64,000 nt of DNA, taken from the NCBI RefSeq assembly GCF_023897065.1, contig NZ_JAMHIV010000014.1, forward strand, positions 62,001 to 126,000, in the 5' to 3' direction. The translations under genes and the position numbers were made by a program. Numbering within the stretch: the first letter of the stretch is position 1; every line of letters begins with the position of its first letter. This DNA comes from Crossiella sp. SN42. Its GTDB lineage: Bacteria; Actinomycetota; Actinomycetes; Mycobacteriales; Pseudonocardiaceae. Of this stretch, positions 1-64,000 are shown in pieces. Below the pieces are notes generated by a model. That model made no database searches. It was not told the DNA's origin and was given only the letters and a program-made list of their open reading frames with translations.

Positions 1-19
1 GCGGCGAGGAGGCACGGGG

Positions 20-2653
20 ATGCGCACAGGTGAGCCGCTGGTCCTGGACCTGCACGAGGTCCGGGCCGGGGCGGGGGAGCTGGTCGGGGGCAAGGCCGCC
101 AACCTGGGGGAGATGATCGGCGCGGAGCTGCCGGTGCCGGAGGGGTTCGTGCTGACCACGCACGCCTACCGCGCGGTGGCCGACCCGCTGGACCTGACCG
201 GCGCCGCCGAGGACCCGGCGGCCGCGCGGGAGCTGGTCAGAACCGCGCCGGTGCCGGTCGATTTGGTGGAGCTGATCGCCACCGCCTACGGGCGGCTCGG
301 CCTGGACGTGCCGGTCGCGGTGCGTTCCTCGGCCACCGCGGAGGACCTGCCCTTCGCCAGTTTCGCCGGGCAGCAGGACACCTACCTCAACGTGGTCGGC
401 GCCAAGGCGCTGCTGGAGGCGGTCCGCCGCTGCTGGGCCTCGTTGTGGACCGACCGCGCGGTCAGCTACCGGGAGACCAACGGGATCGAGCACGCCACCG
501 TGCGGCTCGCGGTGGTGGTGCAGCGGATGGTGGAGGCCGAGGTCGCCGGGGTGATGTTCACCGCCAACCCGGTCACCGGCCGCCGCGACGAGATGGTGGT
601 GGACGCCAGTCCCGGGCTCGGCGAGGCGGTGGTCTCCGGCTCGGTCAACCCGGACCACTTCGTGCTCGACGGCCACACCGGCGCGGTCAGACAGACCAGG
701 CTGGGCGACAAGCTGGTGGTCATCCGCGCCAAGGCCGGCGGGGGTACCGAGGAGCACACCCGGGGACTGCCCGATGACCAAGCATGCCTGTCCCCGGGAC
801 AGCTGCGTGACCTGGTGACCCTGGGACGGCGGGTGCAGCAGCACTACGGCGCGCCGCAGGACACCGAGTGGGCCATCGACGCGCACGGCACGCTCTGGCT
901 CACCCAGGCCAGGCCGATCACCACGCTGTTCCCGTTGCCGCGCACGGACAAGCCGGGGCTGCGGGTGTACTTCAACGGCAGCGTCGCGCAGGGCGTGTAC
1001 CGGCCGCTCACCCCGGCGGGAGTGGCCGGGCTGCGGCTGGCCACCGGCGGGATCGCGGCCGCCGTCGGCTTCCGCGTGCCGGATCCGAAGGCGGGGCCGC
1101 CGCTGCTGGCCGAGTCCGCGGGCCGGCTGTTCTTCGACGTCACCCCGGTGGTGCGCAGCACGGTCGGCCGCAAGATCATGCCCAACGTGCTGGACCTGAT
1201 GGAGGCCCGCTCCGCGCAGGTGATGCGCGGCCTGTTCGCCGACGAGCGGCTCAGCGTCACCCAGCGTTCGCCGTGGCGGTTCCTGCGGGTGCTGGCCAGG
1301 ATCGCCCGGCGCACGCACGCGCCGGTCGCCATCCTCGGCGCGCTGCGCGACCCGGCGAAGGCCAGGGACCGGGCGCACCGGACCGCGGCCGAGATCGAGC
1401 GCCTGCTCACCGTCTCCGGCAAGCTCACCCACGTCCAGCGGCTGGCCTTCGTCGAGTCGGCCATGCCGGCGGTCACCGCACCCAGGGTGGCCCGGATCAT
1501 GCCGCTGGTGCCGACCGGGTTCGTGCTCACCGCGCTGGCCGGGAAGCTGCTCGGCAAGGACGGCGAGCAGGACGAGCTGCGGGTGGTGCTGCGCGGCATC
1601 CCGCACAACCCCACCACCGAGATGGACCTGGACCTGTGGCGGCTGGCCACGGCCATCCGCGCCGACCCGGTGGCCGTCCGCGAACTGCTGGACACGCCAC
1701 GGGAGGAGCTGCTGGCCCGTCACCGGGACGGCTCGCTCACCCCGGTCATCCACAGTGGACTGACCGAGTTCCTCGGCCGGTACGGGCACCGCGCGGTCGC
1801 CGAGATCGACCTCGGGGTGCCGCGCTGGTCGGAGGACCCGACGCACGTGCTCGGCGTGCTGGCCAACTACCTGCGCGCCGAACACCCCGGGCTGGCCGCG
1901 GACGCCCAGTTCGCCCGCTCGGTCGCCGAGGCCGAGGCCAAGCTGGCCGAGCTGGTCGCCAGGGTCGGCAGGCGCAGCCGGATCCGGGGACGGCTGCTGC
2001 GGTTCACCCTGGATCGCGTCCGGGGGATCGCCGGGCTGCGCGAGCTGCCCAAGTACCTGCTGGTGCTCACCCTGGCCCGGATGCGCGCGCAGCTGCTGGT
2101 GCTGGGCGAGGAGCTGGCCGGCCGGGGGCTGCTGGCCGCCGCCGAGGACGTGTTCTTCCTGGACACCGAGGAGGTCCGGGCCGCGCTGGGCGGGGCTGAC
2201 CACCGCGAGCTGGTCCGCGAGCGGCGGGCCGGGCACGAGCGCGAGCTGCGGCGCAAGCACCTGCCCAGGGTGCTGCTCTCCGACGGCGCGGAACCCGAGG
2301 CCGAGGCGCTGGCCGGCGCCGAACAGGTCGAGGGCGCGCTCACCGGCACCGCGGCCTCGGCCGGGTCGGTCACCGGCATCGCCAGGGTGGTGCTGGACCC
2401 GACCGGCGCGCACCTGGAACCCGGCGAGATCCTCATCGCGCCCTCCACCGACCCCGGCTGGACCCCGCTGTTCCTCACCGCGGGCGGCCTGGTGATGGAG
2501 ATGGGCGGACCCAACTCGCACGGCGCGGTGGTGGCCCGCGAGTACGGCATCCCGGCCGTGGTGGGGGTGTCCGGGGCGACCGCCCGGATCAGCTCCGGCC
2601 AGCGGGTCACGGTGAACGGCTCCAGCGGCCAGGTCACCCTCGACGAGATGTGA
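20..2653 (+). CDS. Rifampicin phosphotransferase-like PEP-synthase-family enzyme
   Basis: The 877-residue protein has the three-part layout of rifampicin phosphotransferases. An N-terminal ATP-grasp half carries GGKAANLGEM near residue 25, VRSSATAEDLPFASFAGQ near 105 and an AGVMFTANPVTG segment near 180. A variable middle domain follows. A C-terminal swivelling domain carries GGPNSHGAVVAREYGIPAVV with the phospho-carrier His at about residue 834. Family members transfer the beta-phosphate of ATP to rifamycins, and PEP synthases use the same His chemistry on pyruvate. Length and whole-protein pattern fit the antibiotic-modifying branch better than PEP synthase (about 790 residues). The start has a strong GAGGAGG ribosome site at 6-12. 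The real substrate is not shown by the sequence. Confidence 0.78.
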   Translation: MRTGEPLVLDLHEVRAGAGELVGGKAANLGEMIGAELPVPEGFVLTTHAYRAVADPLDLTGAAEDPAAARELVRTAPVPVDLVELIATAYGRLGLDVPVAVRSSATAEDLPFASFAGQQDTYLNVVGAKALLEAVRRCWASLWTDRAVSYRETNGIEHATVRLAVVVQRMVEAEVAGVMFTANPVTGRRDEMVVDASPGLGEAVVSGSVNPDHFVLDGHTGAVRQTRLGDKLVVIRAKAGGGTEEHTRGLPDDQACLSPGQLRDLVTLGRRVQQHYGAPQDTEWAIDAHGTLWLTQARPITTLFPLPRTDKPGLRVYFNGSVAQGVYRPLTPAGVAGLRLATGGIAAAVGFRVPDPKAGPPLLAESAGRLFFDVTPVVRSTVGRKIMPNVLDLMEARSAQVMRGLFADERLSVTQRSPWRFLRVLARIARRTHAPVAILGALRDPAKARDRAHRTAAEIERLLTVSGKLTHVQRLAFVESAMPAVTAPRVARIMPLVPTGFVLTALAGKLLGKDGEQDELRVVLRGIPHNPTTEMDLDLWRLATAIRADPVAVRELLDTPREELLARHRDGSLTPVIHSGLTEFLGRYGHRAVAEIDLGVPRWSEDPTHVLGVLANYLRAEHPGLAADAQFARSVAEAEAKLAELVARVGRRSRIRGRLLRFTLDRVRGIAGLRELPKYLLVLTLARMRAQLLVLGEELAGRGLLAAAEDVFFLDTEEVRAALGGADHRELVRERRAGHERELRRKHLPRVLLSDGAEPEAEALAGAEQVEGALTGTAASAGSVTGIARVVLDPTGAHLEPGEILIAPSTDPGWTPLFLTAGGLVMEMGGPNSHGAVVAREYGIPAVVGVSGATARISSGQRVTVNGSSGQVTLDEM

Positions 2654-2702
2654 TCTGGACCTCACCGGAGAACCGGCCGGGCGCCCGGGACGAACGACCG
2701 GT

Positions 2703-3407
2703 ATGCCCCCAACTGCACGGGTGCGGGAGTGGCCGGTCCGGACTCCCCGCGCACTGGTCGTCCTGTTGCACGGCGGCCGTGAGCACAGCCACGGCCGCCC
2801 GCACCGGGGCCGCCTGACCTACCTGCGGATGCTGCCCTTCGCCAAGGAGCTGCACCGCGCGGGCGAGCGGCACGGCCTGCTGGTCTGGCTGCTGCGCTAC
2901 CGCTTCCGCGGCTGGAACGCCCCCGAGCTGGACGCCGTCGCGGACGCCCGCTGGGCGCTCGCCCAGGCGCGGCAACGGCATCCGGGAGTGCCGGTGGTGC
3001 TCGTCGGCCACTCCATGGGCGGCCGGGCCGCGCTGCGGGTGGCCGACGATCCCGCGGTGCGCGGGGTCGCGGCGCTCGCGCCCTGGCTGCCTGCCGGCGA
3101 GCCGGTGGCCGACCTGGCCAGCACCTCGGTGCTCATCGCGCACGGGGACCGGGAGCGGTGGACCGATCCGAGGCTGTCCTTCGAGTACGCGGTGCGGGCC
3201 AGGGACCGGGCGGAGCGGGTCTGCCGGTTCGACGTGCACGGCGACAACCACGCCATGCTGCGCCGCGCGGCCGAGTGGACGGCGTTGGTGCGCCGGTTCG
3301 TCTTCGGCGTCCTGAGGATCGGTCCCTGGGACAGCGAACTGGCCAGGGCGTTCGCCCTGCCTGCGCCGGACGGGCTGCGCGTGCCGCTGGCGGGGGTGCG
3401 GGCGTGA
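2703..3407 (+). CDS. Alpha/beta hydrolase, first gene of lipid operon
   Basis: This is a 234-residue alpha/beta hydrolase. The nucleophile elbow is GHSMGG (Ser near residue 102), preceded by LLHGGREHS, which fits the oxyanion strand, and followed by an acid and a late His (DVHGDNHAML). No signal peptide is seen, so it is probably cytosolic. It lies 49 bp after the phosphotransferase-like gene and overlaps the next gene by four bases, so it heads the operon of flavin oxidoreductase, DUF1365 protein and methyltransferase. An acyl ester or thioester substrate would suit that setting, but this is inference. No clear ribosome site precedes the ATG, so a slightly different start is possible. Confidence 0.8.
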   Translation: MPPTARVREWPVRTPRALVVLLHGGREHSHGRPHRGRLTYLRMLPFAKELHRAGERHGLLVWLLRYRFRGWNAPELDAVADARWALAQARQRHPGVPVVLVGHSMGGRAALRVADDPAVRGVAALAPWLPAGEPVADLASTSVLIAHGDRERWTDPRLSFEYAVRARDRAERVCRFDVHGDNHAMLRRAAEWTALVRRFVFGVLRIGPWDSELARAFALPAPDGLRVPLAGVRA

Positions 3408-4666
3408 GCCGGGCCAGCGTCGCCGTCATCGGCGCGGGGGTGGCCGGGCTGACCGCCGCCTACCTGCTGCAACGCCGCTTCGAGGTCACCCTGTTCGAGA
3501 AGGAGGACCGGCTCGGCGGGCACGCGCACACCCACGACCTGCCCACCCCCGACGGCAGGCTGGCCGCGGTGGACAGCGGGTTCATCGTGCACAACGAGCG
3601 GACCTATCCGAACCTGCTGCGGCTGTTCCGCGAGCTGGACGTGGCCACCCAGGACTCGGAGATGTCGATGAGCGTCTCCTGCGCGGGCTGCGGCCTGGAG
3701 TACGCGGGCGCGCGGCGGCTGCCCGGCCTGTTCGCCCAGCCCGGCAACCTGGGCAACCCGCGCTACCTGCGGATGCTGGCCGAGGTCAAGCGCTTCCACC
3801 GGCACGCGCGGCGGCTGCTGGCCGATGAGGACACCTGGGACGTCACCCTGGGCGCGTTCCTGGCCATCGGCGGCTACTCGCGCTACTTCGTCGAGCACTT
3901 CATGCTGCCGGTGGTCTCCGCGGTCTGGTCGGCGGGGCCGGAGCTCAGCCGCCAGTACCCGGCCCGCTACCTGTTCGAGTTCCTGCGCAACCACGGCCTG
4001 CTCTCCGTCGGCGGCAGCCACCAGTGGCGCACCGTGACCGGCGGCTCCCGGTCCTATGTGGAGCGTGCGGCGAAGAACCTGGCCGCGGTGCGCACCACCA
4101 CCCCGGTGCGCGCGGTGCACCGCGGCCCGGACGGCGTGCTGGTCCGGGACGCCGACGACGAGCTGTACCCCTTCGACCGGGTGGTGCTGGCCACCCACGC
4201 CGACCAGGCGCTGGCCCTGCTGGCCGAGCCGAGCCCGGCCGAGCGGGCGGTGCTGGGCGCGTTCCGCTACTCCCGCAACGAGACCTGGCTGCACACCGAC
4301 CCCGGCGTGCTGCCGCGTAGCGCCGCGGCCAGGGCGGCCTGGAACCTCCGCAAGCCCTCCTGCGCACCCGGCGGCGGCCCGGTGCTGGTCAGCTACCACA
4401 TGAACCGGCTGATGCGGCTGGCCGAACCACTGGACTACCTGGTCACCCTCAACGCCGCCGAGGCCGTCCCCGAGCACGCGGTGCTGGCCAAGATGGTCTA
4501 CGAGCACCCGGTCTACGCGCCGGAGTCCGTTGCGGCGCAACAACGTCTGCCCGAGCTGAACACCGGGGTGAGCGCGTTCGCCGGGGCCTACCACGGCTGG
4601 GGCTTCCACGAGGACGGCTGCGCCGCCGGGGTGCGCGCCGCGCTGGCGCTGGGCGTGCGCTGGTGA
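3404..4666 (+). CDS. FAD-dependent amine-oxidase-family oxidoreductase
   Basis: The 420-residue protein starts at a GTG overlapping the preceding stop. It opens directly with a Rossmann FAD motif (VAVIGAGVAGLTAAYLL), then an acidic strand end (LFEKEDRLGGHAHT). This is typical of flavin amine oxidase or desaturase-like enzymes. An upstream in-frame start at 3158 would bury the FAD motif and overlap the hydrolase, so it was rejected. Genes of this family sit beside DUF1365 and cyclopropane-synthase genes in many bacteria. In Rhodobacter a related flavoprotein acts in furan fatty acid formation. A role in oxidising or desaturating membrane acyl chains is therefore likely, but the exact reaction is inference. 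Confidence 0.85.
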   Translation: MSRASVAVIGAGVAGLTAAYLLQRRFEVTLFEKEDRLGGHAHTHDLPTPDGRLAAVDSGFIVHNERTYPNLLRLFRELDVATQDSEMSMSVSCAGCGLEYAGARRLPGLFAQPGNLGNPRYLRMLAEVKRFHRHARRLLADEDTWDVTLGAFLAIGGYSRYFVEHFMLPVVSAVWSAGPELSRQYPARYLFEFLRNHGLLSVGGSHQWRTVTGGSRSYVERAAKNLAAVRTTTPVRAVHRGPDGVLVRDADDELYPFDRVVLATHADQALALLAEPSPAERAVLGAFRYSRNETWLHTDPGVLPRSAAARAAWNLRKPSCAPGGGPVLVSYHMNRLMRLAEPLDYLVTLNAAEAVPEHAVLAKMVYEHPVYAPESVAAQQRLPELNTGVSAFAGAYHGWGFHEDGCAAGVRAALALGVRW

Positions 4667-5385
4667 CCGCGCTCTACGACGCCGAGGTGGTGCACGTGCG
4701 GCGGGAACGGGTGCACCGGGTGTTGCGGCACAAGGTTTACCTGTGGCTGGTCGACCTGGATCAGCTGCCCCGGCTGCCCTGGTGGCTGCGCCCGTTCGCC
4801 CGGTTCGAGGCCCGCGACCACCTGGGCTCGCCGGCGCGGACGATCAGGGCCAATGTGACCGATTTCCTGGCTGGGCGCGGAATAGAGCTGCGCGGCGGCC
4901 GGGTTGTCATGATGGCGAACGCACGGCTGCTCGGGCACGTGTTCAACCCGATCAGTGTCTTCTGGTGCCACCGCGAGGACGGTGCACTGGAGTGCGTGCT
5001 GGCCGAGGTGCACAACACCTACGGCGAACGACACTGCTACGTGCTGCACCCCGACGAGGACGGACGGGTTCAGGTGGACAAGGACTTCTACGTCTCCCCG
5101 TTCCTGCCCGTGGCCGGCCGCTACCAGATGCGGATCAGCCGACCGGGGGAGCGGGTAGCGGTCACGATCACCTTGCGCCAGCAGGGGAAACCCCCGTTCG
5201 TGGCAACCTTGCGCGGCCGGCGGCGTCCGGTCACTCCCGGTGTGCTGCTCGGTCTGCTGCTGCGGCGACCACTGCTCACCTATCGAGTGAGCGCGTTGAT
5301 CCGGTGGCACGGCATAGCGCTGTGGCTGCGCCGGGTACCCGTGGTCCGCCGGCTCGCGCACGTTCCCCAGGAGGGCATCCAGTGA
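4663..5385 (+). CDS. DUF1365 family protein
   Basis: The 240-residue protein begins at a GTG overlapping the oxidoreductase stop by four bases. Recognised DUF1365 features are VHVRRERVHRVLRHKVYLWL at the N-terminus, the central LGHVFNPISVFWCH, AEVHNTYGERHCYVL, and KDFYVSPFLPVAGRY. The family has no settled biochemical role. It nearly always occurs with an FAD amine oxidase and a Cfa-type methyltransferase, exactly as here, so it probably takes part in the same acyl-chain modification. No export signal is visible. Confidence 0.85.
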   Translation: MTALYDAEVVHVRRERVHRVLRHKVYLWLVDLDQLPRLPWWLRPFARFEARDHLGSPARTIRANVTDFLAGRGIELRGGRVVMMANARLLGHVFNPISVFWCHREDGALECVLAEVHNTYGERHCYVLHPDEDGRVQVDKDFYVSPFLPVAGRYQMRISRPGERVAVTITLRQQGKPPFVATLRGRRRPVTPGVLLGLLLRRPLLTYRVSALIRWHGIALWLRRVPVVRRLAHVPQEGIQ

Positions 5386-6638
5386 CGACACTATCCGCCG
5401 GTCCAGACGCGCGAGCCGGGCTTGGCCGCCCGGCGGCGGACCGCTGGCCCGGACTGGCCACGCCGCCGGAGTCCCCGCTGCGCGCGTGGGTGGCCGAACG
5501 CCTGTTCCGGCACGCGGTGCGCGAGCTGCCGGTGCGGGTGCTGCTGGCAGGCGGCGAGCGCCTCGGCGCGGGTGGCCCGGCCGCGCCGGTCATGCGCGTG
5601 CTGCGGCCGAGGGACTTCTTCCACCGGCTCGGCGCGGACGCCAAGATCGGCTTCGGCGAGTCCTACCTGGCCGGTGACTGGACCGCCTCCGAACTGGCCG
5701 ACCTGCTCACCCCGTTCGCCGCCCGGATGGCCCGGCTGGTCCCGCGCCCGCTGCAGGTGCTGCGGCGCTGGGTGGACCGCGCCCAGCCCAACGCGGAGAA
5801 GAACACCGTGAACGGCGCGCGGAAGAATATTCACCGGCACTACGACCTGTCGAACGAGCTGTTCAGCCTGTTCCTGGACCCCAGCATGACCTACTCCTCG
5901 GCCTGGTTCGCCGGCGAGGAGGACCTGGAGCAGGCCCAGCTGCGCAAGATCGACGGCATCCTGGACTACGCCGGGGTCAGGCCGGGCACCCGGCTGCTGG
6001 AGATCGGCACCGGCTGGGGCGCGCTGGCCATCCGGGCCGCCCGGCGCGGCGCCCAGGTCACCTCGCTGACCATCTCACCGGAGCAGAAACGGCTGGCCGA
6101 GCAGCGCATCGCCGAGGCCGGGCTGAGCGAGCGGATCACCGTGCGGCTGCAGGACTACCGGGAGGCCGAGGGCGGCTACGACGCGGTGGTCAGCGTGGAG
6201 ATGATCGAGGCGGTCGGCCGGGAGTACTGGCCGGTGTACTTCCGCACGCTGAGCAGGCTGACCCGGCCCGGCGGGCGGGTGGCGATCCAGGCGATCACCA
6301 TGCCGCACGAGCGGATGCTGGCCACCAGCGACAGCTACACCTGGATCCACAAGTACATCTTCCCCGGCGGCCTGCTCCCGTCCCTGGAGTCCATCGGGCG
6401 CAACGTGCGCGAGGACACCGAGCTGACCGGCGCCGGCCGCAGACCGCTGGGCCCGCACTACGCGCGGACCCTGCGGCTGTGGCGGGAACGGTTCCTGGCG
6501 AACTGGCCGCGGATCGAGCAGCTCGGCTTCGACCGCACGTTCCGCCGGATGTGGGAGTTCTACCTGGCCTACTCCGAGGCCGGGTTCCGCTCCGGCTACC
6601 TCAACGTGTGGCAGATCGCCTTGTCCCGCAAGGGTTAG
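5382..6638 (+). CDS. Cyclopropane-fatty-acyl-phospholipid synthase-like methyltransferase
   Basis: The start is taken as the GTG overlapping the DUF1365 stop, giving 418 residues. An N-terminal lipid-binding region is followed by the family signature NIHRHYDLSNELFSLFLDP, then MTYSSAWF. The SAM-binding motif I is LLEIGTGWGALAIRAA. The enzyme should transfer a methyl or methylene group from SAM to a double bond of membrane phospholipid acyl chains. It is last in the four-gene forward operon, and its stop overlaps the stop of the opposing peroxiredoxin gene by four bases. Confidence 0.88.
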   Translation: MTTLSAGPDARAGLGRPAADRWPGLATPPESPLRAWVAERLFRHAVRELPVRVLLAGGERLGAGGPAAPVMRVLRPRDFFHRLGADAKIGFGESYLAGDWTASELADLLTPFAARMARLVPRPLQVLRRWVDRAQPNAEKNTVNGARKNIHRHYDLSNELFSLFLDPSMTYSSAWFAGEEDLEQAQLRKIDGILDYAGVRPGTRLLEIGTGWGALAIRAARRGAQVTSLTISPEQKRLAEQRIAEAGLSERITVRLQDYREAEGGYDAVVSVEMIEAVGREYWPVYFRTLSRLTRPGGRVAIQAITMPHERMLATSDSYTWIHKYIFPGGLLPSLESIGRNVREDTELTGAGRRPLGPHYARTLRLWRERFLANWPRIEQLGFDRTFRRMWEFYLAYSEAGFRSGYLNVWQIALSRKG

Positions 6639-7093
6639 GACTGGGTGTGCGCGCGGACGGCGGCCAGCGCCTCGTCCGCGTGCACGTTCATCCGCAGCTC
6701 GCTCTTGATCACCTTGAGCACCCTGCGGTCGGTGCCGATGACGAAGGTGTGCCGCTTGACCGCGAGCGGGCCGAACCGCCGGGCCACGCCGAACTGCTTG
6801 GCCACGGTCCGGTCCACATCGGAGAGCAGCGGGTAGTCGAAGGCGTTGGTCTCGGCGAACTGCCGCTGCTTGTCCACCGGGTCCGCGCTGATCCCGACCC
6901 GCTGCGCGCCGACGGCGGCGAACTCCGCGCCCAGATCGCGGAAGTGGCAGCTCTCCGCGGTGCAGCCCGAGGTCATCGCGGCCGGGTAGAAGAACAGCAC
7001 CACCGGCCCCTCGGCCAGCAGCCCGCTGAGCGTGCGGGGCTTGCCGTCCTGGTCGGGCAGCTCGAAGTCGTCGACGAGGTCTCCGGCGTCCAT
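6635..7093 (-). CDS. bcp: BCP-type thioredoxin-dependent peroxiredoxin
   Basis: The 152-residue protein has a thioredoxin-fold peroxiredoxin core. Peroxidatic Cys is at about 44 in TSGCTAESCHF, and a second Cys lies five residues later, the usual atypical 2-Cys BCP/PrxQ arrangement. It reduces hydrogen and organic peroxides using thioredoxin. It is the last gene of a reverse-strand operon with a DUF1295 membrane protein and a Cfa-like methyltransferase. A role in removing lipid peroxides would fit, but that is inference. The GTP-type PTPG loop is replaced by AAMTSG. Confidence 0.88.
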   Translation of the reverse strand: MDAGDLVDDFELPDQDGKPRTLSGLLAEGPVVLFFYPAAMTSGCTAESCHFRDLGAEFAAVGAQRVGISADPVDKQRQFAETNAFDYPLLSDVDRTVAKQFGVARRFGPLAVKRHTFVIGTDRRVLKVIKSELRMNVHADEALAAVRAHTQS

Positions 7094-7105
7094 GGGGTTC
7101 CTTCC

Positions 7106-7894
7106 TCAGACCTTCTTGGGCGGCAACGGGAAGAACCCGCTGGTCCGCCGCACGTAGTCACGGTATCCCGGCCGGGAGTCCAGCAGGTGCCGCTCCAGCA
7201 GCGCCTTGCCGGTCCGCTTGGTCAGAACGTAGGTCATCAGCAGCGGGGACAGCACGGTGGCCGCCCCGAGCCAGCTGTGGCAGGCCAGCAGGTACAGCCC
7301 CCACCAGACCGCGGCGTCGCCGAAGTAGTTGGGGTGCCTGGTGAACCGCCACAACCCGCGGTCCATGACCCGGCCCTTGTTGGCCGGATCGGCCTTGAAC
7401 CGGGCCAGCTGCCGGTCGCCAATGGCCTCGAAGCCGAACCCGGCCAGCCAGACCAGCACACCGAGCACGGTCAGCGGCGCCAGCTCGGGCCGGACGTACT
7501 GCGCGGCCTGCACCGGCAGCGAGACGAACCACAGCACCGCGCCCTGCGGCAGGTAGACCCGGGTTACCAGGTGCGCCAACGGGTTTCCGGCGGCCCTGGC
7601 CATCAGCTCGACGTAACGCTTGTCCTCCGGCTGGCCCAGGTTGCGGCGCAGGATGTGCCAGGCCAGCCGCAGCCCCCACACCACGGTCAGCCCGGTGACC
7701 AGCACCCGCTGCCACAGCACGCCGTGCCCGGCCGAGAGCGCGAAGCTCACCAGCGCGACCGCCGCGAACCCCGCGCCCCAGAACGAGTCGATGATGTCGT
7801 ACCGCCGCCGGGCCACCGAGACACCGAAGGTGATCGACAGCAGGACGACCAGGACGCCAAGGGAGATCAGCAGGTTGAGCGCGAACGGGCTCAT
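7106..7894 (-). CDS. DUF1295 steroid 5-alpha-reductase-like membrane protein
   Basis: This 262-residue integral membrane protein starts at the ATG at 7894, which overlaps the stop of the upstream methyltransferase. Several hydrophobic segments precede a C-terminal block, RFTRHPNYFGDAAVWWGLYL, typical of DUF1295 and steroid 5-alpha-reductase or isoprenylcysteine methyltransferase-like proteins. A longer reading frame runs upstream, but its first 49 residues are a shadow of the methyltransferase. In this setting it probably reduces or modifies a lipid in the membrane. The family substrate is not firmly known. Confidence 0.85.
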   Translation of the reverse strand: MSPFALNLLISLGVLVVLLSITFGVSVARRRYDIIDSFWGAGFAAVALVSFALSAGHGVLWQRVLVTGLTVVWGLRLAWHILRRNLGQPEDKRYVELMARAAGNPLAHLVTRVYLPQGAVLWFVSLPVQAAQYVRPELAPLTVLGVLVWLAGFGFEAIGDRQLARFKADPANKGRVMDRGLWRFTRHPNYFGDAAVWWGLYLLACHSWLGAATVLSPLLMTYVLTKRTGKALLERHLLDSRPGYRDYVRRTSGFFPLPPKKV

Positions 7895-9174
7895 CCGGCG
7901 ATCCCCGCGGCGAGCAGTTGCTCCCGGGTGTCCGGCATGCCGCTGGTCCCGGCCGCGGTGGGCCGGACCGCGAGGATCTGGTCCACGCCCATCCGGTTCT
8001 CCGCGAAGGCCAGCGCCCCGCCCGCCAGGTAGAGCCGCCACACCCGAGCCTGCCCGGCACCGACCAGCCGGACGAACTCGTCCCAGCGCCGCTCCAGAGT
8101 GTCCGCCCAGGCGAGCACCGAACGCACGTAGTGCTCGCGCAGCGCCTGCACGTCCCGCACCTCAAAACCGGCCTGCGCCAAGGCATCCACCGTCTGCCCG
8201 ACCGGTCGCATGGTCATGTCCGGCGCCACGTAGCGCTCGATGAAGGCCCCGCCACCGGGCGCCACCGCGCCGCGCGACATCTGCTGCAACAGCAGCCGCC
8301 CCTCGGGCCGGGTCATCCGGAACAGCGTCGCGGCGTAGGTGGCGTAGTTGACCGCGCCCACGTGCTCGCCCATCTCGATCGAGGCCACCGCGTCAAAAGG
8401 CTCACCGGCCAGCTCCCGGTAGTCCCGCACCCGCACCTCGACCAGCTCACCCAGCCCCCGCTCGACGATCCGCTCCCGCACGAACTCACCCTGCCGCGCC
8501 GACAACGTGATCCCCGTGGCCCGGACGCCGTAGTGCTCGGCCGCGAACAGGATCAACGACCCCCACCCGCACCCGACGTCCAACAGCCGCATTCCCGGCC
8601 GCAGCCCCAGTTTCCGGCACACCAGGTCGAGCTTGTCCCGCTGCGCGTCGGCATGGGAGTAGGTGGCGGCGTCCGAGGTCCAGTACCCACACGAGTAGGC
8701 CAGCCGCGGATCCAGCAACGCCTGGTAGAACTCGTTCCCCAGGTCGTAGTGATGCGCCACCGCCGCCCGGTCCCGGCCCTTGGTGTGCACCCGGCCCCGC
8801 AGCCGAGCCTCCTCCGCAGGCGGTTCCGGCCGCCATCCCAGTACGCCCAGCCGGGCTGCTGCCAGCGCCGCCCGGCTCCGTTGCCGCAAACCGATCCGCA
8901 CCCGCCCGCGCTCCCGCGCCCAGGCCCATGCCCGTCGCAAGCCGTCGTGGAGATCGCCTTCGACGTCGATCTCGCCGGCTACGAACGCCCGCGCGAAGCC
9001 CAGCTCCGACGGGTCCCACACCAGCCGCCGCAACCCCATCGGTGACCGCAACACCACTACCGGTCCGTCGGGTGGGCCGGTCTCGCTGCCGTCCCAGGCC
9101 CGGATGCGGACGGGCGACTCCGCTCCCAGGACATCCGCCAGCAGGTTGCCCAGGGTTGTTGCCACGTCCGTCAT
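7891..9174 (-). CDS. Second Cfa-like SAM-dependent methyltransferase
   Basis: The 427-residue protein starts at the ATG at 9174, with GGAGGT seven bases upstream. A longer upstream frame is Pro/Thr-rich and lacks support. Signatures are AVAHHYDLGNEFYQALLDP, LAYSCGYW and the SAM motif LLDVGCGWGSLILFAAEHYG. It is clearly the same fold as the methyltransferase at 5382-6638 but divergent, so the two probably act on different acyl positions or at different steps. It heads the three-gene reverse operon with DUF1295 and peroxiredoxin, convergent with the forward operon. Confidence 0.87.
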   Translation of the reverse strand: MTDVATTLGNLLADVLGAESPVRIRAWDGSETGPPDGPVVVLRSPMGLRRLVWDPSELGFARAFVAGEIDVEGDLHDGLRRAWAWARERGRVRIGLRQRSRAALAAARLGVLGWRPEPPAEEARLRGRVHTKGRDRAAVAHHYDLGNEFYQALLDPRLAYSCGYWTSDAATYSHADAQRDKLDLVCRKLGLRPGMRLLDVGCGWGSLILFAAEHYGVRATGITLSARQGEFVRERIVERGLGELVEVRVRDYRELAGEPFDAVASIEMGEHVGAVNYATYAATLFRMTRPEGRLLLQQMSRGAVAPGGGAFIERYVAPDMTMRPVGQTVDALAQAGFEVRDVQALREHYVRSVLAWADTLERRWDEFVRLVGAGQARVWRLYLAGGALAFAENRMGVDQILAVRPTAAGTSGMPDTREQLLAAGIAG

Positions 9175-9359
9175 CGCTACCTCCGGTTGGAGTTGAGGGG
9201 GACCGGAAGGGGTTCGCGCGGGGCGGGGATTCGGATCGGTGGATGTGGGCTGGATCACTTGCCGGGGGCGGGGTGGGTGTGCGTGGGTTCGCGTCCGGGC
9301 GGTCGTGCGGCGTTGGTAGGGTGATCCGCATCCCATCCCGGGTGCGGCGGACGTCGCTG

Positions 9360-9434
9360 GGGGCAGTAGCTCAGCTGGTCAGAGCAGCAGACTCATAATC
9401 TGTCAGGTCGTGGGTTCGAGCCCCACCTGCCCCA
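9360..9434 (+). tRNA. tRNA-Met (anticodon CAT)
   Basis: A complete cloverleaf can be drawn. The acceptor stem GGGGCAG at 9360-9366 pairs with CTGCCCC at 9427-9433, with discriminator A at 9434. The D arm contains AGCTCAGCTGGT. The anticodon loop CTCATAA gives CAT, and the T arm contains GGTTCGAGCC. CCA is not encoded. It is most simply an elongator tRNA-Met. CAT could also mark an Ile2 tRNA after lysidine modification. Its 3' half is the integration site of the element that follows and is restored by the element's own DNA. Confidence 0.93.
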
Positions 9435-9447
9435 CAGGTTTGAGCAG
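9391..9447 (+). repeat. attL, 57-bp direct repeat (left copy)
   Basis: This is identical over 57 bases to 19535-19591. It starts in the tRNA anticodon loop and includes the T arm, the acceptor 3' strand and 13 bases downstream. Similarity continues imperfectly for about 17 bases more. It is the attachment site on the intact-tRNA side. Confidence 0.92.
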
Positions 9448-9492
9448 CCAAAACTCCGCAAACAAGATCGCATTGGGCGATCTTTGTCCATG

Positions 9493-9520
9493 TTGCTGTC
9501 CACGAACAAGCTCGTACGCT
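9493..9520 (+). promoter_or_regulatory. Candidate integrase promoter (leaderless)
   Basis: TTGCTG at 9493-9498 and TACGCT at 9515-9520 are spaced 16 bases. The -10 ends six bases before the chosen ATG at 9527, so transcription would begin at or near the start codon. No ribosome site precedes that ATG, which agrees with a leaderless message. Matches are only moderate. Confidence 0.35.
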
Positions 9521-9526
9521 GGGCTT

Positions 9527-10825
9527 ATGCCGACTTCGGAACCCAGCGAGCTACGGCCACGGGGCAACATCCGGGCGCGTGGCAACTCACTCCAGGTCCG
9601 CGTGTACTCAGGCGTCGACCCCGTGACGGGCAAGCCCGTCTACGCGACGGAGACGGTCAAGGGGACCGACACGGCGGCGCGCAGGAAGGCAGACAAGGCG
9701 CTGACCAAGTTGCTCGCTCAGGTGGAGTCCCAGCGTGCGCCGAGTTCCACCGTGACGTTCGGGTACACGCTCGACGAATGGCTGCCGAAGGCGGACATCG
9801 AAGACGACACCCGCGAGATGTACCGGGGTTACATCGAGCGTTCCATTCGGCCGGTTCTGGGTGATGTTCCGGTCAGCAAGCTGAACGCGCGGGCACTCGA
9901 ATCCCTGTACGCGGAGTTGCGCCGGTGCCGGGTCCGCTGTGACCGGAAGCTGTACATCGAGAAGCACACCAAGGATGGGCCGCACGACTGCAAGGCATCG
10001 AAGTGCAAGCCCCATGTCTGCCGACCGCTTGCCAAGTCGAGCGTCCGGCAAATCCACGCGATCATCAGTGGTGCGTTGAACGCGGCCGTTCGGTGGGACT
10101 GGATCTCAACCAGTCCGGCGAAGGTGGCGCAGAAACCGAAGCAGCAGCCGCCTCAGCCGCAGCCACCGTCAGTCACGGAGGCCGCGCGTCTGGTCGACGA
10201 GGCATTCCGCATGGATGGTGAGGACAACGATGACTGGGGAACGCTCGTCTGGCTCGTAATGACGACCGGTATCCGGCGCGGCGAAGTGTGCGCGCTTCGC
10301 TGGTCGCGGATCGACCTGGACGAAGGGATCATCGAGGTCCGCCGGAGCTACTCGCTACGCGCGGGTGTCGGCAAGGAGAAGGACACCAAGACGCACCAGA
10401 TGCGCCGGATCGCGCTCGACACCGAAACCACGGTGCTGCTCCGCGAGCACAAGGAACGGGCTCGCGCCAAGTTCGCGGTGCTCGGCATCGACTTGACCGA
10501 CGACATGTACGTGTTCACCGGTATCCGCGACCCCGACCCGTACAAGCCTTACTCCCCGCACGCCGTATCGAGCCGGTACAAGGAAATGGCGAAGCGGCTG
10601 AACATCGACACCCACCTGCACTCGCTACGGCACTACTCGGCAACCGAGTTGCTGACCGCCGGTATCGACCTGCGCACTGTCGCCGGACGCCTCGGCCACG
10701 GTGGCGGCGGCGCGACCACGCTCAAGGTCTACGCGGCTTGGGTGGCTGCCTCCGATCGCAAGGCGGCCGAGATCCTAGGCTCCCGTATGCCCAAGCGTGC
10801 GCCGAAACCTGACACGTCCGTGTGA
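9527..10825 (+). CDS. int: Tyrosine site-specific integrase of the element
   Basis: This is a 432-residue tyrosine recombinase. The C-terminal catalytic domain shows the first Arg in TGIRRGEVCALRW, the HxxRH box in HLHSLRHYSATEL, GHGG near the end and the nucleophile Tyr in TTLKVYAAW. The N-terminal part has a SAM-like core-binding domain (WLPKADIEDDTREMYRGYI). Between them is a Cys/His-rich insert of about 35 residues with CRVRCDRK and CKASKCKPHVC, which could bind zinc. It lies next to attL and should integrate the element into tRNA-Met and, with an excisionase, cut it out. The frame is open into the tRNA, but the ATG at 9527 fits the promoter and the protein start best. Confidence 0.93.
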   Translation: MPTSEPSELRPRGNIRARGNSLQVRVYSGVDPVTGKPVYATETVKGTDTAARRKADKALTKLLAQVESQRAPSSTVTFGYTLDEWLPKADIEDDTREMYRGYIERSIRPVLGDVPVSKLNARALESLYAELRRCRVRCDRKLYIEKHTKDGPHDCKASKCKPHVCRPLAKSSVRQIHAIISGALNAAVRWDWISTSPAKVAQKPKQQPPQPQPPSVTEAARLVDEAFRMDGEDNDDWGTLVWLVMTTGIRRGEVCALRWSRIDLDEGIIEVRRSYSLRAGVGKEKDTKTHQMRRIALDTETTVLLREHKERARAKFAVLGIDLTDDMYVFTGIRDPDPYKPYSPHAVSSRYKEMAKRLNIDTHLHSLRHYSATELLTAGIDLRTVAGRLGHGGGGATTLKVYAAWVAASDRKAAEILGSRMPKRAPKPDTSV

Positions 10826-10854
10826 CCCGCCGCGTTCCTCCGTAGGCTGCTCCC

Positions 10855-11442
10855 GTGACTGAGGAGCGCGGCGCGTGGAAGACCTTCGGTGAGCGGATCA
10901 TCTATGACAACCGGTGGGTGAAGCTCGGCCTCGTCGACGTCGAGGCACCCAACGGCGAGCGGTGGGACTACCACGTCGTTCACCTAGGCCGGATCGCGAT
11001 TGCCTTGATCGTCGACGACCAGGACCGGGCGTTGATGTTGTGGCGCTACCGGTTCGCCACCGACCAGTGGGGCTACGAACTGCTCGGTGGGCTCGTCGAC
11101 GACGGCGAGGAAGCCGCCGTTACGGCAGCCAGGGAGGCGGCCGAGGAGAGCGGCTGGCAGCCCATCGGCGAGCCCGAGCACCTGATCAGCTTCGAGCCGC
11201 TGCCGGGGCAGACCACGGCACCCATGGACGTGTACCTGTGGCGCAACGCCGAGTGCATCGGCGAGCCGACCGACACCGAAGAGGCCGGGCGCGTGGAGTG
11301 GGTGCCGCTGAGCCGAGTGCGGGAATTGGCTCAGCGTAAGGAACTTCTCGGCTCTGGAACCCTCGTCGCGTTGCTGTACTACCTGACCTCATACGACCCC
11401 TCGGAAGCCTCCCGGGAGGACGAGGCGACCGAGTCGCCGTAG
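10855..11442 (+). CDS. Nudix hydrolase
   Basis: The 195-residue protein contains a complete Nudix box: G, then E, then REAAEESGW within GGLVDDGEEAAVTAA followed by REAAEESGW, at about residues 80-102. The box binds metal and hydrolyses nucleoside diphosphate-linked compounds. The N-terminal pattern (ERIIYDNRWVKLGLVDVEAP) resembles ADP-sugar pyrophosphatase-like Nudix enzymes. It starts at a GTG 30 bp after the integrase. Nudix genes are a known cargo of actinomycete integrative elements, with unproved suggestions of a role in element-host signalling. Its 3' end overlaps the opposing regulator gene by 54 bp. Confidence 0.88.
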   Translation: MTEERGAWKTFGERIIYDNRWVKLGLVDVEAPNGERWDYHVVHLGRIAIALIVDDQDRALMLWRYRFATDQWGYELLGGLVDDGEEAAVTAAREAAEESGWQPIGEPEHLISFEPLPGQTTAPMDVYLWRNAECIGEPTDTEEAGRVEWVPLSRVRELAQRKELLGSGTLVALLYYLTSYDPSEASREDEATESP

Positions 11443-12525
11443 TTGCCGGTCGGACTTGATCTGTGAGCCGAGACGTCGCGCCTGCCGGGAGTGGTCGAGC
11501 GCGGCGTCACGGTCGCCTACCGCCGCGTAGGCGAAGGCGAGATCGACCAGCATCCCGGTACGGGCGCGGATGAACTCGACGGGCAGACGAGGCAGAGCCT
11601 CATGCAGGTGCGTGATGGCGTCCGGCTCGCCGAGACGGGCAAGGGCATGGCCACGCCACCGGTCCAGGTGTGCGCCAGCGAGGAACAGGAACGGCAACGC
11701 GGGGTCGACCGGATCGGATGGCAAGAGGGTCCGGGCGGCGTCGAACGCGCGGAGCGCCTCGGCTCGACGACCTGCGGCCGCGAGTCCTTCCCCGTGTGCG
11801 GCGGCCAGCCACGCGTTCAGCAGTGGCGGTACCGCGCGACCTGCGAGCGTGCGCGCCTCGGCCAACTGCTCGACGGCACGCCCCGTCTCGCCTAGATCGA
11901 TCAGAACGAACGCCTGTTCGGCCGTGGCGTGCGCCAACAGTGCGGGGGAGTCGGCTTCCCGCGCGGCGGCTCGCGCGCGCTCGTAGTGGTTCCATGCCTG
12001 CCCGACCGCATTGCGGTCGAGCGACTCCCAACCGGCCAATGTGGACGCTTCGGTCAGCACACCGGCCAGAGCCGCGCGAAGTCCCTGAGCGGCCCCGTGC
12101 CGCAGTGTGGTCTCAACCTCCTCGATGCTGCTTCGGAGCTGATCAAGCAGCGTGACCCCGCCGAACCGACGATCGCGGTGACGAACGTCATTGACCTGCC
12201 GCCGGAACACCTCGACCGTCTCAGCGTCGACCCTCCGAGCCACGATCAGCCGGTTCCGCAACTCCTCGGCCTCGTCGTCGATCAGCTCCGGCGGGAACCC
12301 GAGTTCCTCGTTCGTCCGGCCGTAGACGTCGCGGAACAGACGTTGATACGGCTCGCTCACCGCCTCGTGGCCGTTCTCCCAACGGGACAGCTTCGTTTTC
12401 AAGCTGGTCGCCGTCATGACGGCCAATCCGAGCGCTGACGCGCGGGAGAGAACCAACTTGATGACCGCTTCGGCGGAGTAGCCAAGTTGGTGCCGAACTG
12501 CGCGAAGCCTGGTTGTCACCATCAT
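11389..12525 (-). CDS. HTH regulator with TPR-like sensory domain (A)
   Basis: This 378-residue protein has an N-terminal XRE-type HTH (TSLKTKLSRWENGHEAVSEPY) and a long alpha-helical C-terminal region rich in Ala and Leu. That region contains LAGWESLDRNAVGQAW and LNAWLAAAHGEGLAA, which fit TPR-like repeats. The same C-terminal pattern recurs in the regulator at 18227-19390, so the element carries two paralogues near opposite ends. Peptide- or protein-sensing is common for TPR regulators. No ribosome site precedes the start and a palindrome lies about 45 bp upstream, so autoregulation is likely. Confidence 0.78.
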   Translation of the reverse strand: MMVTTRLRAVRHQLGYSAEAVIKLVLSRASALGLAVMTATSLKTKLSRWENGHEAVSEPYQRLFRDVYGRTNEELGFPPELIDDEAEELRNRLIVARRVDAETVEVFRRQVNDVRHRDRRFGGVTLLDQLRSSIEEVETTLRHGAAQGLRAALAGVLTEASTLAGWESLDRNAVGQAWNHYERARAAAREADSPALLAHATAEQAFVLIDLGETGRAVEQLAEARTLAGRAVPPLLNAWLAAAHGEGLAAAGRRAEALRAFDAARTLLPSDPVDPALPFLFLAGAHLDRWRGHALARLGEPDAITHLHEALPRLPVEFIRARTGMLVDLAFAYAAVGDRDAALDHSRQARRLGSQIKSDRQLRRLGRLVLPGGFRGVV

Positions 12526-12569
12526 TCGCCCCGGGTGGGATAACCGGGCTGACCTGGGAAGTTATTCGA

Positions 12570-12592
12570 GGTTAACGGGTTCCGGGTTAACC
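12570..12592. promoter_or_regulatory. Palindromic candidate operator GGTTAAC-N9-GTTAACC
   Basis: There is a perfect 7-bp inverted repeat with a 9-base spacer in the 177-bp gap upstream of the reverse-strand regulator. Further TAACCGG half-sites lie at 12541 and 12703. Position and symmetry suggest a dimeric regulator site; the partner protein is not known. Confidence 0.45.
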
Positions 12593-12702
12593 GGCGCCAA
12601 CTGTGGAAACGTGCCGAACTGCCGTTCTCTGTTGGCATGGAAGCAAACAGCGAAGTCCGGATGACCGGCGCGAAATGCCGGACACCACGGGTCGCCCCGC
12701 GA

Positions 12703-13068
12703 CTAACCGGGGCGGTCGTCGGCCTCACCCCGGGCGGTCAGGTTCGCGTTGATCTCGTCGAGTCGGTCGACGATCTCGCTGAGCCGATCCTCGATCGCCG
12801 ACAGGCGGTCCGAGACCTGCTGCTCAGCCGTGGGCGGCAGTTTCCCGCCGTGCAGGACCCGGCTGAGGTGCTGCGGGTCCCACTCCAGGGCTGCGGAGAG
12901 CGCTTCGAGCGTTCGGGCGCTCCGCCGACGTTGGACGGTGTTGTACTGCAACTCGCGGATGATCGCCTGCGAAACGTGCGCCCGCTCCGCCACCGCGCGC
13001 TGAAGTACCCCGAGCTGCTCAATGCGCTCGTCGATCGCCTTCGCGACCGCCGCCCAGTCCTCCGACAC
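12703..13068 (-). CDS. Small XRE-family regulator
   Basis: The 121-residue protein starts at a GTG with GGAGGA six bases upstream. The N-terminal half is a helix-turn-helix (LQRAVAERAHVSQAIIRELQ). The C-terminal third has heptad-like charged residues (SDRLSAIEDRLSEIVDRLDEI), which suggests a short coiled coil for dimerisation. It is divergent from the excisionase-like gene at 13237, so it is a good candidate for the switch that controls the element's transfer and excision operon. This role is inferred from position. Confidence 0.8.
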   Translation of the reverse strand: MSEDWAAVAKAIDERIEQLGVLQRAVAERAHVSQAIIRELQYNTVQRRRSARTLEALSAALEWDPQHLSRVLHGGKLPPTAEQQVSDRLSAIEDRLSEIVDRLDEINANLTARGEADDRPG

Positions 13069-13236
13069 CTATTCCTCCGGGGTCCGCCTTAGCGCCGAGA
13101 TTAGCCGGACCGCGGTTTCGGCGGGCGCAGTCGAGTGCACGTGCCCGCGAATGGGGCACCCCATGCCTACTCCGGAGCTGAAAGCGGCTCTGTAGAGCTG
13201 AAATAGTCTTTCGTGTCGAATTTAAGGAATTCCGCA

Positions 13237-13518
13237 ATGAGTACCGCTATGCCTGCTGCCGGGAAACCGGCCTTCTACACGGTGCGGGAGGCCGCGCGAA
13301 TCCTGCGCGTCGACCCCGCCACGCTTTACCGGGCGATCCGGGAAGACGCCTTCCCTGCCGTCCGCGTCCGAACCCGCTACGTCGTGCCCGCCGTCGCGCT
13401 GGACAAGCTGGTCAACGAGGCCACCGAGTCCGGCGGCTGTGTCGACGTCGCCGGGATGGCCGCCGAACGCCGCACCGCCCGTGAGGTGGCTCGGCTGACC
13501 GGGGGTGCGTCGTGGTGA
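13237..13518 (+). CDS. Excisionase-like MerR-type HTH protein
   Basis: The chosen start is the ATG at 13237, with AAGGA eight bases upstream, giving 93 residues. FYTVREAARILRVDPATLYR followed by AIREDAFPAVRV is a winged-helix DNA-binding domain of the Xis/MerR type (HTH_17-like), close in size to element excisionases. It is first in a forward operon of small genes ending with the FtsK gene. It probably binds near the attachment sites to direct excision. It could instead be a plain regulator. Confidence 0.8.
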   Translation: MSTAMPAAGKPAFYTVREAARILRVDPATLYRAIREDAFPAVRVRTRYVVPAVALDKLVNEATESGGCVDVAGMAAERRTAREVARLTGGASW

Positions 13519-13868
13519 ACGAGCACTTCGAGGAGATGGCGGCCGAGTTGGACCGGTACGCCACCGTGCCGGACGACGTGTTGTTGGACGTCGTGACCCG
13601 TGATGGAGCCTGCATGTGGCTCTACACCAACGAAAAGGAGCCTGACTGGGCCGGGAACGACCTGACTGACCGGGAGTTGGCCGCGCGGATCTGCGCGGGA
13701 TGCCCGGTCCGCCGTGAGTGCTTGGAACTGGAGTTGCGGACCGCTGGTCCGGCAACGGCCGGGGTGTGGGGGGCGCTGTCGGATGAGGACCGCCGCGCGC
13801 TGCATCCGGTGTGGGCTGCTCGCCGTCGTGACGCTCAGTCCGATGTGGACGGAGGGCGGTCGGCATGA
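13512..13868 (+). CDS. WhiB-like (Wbl) iron-sulfur regulator
   Basis: This is a 118-residue protein with the four-Cys Wbl pattern. The first Cys is in DGACMW near residue 36, then ICAGCPVRREC supplies CxxCx5C near residues 69-77. It is followed by GVWGALSDEDRR, the glycine/tryptophan turn that contacts sigma factor in this family. Wbl proteins hold a 4Fe-4S cluster and act with the primary sigma factor. The gene overlaps the excisionase-like gene by seven bases. Wbl genes are known on actinobacterial phages and plasmids, so control of element or host transcription is likely. Confidence 0.85.
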   Translation: MVNEHFEEMAAELDRYATVPDDVLLDVVTRDGACMWLYTNEKEPDWAGNDLTDRELAARICAGCPVRRECLELELRTAGPATAGVWGALSDEDRRALHPVWAARRRDAQSDVDGGRSA

Positions 13869-14194
13869 CGATCGAGCTGACTCCGACACAGATCCTTATC
13901 GGTGTGGGTGTGGTGCTGGTGCTGTTCCTGGTGTGGCGGGCCAGTGCCCGCCGGAGGAGGGCTGCGGCCGACGCTGCTCGGGTGAGTGCTCGGCTGCTGT
14001 CGCTGACCGGCCGCGTGCTGGTGCAGGCCGGATTCATCGTCGGGGTGCAGTGGGTGGTGATCACGCAGCAGGTCAGTACGACGTTCCTGTTGGTGGTGCT
14101 GAGCGTGCCCGCGTTGTTCGCCGCCCACACCCTGACCAAGGCGCTGACTGTGACCACGGTGGACAGCCCGCGGAACAAGGGTGAGCGGCGATGA
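13865..14194 (+). CDS. Small element membrane protein
   Basis: The 109-residue protein overlaps the WhiB-like gene by four bases. An N-terminal transmembrane helix (ILIGVGVVLVLFLVW) is followed by a basic stretch (RASARRRRAAAD), then two more hydrophobic segments at about 50-70 and 75-95. No family is recognised with certainty. Similar small membrane genes accompany FtsK-type transfer genes in actinomycete elements, where Spd proteins help plasmid spread between hyphal compartments. Confidence 0.7.
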   Translation: MTIELTPTQILIGVGVVLVLFLVWRASARRRRAAADAARVSARLLSLTGRVLVQAGFIVGVQWVVITQQVSTTFLLVVLSVPALFAAHTLTKALTVTTVDSPRNKGERR

Positions 14195-14622
14195 CCAGCG
14201 CCGATGCCCCGGTGCGGGGAAGGGTGGCCGCCTCCGGGTGGCCACCCGCCACCCCTGCGGATCAGCTGTCCCGCGCGGAGCTGCTCGCGCGGGAGGCGGC
14301 CGAGGCCGCAGAAGTGCGGGCCTACCAGACCCACCCGGACATGGTGGCTCTGCGGGTGGAACGGGTCCGGGCCGAGGTCGACCGGCTGTGCTGGGCCGGG
14401 ATCGTGCTCGGGCTGGCCTTCACCATGACCAACGTGCAGCACTTCGCCGCCGGTGGCGCGGCGGCGTGGTCACTGCCCTGGTTGGCGGCGTGGCTGCTGG
14501 ACCCCACGGTGTCGCTGGTGCTGCTGGCGATCCTGCGCGCGGAGCAGGTGACCGCCCGGTACCGGGTGCCCACGGGGCCGTGGACGCGGCGGGCGAAGTG
14601 GTTCACCTTGGCGGCTACCTAG
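14191..14622 (+). CDS. SpdB-like membrane protein, N-terminal part
   Basis: The 143-residue frame starts with a four-base overlap. It has a soluble N-terminus, a helical segment (RVERVRAEVDRLCWAG) and two hydrophobic segments at about 68-85 and 95-120. It ends at a TAG (14620-14622) inside what looks like continuing sequence, TLAAT then VMNTW. The next frame carries on in the same phase without a gap. Proteins of this DUF2637/SpdB-like type are usually about 280-300 residues, so this looks like the front half of one gene interrupted by an amber codon. Confidence 0.65.
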   Translation: MTSADAPVRGRVAASGWPPATPADQLSRAELLAREAAEAAEVRAYQTHPDMVALRVERVRAEVDRLCWAGIVLGLAFTMTNVQHFAAGGAAAWSLPWLAAWLLDPTVSLVLLAILRAEQVTARYRVPTGPWTRRAKWFTLAAT

Positions 14623-15057
14623 GTGATGAACACCTGGGCCTCCTACGCGGCAGGGTCGCTGTCCGGGGTCGTGCTGCATTCGGTGCCGCCGTTGGTGGTG
14701 TTCGTGGCGGCGGAGGCGGTCACCGATCTGCGGGACAAGCTGACCGAGGCCGTGACCGCCGCGTTCACCGAGGCTCGCCGCCGGGGTGCTCCGCCGGAGT
14801 CGGTGAACGCCGAACCGGGCGTTCATGAACCCGTGCAAACGGCCCGCCGGGGCAAGCCCGGCAACGGCCGGAAGTCCTTCGCCGAGTACCTCACTGAGGC
14901 GCGTGCGGCGTGGACTCCGGCGGTGGTGGTGACTCCCGCGTGGGTCAGGGAGGTCACCAGTTGTTCACGTGGCCTGTCTTCCCGGCTGGCCGCCACACTC
15001 GTCGCCGAGGTCGGCGAGCGGCACGCCCCGGTGGATGGGGGAGGTGAGCGGCTGTGA
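14623..15057 (+). CDS. SpdB-like membrane protein, C-terminal part
   Basis: This frame starts immediately after the TAG at 14620-14622, in the same phase, with GTG then ATG (14626). Its first 35 residues hold a transmembrane helix (GVVLHSVPPLVVFVAAEAV). The rest is a soluble, charged tail ending one codon past the FtsK start. It may be re-initiated from the abutting stop-start, read through, or be a dead half after a nonsense change. One spontaneous base change, for example from TAC, would explain the break. Confidence 0.55.
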   Translation: MMNTWASYAAGSLSGVVLHSVPPLVVFVAAEAVTDLRDKLTEAVTAAFTEARRRGAPPESVNAEPGVHEPVQTARRGKPGNGRKSFAEYLTEARAAWTPAVVVTPAWVREVTSCSRGLSSRLAATLVAEVGERHAPVDGGGERL

Positions 15058-17273
15058 ACGGTCACGACGAGGTGCCCGTGAACGGTGCCGTCCCGCAGGC
15101 GATGAACGGTTCGGTGGCGGTGCGCGTGGCCGGTCAGGATGTGGCGACGGTCCCGCCGGTGCTCGACGGTGAGTTGGTCGACGAGACGACGGCGGGGCGG
15201 GTGCCGTGGCGGCGCCGGTTGGCCATGTGGTGGCGGCAGTCGCCCCGGGTGCCGATGGCGTTCAAGAGCCGCAGCCATGCCAAGCAGGCGGCGAAGGATC
15301 TCGCCGTCGCGTTGCTGCGGTCGCCGTTTCGGTGCCTGCGGGCCGTGGCACGGGGGCTCGTGGTGGCGGTGCGGTGGTGGCGCGCGTGGGTGAAGGTCGC
15401 GGACTACCGGGAGGCGGCCGAGCAGTCGGAGAAGCTGGCCGACAAGTTCGGCGACATCCGGGCGCTGACGTTGTTCCGGTGGAAGGTCACCGGAGTCGTG
15501 ACCGGTGTCGTCGCGGCCGTGGTCGCGGTGGTCCACCTGCTCTACGGCAACGATCCGCTGTGGATCGCCGCCGGGGTCGGTTCCGTGGCCGCCGCGATCC
15601 TGGGCCGCCGTAAGGATGGCAGTCCTGGGCGCAAGCCGGTGCTGGCCGGTCCGCGCACGCTGACCTGGACGATGGACCCGCAGGTGCTTGTCGACGCCTT
15701 CCGGGACGCCAAGCTGATCGGCAAGGACGAGACACTGCGGCTGGTCGAGCGCGCCCGCCGGATCGGGGAGGGCTGGGCCGTCACGGTCGACCTGCCCGCG
15801 ACCCGCAAGGCCGCCGATGTGGTCAAGAACCGGGAGGCGCTCGCCTCCGCGCTCGCCGTCGATGAGGTGCAACTCAATGTCGAGCGGGTGCGCGGCAACG
15901 GCGGCCACGCCGGACGGGTGGCCTTGTGGGTGGCCGACACCGACCCCTACGTCACGCCCCCGGTCCGGACACCGCTGCTGGCGGTGCAGCGCTGGGACGC
16001 GTGGCGGCCGGTGCCCTTCGGCCGCGACGCACGCGGGCGGCGGATCGACCTGCCGTTGGTGTGGACCTCGCTGCTGATCGGCGCGATTCCCAGACAAGGC
16101 AAGACCATGGCCGCCCGGCTGGCCGCCGCCGGCCTGATTCTGGACCCCTACTGCCGGCTGTACCTGGCCGACTTCAAGGGAGGCAAGGACTGGGAGGCCG
16201 CCCGAGCGGTGGCGCACCGGTTCATGGCCGGTGACGAGAGCGCGCACGTCCTGGCCCTCGTCGACTGGCTCGTCGAGCTGGTCGCCGAAGTCCAGGGCCG
16301 CTATGCGCGGATGCGGGACCTCGACGACCTGACGTGTCCGGAGTCCAAGGTCACCCCGGATATGTCACGCGACTCCGAGTTGGACATGCCGGTGACCGCG
16401 ATCGTCATCGACGAGGTTCAGGTACCGCTAGAGGACCGCACACCTGTTGTGGTGCAAGGGAAACGGCTCACCGCGGGCGAGTACATCGGCGAGCTTCTCA
16501 CCTGGTTGGCGAAGAAGGGACCGGCCGCTGGGATCGTGCTCGTGCTCGCGACTCAGCGGCCGGACAGCAAGACCATCCCGTCCGGTCTGCGTGCGGTGCT
16601 CGGCTCCCGGTTCGCCCTGCGGGTCATGGACTGGCGGGACAGCAACATCGTGTTGGGGGAGCAGATGAACACCCGGGGCTATGACAGCAGTCGCCTGCTT
16701 CCCTCCCACAAGGGTGTGGGCATCCTGCGCCCGGACGGCGAAACCCACGCCGGGGCCGACGTGCTCGCGCTGACCGTGCGGACGTTCTACATGCCCAACG
16801 AGGATTGGAAGGAGATCAACCAGAAGGGCCGCGCCCTGCGGGAGGCCGAGCGGACGCTAACCGGTCACGCGGCCGGACAGGACACCGCCCCAGTGCTCGA
16901 CCACGCCGCCGTCGCCAAAGCGATTGGCACGGGGACGAGGCAGGCGGCCGAGGCTGCGCCCGTGGTCGAGTTGCCGGAGCCGCTGGCGTCCGTTGTGGAC
17001 TACCTCGGAGACGATCTCGACGAGGGTGGCCGGGGGTTCGTGCCAACTGCCGAACTGGTCGAGGCACTCGATGTCGACCCGACGATGTTCGGACGGCAGA
17101 TGGGAGAGCTGAACTGCCGCCCGGACCGCAAGCGGGTGCCAGCCGAGGATGGCACCGTGCGGCAGGTGCGCGGCTACCTCACCGCCGATCTCCGGGCCGC
17201 CGTCGACGCCTGCCGGGCGGCCGAGGGTGAAGGGGGGATCGTCGACGCTGACGTGATCGAGGATGAGGACTGA
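15054..17273 (+). CDS. FtsK/SpoIIIE-type DNA translocase (Tra)
   Basis: The 739-residue protein starts at a GTG overlapping the previous frame. Two transmembrane helices at about 145-190 (VVTGVVAAVVAVVHLLYG and WIAAGVGSVAAAIL) precede the ATPase. Walker A is GAIPRQGKT at about 343-351, and Walker B is TAIVIDEVQ near 450. A C-terminal region (FVPTAELVEALDVDPTMFG) resembles the winged-helix end that reads DNA repeats in TraB-like proteins. Such a protein moves double-stranded element DNA between cells without nicking. The CCGTCAC array directly downstream is a natural candidate for its recognition sequence. Confidence 0.92.
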   Translation: MNGHDEVPVNGAVPQAMNGSVAVRVAGQDVATVPPVLDGELVDETTAGRVPWRRRLAMWWRQSPRVPMAFKSRSHAKQAAKDLAVALLRSPFRCLRAVARGLVVAVRWWRAWVKVADYREAAEQSEKLADKFGDIRALTLFRWKVTGVVTGVVAAVVAVVHLLYGNDPLWIAAGVGSVAAAILGRRKDGSPGRKPVLAGPRTLTWTMDPQVLVDAFRDAKLIGKDETLRLVERARRIGEGWAVTVDLPATRKAADVVKNREALASALAVDEVQLNVERVRGNGGHAGRVALWVADTDPYVTPPVRTPLLAVQRWDAWRPVPFGRDARGRRIDLPLVWTSLLIGAIPRQGKTMAARLAAAGLILDPYCRLYLADFKGGKDWEAARAVAHRFMAGDESAHVLALVDWLVELVAEVQGRYARMRDLDDLTCPESKVTPDMSRDSELDMPVTAIVIDEVQVPLEDRTPVVVQGKRLTAGEYIGELLTWLAKKGPAAGIVLVLATQRPDSKTIPSGLRAVLGSRFALRVMDWRDSNIVLGEQMNTRGYDSSRLLPSHKGVGILRPDGETHAGADVLALTVRTFYMPNEDWKEINQKGRALREAERTLTGHAAGQDTAPVLDHAAVAKAIGTGTRQAAEAAPVVELPEPLASVVDYLGDDLDEGGRGFVPTAELVEALDVDPTMFGRQMGELNCRPDRKRVPAEDGTVRQVRGYLTADLRAAVDACRAAEGEGGIVDADVIEDED

Positions 17274-17274
17274 C

Positions 17275-17404
17275 CCGTCACAACCCGCCCTGTGCGCCCG
17301 TCACGCCGTCACAACCGGTGTGACGGGCGCACAGGGGTATCGACGTGGGGAAACGCCCGTTGTGACAGCCGTGACGGCTGCTCACTGACCCGTCACCCCG
17401 TCAC
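17275..17404. repeat. Array of seven CCGTCAC heptamers downstream of tra
   Basis: Exact CCGTCAC copies occur at 17275, 17298, 17306, 17390 and 17398, and reverse copies (GTGACGG) at 17320 and 17371, all within 130 bp. The stretch begins two bases after the translocase stop and carries no gene. By analogy with TraB recognition repeats in the clt locus of Streptomyces plasmids, this may be the transfer site. Iterons of a replication origin are the alternative. Confidence 0.65.
17288..17336. other. 17-bp perfect inverted repeat
   Basis: Bases 17288-17304 are perfectly complementary to 17320-17336, leaving a 15-base loop. Two of the CCGTCAC heptamers form the inner ends of the arms. No T-run follows on either strand, so it is not a clear intrinsic terminator. 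A protein site or extruded cruciform in the transfer locus is more likely. Confidence 0.6.
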
Positions 17405-17469
17405 AGACGCCCTCTGACACGGCAACGAGGAAGACATGGGGCGAGCCGTCTCGCGCGGCTACTGGGCGC

Positions 17470-17688
17470 TCAGCCTGGCGAGCGCGCCACGCACAACTCA
17501 CAGGGCATGCCTGCCATGCGGGTCAGTAGTTCGGTTTGGTGGCGCGTGATCCGGGTGCCGCAGCAGGCGGTCAGCACGTCGGGCAGGTCACCGTTGGTCG
17601 GCAACGGGACGATGTGGCAGGACCGCTGGGACTCGCCGACCACACCGCGCAGGTAGCGCACGATCAGCAGAACCGGGCTCTCACCCAC
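17470..17688 (-). CDS. Small Cys-rich hypothetical protein
   Basis: The 72-residue frame overlaps the end of the neighbouring small gene by eight bases, in the same direction. It contains TACCGTRI and a late PCELC, so four cysteines could bind a metal. No named family is recognised. Its coupling to the upstream Cys-rich gene and the reverse orientation against the divergent regulator suggest a small two-gene unit. Confidence 0.45.
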   Translation of the reverse strand: MGESPVLLIVRYLRGVVGESQRSCHIVPLPTNGDLPDVLTACCGTRITRHQTELLTRMAGMPCELCVARSPG

Positions 17689-17995
17689 GGAGCCACCCCA
17701 GCAAGGCCAGCAAGCCCGGACGGGAGCGGCGAGGGCCGGGGTTGTCCAGATCCATGTCCCGCAGGGTGGCGCGCGCCCACACGTAGGTCTGGCACCGCAA
17801 GCAGCGCGTGTGCGGGGGTTCCTCCAACAGCGCGGCCACTACTCGCGCTCCGCACACGGCACGGTAGATCCCTTTCCCGTCCGCGATTCCGGCGGCCATG
17901 TCCTCATCGGTCACCGCATGGTCGACGGCTTCGACGCGGCTGGTCACCCAGGTCGTGTACAGCCGATTCTCGGCCGGGTGCGGCTCCACAGTCAC
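17681..17995 (-). CDS. Small zinc-ribbon-like hypothetical protein
   Basis: The start is the GTG at 17995, preceded by GGAGG at a good distance, giving 104 residues. A longer upstream frame reads through Pro/Arg-rich shadow sequence. CGARVVAALLEEPPHTRCLRC places one Cys and then CxxC about 20 residues apart, which could form a zinc ribbon. It is divergent from the TPR regulator at 18227 and overlaps the next small gene, so the three may form one regulatory module. Function is unknown. Confidence 0.58.
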   Translation of the reverse strand: MTVEPHPAENRLYTTWVTSRVEAVDHAVTDEDMAAGIADGKGIYRAVCGARVVAALLEEPPHTRCLRCQTYVWARATLRDMDLDNPGPRRSRPGLLALLGWLRG

Positions 17996-18226
17996 GGTCC
18001 ACCTCCGCTCGTGGGGCCACGGCCGGAGTCTCAGCGGCAACTGTGGGTGGGATGACTCCGGCCGTGGCAGCGCCCGGCGGCGGAAGAGTGATGAACCGCC
18101 GGGAGTCTCTGACCAGGGGCGATCGGTCATGAGAGACTGAGATCAGCTTTACGTCAGCTCTCGTCGAAGTACACGACCTGCGCACGACGCGAGCACGACA
18201 TGTCAGGTCCGGGAGGGACAGACGAG

Positions 18227-19390
18227 ATGACTCAGTGGCGCGGACCGGGGCAGCCGCGAACGGTTCTGGAGCAGCGGATCAGGGAGCGTCGGCAGACGTT
18301 CGAGGAGTTCGTTGAGTTCGCCGACGAGTTTGCCCGGGATCAGAAGGAACAAGGCACGCTGAGTGTTCGACACCTGCAACGGCTTGTTGCTGGGCGTCGG
18401 CCGGATGGCGGACCTCTTGGGCCGGTCCGTCCGGCGACTGCTCGTCTGCTGGAACGCATCTTCGGAGTCTCGATTGACGAGCTTCTATCGGAACCAACTG
18501 ACGTTCCCTGCAATGAGGACTCGGCCAGCGAGCTTCGCCAGATGCTTAACGCTGCGCGCCGAGTAGACCCGGTTGCGATTGAGCTTTTCGAGGAACAGCT
18601 CAATGCGGTTCGTCGACTTGACCGGCAGTTGGGCGCGATCGTTGCCTATGACGAGGTGAGAGTGAAAGCGCGGCAGGTCGATCGGCTCCGCACGTACAGC
18701 ACGCTGCCGGGTGTGCGAGCCAAACTGGCCGCCCTGCTCTCCGAACTGCACACTCTGGCAGGCTGGCAAGCGCTGGACACAGGCAGTATCTCGGATTCGT
18801 GGCAGCACTACGACAATGCCAAGGCGGCAGCCGCAGAGTCCGACGATGCTTCATTCGTCGTGCACGCAATGGCCGAACAGTCGTTCGTATTGCTGGATAT
18901 CAACAAGTCAGGGGAAGCTGTCGACCTGATCACGGATGCGCGTGCCCAAGCAAAGCGATCTTCCCCGTCGCTACTTCGCGCCTGGCTCGCGGCTGCGCAC
19001 GGAGAAGCGTTGGCGGCAAACGGACGGCGGAATGGAAGCCTCCGTGCGTTTGATGAATCAGCGGAACTTCTGGGGGCAGGCTCGGAAGATTCCGGTGGTC
19101 CGTACGTCGTGCTGGACGCGGTTCATCTCGCTCGCTGGCGTGGGCACGCACTTGCCCGGTTCGGCGACATGGAGGCAGTGAACGTGCTGTCGAATGCGCT
19201 CGACCGACTCGACCCCTCATTCACGCGTGCCGAGACGGCGCTGCGCGTCGACCTGGCAACCGCGTTCGTGAGCCAGGGCGAACCGGAAGCCGCGCGGGCG
19301 CACGCGTCTGTGGCGCGGCGGCTCGCTGCCGAGATCGGCTCCGCTCGGCAGGACCGTCGGTTGCGCATGCTCGCCGGGCAGCTTCGGTAG
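18227..19390 (+). CDS. HTH regulator with TPR-like sensory domain (B)
   Basis: The ATG at 18227 follows GGAGGG at about ten bases and gives 387 residues. An in-frame ATG at 18200 lacks a ribosome site but could be leaderless. The N-terminal XRE-like part includes LSVRHLQRLVAGRRP. The C-terminal helical part matches the regulator at 11389-12525 at several places: LHTLAGWQALD, LLRAWLAAAHGEALAANGRR and VHLARWRGHALARFGD. It is the last gene before attR. The two paralogues may respond to different signals or act on each other's targets. Confidence 0.78.
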   Translation: MTQWRGPGQPRTVLEQRIRERRQTFEEFVEFADEFARDQKEQGTLSVRHLQRLVAGRRPDGGPLGPVRPATARLLERIFGVSIDELLSEPTDVPCNEDSASELRQMLNAARRVDPVAIELFEEQLNAVRRLDRQLGAIVAYDEVRVKARQVDRLRTYSTLPGVRAKLAALLSELHTLAGWQALDTGSISDSWQHYDNAKAAAAESDDASFVVHAMAEQSFVLLDINKSGEAVDLITDARAQAKRSSPSLLRAWLAAAHGEALAANGRRNGSLRAFDESAELLGAGSEDSGGPYVVLDAVHLARWRGHALARFGDMEAVNVLSNALDRLDPSFTRAETALRVDLATAFVSQGEPEAARAHASVARRLAAEIGSARQDRRLRMLAGQLR

Positions 19391-19534
19391 GCTGGTCAAT
19401 GCGTGTCCACAGTGGACGAACCTGTCCATGAGTCTGTCCATGAACTTCGGCCGGGAGTGCCTCTGACGCCTCGAATCGGCCCTGTCCGGCAGGCAGAATG
19501 CCTGGATGCCTGCTCCGTATGAGTGAATTCGGAC

Positions 19535-19591
19535 ACTCATAATCTGTCAGGTCGTGGGTTCGAGCCCCACCTGCCCCACAGGTTTGAGCAG
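19535..19591 (+). repeat. attR, 57-bp direct repeat (right copy)
   Basis: This is identical to 9391-9447. It is the displaced 3' half of the original tRNA-Met gene; the acceptor 5' strand and D arm are absent, so it is not a working tRNA. It marks the right end of the integrative element. Confidence 0.92.
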
Positions 19592-19648
19592 GCCAAACTC
19601 CGTAACCGTTCGTGAGCGGAAGCGCGTGCTGGGGCAGGATGGCTCACC

Positions 19649-19945
19649 GTGGACTACGTGCTGATACTGCTCCCTTTCCTGCTGGTGATCGCCGTCCTCG
19701 GCCTGAGCGGTTCGTCCAGTGAGGCGCGGGCGCGGAGACTGGAGCGTCGGCTGGTCGATGTCGAGGCGAAGCTGGACGCGCTGCTCGCTCATCACGGGGT
19801 GAGCCTGCCGGAGCCGGAGTTCCCGGCGGTGCGGGCGCTGGCGCTCGGCGGGCGGAAGATCGAGGCGATCAAGCGGTACCGGGAGCAGACCGGGGCTGGG
19901 TTGAAGGAGGCCAAGGACGCGGTGGAGAGGATGACTGACGTCTGA
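19649..19945 (+). CDS. Membrane-anchored L7/L12 C-terminal-like small protein
   Basis: This 98-residue protein starts at a GTG. An N-terminal transmembrane helix (YVLILLPFLLVIAVLGL) is followed by a short coiled-coil-like segment (ARRLERRLVDVEAKLDALL). The C-terminus, KIEAIKRYREQTGAGLKEAK, is the signature of the ribosomal protein L7/L12 C-terminal domain that touches translation factors. Such small L7/L12-like proteins occur in actinobacteria but have no proved role. It lies just outside attR. Confidence 0.78.
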   Translation: MDYVLILLPFLLVIAVLGLSGSSSEARARRLERRLVDVEAKLDALLAHHGVSLPEPEFPAVRALALGGRKIEAIKRYREQTGAGLKEAKDAVERMTDV

Positions 19946-20093
19946 CCGCGAGGTTGACGGTGCCGTCGGGTCAGTGGCGTTGTTCTCAAGCTCGCTGGTC
20001 TGTCGCAGCGATTCGTGAGTGCGATTCTCCTGGCCGAGAGGTTGCCGTTTGCTCATCTGGCGTGCCACGCGTGGGAGCGCTTCTGACTGTTCT

Positions 20094-21125
20094 CTAGAGG
20101 AGGTGCGGTCTAGGGAGGCCGAACTTGATCCGACATTTCTCGCAAAGATCATTGCGAACCCGGACTAATTGTGCGAGTTGGTAGATCTCCTGGCCGCACG
20201 CGCATCGGGTTGGAGCAGACCGGCCGTGCTGGGCGTTGAAGCAGTCTGTGGTCTGAGGTGGCCTTGCGGTGCGCGGACCAGTTTTCCCAGGTGTGTAGTC
20301 GCCGCTGCGGCCGGTGAGGCTGCGATACAGCTCCAGGTTTTCGGGTGAGACGAGGTAGACGTAACCCCGAGTGTCCCGCATCGGCAATATTTGTTCCGCA
20401 GGCACCTTCGCGGCCACGTCATCAACGGTCAGGCCAGGTAGCGGGGTCCTCTTTGGATGCCAATTCCCGCAGGGCCGCTTACGGGTGACTGGGCAGTTGC
20501 CAAATTCTTGTACGGTGCACTTGACTGCTACGAAGTTTGCCAGGCCTGTGGCTGCTGTCGCGCTCCGACGGGGTGGCAGGCTGGTCCATGGCATTGGGTT
20601 GCAGCCAATGGCGGGAACATGGTGAAACCAGGCGGGTGTCGTGTCCGAGTTGAGGAACCAGACAGGCAGCCAGCCGGCTCGATAGGACTTGGTTGTCCGG
20701 GACTTCACGAGCTTGACTGAGGCGTAAGAGTGCTGCACCTCGATGCCGGTTCGACGTGGTCCTTCGATGGCTACGTCGAGGATCGTTCCGTTGGTGGTTC
20801 TCATCTCTTTGAATGCGCGGTATCCGGCGTCTTCCGCGGCGCGGTGCCAGTAGTCTTTCTGGCGTCGATGCTCATCCGTCTCTAGGGAGATCTCATGTGG
20901 CTTGTGTCCACATCCTGAGAAATGTACTGCCCAATACTTGTTGTTCCTGAGTCGGATGTACATCTCTGCGGTCTCGCTAGTGTCTGATGATTGTTGGCAG
21001 ACAAGTGTCCGCTGGCCTCGGGCTATGCTTCCGTGTAGCGATCTGATGAGGTCGTAATCGCTGCGGCTGAGCTTGGCGAGGTCAAGCATTCGATCTTCCG
21101 GGGTGTACCGAACCAAGGTCGACAT
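20094..21125 (-). CDS. CoiA-like PD-(D/E)XK nuclease family protein
   Basis: The 343-residue protein starts at an ATG with GGAGGTGA just upstream. The middle part reads TILDVAIEGPRRTGIEVQHS, with Asp, then Glu-x-Gln, then a Lys/Arg-rich helix and WLPVWFLNS. This is the order seen in competence protein CoiA-type nucleases. The C-terminus has two Cys pairs (CACGQEIY and CEKC), probably a zinc ribbon. The gene is clearly poorer in GC than its neighbours and lies 0.5 kb outside attR, so it was probably acquired. Nuclease activity in recombination or defence is inferred from the motif only. Confidence 0.62.
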   Translation of the reverse strand: MSTLVRYTPEDRMLDLAKLSRSDYDLIRSLHGSIARGQRTLVCQQSSDTSETAEMYIRLRNNKYWAVHFSGCGHKPHEISLETDEHRRQKDYWHRAAEDAGYRAFKEMRTTNGTILDVAIEGPRRTGIEVQHSYASVKLVKSRTTKSYRAGWLPVWFLNSDTTPAWFHHVPAIGCNPMPWTSLPPRRSATAATGLANFVAVKCTVQEFGNCPVTRKRPCGNWHPKRTPLPGLTVDDVAAKVPAEQILPMRDTRGYVYLVSPENLELYRSLTGRSGDYTPGKTGPRTARPPQTTDCFNAQHGRSAPTRCACGQEIYQLAQLVRVRNDLCEKCRIKFGLPRPHLL

Positions 21126-21232
21126 CTGTCACCTCCCGAAGGTGGCTTCCAGCATACGAGCGGCCACCGACAAGACGCGGTTTCGAGATGCCCAATTGAC
21201 TGGTCTGCCTGGGGCGGGCGGTCCCGCGATGA

Positions 21233-22243
21233 CTAGGCCAGGTCAGCGACCTGTAGCCGCGGTGCGATGGTGGCGAGGAGTTCGTAGGAGCGGCGGCGGT
21301 CTGCGTGGTGGTAGACCGGCGTCGTCACCATGAGTTCCGTGGTGCCGGTGGCGTCGAGGATCTGTTGCAAGCCCTCCGCCACCGTTTCCGGCCCGCCGAC
21401 CAGGACGCTGCCTGAGTGGGTCGCGATGACGGCTCGGTCTGCCTCTGTGTACGGGTATTCGGCCGCGGTCTCGGGACTCGGTAGCTGGATTCGGGTGCTG
21501 TGGTGGCGGCTGAGGACTTTGAGGCGGGTGGGGCCTGCCAGCCATTCGGCGTGGGTGTCGGTTTCTGCGGTGATGACCGAGACGCTGATCAGGGTGGTGG
21601 GGGACGGGGTTTGGGGGGTGGGGCGGAAGGTGGTGCGGTAGTGGTGGAGGGCTGCCGTGGCGGTGGTGGGGTTGAGGTGGTGGGCGTAGGCGTAGGGGAG
21701 GCCGAGGGTGGCGGCCAGGGCGGCGCTGGTGGTTGAGGAGCCCAGGAGCCAGATGGGTGGGGGGTTGCCGTTTCGGGCGGGGATTGCCTTGGTTTCTGGG
21801 TGGTGCAGGTGGTGGTGGAGTTCTTTCAGTTGGGTGTGGAAGGGGGTGGCGGTTCGGGATTCTTCGGGGCGGACGGCTGCTACCGCGGATTTGGGGCCGC
21901 CGGGGGCTCGGCCGATGCCCAGGTCGATGCGGTTGGGGTGTAGGGCGGTGAGGGTGGCGAACTGTTCGGCGATCACTGCCGGGGGGTGGTTGGGGAGCAG
22001 GACCGCGCCGGAACCCAGGCGGAGGTTGGTGGTGGCGTTGGCCAGGTGGGCGATGAGGACGGCGGGGGCGGAGCTGGCTACGCCGCGCATGCCGTGGTGT
22101 TCGGGGACCCAGTAGCGGTGGTAGCCCAGGGTGTCGGTGAGGCGGGCCAAATCCACTGTGTTGAGCAGGGCCTGTCTGGGGGTGGCGCCTTGGACAATGG
22201 GGGAAGTGTCCAGAACGGACAGGCGGACTGGGTGCGCGGCCAC
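21233..22243 (-). CDS. LLM-class flavin-dependent oxidoreductase
   Basis: This is a 336-residue luciferase-like TIM-barrel protein. YHRYWVPEHHGMRGVASSAP, LRLGSGAVLLPNHPP and VIAEQFATLTALHPNRIDLG are the usual blocks of the MsnO8 subfamily, followed by the GRAPGG turn. These enzymes use reduced FMN from a partner reductase to oxygenate small molecules. The gene stands alone and is divergent from the glycosyltransferase at 22282. A flavin reductase-like gene lies far away at 53074, with no sign of linkage. Confidence 0.88.
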   Translation of the reverse strand: MAAHPVRLSVLDTSPIVQGATPRQALLNTVDLARLTDTLGYHRYWVPEHHGMRGVASSAPAVLIAHLANATTNLRLGSGAVLLPNHPPAVIAEQFATLTALHPNRIDLGIGRAPGGPKSAVAAVRPEESRTATPFHTQLKELHHHLHHPETKAIPARNGNPPPIWLLGSSTTSAALAATLGLPYAYAHHLNPTTATAALHHYRTTFRPTPQTPSPTTLISVSVITAETDTHAEWLAGPTRLKVLSRHHSTRIQLPSPETAAEYPYTEADRAVIATHSGSVLVGGPETVAEGLQQILDATGTTELMVTTPVYHHADRRRSYELLATIAPRLQVADLA

Positions 22244-22281
22244 GGGCGACAGGGTTTCATGGCCGGCCGCATTACGCTGGC

Positions 22282-23031
22282 GTGGTGCGCACGATTTGTG
22301 TGATTACCGCGGTGTACCGGCCTGAGCCCGCGCATCTGCTGGCGGCTTGGGAGTCATTGCGGGAGCAGGAGGTGCCCGCTGGATGGCGGTGGCGGTGGCT
22401 GGTTCAGGAGGATGGGCGGAGCGGGGTTGCCGCCGAGCTGTTGCCCGCGGATGAGCGCATTCTTCTTGGGGATGGGCGGCCCGGTGGGGTGGCGATCACG
22501 CGGAACCTGGCGTTGGCGCGGGCCGACGGCGAGCTGGTGAAGAACCTGGACCAGGACGATGTGCTGACGCCGGGGGTGCTGGCTCGGGACATCGCGGCGG
22601 TGACCGGGCAGGACGGGGTCTGGTGGACTACCTCGCGGGCGCTGGACCTGTTGCCGGACGGGGAGCTGGTGGGGTTTCCCGGGGATCCGGAGCGGGGGCG
22701 GCTGGCGCCCGGGGTGGTGCTGGATCACTGGCGGGACAACGGGTTTCGGTTGCCGGTGCATCCGACGACCTTGTGCATCCGGCGCGACCTGGCGGTGCTG
22801 CTGGGTGGGTGGATGGCGGTGCCGGGCAGTGACGACACCGGGTTGCTGCTCGCGGCGAGTGTGCTCAGCACCGGGTTCTTCGAGTCCGAGGTGGGGTTGC
22901 ACTACCGGAAGTGGCCGGGGCAGGGGTCGGCGGCGGGGAGTGCGCACTACGAGGCGGTGGAGTGGGCGGCGCGGATGAAGCTGATGGGGGAGCGGGCGGA
23001 TGCGTTGCGGGCGTTGGGGTTGCGGCTCTAG
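22282..23031 (+). CDS. Family 2 glycosyltransferase
   Basis: The 249-residue GT-A fold protein opens with ICVITAVYRPEPAHLLAAWE. The acidic metal/nucleotide motif is KNLDQDDVLTPG near residue 90. There is no membrane segment. It starts at GTG-GTG with no clear ribosome site, possibly leaderless. Its stop overlaps by four bases with the stop of the convergent family 4 glycosyltransferase. The two may act in the same surface-glycan pathway, but only proximity supports this. Confidence 0.82.
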   Translation: MVRTICVITAVYRPEPAHLLAAWESLREQEVPAGWRWRWLVQEDGRSGVAAELLPADERILLGDGRPGGVAITRNLALARADGELVKNLDQDDVLTPGVLARDIAAVTGQDGVWWTTSRALDLLPDGELVGFPGDPERGRLAPGVVLDHWRDNGFRLPVHPTTLCIRRDLAVLLGGWMAVPGSDDTGLLLAASVLSTGFFESEVGLHYRKWPGQGSAAGSAHYEAVEWAARMKLMGERADALRALGLRL

Positions 23032-24110
23032 CTGATCGCTTTCAGGGCGGTCAGGAGGGCGGCGGTGGACTGCTGCCAGTCCATGGTCGCGGTGGTGGCT
23101 AGGCCCGCGGTGGACAGGCGGGTGCGCAGGGGCTCGTCGTCCAGCAGTCGGCGGATGGCGTTGGCCATGGCGGTGGGGTTGCCGACCTCGACGAGCAGGG
23201 CGTTCTGGTTGTGGTGGCAGAAGTCCTCTACGCCGCCGTTGCGGGTGCTGACCACGGCCGTGCCGCAGGCCATCGCCTCGGCGGCGGGAAAGCCCCAGCC
23301 CTCGGTGGTGGAGCTGCACAGGAAGACCGCGCTGGGGCGGTAGACCTGGGCGGCCAGGTCCTCGCCGGTCAGGCCCTGGGCGTAGTGGATCCAGGGCGGC
23401 AGGTCGCGCGGTCGTGGGGCCACGCCGAAGGCTCTGGCGAGCAGGGCCGGGTGGTGGGCGCGGACCTGGTGCAGGGCGGCCAGGGCGGTGCGGGAGTCCT
23501 TGGCGGCGCTGTCGCTGAGCAGGAAGGCCACGCCCGCGCGGGGCGCGCCGGTCGGGGGCGGGCGGTAGGTGGTGCGGTCCAGGCCGTTGGGGACCGTGGT
23601 GATCTGTCCACTGTGGACGCCCAGGTCGGACAGGACGCGGGTGAGGTGGGTGGAGACGGTGATCTTGGGGAAGGGTAGGCGCAGGGCCTGGTGCACCGGG
23701 GCGGGGTCGGGCACGTTCCAGGTTTCGTAGCCCTGGACCAGGTGGACCGGCGAGCCGTGGGCCGGGGTGAGGTACGGGAGCAGGGTGGCGGTCTTCCAGT
23801 GGGTGGCCACGACCACGTCGCCGGAGGGCAGGTGTGCGGGGGTCAGGGCGGGCACGATCAGCAGGCGGACCCGGGGATCGACCGGCAGCCAGTCGATCGC
23901 GCGGTGCGGGGCGCGGCGGTGGCGGTGGTCGCGGGCGGCCTCGCGGAGGTGGCGGAGTGGGCGGGACCAGCCCTCGCGCCAGCGTTCGTGCACCACCGTG
24001 ACCTGGCAGCCGAGGGCGGTGAGGCGGTTGGCGTGCTCGTACACCACGCGGAAACCGCCGACCGGCGCCCTGGGGAACACGGGCAGCACGAAGGTGACTC
24101 GCAACGCCAT
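23028..24110 (-). CDS. Family 4 glycosyltransferase
   Basis: This is a 360-residue GT-B protein. The N-terminal domain has VLPVFPRAPVGGFRVVYEHA. The C-terminal donor-binding domain shows VFLCSSTTEGWGFPAAEAM followed by ACGTAVVSTRNGG, the E-x7-E type signature of GT4. It should add a sugar from a nucleotide donor to a glycan or lipid acceptor in the cytoplasm. It is convergent with the GT2 gene at 22282. Confidence 0.87.
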   Translation of the reverse strand: MALRVTFVLPVFPRAPVGGFRVVYEHANRLTALGCQVTVVHERWREGWSRPLRHLREAARDHRHRRAPHRAIDWLPVDPRVRLLIVPALTPAHLPSGDVVVATHWKTATLLPYLTPAHGSPVHLVQGYETWNVPDPAPVHQALRLPFPKITVSTHLTRVLSDLGVHSGQITTVPNGLDRTTYRPPPTGAPRAGVAFLLSDSAAKDSRTALAALHQVRAHHPALLARAFGVAPRPRDLPPWIHYAQGLTGEDLAAQVYRPSAVFLCSSTTEGWGFPAAEAMACGTAVVSTRNGGVEDFCHHNQNALLVEVGNPTAMANAIRRLLDDEPLRTRLSTAGLATTATMDWQQSTAALLTALKAIS

Positions 24111-24134
24111 GTTCCCCAGTGTGCGCCAGCTGCG

Positions 24135-24710
24135 TCAGGCCTTCTGCCTGCGGTTGCGCAGCACGATCACGCCCGCGGCCGCGACGGCCAGGCCACCTGC
24201 GGCGAGACCGGCCCCGGACAGCCAGTCCAGGCTCTCGCCGACGCCCTGCTGGGCCATCGCGCCGCCGCCGGTGTCCGCCGCGCCCTTGGGCTTGACCTTG
24301 ACCTGGTCGGCGGGCTTGGTCTCCACCGGCTTGCGCGGGGTGGTGCCGGGGCGGGGCTGGCCGGGCAGCACCTCGAAGGTGCCGGTGACCGTCTTGCCCC
24401 CGCAGACGAAGGACAGGGTGTGCTTGCCGGGCTTGGTTCCCGGCTTCACCCGGCCGTCGGAGGCGTGGGTCTTGCCGGGCTCGCCCTTCAGCGGCGGCAC
24501 GTTCAACACCGAGGAGGTCACCGCCGAACCGGTGTACTTGGGGTCCTGGCAGATGGCCCGCACCACGATGTCCTGGCCCGCGCGGATCGACTTGTCCTGC
24601 ACCTGGATGGTGTCGACCACCTCGTCCGCGGCGAACGCGGCGGGTGCGGTCAGGAATGCGGTGGCGATGGCGGCGGCGGTGATTCCGGAAAAAGACAGAC
24701 GAGTACTCAC
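24135..24710 (-). CDS. Secreted, C-terminally membrane-anchored surface protein
   Basis: The GTG at 24710, with GGGGGG seven bases upstream, gives 191 residues. A signal peptide (GITAAAIATAFLTAPAAFA, cleavage near residue 29) is followed by an immunoglobulin-like beta region with two Cys (VRAICQDPKY, LSFVCGG). A Pro/Lys-rich stalk leads to a C-terminal hydrophobic helix (GLAAGGLAVAAAGVIVL) and the basic tail RNRRQKA. No LPXTG is present, so sortase linkage is unlikely. It is divergent from clpP. The ligand is unknown. Confidence 0.75.
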   Translation of the reverse strand: MSTRLSFSGITAAAIATAFLTAPAAFAADEVVDTIQVQDKSIRAGQDIVVRAICQDPKYTGSAVTSSVLNVPPLKGEPGKTHASDGRVKPGTKPGKHTLSFVCGGKTVTGTFEVLPGQPRPGTTPRKPVETKPADQVKVKPKGAADTGGGAMAQQGVGESLDWLSGAGLAAGGLAVAAAGVIVLRNRRQKA

Positions 24711-24941
24711 AGCGGTTTCCCCCCTTGAATTACCGAATCCCAGAATTGGGACGGTTTTGGTGGCTCCGTGAAGAAGACGCTTCCTGGGGGAGGTCGGTTG
24801 CCAGCAGGTCGCCGAGGTATATCGAGTTGTTATATTCGCAGGTGGTGATGGTGGCTGGTGCGCTGTGAGCGAACCGGGGCGCGTGCGGTGTGTGCGAGGT
24901 CTACCGTCGGGGAACAAGTGAAGACGACCAGGGAGGTGGAC

Positions 24942-25538
24942 GTGGGACAGCACAGTGACTTGCGGATGCGCGCGACGGCCGGGCTCAATCTCAGCGATTC
25001 GGTGTTCGACCGGTTGCTGAGTGAGCGCATCGTGTTCCTCGGGTCCGAAGTGGACGATGAGAGCGCGAACCGGATCAGCGCGCAGATGCTGCTGCTGGCC
25101 GCGGAGGACCCCGAGCGCGACATCGTCTTCTACATCAACTCCCCCGGCGGCTCGGTCAACGCGGGGCTGGCCATCTACGACACCATGCAGCTGGTCGCGC
25201 CGGACGTTTCCACCTGGGCGATGGGCATGGCCGCCTCGATGGGCCAGTTCCTGCTGTCCTCCGGCACGCCGGGCAAGCGCTACGTGTTGCCGCACACCAG
25301 GGTGCTGATGCACCAGCCGCACGCCGGGCTCTCCGGCACCGCCTCCGACATCGCCATCCGCGCCGAGGAGTTCGGCAAGCTCAAGCAGCTGGTCGCGGAG
25401 ATCACCGCGGCGCAGACCGGCAAGACGGTGGAGCAGATCACCGAGGACGCCGACCGGGACCGCTGGTTCAACGCCCAGGAGGCGGTGGACTACGGGCTGG
25501 CCGACCAGGTGGTGCGCAGGCCGGGCGAGCTCGGCTGA
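24942..25538 (+). CDS. clpP: ClpP-family serine protease, orphan copy
   Basis: The 198-residue ClpP starts at the GTG at 24942 with GGAGG close upstream; a GTG at 24918 is an alternative. The catalytic triad is visible: Ser99 in MGMAASMG, His124 in [10 protein letters not shown] and Asp173 in [20 protein letters not shown] supplies the oxyanion turn. ClpP forms barrel proteases driven by ClpX or ClpC. No Clp ATPase or second clpP lies beside it, so this is not the usual clpP1P2-clpX operon and may be an accessory copy. Confidence 0.92.
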
Positions 25539-25544
25539 GCCGGG

Positions 25545-26306
25545 TCAGCGGCCGCGTCCGCCGTGGAAGTGGATGCCGCCCCTGACCTCACCGGCCTGGA
25601 TGCTGTCCCGCATGGTGCCGTTGACCTGGTTCACCACGCCGCCGCCTGCCGCGGAGAGGGCGGGGCCGCCCGCCGCGGCCGGCGACGGCGCGGGCCCGGC
25701 TTCGGCGAAGCTGAGCAGGGTGGCGGCCTCGAAGTGCGGCACCCTGATCCAGGCGGTGCTCGCGGTTTCCTTGTGCTGGAAGGAGATCTGGCCGAAGTCG
25801 CGCTGGCGGACCAGTTCGGTGTACGGGCCGCTGAAGACGTCCTGGTAGGCCTTGGCGGAGATGATCAGGCCGGTGCTGAACTCCAGCGGGCTGGCCTCGG
25901 CGCAGCGGCTGACCACCTGGCGGAAGACCTTGGCGTCCAGCATGCGCGCGCAGTCGACGTTGGTGCGGTGCAGGCCCTCGTGGCCGGGCAGCGGGCCGAC
26001 GCCGACCGAGATGCGCAGCCGGACGTCCGGCTTCCGCCAGCGGTTGTGCTCGGCGGCCAGGTCGTCGAGCACCTGGGTGGCGTCGATGATGTCGCCGAGC
26101 AGCTCCTCGGGGAAGGCGGCCAGCAGGCCGTCGCCGGTGTGCTGCCAGTCCACCGCGTCGGCCTTCATCACCTGGCGACTGGCCAAGGCGGCGCCGATGA
26201 GCTCCTGCGTCTTCTGCGCCGCCACGTCGAGGTGGTAGCCGGGGTTGCTGCCGGAGTCGATCAGGTCGATACCGAGGACCGTCCGGTTCACGGGCAATCG
26301 AGGCAC
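25545..26306 (-). CDS. Cyclase-homology protein with RHIM-like C-terminal motif
   Basis: The 253-residue N-terminal part resembles a class III nucleotide cyclase fold: Asp14 in GIDLIDSG, Asp59 in HTGDGLLAAFP, RLRISVGVG, and Asn116/Arg121 in NVDCARML. A Pro/Ala-rich linker (about 200-224) leads to residues 225-249, which read VNGTMRDSIQAGEVRGGIHF. This fits the bacterial RHIM-like amyloid signalling motif (QAG-x-V-x-GG-x-H), normally paired with a STAND-type partner elsewhere. It lies 58 bp behind a CRP-like gene on the same strand. Substrate-selecting residues are not clear, so catalysis is uncertain. Confidence 0.6.
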   Translation of the reverse strand: MPRLPVNRTVLGIDLIDSGSNPGYHLDVAAQKTQELIGAALASRQVMKADAVDWQHTGDGLLAAFPEELLGDIIDATQVLDDLAAEHNRWRKPDVRLRISVGVGPLPGHEGLHRTNVDCARMLDAKVFRQVVSRCAEASPLEFSTGLIISAKAYQDVFSGPYTELVRQRDFGQISFQHKETASTAWIRVPHFEAATLLSFAEAGPAPSPAAAGGPALSAAGGGVVNQVNGTMRDSIQAGEVRGGIHFHGGRGR

Positions 26307-26364
26307 GCAGGGCAGTGTGCTGCGCGTCCTGGGCCACGTCTCCCTCGTCCCAGGGAGAAGCGGG

Positions 26365-27003
26365 TCAGGCCAGCTCGGCCAGGCGGCGCGGGTCGGGCAG
26401 CAGGTAGCGCAGGCGGCTGGTGCGCACCAGGCCCTCGGCGCGCAGCCGCTTGAGCGCGGCGTCCACGGTCTTGGCCGAGGCGCCCACGGACTGGGCCAGC
26501 TCCTTCTGGCTCATGCCGCGGATGGCCACCCCGTGCTCGGTCTGCTCACCCCGGGCGTCCGCCCAGCTCAGCAGCTGTTTGGCCACCCTGGTCGGCACGT
26601 CCTGGAAGGCCACCGACAGACCCCGGTGGTCGGCGTTGCGCAGCCGTCGTTGCAGGGTGGAGTTGACCAGCAGCAGCACGTCCTGGTTGGTGCGCATCAG
26701 GCTCAGGAACACCGCCCTGGGCACGTGCACCGCGCGGCCGGCGGTGTGCGCGATGACCGTCGCGCTGCGCGGCACCTCCTCGATCACGCCCAGCTCGCCG
26801 ATCAGCTCGCCCGGCCCGTAGAAGCCGGCGATCAGCTCGGTGCCGTTGCCGCCGGAGAGCAGCACCTTGACCAGGCCCTGCTCGATGAGCAGCACCTCGT
26901 CGCTCTCGGCGCCCTCGGACAGCAGGGTCTGTTGCCGGTGGAAGTCCCTTGGTCTGCCGTGTCGGCGCAGCACTGCGCGGACCGCGTCCTCCCTCGCCAT
27001 CAC
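26365..27003 (-). CDS. CRP/FNR-family transcription regulator (A)
   Basis: The 212-residue protein has an N-terminal cyclic-nucleotide-binding beta barrel. Its phosphate-binding cassette looks intact: PGELIGELG at 64-72 and Arg79-Ser80-Ala81 in PRSATV. The C-terminal winged helix is MSQKELAQSVGASAKTVDAA. It is probably co-transcribed with the cyclase-homology gene 58 bp downstream, so the pair could make and sense a nucleotide signal. No Cys cluster of the FNR type is present. Confidence 0.87.
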   Translation of the reverse strand: MMAREDAVRAVLRRHGRPRDFHRQQTLLSEGAESDEVLLIEQGLVKVLLSGGNGTELIAGFYGPGELIGELGVIEEVPRSATVIAHTAGRAVHVPRAVFLSLMRTNQDVLLLVNSTLQRRLRNADHRGLSVAFQDVPTRVAKQLLSWADARGEQTEHGVAIRGMSQKELAQSVGASAKTVDAALKRLRAEGLVRTSRLRYLLPDPRRLAELA

Positions 27004-27068
27004 CGCATCATCCCCGTCGGGTCAACCTGCCTGGGAGGGGCCGAGCGGGTGAACGCGGGCTGCTCCGG

Positions 27069-27629
27069 TCACCTGATCGAGCTATGTCCGCGCAGCGCCT
27101 GCTCGGTGCTGGCCAGGAACGCCTCCATCGCGGCGGTGACGCCGTCAAGATCACCGGTGGCCAGCAGGTCCAGCAGCAGGCCCCTGGTCACGGCCAGGCC
27201 GAGGCGGGCCTGCGCGCGGGCGGCGTCTTCCGGGAAACCGTTGGCGCGCAACCACTCCGTCATCGGCTCGGTCCAGGAGGAGACGATGCCGTCGAGCAGT
27301 TCGGTGGTGCCGGGGCGGCCCTGCAGGGCCTGGCCGTACAGCTCGAAGAACAACCGGATCGACGGGGCCAGCGCGGGATCGGTGAGGCGGCGCCAGAACT
27401 CGCGGGGCGCGGTGGTCGGGTCCAGCTCGGCGAAGGCGGCGCGCTGGCGGCGCTCGACCTCGCGGACCACCTCCACCAGCAGGCCCTCCTTGGAGCCGAA
27501 GTGGTAGATCAGCATCCGGTGGCTGCTGCCCAGCGCGGTGGCCAGCTGCCGCAGGCTCAGCTCGCCGATGCCGTGCTCGCTGACCCAGGCCACCGCCGCG
27601 GCCAGCAGTTTCTCCTTCGCCGCCGACAC
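27069..27629 (-). CDS. TetR-family repressor (A)
   Basis: The 186-residue protein starts at a GTG. The N-terminal HTH is LSLRQLATALGSSHRMLIYH, followed by FGSKEGLL. The C-terminal ligand domain is helical. It is divergent from the SRPBCC gene at 27699, and the 69-bp gap holds two overlapping palindromes, so it probably represses that gene and itself. Confidence 0.87.
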   Translation of the reverse strand: MSAAKEKLLAAAVAWVSEHGIGELSLRQLATALGSSHRMLIYHFGSKEGLLVEVVREVERRQRAAFAELDPTTAPREFWRRLTDPALAPSIRLFFELYGQALQGRPGTTELLDGIVSSWTEPMTEWLRANGFPEDAARAQARLGLAVTRGLLLDLLATGDLDGVTAAMEAFLASTEQALRGHSSIR

Positions 27630-27654
27630 CGGTCATCCCTTCCACCGTGGTGAA

Positions 27655-27672
27655 CCATATGGTACATGTACC
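27655..27672. promoter_or_regulatory. Overlapping palindromes, candidate TetR operator
   Basis: CCATATGG (27655-27662) and GGTACATGTACC (27661-27672) are perfect palindromes sharing two bases, midway between the divergent TetR and SRPBCC genes. A second partial GGTAC half-site follows at 27677. This is a natural operator position. Confidence 0.5.
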
Positions 27673-27698
27673 GACTGGTACACGAGGGAGGGTCTGAC

Positions 27699-28133
27699 AT
27701 GGCGGTGCAGCGGGTCGACGTCCGGGTGCGCGCGGCGGCGACGCCGGCCGCGGTCTACGCGCTGGTGCGCAGCGGGTCGAGCTGGCCGGACTGGGCGCCG
27801 TTCACCGGCTTCGAGCTGGAGCGCCCCGGCGAGCAGGGCGCGGAGAGCGTGGGCGCGATCCGGGTGTTCCGCCGGGGGAAGAAGATCACCAGGGAGCAGG
27901 TGGTGGAGCTGGTGCCCGAGCGCAGGCTCGGCTACACGCTGCTGTCCGGGCTGCCGCTGCTGGACTACCGGGCCAACGTCGACCTCGCGCCCGTCGACGG
28001 CGGCACCGAGATCCACTGGCACTCCAGCTTCCGGCCGCGCTTCCCCGGCACCGGCTGGCTGTTCCGCATGGTGCTGCGCGCGTTCATCCTGCGCTGCGCA
28101 CTGGGCCTGGCCGAGCACGCGGGCCGCCGGTAG
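27699..28133 (+). CDS. SRPBCC-family protein
   Basis: The ATG at 27699 follows GAGGGAGG and gives 144 residues. VRVRAAATPAAVYALVRSGS and GSSWPDWAPFTGFELERPG are the first strand-helix elements of the polyketide cyclase/SRPBCC fold. IRVFRRGKKITREQVVELVP and the C-terminal long helix complete it. Such domains bind hydrophobic ligands. Control by the divergent TetR gene suggests the ligand or its source is inducible; nothing shows which. Confidence 0.8.
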   Translation: MAVQRVDVRVRAAATPAAVYALVRSGSSWPDWAPFTGFELERPGEQGAESVGAIRVFRRGKKITREQVVELVPERRLGYTLLSGLPLLDYRANVDLAPVDGGTEIHWHSSFRPRFPGTGWLFRMVLRAFILRCALGLAEHAGRR

Positions 28134-28232
28134 TCACTGGGGTTTGCCGCAGTCTTTCCGTGCGGGTTGCCCACCGTGATCGGAAGGTCTGCCTCAGGGT
28201 GGTCTCAGCGCCGGGTTCCTAGTGTGGACATC

Positions 28233-28847
28233 ATGTTCGACGGAATCATCAACTGGGTCACCGACCTCATGACCACCCTGGGCGCACCCGGCGCGGGCCT
28301 GGCCATCGCGCTGGAGAACCTGTTCCCGCCGCTGCCCAGCGAGGTTTTCCTGCCGCTGGCCGGGTTCACCGCCAGCCGGGGCGGGATGGGCCTGCTCGCC
28401 GCGATCATCTGGACCACGGTGGGCTCGGTGGTCGGCGCGCTGGCCCTGTACTACATCGGCGCGCTGCTCGGCCGGGACCGCACCCGCGCGATCGCGGCCA
28501 AGCTGCCGCTGGTGAAGGTGGCCGACCTGGACCGCACCGAGGCCTGGTTCGCCAGGCACGGCTACAAGGCGGTGTTCTTCGGCCGGATGATTCCGATCTT
28601 CCGCAGCCTGGTCTCGGTGCCGGCGGGCATCGAACGCATGCGGCTGGGGGCGTTCCTGCTGTTCACCGCGCTGGGCAGCCTGATCTGGAACACCGTGTTC
28701 GTGCTCGCCGGCTACTACCTCGGCGAGAACTGGACGCTGGTGGAGACCTACGCGGGGGTGCTGTCCAAGGGCGTGCTGGTGGTGGTCGGTGTGGCCGTGC
28801 TGGTGTTCGTGGTCTCCCGCCTGCGCCGCAGCAAGCAGCGGGCCTAA
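28233..28847 (+). CDS. DedA-family membrane protein
   Basis: The ATG at 28233 gives 204 residues. LENLFPPLPSEVFLPLAGF is the DedA re-entrant loop signature, and FARHGYKAVFFGRMIPIFRS with VSVPAG is the second conserved block. There are about five membrane segments. DedA proteins take part in undecaprenyl phosphate or phospholipid flipping. The stop overlaps by four bases with the opposing response regulator gene. Confidence 0.9.
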   Translation: MFDGIINWVTDLMTTLGAPGAGLAIALENLFPPLPSEVFLPLAGFTASRGGMGLLAAIIWTTVGSVVGALALYYIGALLGRDRTRAIAAKLPLVKVADLDRTEAWFARHGYKAVFFGRMIPIFRSLVSVPAGIERMRLGAFLLFTALGSLIWNTVFVLAGYYLGENWTLVETYAGVLSKGVLVVVGVAVLVFVVSRLRRSKQRA

Positions 28848-29488
28848 CTCCCGAGATAGCGCAGGATCGCCAGCACCCGGCGGCTGTACCCGGTGGTGTG
28901 CGAGAGGTCGAGTTTGTCGAAGATCGAGTTCACGTGCTTCTCCACCGCGCTCTGCGAGATGTGCAGCGCGGTGGAGATGCTCGCGTTGGTGTGGCCCTGC
29001 GCCATGTGCCGCAGGACCTCCCGTTCCCGTTCGGTGAGCCTGGTCAGGGGGTCGGTGTGAGTGGTGCGGGCCAGCAGCTGGCGGACCACCTCGGGGTCGA
29101 AGGCGGCCCGGCCGGAACCGACCCGGTCCAGCGCGTCCAGGAACTCGCCGACCTGGGCCACCCGGTCCTTGAGCAGGTAGCCAACCCTGGCGCTGTCCCC
29201 GGTGAGCAGCTCGGTGGCGTAGCGCTTCTCCACGTACTGGCTCAGCATCAGCACGCCCACCTCCGGCCAGCGGGACCGGATCTCCAGCGCCGCCTGGAGT
29301 CCCTCGGCGGTGTGCGTCGGCGGCATCCGGACGTCGATCACGCACACGTCCGGCTGCTCACGGGCCACCGCGGCCAGCAGGGCGGCGCCGTCGCCGACCG
29401 CGGCGAGCACCTGGTGGCCCTCCTCCACGAGCAGGCGCACCAGGCCTTCCCGCAACAGGATCGAGTCGTCGGCGAGGATCAGGCGCAT
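28844..29488 (-). CDS. NarL/LuxR-family response regulator (A)
   Basis: The 214-residue protein starts at the ATG at 29488. The receiver domain has the Asp7-Asp8 pair, phospho-acceptor Asp52 in CVIDVRMPP and Lys in GYLLKDR. The LuxR-type HTH is LTEREREVLRHMAQGHTNAS, then IEKHVNSIF-like SAVEKHVNSIFDKL. It overlaps the sensor kinase gene by ten bases and is its partner. Confidence 0.93.
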   Translation of the reverse strand: MRLILADDSILLREGLVRLLVEEGHQVLAAVGDGAALLAAVAREQPDVCVIDVRMPPTHTAEGLQAALEIRSRWPEVGVLMLSQYVEKRYATELLTGDSARVGYLLKDRVAQVGEFLDALDRVGSGRAAFDPEVVRQLLARTTHTDPLTRLTEREREVLRHMAQGHTNASISTALHISQSAVEKHVNSIFDKLDLSHTTGYSRRVLAILRYLGS

Positions 29489-30657
29489 GGCAGGCTGGCT
29501 CCGATGAGGGTGCCGCCGCCGAGCGGACTGCGCACCCGGAACTCGCCGTCCATGGCCGCCACCCGCTGGGCGAGGCCGGAGAGCCCGCCGCCGTCCGGAT
29601 CGGCGCCGCCGACCCCGTCGTCGGCGACCTCCACCAGCAGGGTGCCGGTGGAGGCGAGATGGGTGAGCCGTACGTCGAGCGTGGCGGCGTTGGCGTGTTT
29701 GGTGGCGTTGGTGACCGCCTCGCACACGATGAAGTACGCGGCGGCCTCCACCCGCGCGGGCGGGCGCTCCGGCGGGAGCTGGCAGGAAACGGTGGTGCGC
29801 AAGGGAGAACCCTCGACCACCCGGGCGATCGCCTCGGGCAGGCCCAGGTTGTCCAGCGCGGTGGGGTAGACCCGCCAGGCGACCTCGCGCAGGTCGTTGA
29901 GGATCTCCTGGCACTCCTGATGTGCCTGGGCCAGCAGGGTTTCCGCGCGGGCGGCGTCACCGCCGCGGCGGGCCCGGCCGATCAGCAGGCCGAGCGCGAC
30001 CAGGCGCTGCTGCACGCCGTCGTGCAGGTCGCGTTCGATCCGGCGGCGCTCGGCGTCCACCGCCTGCACGATCCCGGCGCGGGTCTCGGTCAGGGACTGG
30101 ATGCGCTGCCGCAGCTCCTCGGGGCTCAGGCCGAGGAACTCGCGGACCAGCCGTCGCTCCACAATGGACAGCGCGTACAACCCTTGCAGGGCGAGGTAGA
30201 GCAGCACCAGTCCGGGCAGGCTCAGCGCGAGCAGCGACTCGGTGGTGACCCGACCGGCGGGGTTGCCGGTGAAGATGCTGCCGCCGGTGATCCAGGCGCC
30301 CACGCTGGCCACCGCGGTCAGCACGCCGTAGACCAGCAGCAGCAGGATGACCCCCACCGCCAGGCCGACCGGCACCCGGACCAGCAGGTACATCCACGGG
30401 CGGCGCTGCCGGTCGTCCTCGACCTCGCCGCCGCCGAAGAACCTGGCCACCCGGCGGCCCTCCAGCCGGGACAGCCTGCGCGCGCCCTTCTCCAGGCGCT
30501 CGGCCGACCGCTGCCGGGCGCTGGGCCACAGCAGCAGCGACAGGTGCAGCAGGCCGGCCAGGACCAGGTAGCCGAGCTCGGCCAGGGCGGACAGCGCGCC
30601 GAGGGCCAGTCCCGCCCCGATGCGCGCGGCGGCGGTGACGAAGGGCAGCAGACGCAC
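29479..30657 (-). CDS. NarL-type sensor histidine kinase (A)
   Basis: This is a 392-residue membrane kinase. Hydrophobic segments lie at about 15-45, 90-120 and 143-165. The HisKA_3 dimerisation box is ERRRIERDLHDGVQQRL with His212, and an HATPase_c domain follows (FIVCEAVTNATKHANA, VEVADDGVGGADPDGGGL). No large extracellular sensor is present, so it may sense the membrane or cell envelope, as in LiaS- or DesK-like kinases. It is translated ahead of and overlapping the response regulator. Confidence 0.92.
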   Translation of the reverse strand: MRLLPFVTAAARIGAGLALGALSALAELGYLVLAGLLHLSLLLWPSARQRSAERLEKGARRLSRLEGRRVARFFGGGEVEDDRQRRPWMYLLVRVPVGLAVGVILLLLVYGVLTAVASVGAWITGGSIFTGNPAGRVTTESLLALSLPGLVLLYLALQGLYALSIVERRLVREFLGLSPEELRQRIQSLTETRAGIVQAVDAERRRIERDLHDGVQQRLVALGLLIGRARRGGDAARAETLLAQAHQECQEILNDLREVAWRVYPTALDNLGLPEAIARVVEGSPLRTTVSCQLPPERPPARVEAAAYFIVCEAVTNATKHANAATLDVRLTHLASTGTLLVEVADDGVGGADPDGGGLSGLAQRVAAMDGEFRVRSPLGGGTLIGASLPCA

Positions 30658-30808
30658 AGCGTGAGGTTAGTGGCCAGGGCCGTTCGGGGGACTGCGGAAA
30701 ACCACAAGAGTGACCGGCGGCGACCTCTTTGGACGATTGACCAGCTCAGGCGGGCGAACCTAGCGTCGGTGCCGACGGAGTATGGCCGGTCTCACAGCGA
30801 GGTGCGAC

Positions 30809-31699
30809 ATGTCGGTAGGCGTTGTGGGTCGGCTGGGCGTCATCGGCACGGTGGCGGTCGCCGCGGCCGCGCTGTTCGCCTCCGGGGCGGAGGCCGCGGT
30901 CCGCCAGGTGCGGCACTACGTGGCGCTGGGTGACTCGTTCACCTCGGGGCCGCTGATCCCGCTGCCGAGGCTGAACCCGTTGGGCTGCGCGCGGTCCACC
31001 GAGAACTACCCGAGCCTGCTGAACCGGCGGATCCGGCCGGGCCGGTTCACCGACATCAGCTGCGGAGCCGCGGACAGCACCCACATGACCGAGCCGCAGT
31101 CGGTGCCGCTGGGCCGCAACCCCGCCCAGTTCTCCGCGCTGACCAAGGACACCGACCTGGTCACGGTCAGCATCGGCGGCAACGACTTCAGCGTCTTCGG
31201 CGACACCATCAGCACCTGCGCGCGGCTGCGGCCGAGCGATCCGGGCGGCGCGCCCTGCGCGAAGCACTTCGGCGACGAGCTGAGCAAGCGGATCGGCCAG
31301 ACCGAGGGCCGGGTGCTGACCGTGCTGCGCGGTATCCGGGAGCGCTCGCCCAAGGCCAGGGTGCTGGTGGTCGGCTACCCGAGGATCGCCCCGGCCAGCG
31401 GCACCTGCCCCTCGGTGCTGCCCTTCGCCACCGGCGACTACCCGTTCCTGGACAGCGTGGAGCAGCAGCTCAACGCGGCGCTGCGGCGCGCGGCCGGGGC
31501 GAACGGGGACACCTTTGTGGACACCTACGCGCCCTCGCTGCACCACGACGCGTGCAAGCCGCGCGGGGTGGCCTGGGTGAACGGGCAGCACATCGACCTG
31601 CTGGCCGCGGCGCCGTACCACCCGTTCCGGACCGGCATGGTGGGTGTGGCCGACGCGGTGCAGCGGGCGCTGACCACCGCGAAGGCCCGCAGGGGCTGA
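30809..31699 (+). CDS. Secreted SGNH/GDSL esterase
   Basis: The ATG at 30809, preceded by GCGAGGTG, gives 296 residues beginning with a signal peptide (MSVGVVGRLGVIGTVAVAAA, ending ASGAEA). The GDS nucleophile block is VALGDSFTSGPLIP, block III is SIGGNDF, and the late catalytic His is in APYHPF. Six Cys in the mature part suggest disulfides. This is the type of extracellular lipase/esterase common in actinomycetes. An upstream in-frame ATG at 30782 lacks a ribosome site. Confidence 0.88.
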   Translation: MSVGVVGRLGVIGTVAVAAAALFASGAEAAVRQVRHYVALGDSFTSGPLIPLPRLNPLGCARSTENYPSLLNRRIRPGRFTDISCGAADSTHMTEPQSVPLGRNPAQFSALTKDTDLVTVSIGGNDFSVFGDTISTCARLRPSDPGGAPCAKHFGDELSKRIGQTEGRVLTVLRGIRERSPKARVLVVGYPRIAPASGTCPSVLPFATGDYPFLDSVEQQLNAALRRAAGANGDTFVDTYAPSLHHDACKPRGVAWVNGQHIDLLAAAPYHPFRTGMVGVADAVQRALTTAKARRG

Positions 31700-31706
31700 G
31701 GCGCGC

Positions 31707-32780
31707 TCAGCCCTTGGCCGCGGCGAAGGCCAGGCCCATCCGCAGGGCCGCGGCCGCCTCCAGCGCGGCGTCCCGGCCGGTGTGGCCGATGCCGAGCACG
31801 TTGGCGAAGCCGTGGATCAGGCCGTGGTGGCGGCGCAGGAACACCGGCACGCCGGCCTTGCTCAGCTTGTCCGCGTACTCCTCGCCCTCGTCCCGCAGCG
31901 GGTCGAAGCCGGCGGTGGCCAGGTAGGCGGGCGGCAGGCCGGAGAGGTCCTCGGCGAGCAACGGCGAGGCGCGCGGGTCCAGCTGGTCCTCGGCCGAGCG
32001 CAGGTACTGGTCCTGGTACCAGTCCATCTTCTCCGAGGTGAGCACAAAACCGGTGCCGAACAGGCGGCGGGACTCCCTGCGCACGGAGAAGTCGACCGCC
32101 GGGTAGATCAGCAGCTGGAAGGCGGGCACCGGGTCGCCCGCGGCCTTGGCCTGCTGGGCGGTGACCGCGGCCAGGTTGCCGCCCGCGCTGTCCCCGCCGA
32201 CCGCGATCTGGTCCGGGTGCAGGCCGAGGCTGTCCGCGTTGGCCACCGCGTACCGGTAGACCGCGAGCGCGTCCTCGGTGGCGGCCGGGAACTTGTGCTC
32301 GGGGGCCAGCCGGTAGTCCGCGGAGAGCACCGCCACCCCGGCGTGCACGGCCAGGTAGCGGCACAGGTTGTCGTGGGTCTCCAGGTCGCCGACCACCCAG
32401 CCGCCGCCGTGGTAGAAGACCAGCGCGCCGGCCTGGGCGGGCAGCCCGGCAGGCAGGTAGACCCTGGTCCGGATCGGCCCGCCGGGGCCGGGCACGCTCA
32501 GCTCGCGCACCTGCGCCACCTCCAGCGCCGTGCCGCCGATCACCGCCGCGGTCCGGCGCAGCCCGCGCCTGGCCTCGATGACCGAACCGGCGCTGAGCGG
32601 GTTCTCCTTGGCCAGGTTCATCAGCTTCAGCATGGACTGCACCTCGGGGTGCAGCTGCTGGCCGTCGATCACGGTGGGGCGGCCGCCGATGGCGCGCTGC
32701 GCGGGGGCGGGCAGGGCGCCGACCGCGGCGGCCACGCCGCGTTCGACCAGTTCGCGCAGGGCCGGGCGAGGAGAGGTCAT
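31707..32780 (-). CDS. HSL-family alpha/beta hydrolase (esterase)
   Basis: The ATG at 32780 gives 357 residues. The hormone-sensitive-lipase family oxyanion motif is FYHGGGWVVGD, the nucleophile elbow is GGDSAGGNLA, and the catalytic His is in HHGLIHGF. There is no signal peptide, so it is intracellular. It hydrolyses short-chain esters. It is convergent with the secreted esterase, with seven bases between stops. Confidence 0.9.
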   Translation of the reverse strand: MTSPRPALRELVERGVAAAVGALPAPAQRAIGGRPTVIDGQQLHPEVQSMLKLMNLAKENPLSAGSVIEARRGLRRTAAVIGGTALEVAQVRELSVPGPGGPIRTRVYLPAGLPAQAGALVFYHGGGWVVGDLETHDNLCRYLAVHAGVAVLSADYRLAPEHKFPAATEDALAVYRYAVANADSLGLHPDQIAVGGDSAGGNLAAVTAQQAKAAGDPVPAFQLLIYPAVDFSVRRESRRLFGTGFVLTSEKMDWYQDQYLRSAEDQLDPRASPLLAEDLSGLPPAYLATAGFDPLRDEGEEYADKLSKAGVPVFLRRHHGLIHGFANVLGIGHTGRDAALEAAAALRMGLAFAAAKG

Positions 32781-32870
32781 GACCCCGATGCTACCCACGA
32801 GTAGTGCCCTTGGGCAGACAGGCGAACGGGGCGCGGCCCCCCGGCCCGCGCCCCGCTCAGTCGTGCTCGA

Positions 32871-34541
32871 TCACTCCGCGATGGTCCAGTCGCCGATCCG
32901 GGACCAGCTCGACCAGCCGTCGCCGAAGGTGTGCCACACGTGCATGAGCTCACCCTGGGAGCCCCGGCCGAAGACCTCCACGGTCCGGGTGTTCGCCTCG
33001 TAGATGGCCACCGGCTTGCCGGTGAACTTCCAGTCCGAGTGCAGCGTCTCCCAGTCCGACCAGCCCGCGCCGTAGCCGTGCCAGACGTGCATCAGCTCGC
33101 CCTGGGAACCGCGGGCGAAGACCTCGGTGGTCGTGGTGCTCGGGTCGTAGACCGCGACCGGGTCGCCGGCCAGCTTCCAGCCGCCGCCGATGACCTCCAG
33201 GCCGGTCCAGCCCTTGCCCGGCGGGTGCCAGGCGTGCACGAGCTGGTCGGCGGTGTTGCGGGCGAAGACCTCGATGGTCTTGGTGCTGGCCTCGTACACC
33301 GGGAACGGGGCGCCGGTGATCGCGCCGCCGCTGATCACCTCGAAGCCGGACCAGCCGGCGCCCGGCGGGTGCCAGGCGTGCATCAGCTCGCCCTGGGCGC
33401 CGCGGGCGAAGACCTCGGTGCTGCCGGTGCCCGGGTCGTAGACCGGCGCGGGGTCGCTGGCCAGCCGCCAGTCCGGGTTGATCGGCTCCAGCTTGGACCA
33501 GCCCTTGCCCGGCTCGTGCCAGGCGTGCACGAGCTGGTCGGCGGTGTTGCGGGCGAAGACCTCCACGGTCTTGGTGGCCGCGTCGTAGGTGGCGGCCGGC
33601 TCGCCCTTGAGCTTGGTGCCGCCGTCGATGACCTCCCAGTTCGCCCAGCCCTGGCCCGGCGGGTGCCAGGTGTGCACGAGCTCGTCGGCGCTGTTGCGGG
33701 CGAAGACCTCGGTGGTCTTGGTGCCCGCGTCGTAGATCGACACCGGGTTGCCGTTGAGCCGGTAGTCCGGCTGGTGGGCCTCCCAGGCCGACCACTTGCC
33801 GCCGGTGTTCCACACGTGGGCCAGCTCGCCCTTGGCGCCGCGGGCGAAGAACTCGGTGCTGGCCGTGCTGGGCTCGTAGACCGCCCGGTCGGAAGGCACG
33901 TTCACCCCGCCGCCCTTCGGGTCGCCGAGGGCGTCCACGATGAGCTGGGCGTCGGCGGCCTCGGGCTGGTAGCGCTCGGGGAAGGCCGAACGCTGCACCC
34001 GCTGGCAGACCTTGCCGATCTCCTCCTTGTTCCAGGAGCCCTTGGGGTAGAAGCGTTCCATCGTGTCGAAGAACTTGTAGGCGGAGATCTTCGGGTTGAG
34101 CCGCTCCTCGCGCGGCCCCCAGGAGTCCAGCTGCTGGAACAGCCCGACGCTGCTGGCGTGGCCGCCGTCATAGTTGCGCATGGTGGTCTCCACGATGATC
34201 GTGGCGACCGCGATGGTGGCGGCCCGGTTGTTCAGGCCCCGGTCGTAGGTGGCCCGCACGACCGCCCTGGCGCAGGACATCTCGTAGGCCTTGAGCGAAC
34301 CGCGCATCCGGCCGGTGATCCGGGCGTTGAGGTCCCTGGCCATGGCCTCGTCGGTGGCGCTGGGACCGGCGGGGTCACAGGCCACGATCGGCAGGGCCTC
34401 GGCGGCCAGGTTTTCGGCGTTGGACTCGGGGGACCGGGTCTCGCCGGGATCGGCGCCGGCGATCGGACTGAGGAACAATCCGCTCGCGGCGGTCAGCGCG
34501 ACGGTGGAACCCGCCAGCAGCCGGTGTAATTTCCGGGACAT
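32871..34541 (-). CDS. Secreted lysozyme-like hydrolase with seven-repeat propeller
   Basis: This 556-residue protein has a signal peptide (MSRKLHRLLAGSTVALTAAS) and an N-terminal domain (about 50-205) with VGLFQQLDSWGPREERLNP and AYKFFDTMERFYP, a pattern of transglycosylase-like domains. Residues about 215-556 form seven repeats of 47-49 residues, each with TxEVFAR, ELxHxWH and GWxxWE elements. Seven units fit a seven-bladed propeller of the PLL lectin type. It should bind cell-wall sugars and cut peptidoglycan outside the cell. It is paralogous to the next gene upstream in the propeller only. Confidence 0.82.
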   Translation of the reverse strand: MSRKLHRLLAGSTVALTAASGLFLSPIAGADPGETRSPESNAENLAAEALPIVACDPAGPSATDEAMARDLNARITGRMRGSLKAYEMSCARAVVRATYDRGLNNRAATIAVATIIVETTMRNYDGGHASSVGLFQQLDSWGPREERLNPKISAYKFFDTMERFYPKGSWNKEEIGKVCQRVQRSAFPERYQPEAADAQLIVDALGDPKGGGVNVPSDRAVYEPSTASTEFFARGAKGELAHVWNTGGKWSAWEAHQPDYRLNGNPVSIYDAGTKTTEVFARNSADELVHTWHPPGQGWANWEVIDGGTKLKGEPAATYDAATKTVEVFARNTADQLVHAWHEPGKGWSKLEPINPDWRLASDPAPVYDPGTGSTEVFARGAQGELMHAWHPPGAGWSGFEVISGGAITGAPFPVYEASTKTIEVFARNTADQLVHAWHPPGKGWTGLEVIGGGWKLAGDPVAVYDPSTTTTEVFARGSQGELMHVWHGYGAGWSDWETLHSDWKFTGKPVAIYEANTRTVEVFGRGSQGELMHVWHTFGDGWSSWSRIGDWTIAE

Positions 34542-34618
34542 CTTCTTGCTCTCCTGTTTTCGCGCAGGGTCGGGCTCGGGAAGAATTCGGGAGTTCAGGT
34601 GCGGAATAGCGGGCTGGA

Positions 34619-36271
34619 TTACTCGGAAATCGTCCAGTCGCCGATCTGGTGCCAGTCGGACCAGCCCTTGCCGTGCGGGTGCCAGGTGTGCAGCAGCTCA
34701 CCCTTGGCGCCGCGGGCGAAGACCTCCACGGTCTGGATGTGCGGCTGGTAGACCGGCACCGGGACGCCGGTGAACTTCCAGTCCGGGTGCAGGACCTCCC
34801 ACTGCGACCAGCCCTCGCCCCTGGGGTGCCACAGGTGCATCAGGGCGCCGCTGTCACCGCGGGCGAACACCTCGGTGGTCTTCGTGCTCGGGTCGTAGAC
34901 CGCGGTGGGGTCACTGGCCAGCTTCCAGTCCGGGCGGATGGCCTCGTAGGCGGTCCAGCCCTCACCGGGGGCGTGCCAGGTGTGGATCAGCTCGTTGCCC
35001 GCGCCCCTGACGAAGATCTCCACCGTCTTGGTGCTGGCCTCGTACAGCGCGAAGGGCTGGCCGGTGATCTTGACGTCGGCGTTGATGGCCTCCCAGTCCG
35101 ACCAGCCGCTGCCCAGGTGGTGCCAGGTGTGCATGAGCTCGCCCTGGGCGCCGCGGGCGAAGACCTCGGTGGTCTTGGTGCCGGGCTCGTAGATCGCCAC
35201 CGGGTCCCCGGTGAGCTGCCAGTTCGGGCCGATGACCTCCCACTGCGCCCAGCCGTTGCCGGGCTCGTGCCAGGTGTGGATCAGCTCGTTGGCGGCGTTG
35301 CGGGCGAAGACCTCGCTGGTCTTGCTGTGCACGTTGTAGACGGCCACCGGCTCGCCGACGATCTTCTGGCCGCCGTGGATCGGCTCCCAGTTCGTCCAGC
35401 CCTTGCCGTGCTCGTGCCAGGTGTGCACCAGCTCGTTGTTCATGTTCCTGGCGAAGACCTCGGTGGTCTTGGTGTCCTCCTCGTAGAGGGAGACCGGGTT
35501 GCTGGCCAGCTTGTAGTCGGGCTGGTGCGCCTCCCACGGCGCCCACTTGCCGCCGGTGTTCCACACGTGGGTCATCTCCTGCCCGCCGCCGCGAGCGAAG
35601 ACCTCGGTGGTCTTGGTGTTGTTCTGGTAGACCGCGCGGCTGGAGCCGGTGGCCGGGCCGTCGTCCAGCGCGGAGCCGTCACCCGCGCCGGGCGGGGAGA
35701 CGTAGCCGGAGATCAGCCAGTCGCCGCCGCCGGAGACCGCGGTCCGCGGGTCCAGGGTCCAGGCCACCACCTTGCTGTTGGTGGAACCCGCCTTGCCGAA
35801 GTTGCCGTTGACCGTGGTCAGCCGCCCGTCGGCGTGCACCGCGGTGACGATGGCGACATGCCCGCCGGTGGCCCGTCCCGGCGGGCCGAACACCGCGACG
35901 TCGCCGGGCTGTGGGTTGCCGCCGTTGGCGGAGCGTGGTTTGAACAGGCCGTGCTGCTGCCCCCATAGACCCACCTCGCGAGCCACGAAGGTGGTGGGCA
36001 CCGGACTCACGCCCGCCTGTCGCCAGGTCCAAGCGGTGAACATGGCGCACCAGTCCAGCCGCGGGCAGGACGGGCTGTACTTCCCGCACTGGGCCGCGGT
36101 GACGCCGATTTCCCCGTTGGCCGCGTCCACGATTCGCTGCCGGATCGGCGAGAGCGCCTGGGTGCTCGCCGAAGCGCTCGTCTCGGCGAAGGCCGTTGTG
36201 GCTAATGTGGTGATTCCGCTGCCGGTCAATGCCACCACCGCCGCCAGTGTGGCCAGTAACTTCCTGCTCAT
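34619..36271 (-). CDS. Secreted CHAP-domain hydrolase with seven-repeat propeller
   Basis: The ATG at 36271 gives 550 residues and a signal peptide (ATLAAVVALTGSGITTLATT). The CHAP domain has its Cys in LDWCAMFTAWTWRQAGV and His in GGHVAIVTAVHADG, so it is a Cys amidase or endopeptidase acting on peptidoglycan. From about residue 208, seven repeats nearly match those of the next gene (KTTEVFARN, ELVHTWHEHGKGW). It lies 77 bp upstream of that gene on the same strand. The pair looks like a duplicated propeller joined to two different catalytic domains. Its upstream region has 11-bp-spaced repeats like SARP sites. Confidence 0.87.
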   Translation of the reverse strand: MSRKLLATLAAVVALTGSGITTLATTAFAETSASASTQALSPIRQRIVDAANGEIGVTAAQCGKYSPSCPRLDWCAMFTAWTWRQAGVSPVPTTFVAREVGLWGQQHGLFKPRSANGGNPQPGDVAVFGPPGRATGGHVAIVTAVHADGRLTTVNGNFGKAGSTNSKVVAWTLDPRTAVSGGGDWLISGYVSPPGAGDGSALDDGPATGSSRAVYQNNTKTTEVFARGGGQEMTHVWNTGGKWAPWEAHQPDYKLASNPVSLYEEDTKTTEVFARNMNNELVHTWHEHGKGWTNWEPIHGGQKIVGEPVAVYNVHSKTSEVFARNAANELIHTWHEPGNGWAQWEVIGPNWQLTGDPVAIYEPGTKTTEVFARGAQGELMHTWHHLGSGWSDWEAINADVKITGQPFALYEASTKTVEIFVRGAGNELIHTWHAPGEGWTAYEAIRPDWKLASDPTAVYDPSTKTTEVFARGDSGALMHLWHPRGEGWSQWEVLHPDWKFTGVPVPVYQPHIQTVEVFARGAKGELLHTWHPHGKGWSDWHQIGDWTISE

Positions 36272-36329
36272 TTCGTTTTTGCCCCTAGGTCCTGTGGTTC
36301 TCGCTGTTGGGAGAAAGGTAGGAAGGGGT

Positions 36330-36373
36330 GCTGCAAGAACCCGTGCAGTCCGCTGCAAGGACGCTGTAGAAGA
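36330..36373. promoter_or_regulatory. 11-bp-periodic direct repeats, candidate SARP site
   Basis: GCTGCAAG occurs at 36330 and 36352, and GCTGTAGA follows at 36363. Spacings are 22 and 11 bases; the unit at 36341 is degenerate. SARP regulators bind direct heptamers in 11-bp register. The array is 59 bp upstream of the CHAP-propeller gene and 138 bp before the AfsR-type gene. Confidence 0.5.
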
Positions 36374-36510
36374 ACTTTCAACGCAGGTCACACCATCCGG
36401 CCGCTTGATCTCGACCCCTCCGGCGGGTTTGACTGTCTCCCGGTGACGACCTGTCGCTTCTGGGGGGCGTGGGCACTGTCAACCACGGTTTGTCCACGTG
36501 GAGGCGACGA

Positions 36511-39500
36511 GTGCGTTTCGAACTGCTTGGCCCGGTGCGAGTGCTGGACGACGACGGCGACGAGGTGGGTGTCGGCGGTCCCAAGCCCCGGGTGTTGCTG
36601 GCGGCGTTGTTGCTGGCCAGGGGCCGGATGGTGCCCGCGGACCGGCTGCTGCGGATCCTGTGGGACGACAACCCGCCGGAGACCGCGGGCGGGGTGCTGC
36701 AGTCCTATGTGGCCCGGCTGCGCCGCTCGTTCAAGGACGCCGCGGGTGCGGCGGCCCCGGTGCTGGCCACCCGGCCGCCGGGCTACCTGCTGGAACCGGG
36801 CGGGGCCACCCTGGACCTGGCCGAGTTCGAGCGACTGACCGCCCAGGGCAGGCGGGAGATCGCCGACGGCGCGGCCGAGGCCGCGGCGGCGACCCTGGCC
36901 GGGGCGCTCGCGCTGTGGCAGGGACCGGCGCTGTCCGGGCTGCCGGGACTGTTCAGCGAGACCGAGGCGGCCCGGCTGGACGACCTGCGCTGGACCGCGG
37001 TGGAGGACCGGGCCGAGGCGCTGCTCGCGCTCGGCCGCGGCGCCGAGGTGGCCGGGGAGCTGAGCCCGCTGGTGGCCGATGTGCCGCTGCGCCAGCGCTT
37101 ACGCGGGCAGCTCATGCTCGCGCTGTTCCGCGCTGGGCGGCAGGACACCGCGCTGGAGGTCTACCAGCAGGGCAGGCGGGCCATGGTGGAGCAGCTGGGC
37201 CTGGAACCGGGGCCGGAGCTGCAACGCCTGCAGGAGGCCATCGTCCGCTGCGACGAGAGCCTGCACACCGCACCCGGCGCCGCGCCGGTGGTGGCCACCC
37301 CCCGGCCGGCCGCGGACTGGACCACACCCGGTCAGCTGCCGCCGGACATCGCCGACTTCATCGGCCGCGCCGAGCACATCGCCACCCTGCGCGCCGCGCT
37401 CACCGCGGCCGGCCGGCGGGCCACGCCGATCTGCCTGATCAGCGGCATGTCCGGGGTCGGCAAGTCCACCCTGGCGGTCCGGGTCGCGCACGAGGTGCGG
37501 GCGGAGTTCCCGGACGGGCAGCTCTACGTGGACCTCAACGCGGTCGAGCGCGCGCACCTGCCGGTCACCGAGGTGCTGGCCCGGTTCCTGCGCGCCACCG
37601 GGCTGCCCACCGCCGAACTGCCGGAGTCCACCGAGGAACGGCTCAGCCTGTTCCGCACCCGGCTGGCCGCCCGGCGGGTGCTGCTGGTGCTGGACAACGT
37701 CACCGACCTGCCGCAGCTCAACCTGCTCACCCCCGGCGCGGCGGGCTGCGGGGTGCTGGTCACCTCCCGGCGGCGGCTGCTCGGCGTGCCCGGCGCGGTC
37801 GGCGTGGAACTGGATGCGCTGCGCCCGGCCGAGGCGGTGGAACTGCTCGGCGCGGTCGCGGGTGGGGCCAGGGTGGACGCGGATCTGGAAGCGGCGCAAC
37901 GGGTCTGCGAGCTCAGTGGCGGGCTGCCGCTGGCCGTGCGCACCGCGGGGGCCAAGCTCGTCTTCCGTCCACAGTGGACACTTCGGCAGCTGGTGGACCG
38001 GCTCGACGACGAACGCCGCCGCCTGGACGAGCTGGCCGTCGGCGATCTCAAGGTGCGGCCCAGCATCGGCCTGGCCGTGCGCGGCCTGCCCGCCGACGCC
38101 CAGCGCGCCTTCTGGCGGCTGAGCCTGCTGGACCTGCCCACCTTCCCGAGCTGGGTGCTCGGCGCGGCCCTGGACCTGCCGCCCGCCGCGGCCGAGGCGC
38201 TGCTGGACGAGCTGCTCGACGGCTACCTGGTCGACTTCGCCGGGGTGGACCGGGCCGGGCAGGCCCGCTACCGCATCCACGACCTGGTGCGGCTGCTCGG
38301 CCGCGAACTGGGCGAGAGCGCCGAGACCGAGGACGACCGGCGGGCCCTGCTCACCAGGGTCATCTCCGGCTGGCTGGCCCTGGTGCGCAAGGCATCCACC
38401 GAGGTGCCCTCCGGCGCGCTGCCGCTGCTGCCGGTGGTGGAGCTGGACTGGACGCCCCCGGAGGACGCGCTGCGGGCCGCGGCGGGCGCGCCGGGGGAGT
38501 GGATCGAGACCGAACAGCTCGGGCTCACCATCAGCATCGAACAGGCCACCGCCGTCGGACTCGGCGTGCCTGCCTGCGCGCTGGCCTCCGCGCTGCTGTC
38601 CTTCCTCACCGCTCGGCAGCAGTTCGCCGAGTGGCTGCGCGCCCGCAAGGTCGCCCTGGAGGCGCTGCGCCGGGCCGAGGACCGGCGGGCCGAGGCCGCG
38701 CTGCTGGTCGGGCTGGGCCACTTCTGCTACGAGCGGGAGCGGTTCACCGAGGCGGGCGAGCACTTCGAGCAGGCCATCAGCCGCTTCGAGCTGGACGGCC
38801 AGCAGCGCGGGGTGGCCATCGCCCGCTCCGGCCTGGCCACCGTGCGCGGCGAGCAGGGCCGTTTCGCCGAGGCGCTGGACCTGCTCGCCCTGGCCCGCCC
38901 GGCCCTGGCCGAGGCCGGGGACGCCGAAGGCCTGGCCTACCTGGACAACCGCACCGCGCGGATGCACCTGGAGCTCGGCTCCTTCGAGGCCGCGCTGAGT
39001 GTCGGCGAGCGGGTGCTCAGCGCCTACCGGGAACTGGACAACCGGCGCGGGCAGGCCTGGGCGCTGCGCAGCCTCGGCCTGGTGCACCGGGCGATGGGCC
39101 AGTGGCGGCGGGCCGCCGAGCTCAGCGGGGAGTCGCTGACCCTCTTCGGCGCCACCGGCGACCGGCTTGGCGCGGCCTACGCCCAGCAGGCCCTGGCCAA
39201 GGCGCTGCTGCGACTGGGCGAGACCGAGCGGGCCCGGCCGCTGCTGGACGACGCGCTGGCCACGGTCACCGCGCTGCGCGATGACTTCGGGCAGGCGCTG
39301 CTGCTGCGCACCCTGGCCGAGCTGTGCCTGGCCACCGGCGCGCTCTCGGCCGCCGCGGCCTACGTGCAGGAGGCCGAGCTCCGTTGGCGCGGCCTGGACA
39401 TGGCGCTGTGGCGGGCCCGCACCCTGCTCACCTGGGCCGAGCTGGACCGCCGCCGCGGCTTCGCCGCCGATGCCGAGACCAGGCAGGCCGAGGCGCTGCG

Positions 39501-39624
39501 GATCTTCGCCGAGCTGGGCAGCCGGGAGGCGGGCGAGCACCGGTCCGTGCCTGCCGCCCGCCGGGAGTCGCCGGAGGAGCGGCCGGGGCCGGTGGCTCAG
39601 GGCGCGGCCAGCCCGGCGCGGTAG
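36511..39624 (+). CDS. AfsR/SARP-family regulator with NB-ARC and TPR domains
   Basis: The GTG at 36511, with GGAGG eight bases upstream, gives 1037 residues. The order is an OmpR-like winged helix (VLLAALLLARGRMVPADRLL), a BTAD domain (to about 265), an NB-ARC ATPase with P-loop GMSGVGKST at about 311-319 and LLVLDNVTDLPQ, then TPR-like helices (about 700-1010). Such proteins switch on secondary-metabolite or developmental genes. No biosynthetic cluster is beside it; the divergent wall-hydrolase gene with SARP-like repeats is the nearest target. Its stop overlaps the opposing response regulator by 28 bp. Confidence 0.92.
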   Translation: MRFELLGPVRVLDDDGDEVGVGGPKPRVLLAALLLARGRMVPADRLLRILWDDNPPETAGGVLQSYVARLRRSFKDAAGAAAPVLATRPPGYLLEPGGATLDLAEFERLTAQGRREIADGAAEAAAATLAGALALWQGPALSGLPGLFSETEAARLDDLRWTAVEDRAEALLALGRGAEVAGELSPLVADVPLRQRLRGQLMLALFRAGRQDTALEVYQQGRRAMVEQLGLEPGPELQRLQEAIVRCDESLHTAPGAAPVVATPRPAADWTTPGQLPPDIADFIGRAEHIATLRAALTAAGRRATPICLISGMSGVGKSTLAVRVAHEVRAEFPDGQLYVDLNAVERAHLPVTEVLARFLRATGLPTAELPESTEERLSLFRTRLAARRVLLVLDNVTDLPQLNLLTPGAAGCGVLVTSRRRLLGVPGAVGVELDALRPAEAVELLGAVAGGARVDADLEAAQRVCELSGGLPLAVRTAGAKLVFRPQWTLRQLVDRLDDERRRLDELAVGDLKVRPSIGLAVRGLPADAQRAFWRLSLLDLPTFPSWVLGAALDLPPAAAEALLDELLDGYLVDFAGVDRAGQARYRIHDLVRLLGRELGESAETEDDRRALLTRVISGWLALVRKASTEVPSGALPLLPVVELDWTPPEDALRAAAGAPGEWIETEQLGLTISIEQATAVGLGVPACALASALLSFLTARQQFAEWLRARKVALEALRRAEDRRAEAALLVGLGHFCYERERFTEAGEHFEQAISRFELDGQQRGVAIARSGLATVRGEQGRFAEALDLLALARPALAEAGDAEGLAYLDNRTARMHLELGSFEAALSVGERVLSAYRELDNRRGQAWALRSLGLVHRAMGQWRRAAELSGESLTLFGATGDRLGAAYAQQALAKALLRLGETERARPLLDDALATVTALRDDFGQALLLRTLAELCLATGALSAAAAYVQEAELRWRGLDMALWRARTLLTWAELDRRRGFAADAETRQAEALRIFAELGSREAGEHRSVPAARRESPEERPGPVAQGAASPAR

Positions 39625-40244
39625 GCGTAGCGGGTGGCGTCGGCGCGGTTGCGGGCGCCGATCTTGGCGAAGGCGTTGTTGATGTGCGTCTTCACCGTGG
39701 CCTCGCTGATGAACAGGGCGCTGGCGATCTGCGGGTTGCTGCGGCCCTGCGCGATCAGCGTGAGCACCTCGGCCTCCCGCGCGGTCAGTCCGTCCGGCGG
39801 GCGGTGCGGTTTGGCCGGTTCCTGGCGGGTGAGCGCGGCGACCAGGCGCTGGGAGACCTCGGGCGCGAAGGTGGACTGGCCGGTGGCGGCGGCGCGCAGG
39901 GCGGCGGCGATCTCGGCGCGGCCGGCTTCCTTGGTCAGGTAGCCGCGGGCGCCGGCGCGCAGTGCGTCGGCGATGGAGTCGTCGTCGGCGTAGGTGGTCA
40001 GCACCAGCACCGCGACCCCCGGGAAGCGCTCGGTGATCAGGCGGGTGGCCTCGATCCCGTCCAGCACCGGCATCCGCAGGTCCATCAGCACGATGTCGGC
40101 CCCGCGCTCGGCCAGCAGCGCCAGCGCCTGCTCGCCGTCCCCGGCATCGCCCACCACCTCGATGTCCTCGACCAGCCCGAGCAGGGCGACCAGGCCCTCG
40201 CGCATGATCTGCTGGTCGTCGGCCACCAGCACCCTGATGGTCAT
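39597..40244 (-). CDS. NarL/LuxR-family response regulator (B)
   Basis: This is a 215-residue receiver (phospho-acceptor Asp55 in IVLMDLRMPV, Lys in GYLTKEAG) with a LuxR HTH (LTAREAEVLTLIAQGRSNPQ, then TVKTHINNAF). It overlaps the upstream kinase gene by four bases (ATGA) and is its cognate partner. Confidence 0.94.
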   Translation of the reverse strand: MTIRVLVADDQQIMREGLVALLGLVEDIEVVGDAGDGEQALALLAERGADIVLMDLRMPVLDGIEATRLITERFPGVAVLVLTTYADDDSIADALRAGARGYLTKEAGRAEIAAALRAAATGQSTFAPEVSQRLVAALTRQEPAKPHRPPDGLTAREAEVLTLIAQGRSNPQIASALFISEATVKTHINNAFAKIGARNRADATRYAYRAGLAAP

Positions 40245-41314
40245 TCCGGCACCTCCGCCCGCACCAGCCAGCCGTCCCCCGCCGGGCCCGCGGTGAGTGT
40301 GCCACCCAGCAGGGCCAGCCGTTCCCGCATCCCGGTCAGCCCGAACCCGCCGCCGGGCAGCTCCGTCCTCGGCGTGCCCGCCGCGTTGCGCACGGACAGC
40401 CGGACCGCATCGTCCACATAGGACAAATCGACCTCGACCGGTGCGCCCCCGGCGTGTTTGGCCGCGTTGGTCAGGGCCTCGCGGGCGGTGCGCTGCAAGG
40501 AGATCTCCGCGCCGGGGGAGAGCGGCCGGGTGCGCTCGCTGATGGTCAGCCGGACCGGGGTCTGGTGGTCCCGCCGGTGCGCCTCGACCAGCTCGGCCAG
40601 CGCCGAGGGCAGCGGGCGGACCTCCTCGCGCAGCGCGGACACCGCGGCCTTGGCCTCGGTCAGCCCCTCCACCGCCAGCCGCCGGGACCGGCGCACCCTG
40701 GCCAGCGCCGCCTCCGGGTCGCGGCCGTCGGCCAGCAGCGCCTCGGCCACCTCCAGCTGCACGGCCAGCGCGCCGAGGGAGTGCGCGAGCACGTCGTGCA
40801 GCTCGCGGGCGATCCGGGTGCGCTCGGTCTCGGCCAGCAGCCGGGCCGCCTGCGCGGTCTGCTGCCGGTGCTGCCGCTGCACCAGGCCGAGCAGGGTGAG
40901 CAGGGCGAAGACCGCCATGCTGCTCAGCACGGCCCCCGTGCCGCGCCCCCACAGCAGCCCGCCGGTGAGCACCAGCACCACGTCCACCGCGGCCAGGGTC
41001 AGCCCGGCCGGCACGCTGGCGGCGACGTGCGAGATGAACACCATGGCCGAGACCGCGGACATGGTGGTGGCCGAGGCCTCCGGCACGCCGACCACGCAGG
41101 CGCTCAGCAGCGAGCAGGCCGCCAGCGCGGCCAGCGCCCGCCGCGGCGAGCGTTTGGTCAGCGCCAGGAACACCAGCCAGCACAGGAAGGACGGTCCCAG
41201 CAGCAGCCAGGCCCACCAGGGCGTCTCCGGCGCGCTGAGCAGCGCGTACACCAGCAGCGCGGTGACCAGTACGTGCATGGCCCTGCGCTCGTGCAGGGTC
41301 GGCGGCGCGGTCAT
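40241..41314 (-). CDS. NarL-type sensor histidine kinase (B)
   Basis: The ATG at 41314 gives 357 residues with about five membrane segments in the first 145. The HisKA_3 box is RTRIARELHDVLAHSLGALA with His173, and the HATPase domain has REALTNAAKHAGGA and GFGLTGMRERLALLGG. The short loops suggest a membrane or envelope signal. A small membrane protein gene lies 26 bp upstream in the same direction and may be part of the operon. Confidence 0.93.
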   Translation of the reverse strand: MTAPPTLHERRAMHVLVTALLVYALLSAPETPWWAWLLLGPSFLCWLVFLALTKRSPRRALAALAACSLLSACVVGVPEASATTMSAVSAMVFISHVAASVPAGLTLAAVDVVLVLTGGLLWGRGTGAVLSSMAVFALLTLLGLVQRQHRQQTAQAARLLAETERTRIARELHDVLAHSLGALAVQLEVAEALLADGRDPEAALARVRRSRRLAVEGLTEAKAAVSALREEVRPLPSALAELVEAHRRDHQTPVRLTISERTRPLSPGAEISLQRTAREALTNAAKHAGGAPVEVDLSYVDDAVRLSVRNAAGTPRTELPGGGFGLTGMRERLALLGGTLTAGPAGDGWLVRAEVPE

Positions 41315-41340
41315 GGGGGCAGTCTGCGCGAGCCGGGCGG

Positions 41341-41826
41341 TCAGCGCCGCACCGGCTGGCCGACCCTGGCGGCCAGCACCAGCGACTGGGTGAGCAGGCT
41401 GGCCCCCAGCGTGAGCATGATCGCGCCGCCGCCGCTGGTCAGGGTCGCGCCGAAGCCGTGGCCGAGGAAGCCGAGCAGCACCCGCAGCCCGATGAACCCG
41501 GCCCACACGCCGAGCGCCGGGCCGCGCATCCTGGTGAAGATCCGGCCGTCCCGCAGCTGGACCTCGCTGGTCCGGCCCAGCCCGACCCCCGCGCCGAGGG
41601 CGAGCAGCAGGCCCAGCACCAGGAAGACCAGGTCGACCGGGGGGATGTGGTAGTCGGGGCCCAGCTTGTTCTTCAGCTGGAGCAGCCCGATGCCGGTGAG
41701 GATCGCCGGGCCGATCCACACGTCCTCGCCGTGCTTGGTCAGCTCGTGCCAGTTCATCCGGCGGGCGATCACGAAGGCCACGACGGCGAGGGCCAGGGCC
41801 CCGTTGACCAGGGTGCTCAGTGTCAT
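41341..41826 (-). CDS. Four-helix membrane protein upstream of kinase B
   Basis: This 161-residue hydrophobic protein has membrane segments at about 5-22, 40-52, 66-84, 107-122 and 130-150. No family name is certain; it resembles actinobacterial DUF1453-like proteins. It lies 18 bp after the TetR gene and 26 bp before the kinase, all on the reverse strand, so it may assist signal sensing. Confidence 0.7.
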   Translation of the reverse strand: MTLSTLVNGALALAVVAFVIARRMNWHELTKHGEDVWIGPAILTGIGLLQLKNKLGPDYHIPPVDLVFLVLGLLLALGAGVGLGRTSEVQLRDGRIFTRMRGPALGVWAGFIGLRVLLGFLGHGFGATLTSGGGAIMLTLGASLLTQSLVLAARVGQPVRR

Positions 41827-41844
41827 GGCACCAAGCTAGGAAGA

Positions 41845-42537
41845 TCAGGGGGTGGAGTTCGTGGGCTCAGGGGTGGACTCGGGGGTGGAGATCGAGCCGG
41901 GCGGCGGCCACTCCTGCTCGGGCACGCCGGGGAACAGCCGCCGCAGGTAGTAGTCGGCGGTGGCCATCGCCTCCGCGGGGGTGCTGTTGTCCAGCAGGAT
42001 GTCCGAGCCGAGCGAGTCGGCGACGCACCACAGCAGCATCGACTCCTTGTCCGGGTCGATGCCCGGCGCGGTGACCCCCTGCTCCTGGGCCGCGCGGATC
42101 ATGTCGGCGAAGAAGTTGAACAGCTTCGGCTGGCCCTGCAGGTAGATCCGGCGCAGCGAGGGCTCGTTCAGCGCGCGGATGAAGTAGGCGATGCCGACCA
42201 GGCGGCCGGTGCGGGTGTGCTCGTCGATGGGCAGCGTCTCGACGATGCAGGCGCGCAGCACCGCCCACGGCGGCGGGTCGCCTGCCAGTTCGCGGGCCAG
42301 CCGGGCGCGCACCCGGTCGCCGGTCTGCACGCTGCTGAACTCCAGCGCGAACTCCAGCATGTGGTCCTTGGTCTTGAAGTAGTGCTGCACCGAGCCCATC
42401 GAGACCCCGGCCTCGGCCGCCACGTCCCGCAGGCTCACCGCCTCCATGCCGTGCTTGGCGACGATCCGCCACAGCGCCTCGGCGATGTGCCGCCGACGTT
42501 CCTCGTGGTCAACCTGCTTGGGCACCGACAGCCACAC
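41845..42537 (-). CDS. TetR-family repressor (B)
   Basis: The start is taken as the GTG at 42537 (230 residues); other GTG starts are close. HTH: VSLRDVAAEAGVSMGSVQHY, then FKTKDHMLEFALEF. The C-terminal domain fits the TetR_C_6 type (BetI-like). It is divergent from the GT39 gene at 42645, and two inverted repeats lie between them, one directly ahead of its own start. It is probably self-regulated and a repressor of the GT39 operon. Confidence 0.87.
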   Translation of the reverse strand: MWLSVPKQVDHEERRRHIAEALWRIVAKHGMEAVSLRDVAAEAGVSMGSVQHYFKTKDHMLEFALEFSSVQTGDRVRARLARELAGDPPPWAVLRACIVETLPIDEHTRTGRLVGIAYFIRALNEPSLRRIYLQGQPKLFNFFADMIRAAQEQGVTAPGIDPDKESMLLWCVADSLGSDILLDNSTPAEAMATADYYLRRLFPGVPEQEWPPPGSISTPESTPEPTNSTP

Positions 42538-42543
42538 TTTCTT

Positions 42544-42557
42544 AATGCGGACGCATT
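42544..42557. promoter_or_regulatory. Inverted repeat AATGCG-GA-CGCATT
   Basis: A perfect 6-bp inverted repeat with a 2-base centre ends seven bases from the TetR (B) start. It shares GCATT with the second site at 42577-42602, so both may bind the same repressor. Confidence 0.4.
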
Positions 42558-42576
42558 GCAAAGGCTTCCGCGTCCC

Positions 42577-42602
42577 GGTTACCATGCACCCGCATTGTAA
42601 CC
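42577..42602. promoter_or_regulatory. 11-bp inverted repeat, candidate TetR operator
   Basis: GGTTACCATGC (42577-42587) and GCATTGTAACC (42592-42602) form an inverted repeat with ten of eleven positions paired and a 4-base spacer. It lies between the divergent TetR and GT39 genes, a typical operator size and place. Confidence 0.55.
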
Positions 42603-42644
42603 GGCCGGGAGCCGGGACATCAGGGGATCAACTGGGGAGTTGTG

Positions 42645-44159
42645 ATGCAAGTCCAGGTCAGCGAGCAACAGAGTCCGGCGCGGAGCTTGCCGCCGTTCGC
42701 AGCAGGCCCGGTTGTGACGGTTGCCGGAGTGCTCGGCGTGCTGCTGTTCGTCTTCGCCGAGCGCTACGGCACCTTCGGCGACGAGCTGTACTTCATCGCC
42801 GCGGGCCAGCACCTCGACTGGGGCTACGCCGACCAGGGACCGCTGGCGCCGTTGCTGGCGCTGGTCACCGAGTCGCTGTTCCCCGGCTCGCTGACCGCGC
42901 TGCGCTTCCCCTCGCTGCTGATGACGATGGCCATCGTGGCGGTGACCGCGCTGATCGCCCGCGAGCTGGGCGGCGCGCGGCGGGCGCAGACGCTGGCCGC
43001 GCTGGTCACCGTGGCCTCGCCGTTCACCCTGGGCAACGGGCACCTGCTCACCACCAACACGCCGGACATCCTGATGTGGGCGCTGGCCTGCTGGCTGCTG
43101 GTCCGCTGGGTGCGCACCCGGCGGGACGCGGTGCTGCCCTGGCTGGGCGTGGTCACCGCGGTCGCCTTGCAGTCCAAGTTCCTGATGGGCGGGTTCTGGG
43201 TGGCGCTCGCGGTGGCGGTGCTGGTGTTCGGCCCGAGGGAGCTGCTGCGGCGGCCGATGTTGTGGCTGGGCGCGGGAATCACCGTGCTGGCCACCCTGCC
43301 GAGCCTGCTGTGGCAGGCCGGACACGGCTGGCCGCAGCTGGGCATGACCGGGGTGATCGCGGCCGAGGGCGAGTTCATGCACGGCGGCCTGCTCGGGTTC
43401 GTGCCGATGATGCTGATGCTGGTGGGACTGCTCAGCGGGCTGGTGGTGCTGCTGTTCGGGCTGTGGCGGCTGCTCCGCGGGGGTGAGCTGCGGCCGTACG
43501 CCTTCCTGGGCTGGACCTTCCTCGGCGTGGTCGCGCTGTTCCTGATCGCGGGCGGCAGGCCGTACTACGTGGCCGGGATGTTCCCGGTGCTGTGGGCGGC
43601 CGGCGCGGTGGAGCTGTCCAGGGTGCGGGTGGCCGGGTGGTGGCGCTGGTCGGTGAGCCTGCCGGTGGCGGTGCTCTCCGCGGTGGCCATGTCCTTCTTC
43701 GGGCTCCCGCTGGAGCCGGTGCACAGCCGGGCCGGGGCCGGGTCGGTGGACTTCATCAGCACGCACAGCGTGGGCTGGCCCGAACTCACCGACCAGGTGG
43801 CCAAGGCCTACCACGCGCTGCCCGCCGAGCAGCGGGCCAGGACCGCGCTGCTGACCAGCTCCTACTGGCAGTCCGGCGCGCTGGACCGGTTCGGCCCGGC
43901 ACGCGGGTTGCCCAAGGCGCACAGCGGTTCCCGGGGCTACTGGCACTTCGGCGCGCCGCCGGAGACCGCGGACACCGTGCTCTACGTCGGCCGTCCGCTG
44001 CCCGCGCTGACCGAGTCCTTCGGCACCGTCACGCAACTGTCCACTTTGGAGACCGAGTTGAAGGCGAACCGGGCGGTGGACGGGATTCCGCTGCTGCTGG
44101 CGCAGGGTCGCAAGGGCACCTGGGCCGAGTTGTGGCCCCGTTTCCGGAAGCTGGCCTGA
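42645..44159 (+). CDS. GT39-family membrane glycosyltransferase (copy 1)
   Basis: This 504-residue polytopic protein has about ten membrane segments. The first periplasmic loop has FGDELYFIAAGQHLDWGYAD with the acidic pair used by ArnT/PMT-type transferases that take sugar from a polyprenyl phosphate. A GTG lies one codon upstream of the chosen ATG, and GGGGAG precedes both. It is first in a tight four-gene operon. The acceptor may be a wall glycan, lipid or exported protein. Confidence 0.87.
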   Translation: MQVQVSEQQSPARSLPPFAAGPVVTVAGVLGVLLFVFAERYGTFGDELYFIAAGQHLDWGYADQGPLAPLLALVTESLFPGSLTALRFPSLLMTMAIVAVTALIARELGGARRAQTLAALVTVASPFTLGNGHLLTTNTPDILMWALACWLLVRWVRTRRDAVLPWLGVVTAVALQSKFLMGGFWVALAVAVLVFGPRELLRRPMLWLGAGITVLATLPSLLWQAGHGWPQLGMTGVIAAEGEFMHGGLLGFVPMMLMLVGLLSGLVVLLFGLWRLLRGGELRPYAFLGWTFLGVVALFLIAGGRPYYVAGMFPVLWAAGAVELSRVRVAGWWRWSVSLPVAVLSAVAMSFFGLPLEPVHSRAGAGSVDFISTHSVGWPELTDQVAKAYHALPAEQRARTALLTSSYWQSGALDRFGPARGLPKAHSGSRGYWHFGAPPETADTVLYVGRPLPALTESFGTVTQLSTLETELKANRAVDGIPLLLAQGRKGTWAELWPRFRKLA

Positions 44160-44162
44160 GCC

Positions 44163-45644
44163 ATGACCACACGAGAAGACTTCGCCCGGCTGCCGGTGCT
44201 GGCGGTGACCGCGGCCTACGCGGTGGTGCTGCTGGCCTTCAGCGGCCGCTACGACCTCTTCGGCGACGAGCTGTACTTCCTCGCCGCCGGCAAGCACCTC
44301 GACTGGGGCTATGCCGACCAGGGTCCGCTGGCGCCGTTGCTGGCGCTGGCCATGGACTCGCTGTTCCCCGGCTCGCTGACCGCGCTGCGACTGCCGGTCG
44401 TGCTGCTGACGGTGGCCGGGACCGCGGTGGCCGCGCTGATCGCCCGCGAGCTGGGGGGCGGCGCGCGGGCCCAGGTGGTCACCGCGATCGTCTTCGCCGG
44501 GGCGCCGGTGATGATCTCCGGCGGGCACCTGCTCGGCACCGGGGCGGCGGACACGCTGGCCTGGGAGCTGGCGGTGCTGGTGCTGCTGCGCTGGCTGCAC
44601 ACCCGGCGGGACGTGTTGCTGCTGTGGCTGGGGGTGGTCACCGCGTTCGCCTGGCAGGCCAAGTTCCTGATGGTCGGTTTCTGGGCGGTGCTGCTGGTGT
44701 GCGCGCTGGTGTTCGGGCCGAGGGAGCTGTTGCGGCGGCCGATGTTGTGGCTGGGCGCGGGAATCGCGGTGCTGGCCACCGTGCCCGCGTTGCTGTGGCA
44801 GGCCGGACATGGCTGGCCGCAGCTGGGCATGACCGGGCAGATCGCCGCGGAGGCGGCCACCGGCACCGGTGGGGCGCTCGGCTTCCTGCCGATCATGCTC
44901 TTCGGCGCGGGCCTGCTCACCGGCGCGGTGCTGGTGGTCTACGGAACCTGGCGGCTGCTGCGCGGACCGGAATGGCGGCCGTATGCCTTCCTGGGCTGGA
45001 CCTTCCTCGGCCTGGTGCTGGTGTTCCTGGTGGTCGGCGGCCGCCCGTACTACGTGAACGGGCTGTTCCCGCTGCTGTGGGCGGTGGGCGCGATCGAGGT
45101 GGAACGCCGGAGGGCCGCGCGCTGGTGGCGCTGGGCCGCGGCCTGGCCGGTGGCGGTGGCCTCCGCGCTGGCCATGCTGTTCCTGGCGCTGCCGGTGCAG
45201 CCGGTGGAGCAGGCCGCCGCGCGCGACTCGGCCGACTTCACCAGCGTCTACAGCACCGGCTGGACCGAGCTGGCCGACCAGGTCGCCGCCGCCTACCACC
45301 AGCTGCCGCCGGAACAGCGCGCCCGCACCGCGGTGCTCACGGTGGCCTACTGGCAGGCCAGCGCGCTGGACCGCTACGGCCCGGAACGCGGACTGCCCAG
45401 GGCCTACAGCGGTTCCCGCGGCTACTGGTACTTCGGCGCGCCACCGGAGACCGCGGACACCGTGCTCTTCGCCGGACCGGCCGCGCCCTACCTGACCGAG
45501 TCCTTCGCGCAGGTCCGACAACTGTCCACTATGGACACTCGACTGAAGTCCAACCTGCTGGTGCAGGACATGCCGTTGCAACTGGCCACGGGGCGCACCG
45601 GCTCCTGGGCCGAGCTCTGGCCACGTTTCCAGAAACTGGGGTGA
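44163..45644 (+). CDS. GT39-family membrane glycosyltransferase (copy 2)
   Basis: The 493-residue tandem paralogue starts three bases after the preceding stop. It shares long blocks with copy 1: FGDELYFLAAGKHLDWGYAD, DQGPLAPLLALAMDSLFPGS and the C-terminal SRGYWYFGAPPETADTVL. The two copies differ most in the middle loops and C-terminal region, so they may add to different acceptors or act as a heterodimer. Confidence 0.87.
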   Translation: MTTREDFARLPVLAVTAAYAVVLLAFSGRYDLFGDELYFLAAGKHLDWGYADQGPLAPLLALAMDSLFPGSLTALRLPVVLLTVAGTAVAALIARELGGGARAQVVTAIVFAGAPVMISGGHLLGTGAADTLAWELAVLVLLRWLHTRRDVLLLWLGVVTAFAWQAKFLMVGFWAVLLVCALVFGPRELLRRPMLWLGAGIAVLATVPALLWQAGHGWPQLGMTGQIAAEAATGTGGALGFLPIMLFGAGLLTGAVLVVYGTWRLLRGPEWRPYAFLGWTFLGLVLVFLVVGGRPYYVNGLFPLLWAVGAIEVERRRAARWWRWAAAWPVAVASALAMLFLALPVQPVEQAAARDSADFTSVYSTGWTELADQVAAAYHQLPPEQRARTAVLTVAYWQASALDRYGPERGLPRAYSGSRGYWYFGAPPETADTVLFAGPAAPYLTESFAQVRQLSTMDTRLKSNLLVQDMPLQLATGRTGSWAELWPRFQKLG

Positions 45645-45648
45645 CACC

Positions 45649-46164
45649 ATGACCACACCGACCGCCGCCGCGCCCCGGCTCCGGCCGCCGCGCTACCGGG
45701 TGGACCCGCGCGCCCGCCGCTGGTGGACCGTGCAGGCGCTGCTCACCGTGTCCGGACCGGCGTTCCTGGTCGCGCTGACCATGACCACGCTGTCCCTGCT
45801 GTTCTTCCCCGGCGCGCTGCGCTGGCTCGGGCCGCTGCTGCTCGGCGTGCTGGTGCTGCCCGGCTTGGCCTACCTGCTCATCATGCCGCCGTGGCGGTAC
45901 CGGGTGCACGCCTGGGAACTGGGCAGCACCGCGGTGTACTCGGCCAGCGGCTGGTTCTGGCAGCGGCGGCGGATCACCCCGCTGACCAAGGTCCAGACCG
46001 TGGACACCGTGATCGGCCCGATCCAGCGCGGTTTCGGCCTGGCCACGGTGATCGTGACCACCGCCTCCACCGCGGGCGACGTGCGGATCTCCGGGCTGGG
46101 CCTGGACGACGCGACCGAGCTGGCCCGCCGGATCGGCGAGGCCGCCGCGGTGGAGGAGGCGTGA
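45649..46164 (+). CDS. bPH2-domain membrane protein (YdbS-like)
   Basis: The 171-residue protein has two N-terminal membrane helices (ALLTVSGPAFLVALTMTTL, LGPLLLGVLVLPGLAYLLIM), then a bacterial PH-like domain (YRVHAWELGSTAVYSASGWF, RRRITPLTKVQTVDTVIGP). It precedes and overlaps a larger bPH2 protein, as YdbS precedes YdbT in Bacillus. YdbS/YdbT are linked to envelope or antimicrobial stress. Confidence 0.83.
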   Translation: MTTPTAAAPRLRPPRYRVDPRARRWWTVQALLTVSGPAFLVALTMTTLSLLFFPGALRWLGPLLLGVLVLPGLAYLLIMPPWRYRVHAWELGSTAVYSASGWFWQRRRITPLTKVQTVDTVIGPIQRGFGLATVIVTTASTAGDVRISGLGLDDATELARRIGEAAAVEEA

Positions 46165-47714
46165 TGGACTGGCAGAAGCTGGACCCGCGCATGATCGCGG
46201 TGCACACGAGCTGGCTGGCCCCGCCTGCCGCGTCCTTCCTGGCCGCCCTGTGGATCTCCGACGGCCACCTGAACCTGCGCGGCTGGCTCACCCTGGCCGG
46301 GATCACGCTGGGCTTCCTGGCCTTCACCGCGGCCGGGATCGCCTCCTGGGCCAAGACCAGGTACCGGCTCACCGCCGACGCGGTGGAGGTGCGCACCGGG
46401 ATGTTCACCAAGAAGCTGCGCACGGTGCGGCTCAACCGGATCCGCAACGTCGACCTCACCGCCAGCCCGGTGCACCGGCTGTTCGGGGTGACCACGCTGC
46501 GCATCGGCACCGCGGGCTCCACCGACCTCGGCAGCGAGGTCAAGCTGGACGCGCTGGCCGCCCCGGTGGCCAGGGCGCTGCGCGCCGAGCTGCTGGCCCG
46601 CGCCACGCACACCGCGGCCCAGGACCCGGTGGTCTCCACCATGAGCTGGCGCTGGCTGCGGTACGCGCCGCTGACCTTCTGGATCTTCGGCGGGATGGTG
46701 CTGGTGCTCGGGGTCGGGTACCGGGCGCTGGAGGCGATCGGCATCGAGCCCTGGCGGCTGCCCGTGGTGCAGCGGCTGGCGGTGGAGTTCGGCTCCAGCG
46801 CGCTGTGGTGGACCATCCCGCTGGCGTTCCTGGCCTCCACCCTGCTGGGCGTGCTCGGTGCGCTGGCGATCTACGTGGAGGGCTGGTGGCGGTACCAGCT
46901 GGAATGGGTCAGCGACAGCCTGCTGCGGGTGCGGCGCGGGCTGCTGACCACCCGCTCGGTGTCCATCGAGCGGCGCAGGCTCTTCGGCGCGGTGCTGCGC
47001 GAACCGCTGCTGCTGCGCTTCGGCGGCGGCGCCAAGGTCAAGGCGGTGGCCGCCGGGCTGGGCACCGAGCAGCAGGACAGCGAACGCAGCGCCGTGCTGC
47101 CGCCCGCGCCCCGCGCCGAGGCGCTGCGGGTGGTCGCCGGGGTGCTGCGGGAACCGGTGTCCCCGCTGGAAGACCTGGCGCTGACCGCGCATCCGAAGGT
47201 GGCGCACCGGCGGCGGATCATCCGCGGCCTGCTGCTGGTGACGCTGCCTTTGCTTGTCGTGCAAGGGATTCTGGGCTACCTGCTGACGGACGTGCTGCTG
47301 CACCTGGCCTGGAGCACCGCGCTGGCCAGTGTGCCGTTCGTGCTGTGGTTCGCCAGGGACGCCTACCGCAACCTCGGCCACGGCCTGTCCGGCCGCTACC
47401 TGGTGGCGCGTTCCGGCACCCTTAGCCGGGACACCGCGGCGCTGCGCCGGGCGGACGTGCTGTCCTGGACCTTCGCCGACACCCCGTTCTCCCGGCGGGC
47501 CGGGGTGGTCACGCTCACCGCCGCGGTGGCCACCGTGGTGGGCGGGTACCACGTGCACGACATGGCCGAGGCGGACTCGGCCGGGTTCGCCGAGCGGGCC
47601 GTGCCGGGCATCCTCACCGAGTTCCTAGACCGCGACGGCAGCGGGGAACAGCTCCCGGCGGAGCTCGTGCACTGCGGTGCGGGCGGCCCGGTTGGCGCCG
47701 ATGGTGCTCGCTGA
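46164..47714 (+). CDS. Multi-bPH2 membrane protein (YdbT-like)
   Basis: The 516-residue protein starts at the ATG at 46164 (a GTG lies one codon before). Pairs of membrane helices alternate with PH-like domains: WAKTRYRLTADAVEVRTGMF and RTVRLNRIRNVDLTASPVHR; then RYQLEWVSDSLLRVRRGLLT; then LARSGTLS-like LVARSGTLSRDTAALRR. Its last 30 codons overlap the opposing monooxygenase gene by 90 bp, longer than usual, so the true stop could have been moved by a small change. It closes the GT39 operon. Confidence 0.82.
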   Translation: MDWQKLDPRMIAVHTSWLAPPAASFLAALWISDGHLNLRGWLTLAGITLGFLAFTAAGIASWAKTRYRLTADAVEVRTGMFTKKLRTVRLNRIRNVDLTASPVHRLFGVTTLRIGTAGSTDLGSEVKLDALAAPVARALRAELLARATHTAAQDPVVSTMSWRWLRYAPLTFWIFGGMVLVLGVGYRALEAIGIEPWRLPVVQRLAVEFGSSALWWTIPLAFLASTLLGVLGALAIYVEGWWRYQLEWVSDSLLRVRRGLLTTRSVSIERRRLFGAVLREPLLLRFGGGAKVKAVAAGLGTEQQDSERSAVLPPAPRAEALRVVAGVLREPVSPLEDLALTAHPKVAHRRRIIRGLLLVTLPLLVVQGILGYLLTDVLLHLAWSTALASVPFVLWFARDAYRNLGHGLSGRYLVARSGTLSRDTAALRRADVLSWTFADTPFSRRAGVVTLTAAVATVVGGYHVHDMAEADSAGFAERAVPGILTEFLDRDGSGEQLPAELVHCGAGGPVGADGAR

Positions 47715-48704
47715 GGGGCCATAACCGACCAGGTGCAGCCTGGGCTCGGCGGCGGGATGCCCACCGGCCATCACGATCCCGCCGCCGGGCTCGCGCAGCT
47801 TCAGCGGGGCCAGGTGGTTGAGCGCGGCCCGGAAGCCGGTGGCCCAGATGATCGTGTCTGCCCGCTCGTGCGAGCCGTCGGCCCAGGTGACGCCATCGGG
47901 GGTGATCCGCTCGAACAGCGGGCGGCGGCGCAGCACCCCGCGCGCCCGCAGGTCCTTGATCAGCGGGGTGAGGGCGAGGCCGGTGTTCCAGACCACGCTG
48001 CGCGGCGGTTTCCCGGCCCGCACCGACTCCTCGACCTTGGCGATGATCGCCCGGCCGCGTTCGGGGGTGAACTCGTCCTCGCTGAACTCCGGTTCCCGCC
48101 GGGTCACCCAGATCGTCTCCGCGATCGGGGACAGCTCGTCCAGGAAGCGCAGCGCGGAGGCCCCGCCGCCGACCACCACCACCCGCTGCCCGGCGAACTC
48201 CGCCGGTCCGCGGTAGTGCGCGGTGTGCAGCTGGCGGCCGAGGAACTCGCGCGCGCCGGGGTAGTGCGGCCACAGCGGATGGCTCCACGAGCCGGTCGCG
48301 TTGATCACGCCGCGGGCCCGCCAGGAGCCTTCCGGGGCCTCGATGCGGAAGTCCGCGCCCTCGTGCCGGACCGAGCGGACCCGCACCGGCCGGATCACCG
48401 GCAGGTCGAAGCGCTGCTCGTACTCGGTGAAGTAGGCGGAGAGCACCTCGGCTGCCGGGCGCTCGGGGTCGGGCACGATCAGCGGCAGGTCCTGCAGGGC
48501 GTGGAAGCCGTGCACGTCGGCGTAGCGCAGCGAGGGCCAGTAGTGCTGCCAGGCGCCACCGGCGTGCGGGGCCGAGTCCAGCAGCACGTGGTCGATCCCG
48601 GCGCGGCGCAGGAAGTACGAGCTGGACAGGCCGGCCTGGCCCGCCCCGATCACCACCACGTCCGTGTCCACGACCACCGGAACGCCGGTGGGCGGGTGGC
48701 CCAT
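47625..48704 (-). CDS. NAD(P)/FAD-dependent monooxygenase-like oxidoreductase
   Basis: This is a 359-residue flavoprotein. The FAD-binding motif is VVIGAGQAGLSSSYFL near residue 17, and the second nucleotide motif is VVVVGGGASALRFLDELS. WATGFRAAL with the final helix closes the fold. It resembles the single-component flavin monooxygenases of the YUCCA/CzcO type. There is no operon partner. AGGGGA precedes the ATG at 48704; a later in-frame GTG is possible. Confidence 0.86.
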   Translation of the reverse strand: MGHPPTGVPVVVDTDVVVIGAGQAGLSSSYFLRRAGIDHVLLDSAPHAGGAWQHYWPSLRYADVHGFHALQDLPLIVPDPERPAAEVLSAYFTEYEQRFDLPVIRPVRVRSVRHEGADFRIEAPEGSWRARGVINATGSWSHPLWPHYPGAREFLGRQLHTAHYRGPAEFAGQRVVVVGGGASALRFLDELSPIAETIWVTRREPEFSEDEFTPERGRAIIAKVEESVRAGKPPRSVVWNTGLALTPLIKDLRARGVLRRRPLFERITPDGVTWADGSHERADTIIWATGFRAALNHLAPLKLREPGGGIVMAGGHPAAEPRLHLVGYGPSASTIGANRAARTAVHELRRELFPAAVAV

Positions 48705-48774
48705 TCCCCTGCGGAAGGAAGGTCACACCCGCCCACCGGCACGACGACCGCGAGGGTCGGTCGCCGACTGGGAC

Positions 48775-50202
48775 CTACGGGGCGCCGGTGGTCAGCGTGT
48801 AGCTGCCCGAGCCGCTGTAGGCGTGCACCCGGTAGCGGTAGTAGCCCGCGGTGCCGGCGTAGCTGACCTTCTCGGTGTTGCCGGGGCTGGCCGACTCGGC
48901 CACGTCCGCCCAGGCGCTGCCGTTCCACTTCTGCAGGTACAGGTCGAAGTCGGTGCCTGTGGGACCGCTCAGGCAGCCGGTGTGCGTGCCGGCGGCGGTG
49001 GACTGGTAGTAGCTGTTGTTCGGCTGGTACGCGCTGCCGTTGGCGGCCAGCGAACCGGAGTAGGTGCCCTTGCCGCACTCACCGCCGGGCGGCGGGTTGC
49101 CACCCTCGGTGAGCAGGGTCAGTCCGTAGGTCTGCAGGATCTCGTTGACCGGCTGGAAGTAGGTGGTGCCACCCGAGCGGCAGTTGCCGGAGCCGCCGGA
49201 GGTGACCCCCTGGGCCTGGTTGCCTGCCAGCAGCGAGCCACCGGAGTCACCGGGTTCGGCGCACACGCTGGTCTGGATCAGCCCGGACACCGTGCCCTGC
49301 GGGTAGGTCACCGAGGAGTTGCGCGCCTGGATGGTGCCGCAGTGCCAGCCGGTGGTCGACCCGGACCGGCACACCGTGGACCCGACCGGCGCGTCCTGGG
49401 ACCCGGCCACCGCCACCCGGCCGCCGCTGTAGTTGTTCACCGCGCCGACCGGGGTGTTGCCCGCGGCCACCTGCACCCAGGCGTAGTCGTTGCCGGGGAA
49501 GCTGGACCCGCGGAAGGTGCCGCTGGGGTTGCTGGTGGAGGCCCCGGTGTTGCCGCAGTGCCCGGCGGTGACGAACCCGCCGGTGACCGAGAACCCGACC
49601 GAGCAGCGTGAGCCGGAGCCGATGTTGTAGGCGTTGCCGCCGACCACGTCGATCAGCGGCCGGGCCTGCTCCAGGCTGGACTCGAACCGGACCGCGCCCG
49701 CCTGCGCCCCGCTGGCCAGCACGAACGCCCGCGCCGCGGCCAGCGCCTCCGGCCGGGACCGGACCACCACGCTGTTGCCGGCCACGTCGACGTACCAGCC
49801 GTGCACCGTGTCCGGCGCCTTCGCCGCCGCACTGTCCAAAGTGGACTTGACCGCGTCCAGGGCGGGTTCGGCGCGGCTCACCAGCTTCGGGATGCCACCG
49901 GCCTGGCGGACCGCCTCGGCGCGGGCCTGGCTGGTGACCCCGGCGACCAGGCGGCCGTCCGGGCCGAGCCAGGAGCCGCCGTCGGCGCTGGCGGCCACCC
50001 GCTTGCGCACCGAGCGCGCCAGGTCCTCCACGGCGAGCCGGGCGCGGGCCTGGTCGGCGGAGAGGCCGAGGTCGCGCTGGAGGGCGGCGAACAGGCCGGG
50101 GTCGACCTCGGCGGGCGCGCCGGCCGAGGACGGGGCCACGGCGGCGGAGAGCGCCATGGTGGTGAACGCGGCGACCAGCAACGCGGATAGGCGTCGGCTC
50201 AT
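48775..50202 (-). CDS. Secreted streptogrisin-like S1 protease with PPC domain
   Basis: The ATG at 50202 gives 475 residues. A signal peptide (to about 28) and a pro-region (about 30-205) precede the protease: His in FVTAGHCGN, Asp in NDYAWVQ, Ser in AEPGDSGGSL, with paired Cys around each. After a Gly/Pro linker, the C-terminal 100 residues (GTYSGSLAANGS to HAYSGSGSYTLTTG) form a pre-peptidase-like beta domain. It is an extracellular alpha-lytic/streptogrisin-type peptidase that matures by self-cleavage. Confidence 0.92.
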   Translation of the reverse strand: MSRRLSALLVAAFTTMALSAAVAPSSAGAPAEVDPGLFAALQRDLGLSADQARARLAVEDLARSVRKRVAASADGGSWLGPDGRLVAGVTSQARAEAVRQAGGIPKLVSRAEPALDAVKSTLDSAAAKAPDTVHGWYVDVAGNSVVVRSRPEALAAARAFVLASGAQAGAVRFESSLEQARPLIDVVGGNAYNIGSGSRCSVGFSVTGGFVTAGHCGNTGASTSNPSGTFRGSSFPGNDYAWVQVAAGNTPVGAVNNYSGGRVAVAGSQDAPVGSTVCRSGSTTGWHCGTIQARNSSVTYPQGTVSGLIQTSVCAEPGDSGGSLLAGNQAQGVTSGGSGNCRSGGTTYFQPVNEILQTYGLTLLTEGGNPPPGGECGKGTYSGSLAANGSAYQPNNSYYQSTAAGTHTGCLSGPTGTDFDLYLQKWNGSAWADVAESASPGNTEKVSYAGTAGYYRYRVHAYSGSGSYTLTTGAP

Positions 50203-50280
50203 GCCGGTGTCTCCTTGGATGGGCAGGGATGCAGGGACCTGCACGTTAGGCCCGGCCCAGCCCGCGGAGGGAGATACCAG

Positions 50281-51243
50281 TTACCTCATACCGAAGCCGG
50301 GATGCCCGGCCAGCCACTCGGTGTAGCGGGGGCTGCGGCTGACCACGTCGGCGTAGGCGGCCAGCGCGTGCCCGGCCATCCGCTCCGCCGCCGCCGTGCT
50401 CTGGCCGTCGATGTGCCAGCCGATGAACTGCCGCCAGCGCAACGGGATGCCCGCGATCGGCACCGGGACCACGCCGGTCCACTCGCGGAAGGTCGGCTGG
50501 CACAGCGCCACCGCGTCCCCGGAGCGGACCAGGTCGACGCAGCTGACCACGTCCGCCTCGTACAGCTCCCTTGGCGCGAACCCGGCGCGGGCGCAGGCGG
50601 CGGCGAAGCAGTCGCCGAAACAGCCGTCGCCCGGGGTGGCCGCCCAGCGCGCCTCGGCCAGGTCGACCAGCTCCAGCTCGTCCTTGTCCGCCAGCGGGTG
50701 GTCCTCCGGCAGCAGCACGAACACCGGGTCCACCGCGAGCAGCCGCCACTGCACGCCGGGCGCGTTCGGCGGCAGGGCCTCCCCGCACGCCCCGACCAGT
50801 GCGAAGTCCAGGCGACCCGCGGAGAGGAGCTCGGTCAGCTCGTCGCTGGAGTAGGAGGTGTGCGGGGAGATCCGCGCCTGCGGCCGGTCCGCGCCCAGGT
50901 GGTGCATGAGCCCGCCCAGCATCGGCCCGTTGGCCGAGCCGATCCGGAAGTGCGTGGCGCCCTCATCGCCCGCGGAGTTGGCCAGCCGCGCGGCCTCCTC
51001 GCGCAGCTCGCTGACCGCGGGCAGCAGCAGCCGGGCCCGGGCCAGCACCAGCTCGCCCAGCTGGGTGGGCCGGGAGCCGCGCCGGTCCCGCTCGAACAGG
51101 GCGCCGCCCAGCGCGCGTTCGATCCGGTTGAGCTGGGCGGTGAGCGCCGGTTGCGCCAGACCGAGTTTGGCGGCCGCCTTGGTCACGCTGCCGGTGTCCG
51201 CGACGGTGCAGATCACCCGCAGATGCCGCAGCTCCAGTTCCAT
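50281..51243 (-). CDS. LysR-family regulator
   Basis: This is a 320-residue LTTR. The N-terminal winged helix is GSVTKAAAKLGLAQPALTAQ, then LNRIERALGGALFERDRRG. A periplasmic-binding-like effector domain follows. It lies 25 bp after the pyrophosphohydrolase gene on the same strand and 78 bp from the protease gene. Targets are not apparent. Confidence 0.92.
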   Translation of the reverse strand: MELELRHLRVICTVADTGSVTKAAAKLGLAQPALTAQLNRIERALGGALFERDRRGSRPTQLGELVLARARLLLPAVSELREEAARLANSAGDEGATHFRIGSANGPMLGGLMHHLGADRPQARISPHTSYSSDELTELLSAGRLDFALVGACGEALPPNAPGVQWRLLAVDPVFVLLPEDHPLADKDELELVDLAEARWAATPGDGCFGDCFAAACARAGFAPRELYEADVVSCVDLVRSGDAVALCQPTFREWTGVVPVPIAGIPLRWRQFIGWHIDGQSTAAAERMAGHALAAYADVVSRSPRYTEWLAGHPGFGMR

Positions 51244-51268
51244 AAGACGACGCTAAATCCCTTGCCGC

Positions 51269-51604
51269 TCAGGCGGAAGGGTTTGCCTCCAGCGGAGGAA
51301 ACCGGTGTTCGTTGCGATCGATCTTGGCATGCGCCTCGGCCGGGAGGTCCAGACCACAGACATCGGCGAAACGCACCAGGTAGAGCAGCACGTCGGCCAC
51401 CTCGTCGGCGACCCGCTCGCGCAGCGCGCCACCGTCGAGCTGCTCGGCGATCTCCTTGTCGCTCAACCACTGCAGCTCGGAGACCAGTTCCCCGACCTCG
51501 CCGGAGAGCGCCATGGCGAGGTTGCGCGGGGTGTGGAACGGCTCCCACTCCCGCGCCGCCGCGAACTCCCGCAACCGGGGCACCAGCTCGTCAAATCCAC
51601 GCAT
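51269..51604 (-). CDS. MazG-like nucleotide pyrophosphohydrolase
   Basis: This 111-residue all-alpha NTP pyrophosphatase has the metal motif ALSGEVGELVSELQ (ExxE) near residue 35 and DEVADVLLYLVRFAD (ExxD) near 70. Length and pattern match the dCTPase/XTP3-like group that removes dCTP analogues or other unwanted nucleotides. It is in a reverse-strand cluster with the LysR gene and the sigma-factor locus. Confidence 0.88.
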   Translation of the reverse strand: MRGFDELVPRLREFAAAREWEPFHTPRNLAMALSGEVGELVSELQWLSDKEIAEQLDGGALRERVADEVADVLLYLVRFADVCGLDLPAEAHAKIDRNEHRFPPLEANPSA

Positions 51605-51613
51605 GCCCGAACC

Positions 51614-52078
51614 CTAGGCCGTATCCAATCGTTGCCTGAGCAGGGTCAGCTCCCGCCGCCGCCGCAGCGCCCTCGTCAAGCCCACGGCCGCGAGCGCCAC
51701 CAGCGTGCCGCCCAGCGCGAGCGCCACCGGCAGCCCGCCGCGCGAGGCGGTGACCACCGCCAGCCCGGCCGCGGTGACCGAGGCGAACCCCAGCGCCAGC
51801 CACCCGGCGACCACGCTGTCCCTGGCCAGCAGCGGCCCGCGCCGGGTCAGCGCCCACACCGCGAAGGCGGCCCAGCTGAGCCCGATCGCGGTCAGCACCC
51901 CGAAGGCCAGCCGGGTGACGGCGGGCAGGGCCGGTTCGGTGAGCCACAGCGCGCCGGTCAGCAGCGCCCCGCTCAACCCGGCCAGCCCGACCAGCACGTG
52001 CCGCAGCCTGCGCTCGGGCGCCAGCCGGGCCAGCACCTCCGCCGCGGACAACGACGGTTCGTCGAACCGTTCACTCAT
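51614..52078 (-). CDS. Membrane protein paired with ECF sigma gene
   Basis: The ATG at 52078 overlaps the expected sigma-factor stop (ATGAGTGA) and gives 154 residues. A short cytoplasmic part (FDEPSLSAAEVLARLAPE) is followed by four membrane helices. Position directly behind an ECF sigma gene suggests an anti-sigma or associated role. No zinc-binding anti-sigma motif is seen. Because of the frameshift upstream, it is currently in frame with the sigma reading frame, so a fused 327-residue product is possible. Confidence 0.72.
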   Translation of the reverse strand: MSERFDEPSLSAAEVLARLAPERRLRHVLVGLAGLSGALLTGALWLTEPALPAVTRLAFGVLTAIGLSWAAFAVWALTRRGPLLARDSVVAGWLALGFASVTAAGLAVVTASRGGLPVALALGGTLVALAAVGLTRALRRRRELTLLRQRLDTA

Positions 52079-52597
52079 CGCCGAACCCCTTCTCCAGCAG
52101 GCGCTCGCGGAGCAGGCCGCGGGCGCGGGACAACCGGGACTTGACCGTGCCTCGGGCACGCCGAGCACCGCCGCGCAGTCCCGCAGCGACAGGTCGGCCA
52201 GGTGGAACAGCGCCAGCACCTCGCGCTCGACCAGTGGCACCTCGGCCAGCCCCGCCCTGATCGCCAGCACGTCCAGCACCACCTCGGCCGAGGGCGACAC
52301 CGCCTCGGGCAGCACCGGTTCCGGCCGGTAGCGCTCGCGCAGCCGGTCCAGCAGCGTGCGCCGCGCGATGGTGAAGAACCAGGGCGCGAACCGCGCGGGC
52401 TCACGCAGCCGGGGCAGCCCCTTGAGCACCGCGAGCCAGGCTTCCTGGGCCAGGTCGTCGGCGGTCTGCGGGGTGCTCATCCGGCGCAGGTAGGTCCACA
52501 GCGGTGGGTGCCAGGCCCGCACCAGTTCGGCCAGCGCCGAGGGCTCCCCGAGCTGGCAGCGCACCACCAGCAACGCGGTACTCCGGTCGTCGGTCAC
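52071..52597 (-). pseudogene. ECF sigma factor gene with single-base frameshift
   Basis: From the GTG at 52597, region 2 is clear: HPPLWTYLRRMSTPQTADDL and AQEAWLAVLKGLPRLREPAR. Region 4 begins with SLRDCAAVLGVPE. There the reading frame breaks: the recognition helix that should read EGTVKSRLSRARGLLRERLL is present only one base out of phase. One missing C near 52150 (G on the coding strand) explains it; with it restored the gene is 175 residues and stops at 52071. As written, the sigma loses its -35-binding helix and runs into the membrane protein. A sequencing error is possible. Confidence 0.75.
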
Positions 52598-52709
52598 ACC
52601 AGCACAGTCGGCAATTCACCCCGCCAGGTTCACGACCCTGGGTGACGACCTGGTCAGCCCCCGTGACCCGGCTTGCTGTCGATCTACCTAGTCATCCAGA
52701 CTCGCACAC

Positions 52710-53057
52710 GTGTTCGACCGAACGGTGCAACTCGCTCCCTCCCTCGGCCGGGTCTACGACCGCAGCAGACCGGTCTGGGTGGACCTCAACGAGCTGTACC
52801 GGCACGGCTTCCTCGGCGACGCCTCCTCCGCCACCCTGCTCATCCGCCAGCAGGGCCTGGTGGTCAGCGGCCGGGTCCCGGGCACCCTGCACGCCTGGCT
52901 GCGCACCGAGGAGGGCTACTGGGCCGGGCTGGTGTCCTTCTGCATCGCGGGCCGGGCGGAGAGCACGGTGCCACCGCTGGCCCTCAAGCACCTGGTGCCG
53001 AGAGGGGCGCTGCGGCCGAGGGCGCCGGAGGAACGGGGAGGGGAGCGCCGGTACTAG
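52710..53057 (+). CDS. Conserved-looking small protein of unknown function
   Basis: This 115-residue protein starts at a GTG. It has regular beta-like composition (ATLLIRQQGLVVSGRVPG, TLHAWLRTEEGYWAGLVSF) and a basic C-terminus. No signal peptide, helix or known motif is visible. Codon bias matches the neighbours, which supports it as real. It is divergent from the sigma locus. Confidence 0.58.
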   Translation: MFDRTVQLAPSLGRVYDRSRPVWVDLNELYRHGFLGDASSATLLIRQQGLVVSGRVPGTLHAWLRTEEGYWAGLVSFCIAGRAESTVPPLALKHLVPRGALRPRAPEERGGERRY

Positions 53058-53073
53058 GCGGCTCCTCGGCCGC

Positions 53074-53688
53074 TCAGCCCCGGTAGTGCCCCGGCCAGTC
53101 CGCGTGCCGGATCCGCCTGATCTCCCGCACTCCGCCCACCGTCCCCCACTCATCCCGCCCCAGCCGCGACAACGGCCGCAGCAGCTCCACGGACGGCAGC
53201 CCGTCGCGGACCACCTCCGCCGCCACCGCCGCGTGCACCACCCGCCCGAACACCACCGTGGAGTCGCCCAGCCGCAGCGTGCTGTGCAGCACGCACTCCA
53301 GCGCGGCGGGGCTGGTGGCGACCCTGGGCGGCTTGACCTTGAGGCTGGGTTCGCGGGGGATGCCGGCCGCGTCGAACTCGCTGGTGGCCGGGGGGAAGTC
53401 GGTGCCGGTGGCGTTGACCTGGGCGAAGTTCGGCTCGGTGGCCAGGTTCACCACGAACTCGCCGGTGGCCTCCACGTTGGTCAGGGTGTCCTTGCGGCCC
53501 ACCGAGGTGAACTGCACGATCGGCGGGTCGACGCAGGCCACGGTGAAGAACGAGTGCGGGGCGAGGTTGTCCACGCCCTCGGCCGAGACCGTGGACACCC
53601 AGGCGATCGGGCGGGGCAGCACCACGGCGGTGAGCAGGCGGTAGAACTGGCCGGAGCCGGTGTCCTCCGGGGCGAAGTCCAGGCGCAT
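53074..53688 (-). CDS. Flavin reductase-like FMN-binding protein
   Basis: The 204-residue split-barrel protein has YRLLTAVVLPRPIAWVSTVS, NLAPHSFFTVACVDPPIVQF and the FVVNLATE strand, the blocks of the flavin reductase-like family. Members bind FMN and reduce flavin or act as oxygenase partners. It lies 15 bp behind the epimerase gene on the same strand. Confidence 0.87.
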   Translation of the reverse strand: MRLDFAPEDTGSGQFYRLLTAVVLPRPIAWVSTVSAEGVDNLAPHSFFTVACVDPPIVQFTSVGRKDTLTNVEATGEFVVNLATEPNFAQVNATGTDFPPATSEFDAAGIPREPSLKVKPPRVATSPAALECVLHSTLRLGDSTVVFGRVVHAAVAAEVVRDGLPSVELLRPLSRLGRDEWGTVGGVREIRRIRHADWPGHYRG

Positions 53689-53703
53689 AGGCCTGATCCT
53701 CGT

Positions 53704-54648
53704 TCAGCGGTGCCGGCGCAGCAGCTCGGCCTCCCACTGGCCGCGGATCATCTCGGTGAGCGTGGACTGCCGCGGTGACCAGCCAAGACGTTGCCTGATC
53801 AGCGAGTTGTCGCCGACCGAGCGCGCGGACTCGCCGGGGTTGGCCGGGCGGTGCGTGACGCGGATCTCCCGGCCGGTCACCTCGCGCACGGCGTCCACGA
53901 TCTGGGCCACGCTGGCCGGGATGGCGCCCACGTTGTACACGTCGAACCGGCCCGGCGTGGCGTCCTCCAGCGCCGCCACCATGGCCCTGGCCACGTCGTT
54001 GACGTGCACGAAGTCCCGGACCGCCGAACCGTCGCCGTTGATCTCCACCGAGGGCAGGTGGCCCGCCGCCACGCCCACCGTCCTGGTGATGATCCGGGTG
54101 TCGTCGTAGTCGCCGAGCTCGCCCACCGCGCCGGCGATGTTGAAGATCCGCAGCACCACCGCGCCCAGTCCGCCGGTGGCCACCTGCCAGCGGATGGCCT
54201 CCTCGGCGGCGACCTTGGAGGCGGCGTAGGGGTTCTGCGGGGCGACCGGGGTGGTCTCGTCGATGGGCTGGCGTTCCGGGTTGCCGTAGACGCTGGCGGT
54301 GGAGGCCATCACCAGCCTCGGCTTCACCCCGGTGACCTCGGCCTGCCTGGCCAGCGCCTCCAGCACGTGCAGGGTGCCGCCCAGGTTGACCCGGTAGTAC
54401 AGCGTGGGGTGCGCGAAGGCCTCGCGGATCCTGGTCAGCGAGACCAGGTGCACCGCCGCGTGCACCCCGTCCGCGGCCGCGAGCAGGCCCTCGCCGTCCA
54501 GCACGTCGCCCCTGCGCAGCTCCACCCCCTCGGGCACGTTCACCACTGAGCGGTGGACCAGCGCCACGACCTCGTGGCCGGTCTGGGAAAGTTGGCGTAC
54601 GACGGCCTGTCCCACATAGCCGCTCGCGCCGGTGACCAGGACTCGCAT
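53704..54648 (-). CDS. NAD-dependent epimerase/dehydratase
   Basis: This is a 314-residue extended short-chain dehydrogenase. The NAD motif is VLVTGASGYVGQAVV, the catalytic region has a Ser/Thr (MASTASVYGNPE) and Tyr-x3-Lys in NPYAASKVAAEE. The C-terminal part (FDVYNVGAIPASVAQIVDAV) matches GalE-like sugar-nucleotide epimerases. It probably makes a nucleotide sugar; the exact sugar is not fixed. Confidence 0.88.
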   Translation of the reverse strand: MRVLVTGASGYVGQAVVRQLSQTGHEVVALVHRSVVNVPEGVELRRGDVLDGEGLLAAADGVHAAVHLVSLTRIREAFAHPTLYYRVNLGGTLHVLEALARQAEVTGVKPRLVMASTASVYGNPERQPIDETTPVAPQNPYAASKVAAEEAIRWQVATGGLGAVVLRIFNIAGAVGELGDYDDTRIITRTVGVAAGHLPSVEINGDGSAVRDFVHVNDVARAMVAALEDATPGRFDVYNVGAIPASVAQIVDAVREVTGREIRVTHRPANPGESARSVGDNSLIRQRLGWSPRQSTLTEMIRGQWEAELLRRHR

Positions 54649-54798
54649 AGCACCATCTCACCAGAAGGAAATGGGTGCACCGGCAAGTTTTGTGGCCTTC
54701 ACACGGAGGTCGGGATTACCTTACTCCGGTAGGGAGAAACGCTGTGACAGGGAGTTGTTCGCATTGGGCCGTTCGGGGCATTATCTGCTGGCTATCGG

Positions 54799-55512
54799 GT
54801 GAGTAGTGGACCTTTCCCCTCCATATTCCCCAGCGCCAACGTCGACCCTTCCTCTATGAGCGTGGAAGGGCTCGGGGCGGCCAGCCGGGTTTTACTGGCC
54901 GACGTCGGGCGTCGTCGCAGCGTGCGCCGGGGCACGGTGCTGTTCAGGCAGGACAACGAGTCCGACTCGGTCCTGCTGGTCGAGCACGGCCTGCTGCGCA
55001 TCTCGGTGGTCAGCCAGGACGGCACCGACAGCGTGCTCGCGCTGCGCGGCAGCGGTGAGCTGGTGGGCGAGTTCGGCGCGATAACCGCACGTCGGCGCTC
55101 GGCCACCGTGGTCGCGCTGACCGACTCGACGGTCGTGGTGATCGCCTCGGCCCGGTTCCGCTCGCTGCTGCGCCAGTTCTCCGGCCTCGCCTGTGACGTG
55201 CTGTCTTTACTGGTCACCCGAGTGGATGAATCTGACCGGCGACGGCTGGAGGTGGGCACCTGCACGGTGTCCCAGCGGCTGGCCCGCTTCCTCGGCGAGC
55301 TGGCCGCCACGCACGGCACCGAACGGGCCGACGGCGGGGTGGAGATCGCCGCGCAGCTGACCCAGGAGGAGCTGGGCAGCGCGATCGGCGCGACCCGCGA
55401 GTCGGTGTCCAGGGCGCTGGCCGAGCTGCGCGACGACGGCCTGCTGTCCACCGCGCGGCGGCGGATCACGATTCTGGCCCCCACCCGGCTGGACTCCTAC
55501 CTTGGGACGTAA
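54799..55512 (+). CDS. CRP/FNR-family transcription regulator (B)
   Basis: The frame starts at a GTG (237 residues); an ATG at 54856 is an alternative nearer the usual size. The cyclic-nucleotide domain has GSGELVGEFG and Arg100-Ser101-Ala102 (RRRSATVV), the phosphate-binding cassette of cNMP-binding regulators. The winged helix is LTQEELGSAIGATRESVSRA. It is 69 bp upstream of the cyclase-homology gene on the same strand, and a CRP-like half-palindrome lies between them. It is probably the regulator of the four-gene locus and may sense a nucleotide made by its neighbour. Confidence 0.88.
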   Translation: MSSGPFPSIFPSANVDPSSMSVEGLGAASRVLLADVGRRRSVRRGTVLFRQDNESDSVLLVEHGLLRISVVSQDGTDSVLALRGSGELVGEFGAITARRRSATVVALTDSTVVVIASARFRSLLRQFSGLACDVLSLLVTRVDESDRRRLEVGTCTVSQRLARFLGELAATHGTERADGGVEIAAQLTQEELGSAIGATRESVSRALAELRDDGLLSTARRRITILAPTRLDSYLGT

Positions 55513-55531
55513 GACTGAATCACACCTCGAA

Positions 55532-55547
55532 AGTGCGTTGGATCACA
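55532..55547. promoter_or_regulatory. Candidate CRP-type box
   Basis: AGTGC-N6-TCACA matches eight of the ten fixed positions of TGTGA-N6-TCACA. It is about 35 bp before the ATG of the cyclase-homology gene and 20 bp after the CRP-like gene stop. One site alone is weak evidence. Confidence 0.35.
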
Positions 55548-55581
55548 GATTGACCTGCGGTTTTAGGGTAAACACACGCTG

Positions 55582-56277
55582 ATGCAATACCACCCGGTGC
55601 ATTTCTCGATCGTGGTCGTGGACATCGCGAAGTTCGGCACCAGAGATGACCGGTTCCAGCTGCTGCTGCGCAGCGGGCTGACGGCTGTCCTCAAGCAGGC
55701 CTTCGAGGAGTCCGGCATCGACTGGGACGAGCTCGCGATCGAGGACCGCGGGGACGGCAAGTGCCTGCTCATCCCCGCCTCGGTGTCCAAGGTCCGGCTG
55801 CTGGACCCGCTGATCGGCAGGCTTGCCGTCGCGCTGCGCCAGCACAACCAGTTCACCAGCGAGCAGGGCCAGATCCGGCTGCGCATGTCGGTGCACGCCG
55901 GTGAGGTGCACCGGGACCGGGACGGCTGGTCCGGCACCGACCTGAACTTCGCCTTCCGGCTGGTCGGCAGCGAGGCGCTCTACGAGGTGCTGGCCGCGGT
56001 GCCGGAGGCGGAGCTGGTGGTGATCGTCTCCGAGGCCATCCACAACGCGGTGGTGCGGCACGGCTACGGCGCGGTCGACCCGGCCTCCTTCCACCAGATC
56101 GAGGTGCACCGCAAGGAGGTCAGCGCGGAGGCGTGGGTGCACGTGCCCGGCATCCTGGCCCCGCTGGCCCGGCTGGAGCTCGACAGCGGCAGCAGCGGGC
56201 CGCCCGCGATCACCGTGCGCGGCAACGTCAACGGTGACGTGGTCGGCAGGGACAAGCACGTCGGCGGGCCATGGTGA
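55582..56277 (+). CDS. Cyclase-homology protein ending in GDVVGRD motif
   Basis: The 231-residue protein has a class III cyclase-like fold: Asp14 in IVVVDIAKFG, Asp58 in DRGDGKCLLIP, IRLRMSVHAGEVH, and Asn122/Arg126 in DLNFAFRL. These are at almost the same spacings as in the protein at 25545-26306. The last 20 residues contain ITVRGNVNGDVVGRDKHVGG. Nearly the same segment sits in the next protein before its P-loop. Such short shared motifs are seen in bacterial amyloid signalling pairs. The gene overlaps the NTPase gene by seven bases. Catalytic activity is not proved, since substrate-selecting residues are unclear. Confidence 0.65.
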   Translation: MQYHPVHFSIVVVDIAKFGTRDDRFQLLLRSGLTAVLKQAFEESGIDWDELAIEDRGDGKCLLIPASVSKVRLLDPLIGRLAVALRQHNQFTSEQGQIRLRMSVHAGEVHRDRDGWSGTDLNFAFRLVGSEALYEVLAAVPEAELVVIVSEAIHNAVVRHGYGAVDPASFHQIEVHRKEVSAEAWVHVPGILAPLARLELDSGSSGPPAITVRGNVNGDVVGRDKHVGGPW

Positions 56278-58472
56278 GTGCCGACCGCGTCGGAGGACTG
56301 GCCGAACCGCTCCCGGATCGGGCACACCACGGGGTCGACCACACCGGCCGGTCAGGCGGCGCCGAGGGCGAGGGCGGCCCGAACCGGGACGCCGCGCGGG
56401 CGCTGACCCTCGACAAGATCAAGGAACAGCTGAGCAGCCCGGCCCGGCTGCTGGACTCCGTCTCGCTGGTGGAGGAGATCCACCGCCAGGTCAGCACGCT
56501 GCGCCCGGCGGGCGGCGGGCAGGCCGCCGCGCCGATCGTGATCATGGGCGATGTCACCGGCGACGTGGTCGGCCGGGACTCCTTCGTCGGCCGCCGCGGC
56601 GGCGGGGTGGACACCGCCGAGCCGGTGGCCAGGCGGGTGGCCGCGCCGGTGCTGGCCGGTTTCCGCGGCGCCTTCGTCGAACCCGGCAGCGCCGCGGCGA
56701 TCAGGGCCAGGCTGGCCAGGCCGGGGCTGGTGCTGCTGGCCGGGCCGAGGGGCTGGGGCAAGACCGCGCTGGGCATGGTGCTGCTGGACGAGCGCTGCCA
56801 CGGCGAGGTGTATGAGTTCGAGCCGATCGAGGACCTGCTGCGGCTGCCAACCGGCGCGCTCAAGTCCGGCCGCGGCTACCTGGTCACCGACCTGCCGCCG
56901 CACGTGCTGGCCGCCGCCCGCGGCGCGGACCTGCACCGGCTGGACGAGGAGGTCACCGCGCGCGGCGCCCGGCTGGTGCTCACCGTGGCGGGGGCGGGCG
57001 TGGCGGAGAAGCCCTGCCAGCTGCCGGTGGCCGACCACCCCGAGCCCAAGGCGCTGGTGCTGGCCCACCTGGGCAGGCTGCTGGCCGCCGACCGGATCGC
57101 CGAGCTGACCAGGCAGCGCGCGGTCGCCGAGCTCATCGAGGGCAGTTGTCAGGAGCCGTTCGAGGCGGCCGCGCTGGTCCGGCTGGCCGAGGAGCTGGCC
57201 AGGCTGGACCGGCTGGACCGCGGCGCGGAGGCGGCCGAGATCGCCCAGCGGCTGACCGTGCGCTCCAAGGAGGAGCTGCGCGCCTGGCTGGACGAGGTGT
57301 CCTCGCCGGACCGGGCGTTCCTGCTGTGCGTGGCCATGTTCGACGGCCTGGCCTACGGCACCGTGGTGGACCTGGCCGAACGGCTGGACCGGCTGACCAC
57401 CGGCCGGGCCGCGGCCAGGGTGGACGGGCCGCCGCACGGGCGGCAGGCCCGCTGCGAGCGCACCCGCACCGAGATCCTGCGGGCCTGGAGCCACACCCCC
57501 TACGGCCGGGTGCCCACCGAGATCGTCCGGCTGCGCCAGCCCGACCACCGGCCGTGGATCGTGGACCAGCTGTGGTGCGCCGGCTACTACGGCCGCCCGG
57601 CGCTGCTGCGCTGGCTGCGCGAGCTGGGCACGCACCACGCCCGCCCGGTGCGCGGCGGGGCGGGCGCGGCGGTCGGGTTGCTGATGTCCAGGGAGTTCGA
57701 GACCTTCCGCAGGGCCGTGCTGGAGCCGTGGGCCGCCGGGGACGACCCGGCGGGCCGGGAGGCCGCGCTGGTGGCCCTGGGCGTGGCCGCGGGCGACTTC
57801 CAGCTGACCGGGGCGGTGGTCCGGCTGGCGCACAGCTGGTCCCGCTCGGGGGAGTGGCAGCTGCGCCGCACCGCGGCCCGCGCCTTCGGCGAGTCCCTGG
57901 GCCACCTGGTGCCGGACACCGCGTTCGAGGTGCTCGGCGAGCTGGCCGGGCAGTCCGATCCCGGCGGGGTGTTCGCCATCTCGCAGAGCCTGGTGGAGCT
58001 GGCCCGCTCCGCCGACGACGCGCTGCTGGCCACCGTGATCGCCACCGTGGAGAGCTGGGCGACCTCGCACCGGGCGCACCGCAGGCACGTCGGGGTCTAC
58101 GGGTTCCTCCAGCTCTGCGCCGACCTGTGCCGCCCTGGCGAGAGCAGCGCGCCGCGGCTGTTGCAGTGGGCTGACCAGGGGGCGGAGCCGTCCTCGGCGC
58201 TGGCCGGGCTGTGGCGGCGGGCGCTGATCGACCCGCTCGTCAATCGCCCGGCCAGGTGGGTGCTGCGCTGGTGGGCACAGTCCTGCGAAGGTGATACCGC
58301 CGCCACCACGGCCCTGGCCAGGCTGGCCCGCTCCATCGCGAGACTGCCGAGGGAGGTTGAGATTCTGCGTCGCGCCGCGCTCACCTGGCCGGACGCCGAC
58401 CCGCCAGCCACCGCGGCCGCGGCCGCGGTGCTCGACGCGCTGTCGTCACCAGTCCGAGGAGCACGGCCTTGA
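56271..58472 (+). CDS. P-loop NTPase (STAND-like) with GDVVGRD motif
   Basis: This 733-residue protein has a disordered start (1-45), a short helical segment (46-80), the shared motif IVIMGDVTGDVVGRDSFVG at about 89-107, and a P-loop GPRGWGKTALG at about 158-168. An ATPase core follows, then from about 400 a long helical region that may be HEAT/TPR-like (RTAARAFGESLGHLVPDTAF). The fold resembles STAND or NACHT-type regulators, which oligomerise on sensing a signal. No N-terminal toxic domain is fused, so the effector may be its partner. Overlaps bind it to both neighbours in one operon. Confidence 0.65.
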   Translation: MVSADRVGGLAEPLPDRAHHGVDHTGRSGGAEGEGGPNRDAARALTLDKIKEQLSSPARLLDSVSLVEEIHRQVSTLRPAGGGQAAAPIVIMGDVTGDVVGRDSFVGRRGGGVDTAEPVARRVAAPVLAGFRGAFVEPGSAAAIRARLARPGLVLLAGPRGWGKTALGMVLLDERCHGEVYEFEPIEDLLRLPTGALKSGRGYLVTDLPPHVLAAARGADLHRLDEEVTARGARLVLTVAGAGVAEKPCQLPVADHPEPKALVLAHLGRLLAADRIAELTRQRAVAELIEGSCQEPFEAAALVRLAEELARLDRLDRGAEAAEIAQRLTVRSKEELRAWLDEVSSPDRAFLLCVAMFDGLAYGTVVDLAERLDRLTTGRAAARVDGPPHGRQARCERTRTEILRAWSHTPYGRVPTEIVRLRQPDHRPWIVDQLWCAGYYGRPALLRWLRELGTHHARPVRGGAGAAVGLLMSREFETFRRAVLEPWAAGDDPAGREAALVALGVAAGDFQLTGAVVRLAHSWSRSGEWQLRRTAARAFGESLGHLVPDTAFEVLGELAGQSDPGGVFAISQSLVELARSADDALLATVIATVESWATSHRAHRRHVGVYGFLQLCADLCRPGESSAPRLLQWADQGAEPSSALAGLWRRALIDPLVNRPARWVLRWWAQSCEGDTAATTALARLARSIARLPREVEILRRAALTWPDADPPATAAAAAVLDALSSPVRGARP

Positions 58473-59443
58473 CCGCACCCCATGACGAGCACACGGCGGA
58501 ACCCCACCTCACCGCCGACCTCCGCAGCCCCATCCGCAGTGAGATCGAGCTACCGGCCCGCAGAATGCTGGCCGGCCGCCCAGCGCCCCGCCCGCACACC
58601 ACGTTCGTGCTGTCCACGGTGGACGGCAACGTGTACGTGCCGTCCCGGATGCCCAGCGCGCGGGAGTGGCGCTCCGGCGGCGTGCGCTGGCTGTACGAGG
58701 TGGACCTGGCCGACCACTGGGCGCTGACCAACGTGCTGCTGCCCTGCCACGGCGACCTGTTCCAGTTCCACACCGAGCTGGAGTTCGGCTGGCGGGTGCA
58801 CGACCCGGTGCAGGTGGTGCGCAACCGGCTCACCGACGCGGTCGAACTGTGCCGCAGGCACCTGCTGGCCCAGCTGCGCCAGGAGTCCCGCCGGTTCGAC
58901 CCGGCGGCGACCGCGCTGGCCGAGACCGCGCTCAACCAGCTGCCCGCGATCGCGCCGACCGCGCTGCCGGAGGGTGTCACGCTGTTCCGCTGCCACGTCC
59001 GGATCACCCAGGACGAGCGGCTGCGCGAGCACCGGCTGGCCATGCTGGCCGACCAGCAGCAGGGCGAGCTGATCGTGACCAGGGCGCAGCGGCTGCGCAG
59101 GCTGGTCGAGGACGGGCACTACGCGGTGCTCGCCCTGCACCTGGCCGAGCACCCCGGCGACACCGCGAAGGTGGTGCAGCTGCTGGCCGAGCAGGAGAAG
59201 CTCAGCCTGGACACCAGCCGGGGCATCGTGCAGTCCCTGCTGGACTCCGGTTTCGCCCAGGACGTGGACATCGACCAGCTCGGCGGCGAGGCGCTGCGCC
59301 GGGTGCTGGCGCACCTGCAGGCCGGTCCCGGCCGGGCGCTACGCGAGTTCGCGGCCAACCGCACCCAGCTGCCGGAGATGCCGGACTACCCGGCCGCCTC
59401 GCGGTTCCCGCCCGACCCGCGCAACGGCCAGCAGTCGCTGTAG
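58469..59443 (+). CDS. SPFH/band-7-like protein
   Basis: The start is a TTG overlapping the NTPase stop, with GAGGAG upstream; the product is 324 residues. The middle has a band-7-like pattern: FHTELEFGWRVHDPVQVVRN, a helix RRHLLAQLRQESRRFDP, then VTLFRCHVRITQDERLREHR and a long helix. No transmembrane helix or signal is seen, so membrane contact would be peripheral. SPFH proteins build membrane-associated scaffolds. As third gene of the locus it may be the membrane-side partner of the NTPase. The assignment rests on pattern only. Confidence 0.5.
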   Translation: MTAPHDEHTAEPHLTADLRSPIRSEIELPARRMLAGRPAPRPHTTFVLSTVDGNVYVPSRMPSAREWRSGGVRWLYEVDLADHWALTNVLLPCHGDLFQFHTELEFGWRVHDPVQVVRNRLTDAVELCRRHLLAQLRQESRRFDPAATALAETALNQLPAIAPTALPEGVTLFRCHVRITQDERLREHRLAMLADQQQGELIVTRAQRLRRLVEDGHYAVLALHLAEHPGDTAKVVQLLAEQEKLSLDTSRGIVQSLLDSGFAQDVDIDQLGGEALRRVLAHLQAGPGRALREFAANRTQLPEMPDYPAASRFPPDPRNGQQSL

Positions 59444-59496
59444 ACCCGACCGGTGGAGGATTGTCCTGAAGTTGGTCATGTGCGAAAAAGTTTGAC

Positions 59497-60468
59497 ATGT
59501 TCGCGCGTGTGCTCGGCCGGGCGGCGCTCGCCCTGCTGGTGACGACCCTGGCGCTGGTGAGCACGGCCGCTCCGGCCGCGGCCCTCCCCGGCGCGTTCCT
59601 GCCCGCCCTGGGCGCGGGCAACCGGGGCGCCGATGTGCTGGCGCTCCAGCAGCTGCTGCGCCAGCACGGGCAGAGCCCGCCGGCCGACGGGGTGTACGCG
59701 GCGAGCACCACCACTGCGGTCCGCGCCTTCCAACAGGCCAAGGGCCTGGCCGTGGACGGCATCGCGGGCCCGGTGACCTGGGGCGCGCTGCTGGTGACCC
59801 TGCGCCAGGGCGCGACCGGCCCCGCGGTGTCGGCGTTGCAGGCCCAGCTCAACGCCAAACGCAGGCTGAGCCTGCCGGTCAGCGGCAGCTTCGACGCGGC
59901 CACCCGGTCCGCGGTGCTGGCCTTCCAGCAGCACGCCGGCCTCGGCGCGGACGGCGTGGCCGGCCCGGACACCTGGCGAAACCTGTTGTGGCACTACGAC
60001 TACCCGGACCTGGCCGCCCTGTGTGACCAGGACCCCGACGGCAACGGCACGGCCAACTGGGGCACCGGCGCGACCATCGGCCAGCTGGAGGCGGCGGCGC
60101 GGTCCTTCGCCGGCACCGGCCAGGGCAAGGTGCCGCTGGGCGATGTCAGCAAGGAGCACGGCGGCGACATCGCGGGCCACGCCAGCCACGAGGCCGGCAT
60201 GGACGTCGACCTGTGGCCGATCCGCGCCGACCGCGCCCAGTGCACCGCGGGCCGGATCACCTGGCGGGACCCCGCCTACGACCGCGCCGCCACCAGGACG
60301 CTGGTGCGGGCGCTGCGCTCGACCGCGGCCGGCCGGGTGAAACTGATCTTCTTCAACGACCCCGAGCTGATCAGGGAGGGCCTGACCACCCGGTATGACA
60401 ACCACGACAACCACCTGCACATCCGCTACTGCGCCCCGGTGCACCCCAATCCGCTCTACGCCTGTTGA
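59497..60468 (+). CDS. Secreted peptidoglycan endopeptidase with two PG-binding domains
   Basis: The 323-residue protein has a signal peptide (ALALLVTTLALVSTAAPAAA) and two PG_binding_1 domains (VLALQQLLRQHGQSPPADGV and AVSALQAQLNAKRRLSLPVS, each ending in GPxTW). A C-terminal LAS-type metallopeptidase follows: HASHEAGMDVDLWP supplies His and Asp, and DNHDNHLHIRYC the last His. This matches penicillin-insensitive MepA-like endopeptidases that cut cross-links. It stands 53 bp after the SPFH-like gene and probably has its own promoter. Confidence 0.88.
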   Translation: MFARVLGRAALALLVTTLALVSTAAPAAALPGAFLPALGAGNRGADVLALQQLLRQHGQSPPADGVYAASTTTAVRAFQQAKGLAVDGIAGPVTWGALLVTLRQGATGPAVSALQAQLNAKRRLSLPVSGSFDAATRSAVLAFQQHAGLGADGVAGPDTWRNLLWHYDYPDLAALCDQDPDGNGTANWGTGATIGQLEAAARSFAGTGQGKVPLGDVSKEHGGDIAGHASHEAGMDVDLWPIRADRAQCTAGRITWRDPAYDRAATRTLVRALRSTAAGRVKLIFFNDPELIREGLTTRYDNHDNHLHIRYCAPVHPNPLYAC

Positions 60469-60497
60469 TCTCCGCCGGTCTGTGGTCTGCTTCCCGG

Positions 60498-61829
60498 GTG
60501 AGCGAACAGCTGAGCTGGCTGACCGGCCGGATCATCACCCGGGACATGCCCCGGTACGACGAGGTCTGCACCGGGTGGAACAGCCGGATCCGGCACCGCC
60601 CCGAGGTCGTGATCGCCCCGGCTGACGCCGCCGACGTGCAGGCCGCGGTCCGCTTCGCCGCCGAGCTGAGCCTCCCGGTCCGCGTCCAGTCCACCGGCCA
60701 CGGCGCCCTGGCCCCGGCCGAGGGCGGCCTGCTGATCGACACCAGCGGCCTGACCGGCATCCGCCTGGACCCGGTGGCCCGCACCGCCGAGATCGGCGCG
60801 GGCATCCGCTGGCAGGAACTGCTGGAAGCCGCCCACCCCTACGGCCTGGCCGGCCTGTCCGGCTCCTCCGGCAACGTCGGCGTCACCGGCTACGCCCTCA
60901 CCGGCGGCTCCGGCTGGCTGGCCAGGAAATATGGACTCTGCGCCGAGACCATCCTGGCCGCCGAGATCGTCACCGCCAACGGCCGCCTCCGCTGGGTCGA
61001 CGCCGACCGCGAACCCGAGCTGTGGCAAGCGGTCCGCGGCGGCGGCCCCAACGTCGGCGTGGTCACCAAGCTCCGCCTGCGCCTGTTCGAGGTCCCCCGC
61101 GTCTACGCAGGCGCCACCTACTGGCCGATCGAGTCCGCCCCGGAAATCTTTGCGCTGTACCGGGAATGGGCTGGCGACACCCCGCTGGAACTGACCTCCG
61201 CCCTGACCTTCCTCCAGTACCCGGCCAGCCCCGCCCTCCCGGAACCACTGCGGAACCGGACCCTGGTCGCGCTGCGCGCCGCTTACGCCGGAGGCGCTGG
61301 CGAGGCCGAGGAGCTGTTGCGCCCCTTGCGATCCCGGCCCGGAGTCGTGCTGGACACGTTCCGGGAGATGCCGTACCGCGAGATCGACACGGTGACGAAC
61401 GACCCGGTGAAACCCTTGCCGCGCACGGGATATTCGACCGCGGTGACGGAGCTGCCGGAGGCGTTGCTGGAACTCGCCAAGCCGGGGGAGTCGTTCGTGA
61501 CACTGGAGGCCCGGCACGTCGCGGGCGAGGGGGCTCGGCTGGGGGCGACGGGGGCGGAGTTCCTGGTGTACACGATGGCGGTGACGCCGGATGAGACGAG
61601 CGTGGCGGAGGCCGGGGACTTCGGGCGGCGGGTGGAAGCGGCCTGCGCGCCTTGGCGGACCGGGGGGAACCTGTTGAGCTTCTTGCTGGCGCCCGCGGAG
61701 GCTGGGGGGTTGGCGGAGCAGGTGGCTGGGGCGTTGCCGGGGGAGTATCGGGGGCGGTTGGCGGAGGTCAAGGCGCATTACGACCCGGCGGGGTTGTTTG
61801 GTGGGGATCGGCGGTTGGCGGGGCCGTAG
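60498..61829 (+). CDS. BBE-type FAD-linked oxidoreductase
   Basis: The GTG at 60498 gives 443 residues. The PP-loop FAD domain has STGHGALAPAEGGLLIDTSG and GYALTGGSGWLARKYGLCAE, with GGGPNVGVVTKLRLRLFEVP. The C-terminal BBE segment ends in YDPAGLFGGDRRL. The His in TGHG could link FAD through 8-alpha-histidyl; the second Cys of bicovalent enzymes is not in place. Such oxidases act on sugars, alcohols or alkaloid-like rings. A TTG at 60465 is a less likely start. Confidence 0.87.
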   Translation: MSEQLSWLTGRIITRDMPRYDEVCTGWNSRIRHRPEVVIAPADAADVQAAVRFAAELSLPVRVQSTGHGALAPAEGGLLIDTSGLTGIRLDPVARTAEIGAGIRWQELLEAAHPYGLAGLSGSSGNVGVTGYALTGGSGWLARKYGLCAETILAAEIVTANGRLRWVDADREPELWQAVRGGGPNVGVVTKLRLRLFEVPRVYAGATYWPIESAPEIFALYREWAGDTPLELTSALTFLQYPASPALPEPLRNRTLVALRAAYAGGAGEAEELLRPLRSRPGVVLDTFREMPYREIDTVTNDPVKPLPRTGYSTAVTELPEALLELAKPGESFVTLEARHVAGEGARLGATGAEFLVYTMAVTPDETSVAEAGDFGRRVEAACAPWRTGGNLLSFLLAPAEAGGLAEQVAGALPGEYRGRLAEVKAHYDPAGLFGGDRRLAGP

Positions 61830-62280
61830 GTGCGGTGAGGCGGTTGGGTTTGGTGGGGCCGGTCGAGGGTTGGCGGGCGCGGCTGGGTTAGCGGGGCCGT
61901 AGGTGTGGTGGGGCGGCTGGGGTCTGGTGAGGTGGCTGGGATCCGGTGGGTGGCTGGGGCTTGGCGGGGTGGCTGGGTTGGCGGGGCGGTAGGTGTGGTG
62001 GCGGCTGGGTTTGGTGGGGCCGGTCGGGGGTTGGCGGCGGTCGCGGGGTTGGTGGACGGCTGAGCTGGCGGACCGGTCGAGGCTTGGCGCGGTCGACCGG
62101 GGGCTTGCTGGGGGCGAGGGTCGGTGGGGCGGCTGAACTTGGTGGGGCGGCTGAGCTCGGCGGGCCTGGCAGGGGCAGTCGTGGGGCTGGTGGCGGACGT
62201 GGGCTTGGCGGGCGGACCGTGGGTTGGCGGCGGACGTGGGTCGACCCCAGGGGCGTGGGCGGCTGCGACCGGGTGATCCT
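61830..62280. other. G-rich low-complexity intergenic region
   Basis: No gene is supported here. The + strand is rich in GG and TGG and holds imperfect direct repeats, for example GGGTTTGGTGGGGCCGGTCG near 61847 and again near 62007. It is the first part of an 807-bp gap between the FAD oxidase and the small membrane protein gene. Runs of G could form quadruplexes. Open frames across it are Pro-rich shadows. Confidence 0.6.
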
Positions 62281-62290
62281 TCTCGGCTTC

Positions 62291-62505
62291 AAGACGACCG
62301 GTCATATACGGACCCAGGTGAAGACGACCGGTCATATACAGAGCTGGCTTGAGATGACCGGTCATATTGAAGGACGGGCGGGTTAAGACGACCGGTCACA
62401 TTGGGAACCCGCTCAATATGACCGGTCGTCTTAAACGGGGCGGTGGCTAGGCCAAGATGACCGGTCATATTGAGGCTCCGACATCTCAAGACGACCGGTC
62501 ATATT
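62291..62505. repeat. Seven interspersed AAGAYGACCGGTCATAT repeats
   Basis: GACCGGTC cores lie at 62296, 62326, 62356, 62390, 62420, 62459 and 62493. Six have the flanks AAGAYGACCGGTCATAT; the fifth is reversed. Core-to-core distances are 30, 30, 34, 30, 39 and 34. Spacers do not match each other. The core is a perfect palindrome. They may be regulator or nucleoid-protein sites, or a mobile intergenic repeat. Confidence 0.8.
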
Positions 62506-62583
62506 CAACTGGCCAAACCCGTCGCGAGACCCGCGATGACGGGCGGCGGACTTGTCTCGTCAACCCAACCGGAGACGCGTCAC

Positions 62584-62616
62584 CAAGAAGAAGACCACCC
62601 GACTCCGCAGGTGGTC
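62584..62616 (-). terminator. Intrinsic terminator of small membrane protein gene
   Basis: Read on the reverse strand, GACCACC and GGTGGTC (62610-62616 and 62593-62599) form a hairpin with a 10-base loop followed by TTCTTCTT. It is 20 bp beyond the stop of the gene at 62637-62840. Confidence 0.65.
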
Positions 62617-62636
62617 ATCCCCCAGAAAAGCCCTGA

Positions 62637-62840
62637 TCAGACCGCCTGCTGGCCCTCGGCCGTCTCCGGCTTGCGGTTCATCAGCACCGCGATGGTGATC
62701 ATTGCGCCAACCGCGGCGACGCCGATGCCGGCCCAGGGCTGGTAGTCCTCGATGAGGCTCATGAAGGTGAACTGGAAACCGATCATGGGCAGGAGGAAGG
62801 AACCGACGCCCAGGATGAGAAGCAGGATGCCGAACTGCAC
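62637..62840 (-). CDS. Small two-helix membrane protein
   Basis: The 67-residue protein starts at a GTG with AAGGAG seven bases upstream. Helices lie at about 4-20 (ILLLILGVGSFLLPMIG) and 38-56 (GIGVAAVGAMITIAVLM), with a short polar tail. No family role is known. A terminator follows. Confidence 0.72.
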   Translation of the reverse strand: MQFGILLLILGVGSFLLPMIGFQFTFMSLIEDYQPWAGIGVAAVGAMITIAVLMNRKPETAEGQQAV

Positions 62841-62949
62841 GGTGTACTCCTTGAACAGTGGAACGAGCGGTGGACTGTAACCCGTTCGGGGGGCTGCCAG
62901 GAGTGGATTTGGCGCAACGGTTATCCGAGTGCGGCCAGGGGGGTGTGGC

Positions 62950-64000
62950 TCAGGCGCGGGTGGCGTGGGTGGGGCGTTCCCAGCGGCGTTCGCGCAGGGT
63001 GGTGTGGTCGGCGATCATGCGGTGGGCCAGGCGGTCGACGGCGGCGGTCAGCTCCGCTTCGCGGGTGGGGTCTTCGGTGGCCAGCAGCTCCGTCAGCCAG
63101 TCTCGCCAGACGGCGGTGAGGCGGACGATGGCCTGTTCGCCGTCGGGGGTGAAGCTCAGCCAGTCGCCTTCGCGGGCGAGCAGGCCGCGCTGGACCAGGT
63201 CCGTGACCGTGGGTTCCAGGATCCGGGGTGGCAGGTCCAGGGGGTCGGCGATCTCGGTGAGGGTGGTGCGGCCTTCCTGCTTGCTGTTGCGGTAGATCTG
63301 CGCCAGCAACCAGGCGTCGGCCTCGTCCATGCAGTCGCGCAGGCGTTCGCGAAGCAGGGGGCGCAGCTCCTTGCGCCGGCGTTGCCAGACGGCGGCGACG
63401 GACTTCTCCAGCTCCTGTTCGTTCGTGTGGGACTCGGGCATGCCGAAGCCCTCGCCCAGGTCGCCTGCCTTGTCCCGGACCGAGTCGCGGAGCTGCACGG
63501 CGGGGAGCAGCCAGGCGATGGCGAAGGCCAGCAGCGCCACTGGGACGGCCCAGGTGAAGACCGTTTGCAGGCTGTCCTGGTAGGCGGTGGCCAATGGAGT
63601 CAGCAGTTCCGGGGGCAGGTGGCGGACCATCTCCGGGTTGGCCGCGGCGCCGGGGTCGAAGCCGGGGGGCAGGTTGGCGCCTGCCAGGTTCGCGGTCAGC
63701 TGGGCGGAGAAGATCGCGCCGAAGACCGCGACGCCGAAGGAGCTGCCCAGGGTGCGCAGGAAGGTCACGCCGCTGGTGGCCGCGCCCAGGTCGGCGTAGT
63801 CGCAGGTGTTCTGCACCGCGATCACCAGCACCTGCATGCCCAGGCCCAGGCCGGCGCCGAGCACGAACATGTACAGCGAGGCGGTGACGAAGCTGGTCTC
63901 GCGGTCCAGGTGGGACATCAGCCACAGACCGACGGCGGTGACGCCGGTGCCGATGATCGGGAAGTGCCGGTAGCGGCCGGTGCGGCCGACCCAGCTGCCG
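62950..64000 (-). CDS. DHA2-type MFS transporter with C-terminal winged helix (partial)
   Basis: The reading frame is open to the window edge, so the N-terminal part of the transporter is missing. What is seen covers the last membrane helices (LGLGMQVLVIAVQNTCDYAD, a motif C-like glycine block, and GSSFGVAVFGAIFSAQLTAN). After the last helix (residues near 190 from the first visible Met) comes a cytoplasmic domain. It has AWLLAQIYRNSKQEGRTTLT, LPPRILEPTVTDLVQRGLLA and a wing WLSFTPDGEQAI, a MarR-like winged helix. EmrB/QacA-type drug exporters with such tails occur in actinobacteria. The tail may sense drug or bind DNA. Confidence 0.85.
   Translation of the reverse strand, partial: GSWVGRTGRYRHFPIIGTGVTAVGLWLMSHLDRETSFVTASLYMFVLGAGLGLGMQVLVIAVQNTCDYADLGAATSGVTFLRTLGSSFGVAVFGAIFSAQLTANLAGANLPPGFDPGAAANPEMVRHLPPELLTPLATAYQDSLQTVFTWAVPVALLAFAIAWLLPAVQLRDSVRDKAGDLGEGFGMPESHTNEQELEKSVAAVWQRRRKELRPLLRERLRDCMDEADAWLLAQIYRNSKQEGRTTLTEIADPLDLPPRILEPTVTDLVQRGLLAREGDWLSFTPDGEQAIVRLTAVWRDWLTELLATEDPTREAELTAAVDRLAHRMIADHTTLRERRWERPTHATRA

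Follow-up and report, generated by a model that had tools for sequence, protein, structure and literature searches.

What process unites a Crp-type regulator, a cyclase-like protein, a P-loop NTPase and an SPFH-like protein in a single locus, and what is the meaning of a short motif that recurs in two of them? The question arises from a 64,000-nucleotide stretch of DNA (the window) of the soil bacterium Crossiella sp. SN42. The original prediction of four neighboring genes with a common GDVVGRD motif is confirmed. All four open reading frames are present on the forward strand, and sequence comparison finds the motif in both the cyclase tail and the N-terminal region of the NTPase. The three downstream genes overlap, as had been stated: the cyclase gene shares 7 nt with the NTPase gene, which in turn shares 4 nt with the SPFH gene. 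The ORF coordinates leave a 69-nt gap between the CRP and cyclase genes. The four genes form one operon (Table 1).

Table 1. Features of the Crossiella sp. SN42 locus, in window coordinates.
Feature	Position	Strand	Basis
CRP gene (Crp/Fnr-type regulator)	54799..55512	+	ORF; cNMP-binding and HTH_Crp domains by Pfam
Candidate Crp operator GTGCGTTGGATCACAGA (GTG-N8-CAC)	55533..55549	+	In gap between CRP and cyclase genes
Class III nucleotidyl cyclase-like effector, 231 aa	55582..56277	+	PDB profile, residues, model, Foldseek
Effector-side tag ITVRGNVNGDVVGRDKHVGGPW (cyclase C-terminus)	56209..56274	+	Sequence; low-confidence tail in model
STAND-like P-loop NTPase, 733 aa	56271..58472	+	Weak nSTAND3; conserved family; C-terminal part perhaps HEAT-like
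NTPase-side tag IVIMGDVTGDVVGRDSFVG, residues 89-107	56535..56591	+	Sequence comparison
NTPase P-loop GPRGWGKT, residues 158-165	56742..56765	+	Family alignment
SPFH-fold protein, 324 aa	58469..59443	+	Model and Foldseek

The cyclase homology assigned to the second gene product is borne out by a PDB profile (5d0g; E value 4.4e-10) and by Foldseek matches of its structure model (pLDDT 89.7) to CyaC (E value 6.6e-9) and Cya2 (E value 7.0e-9); a Pfam scan of the same protein returned no match. By profile and fold search, the window effector thus has the fold of a class III nucleotidyl cyclase. It carries D14, GDG at positions 57–59, and R126, and in the alignment, from which partial-domain rows were left out, D14 is conserved in 54/55 rows, D58 in 53/55 and R126 in 53/55. 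We take D14 and D58 to be the two metal Asp residues, and R126 the transition-state Arg, of class III cyclases. Of the 55 aligned cyclases, 21 retain the Asn that the catalytic set should also include. This cyclase family is large, being present in 173 of 297 family genomes. The cyclases of the operons described below have C-terminal tails of 37–96 residues (47/47), versus 0–31 residues in 14 of 20 cyclases encoded elsewhere.

The product of the CRP gene matches the Pfam domains cNMP_binding (E value 1.9e-20) and HTH_Crp_2 (E value 1.3e-19), and its pocket alignment includes GELVGEFG...RRRSATV, presumably the signature of a cNMP pocket. Among 75 loci surveyed, Crp-like genes are confined to those with a plain cyclase (25 of 37; loci with TIR, 0 of 21; p 1.3e-7 by Fisher's test, kinship ignored). 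Together with the conserved catalytic residues, this supports the second-messenger link that had been suggested, cNMP production itself being predicted from sequence. The element GTGCGTTGGATCACAGA is a possible Crp operator, and two Streptoalloteichus species have its GTG-N8-CAC core ahead of their cyclase genes. The other exact 14-mer match of the element in the genome lies, by eye, in an unrelated setting. Upstream of 70 effectors, the Crp consensus TGTGA-N6-TCACA was not enriched in general, with mean best matches of 6.36 versus 6.33 after shuffling (25 loci with a Crp-like gene) and 6.36 versus 6.36 (45 loci without), which leaves the local element as the sole lead.

The designation of the NTPase as STAND-like depends on a single match of that kind, to nSTAND3, which lies below the Pfam cut-off (E value 0.021). 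The same profile also falls below its cut-off in the NTPase relatives of loci L097 and L205, and gives no match in that of L152. Pfam found neither NB-ARC nor NACHT in the window NTPase, and PDB profiles gave weak matches to alphaRep in the C-terminal part (E value 0.0026) and to RFC at the P-loop (E value 0.01). A separate pair in the Crossiella genome (L118) does contain NB-ARC. The window protein has the Walker A Lys, but 58 of 70 aligned family members have Arg at this site, so that an ATP-driven switch is not certain.

For the fourth gene product, the SPFH assignment holds at the level of fold (model pLDDT 81.4; Foldseek HflK/C, E value 3.0e-7; stomatin 3bk6, E value 4.0e-5; prohibitin also among the matches), but Pfam does not recover it in the window protein. 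PDB sequence profiles likewise gave no SPFH match, the fold search alone providing one. TM-scores over the whole model are low (0.3), and the SPFH core of 8gn9 reaches 0.65 by target; the relative in locus L082 scores 20.7 bits against PF01145 (cut-off 23.6). No evident hydrophobic segment was seen in the window protein by eye.

The motif on the NTPase side, IVIMGDVTGDVVGRDSFVG, had been placed just before the P-loop. It does precede the P-loop, but that wording is loose, since 50 residues separate the two. The C-terminal 30 residues of the cyclase, searched in six frames against the 9.7-Mb genome at E values up to 10, matched three places only: the cyclase gene itself, the adjoining NTPase (E value 0.026), and one more (E value 1.94). 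The motif is thus not a common linker in this genome, and the likeness of the cyclase and NTPase tags exceeds chance. No third copy was found in the SPFH protein (z 0.6 and 0.3 in the tag test described below).

Are such neighbors a regular feature of the NTPase? The gene preceding it in the 75 loci encodes a cyclase (37), a cyclase with a BTAD domain (BTAD-cyclase; 10), a TIR protein (21) or a BTAD protein (2), and is unassigned by profile in five; an SPFH gene follows in 71. Adjacency of the motif-bearing genes, which the original prediction required, was assessed in 39 loci picked solely for their NTPase match. It held when viewed from the NTPase, with a cyclase, TIR or BTAD gene directly upstream in 38 of 39 and a same-strand SPFH-like gene in 37 of 39, but not from the cyclase, as none of 20 loci retrieved through other cyclase matches (L099–L118) showed the NTPase. 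Six loci with an SPFH match also have no NTPase (L086, L197, L199, L200, L202 and L204). Of 10 upstream proteins scanned with Pfam, 8 exceeded the cut-off for TIR_2 and the remaining two had BTAD; the BTAD domain is also found in three cyclase-bearing genes. Nine of the ten BTAD-cyclases align to just the last 70–80 residues of the cyclase domain, so that a messenger cannot be the output in those loci. Parsimony on a quick NTPase tree gives nine changes of effector type. The same NTPase–SPFH pair is therefore found with exchanged effectors, namely cyclase, TIR and BTAD proteins.

The relation of the two tags was then scored over 71 pairs, of which 44 remained once NTPases with 50% or more identity were removed. 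Gene calls were ORFs, partly filtered by third-position GC, and several NTPase starts are uncertain; P-loop positions were taken from the family alignment. Loci L084, L092, L152 and L205, which lack an effector call, were kept out, as was the second part of the NTPase of L178 (one ORF), which has no P-loop. Effector tags scored a mean of 40.5 against the tag of their own NTPase, versus 23.2 (sd 6.1) for swapped pairs (z 16.7). The cognate score was reached by none of 20,000 permutations of the 44 non-redundant pairs, and by none of 10,000 when swaps were restricted to one effector class. Control regions were flat (effector interior, z 1.2; NTPase interior, z 1.8). An earlier run with 48 cyclase pairs (29 non-redundant) had given a sum of 1251, versus a permuted mean of 848 and a maximum of 1068 among 10,000. 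The covariation expected of interacting motifs was seen again in 8 later loci (cognate mean 66.1 versus 31.6), in which the true pairing alone among 40,320 permutations reaches the observed sum; this set consists of independent sequences, but, with slightly wider windows and P-loops placed by hand after the sequences had been viewed, it was not blind. A phylum search contributed 7 of its 8 fetched loci, L226 having neither a recognized effector nor a whole NTPase. In one further group of loci, where several reading frames had been miscalled, the tails of L243 and L245 alone were used. The match is uneven: in 10 of the 44 pairs the score does not exceed 25, which is roughly what swapped pairs reach, BTAD-cyclases are the weakest class (mean 29.4), and the own partner beats that of the nearest NTPase relative in just 26 of 44 (2 ties), so that part of the signal is common within clades. 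As judged by these sequence scores, the effector tag matches that of its own NTPase even though the tags vary from locus to locus.

We propose, with a probability of roughly two in three, that the locus encodes a three-component signaling unit with its own transcriptional output, in which the NTPase acts as a switch and draws in its effector by means of a private tag. The STAND-like NTPase would be both sensor and switch, with a short tag ahead of its nucleotide-binding domain, and the effector from the preceding gene would end in the matching tag. Once triggered, the NTPase would multimerize, and its clustered tags would recruit those of the effector, probably through like-with-like stacking of beta-strands as in BASS/RHIM signaling; the recruited effector would thereby be concentrated and switched on. 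Because the effector is here a class III cyclase, it would put out a cyclic nucleotide, to which the adjoining Crp-type regulator would respond. In sister loci, the same NTPase–SPFH pair would act on a TIR protein or on a regulator of the SARP-like (BTAD) type, and diverging tags would insulate parallel systems from each other. The SPFH protein would form a ring or scaffold that may sit at the membrane. We infer the physical pairing of the tags, the production of cNMP, the Crp protein as receiver and the role of the SPFH protein.

The chances are about even that these loci represent a broad class of actinobacterial signalosomes with three genes each, whose single NTPase–SPFH core would accept swappable effectors (cyclase, TIR or SARP-type) through privately coevolving tags, as a modular and insulated code, with the cyclase class wired to gene expression via cNMP and Crp. 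That wiring would amount to a tag-gated circuit from second messenger to transcription. If true, the reach of prion-like or tag-based signaling in bacteria would extend beyond killing effectors to those that make second messengers or control transcription, and the specificity of like-with-like tag recognition could be measured on dozens of natural cognate pairs. The SPFH fold would gain a place in immune-type switches, and plug-and-play parts would become available for synthetic circuits in laboratory Streptomyces.

The purpose of such a unit might be the control of development or secondary metabolism and not defense or cell death, a tentative reading toward which cNMP, Crp and BTAD activators point through their link with transcription. 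The frequency of Crp-like genes in the cyclase loci, the SARP-like effectors with wHTH and BTAD domains, and the occurrence of the NTPase in all five Crossiella genomes searched (own included; 86–100% identity) agree with it. However, the TIR effectors are more usual for conflict systems, as is the patchy distribution of the NTPase, found in at least 45 of 397 genomes of the order, a lower bound because two candidates were scored per genome. One of 72,556 plasmid records matched the NTPase at an E value of 1e-5 or better.

It is rather unlikely that the tags pair as soluble beta-structure or by strand-exchange docking, without templated amyloid, and form a constitutive tether between subunits in place of a switch. 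Matched and private tags would suit this arrangement, and a constitutive tether would mimic the single chains in which three of the 20 cyclases from other loci (L112, L114 and L117) are fused with NB-ARC and TPR by Pfam. On the other hand, in the excerpts of the literature available to us, the layout of a C-terminal effector tag, an N-terminal NLR tag and adjacent genes is described as amyloid (PMC7889193), and two peptides from such systems aggregated in vitro (PMC8086366).

The likeness could also be a functionless trace of a tandem duplication, or of gene conversion, involving the overlapping neighbors, given that the tags flank the gene junction on both sides and that the codons of the Crossiella pair (L015) are nearly alike (11 of 14 identical versus 7.8 expected). 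Over the 29 of 71 pairs scoring 40 or more (relatives retained), however, identical residues share identical codons in 203 of 338 cases (0.60 versus 0.556 expected from codon use), indicating that most tag pairs are old. Such near-random synonymous codons argue against recent duplication as the source of the tags; with synonymous sites near saturation, the match recurring with unrelated effector folds and its restriction to the effector tail and the NTPase N-terminal region, this origin appears very improbable.

Least credible is a Pycsar-type defense module with the cyclase as sensor and the cNMP-binding protein as responder. In its favor are the PADLOC matches of the CRP protein through its cNMP-binding part (PycTIR, E value 1e-12; an effector model, 7.9e-13; PycC, 4e-9) and a contact of the cyclase profile with the uridylate cyclase 8jsz (E value 0.5). 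Against it, the cyclase itself has no PADLOC match at E values up to 1, the cNMP binder is a DNA-binding Crp-type regulator by Pfam, and TIR or BTAD takes the place of the cyclase in sister operons.

Among known systems, Pycsar shares with the Crossiella locus a class III-type cyclase and a cNMP-binding protein, and differs from it in the DNA-binding Crp, the NTPase and the SPFH protein. By Pfam, no Pycsar-type effector combining cNMP-binding and TIR domains occurs among the four genes, whose sole cNMP binder is the Crp-type protein with its HTH. PADLOC gave no match for the window NTPase and PDC-M16A for the SPFH-like protein (E value 0.05). Among relatives, three TIR proteins weakly matched ThsB or SAVED-TIR (best 3.8e-6), and NTPases matched PDC-S01 (1.5e-4) and mad8 (0.014) in L155 and JetB (0.019) in L150. 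CATRA was considered as a cyclase-based match and dropped, being described as caspase-dependent in the excerpt available. The VMAP/iSTAND vWA-MoxR systems, as far as the excerpted paper describes them (PMC7159879), likewise bring together, in multicellular bacteria, NTPases of the STAND type with cNMP cyclase, TIR and Band-7 domains; vWA proteins there couple a cyclase to Band-7, and some related systems have a CRP-like factor next to them. In contrast, the Crossiella locus has separate genes and matched tags, and Pfam detected neither vWA nor MoxR in its four genes or in 7 of 8 neighbors (50.3–61.8 kb; 51269–51604 left out). The actinobacterial cyclase–NB-ARC–TPR fusions join the same cyclase domain to a STAND ATPase covalently, a connection that tags would make in Crossiella-type loci.

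The closest parallel is offered by the BASS amyloid signalosomes, which combine an NLR with a Bell, TIR or CHAT effector (Dyrka et al. 2020, as excerpted through PMC7889193, PMC8086366 and PMC12261475). In both, the genes are adjacent or overlapping, the effector C-terminus and the receptor N-terminus bear a short tag, TIR is among the effectors, and the hosts are multicellular actinobacteria. The Crossiella-type loci differ in their cyclase, BTAD-cyclase and BTAD effectors, which those excerpts do not mention for BASS, in the third SPFH gene, and in the Crp gene of the cyclase loci. Likeness of the tags to two published BASS-type peptides was weak on average (BASS3-type comparison; z values across the 71 pairs averaged 0.1 to 0.9). 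Motif sharing as a BASS-type hallmark stands for the position of the tags and the adjacency of the genes, but not for the receptor, which is not recognized as NB-ARC or NACHT. By analogy, the best reading is that the locus would work like the BASS amyloid signalosomes, with amyloid as the proposed form of its tag assembly.

The four open reading frames and both gene overlaps of the original prediction were confirmed in the window, and the same operon is present in Crossiella sp. S99.2, where the cyclase is 98% identical. The NTPase was found in five of five Crossiella genomes, that of SN42 included, and, at an E value of 1e-10 or better, in at least 9 of 396 genomes of the wider phylum; with two candidates scored per genome, the order and phylum counts are lower bounds. 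The loci compared were those surrounding matches to the NTPase, SPFH or cyclase protein within the family and the order. By profile, the effector encoded upstream of the NTPase in 75 loci is a cyclase (37), a TIR protein (21), a BTAD-cyclase (10), BTAD alone (2) or none of these (5), and an SPFH-like gene adjoins the NTPase in 71. Pfam assigned one of the five unclassified effectors (L193) to TIR_2, one effector counted as a cyclase (L085) is a TIR-cyclase, and that of L154 combines a DA1-like domain (E value 1.2e-16), a cyclase domain and a tag.

Rare adjacency of these genes would have spoken against a functional pair. In the 39 loci picked only by NTPase match, to avoid selection on SPFH, the effectors comprise 22 cyclases, 14 TIR and 2 BTAD proteins, with none in one locus (38/39 with effector), and SPFH is present in 37; one of the two loci counted without it (L153) has an SPFH match directly downstream. 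Adjacency therefore holds from the NTPase side. From the SPFH and cyclase side the link is looser: the NTPase is absent at 6 loci fetched for an SPFH match, and in 20 loci collected around other cyclase matches it was never seen. Effector exchange across loci is shown; on a quickly built tree of the NTPases, from which the tag region was omitted, parsimony requires nine changes of effector type.

Features of the window and of related loci
Feature	Location	Strand	Remark
CRP protein	window 54799-55512	+	Crp/Fnr regulator (Pfam)
17-bp element GTGCGYTGGRTCACRGA	window 55533-55549		also present between the CRP and cyclase genes in two Streptoalloteichus species; the genome has two exact 14-mer matches
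Cyclase	window 55582-56277	+	no Pfam match
NTPase	window 56271-58472	+	P-loop; nSTAND3 similarity sub-threshold
SPFH-like protein	window 58469-59443	+	no Pfam match
Second Crp-like gene	window 25545-26306	-
Second cyclase-domain protein	window 26365-27003	-	tail VVNQVNGTMRDSIQAGEVRGGIHFHGG
Large protein	window 36469-39624	+	SARP-like BTAD region (E value 1e-40; own profile from five sequences)
Tagged cyclase and NB-ARC-TPR gene (L118)	G000:C23:96000-109000		same genome
DA1-like/cyclase effector	L154:5444-6901	-
SPFH match of L153	G061:C1:1037924

A PDB search with the cyclase family profile retrieves class III cyclases (lowest E value 4.4e-10), and the AlphaFold model (pLDDT 89.7, with low confidence in the tail from about residue 191 onward) matches CyaC and Cya2 at an E value of 7e-9. 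In an alignment of 55 sequences, from which partial domains were excluded, the metal-binding Asp residues are conserved in 54 and 53, the Arg in 53 and the Asn in 21. The SPFH-like model (pLDDT 81.4) matches HflK/C, stomatin and prohibitin, with TM-scores that are low over the whole model and 0.65 against the bare SPFH core. The operon and the folds of these two proteins are shown. The C-terminal part of the NTPase is perhaps, on weak similarity, HEAT-like. The Walker A residue among 70 aligned NTPases is Arg in 58, Lys in 10 (the window protein included) and Gly in 2, and nucleotide use in this family may differ from that of classical STAND ATPases.

The covariation of the effector and NTPase tags was borne out. 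In 71 pairs, the last 45 effector residues were aligned locally with a stretch of 65 NTPase residues that begins 110 residues ahead of the P-loop and stops 45 ahead of it. Over 44 non-redundant pairs the cognate mean was 40.5, compared with 23.2 for all swaps; the observed sum was reached by 0 of 20,000 permutations, and by 0 of 10,000 that swapped only within effector class. The own partner ranks best in 16 of 44 pairs (about one expected), and control regions were flat (effector interior, z 1.2; NTPase interior, z 1.8; SPFH, z 0.6 and 0.3). Examples of effector/NTPase tags are TIRAENFIGGNAVVGTQVGRDNI/TIHATNFIGGDATIGTQVGRDNI (L150), TFTGPTSFGGPAAGRDVNYH/SFGGPTSLGGPSAGRDVNIY (L160), VFHGPVAGRD/TFNGPVAGRD (TIR locus L149) and NGQHNKFFQSETLNYN/GGERNKYFQAEYMNFN (BTAD locus L158). 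Against this, 10 of the 44 pairs score 25 or less and the mean for BTAD-cyclases is just 29.4; no more than 26 of the 44 effectors, with two further ties, score higher with their own NTPase than with its nearest relative.

The test was repeated on eight later loci, seven of the eight obtained in the phylum search and one from a named plasmid (Streptomyces angustmyceticus p1; gene labels TIR, hypothetical, hypothetical); the alignment windows were fixed after the sequences had been viewed, so that this set is independent and not blind. The cognate mean was 66.1 versus 31.6, only the true pairing among 40,320 permutations attains the observed sum, and the own partner is best for 7/8 by effector and 8/8 by NTPase. 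Against the 71 earlier NTPase regions it ranks first in six cases; for L222 it is second, and for L229 it is fifth.

Codon identity speaks against duplication as the source of the tag likeness: in those 29 pairs, out of 71, that have a score of at least 40, the same codon is used at 203 of 338 identical residues (0.60, against 0.556 predicted by codon usage alone). Most tags are therefore of long standing, and their similarity is maintained in the protein sequence. GDVVGRD is not a common linker in this genome either: when all six frames of the entire genome were searched with the tail of the cyclase, E values up to 10 being accepted, the only matches were the tail itself, the adjoining NTPase (E value 0.026) and one at 1.94. 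Physical pairing of the tags remains our preferred reading, with a probability of roughly 0.8; an amyloid character we regard as evenly balanced.

The residues after the domain number 37-96 in all 47 operon cyclases. Of the 20 cyclases whose loci lack the NTPase, 14 end within 0-31 residues, five run on for 367-838, and that of L118 ends in a tag; the next gene downstream encodes an NB-ARC-TPR protein, whose N-terminus resembles this tail (score 53, shuffled mean 28, 1/1000). A Pfam scan of the long-tailed proteins other than L115 identified a cyclase domain, NB-ARC and TPR in a single chain in L112, L114 and L117, and a cyclase domain with PfkB in L116. The pairing of a cyclase with a STAND ATPase therefore recurs by another route, and this recurrence and the operon-cyclase tails are two further arguments for tag pairing.

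The window CRP protein carries the cNMP-pocket signature. Of 29 Crp neighbours in the alignment, 28 have retained the pocket Arg, with Ser or Thr as the next residue in 25; the other sequence is truncated. Within the fetched stretches, Crp-like genes accompany 25 of 37 cyclase loci versus 0 of 21 TIR loci (Fisher 1.3e-7, uncorrected for relatedness of loci), and 0/10 BTAD-cyclase, 0/2 BTAD, 0/1 TIR-cyclase and 0/4 other loci. A DNA-binding part is built into the BTAD-cyclases, according to Pfam scans of three of them; their cyclase match is limited to the last 70-80 residues of the domain in nine of ten (exception L091), and catalytic motifs were not seen by eye in L082 and L093. It is as if the regulator stood in for the messenger step, and this distribution is the strongest hint that Crp reads the cyclase product. 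A cNMP-Crp output of the cyclase loci is, in our estimate, fairly probable.

Next to the second Crp-like/cyclase pair of the window, the neighbour on the far side encodes a Clp protease rather than an NTPase. The cyclase tail of this pair has weak matches at eight other genome sites (E values 0.006-0.83), including protein C-termini at L243 and L245.

In the open-licence literature, to which the search was confined (subscription papers lay outside it), no paper on the NTPase-effector-SPFH trio was found. Kaur et al. 2020 (PMC7159879) describe vWA proteins in which cyclases are coupled to Band-7 domains, and also a CRP-like factor in the vicinity of related systems; the parts are those of the window operon, but the architecture is another. 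The BASS signalosomes, as portrayed in PMC7889193, include TIR effectors and share the layout of the NTPase operon family, and BASS-type peptides formed amyloid according to PMC8086366. The system is well supported as a new variant of tag-based NLR-effector pairing.
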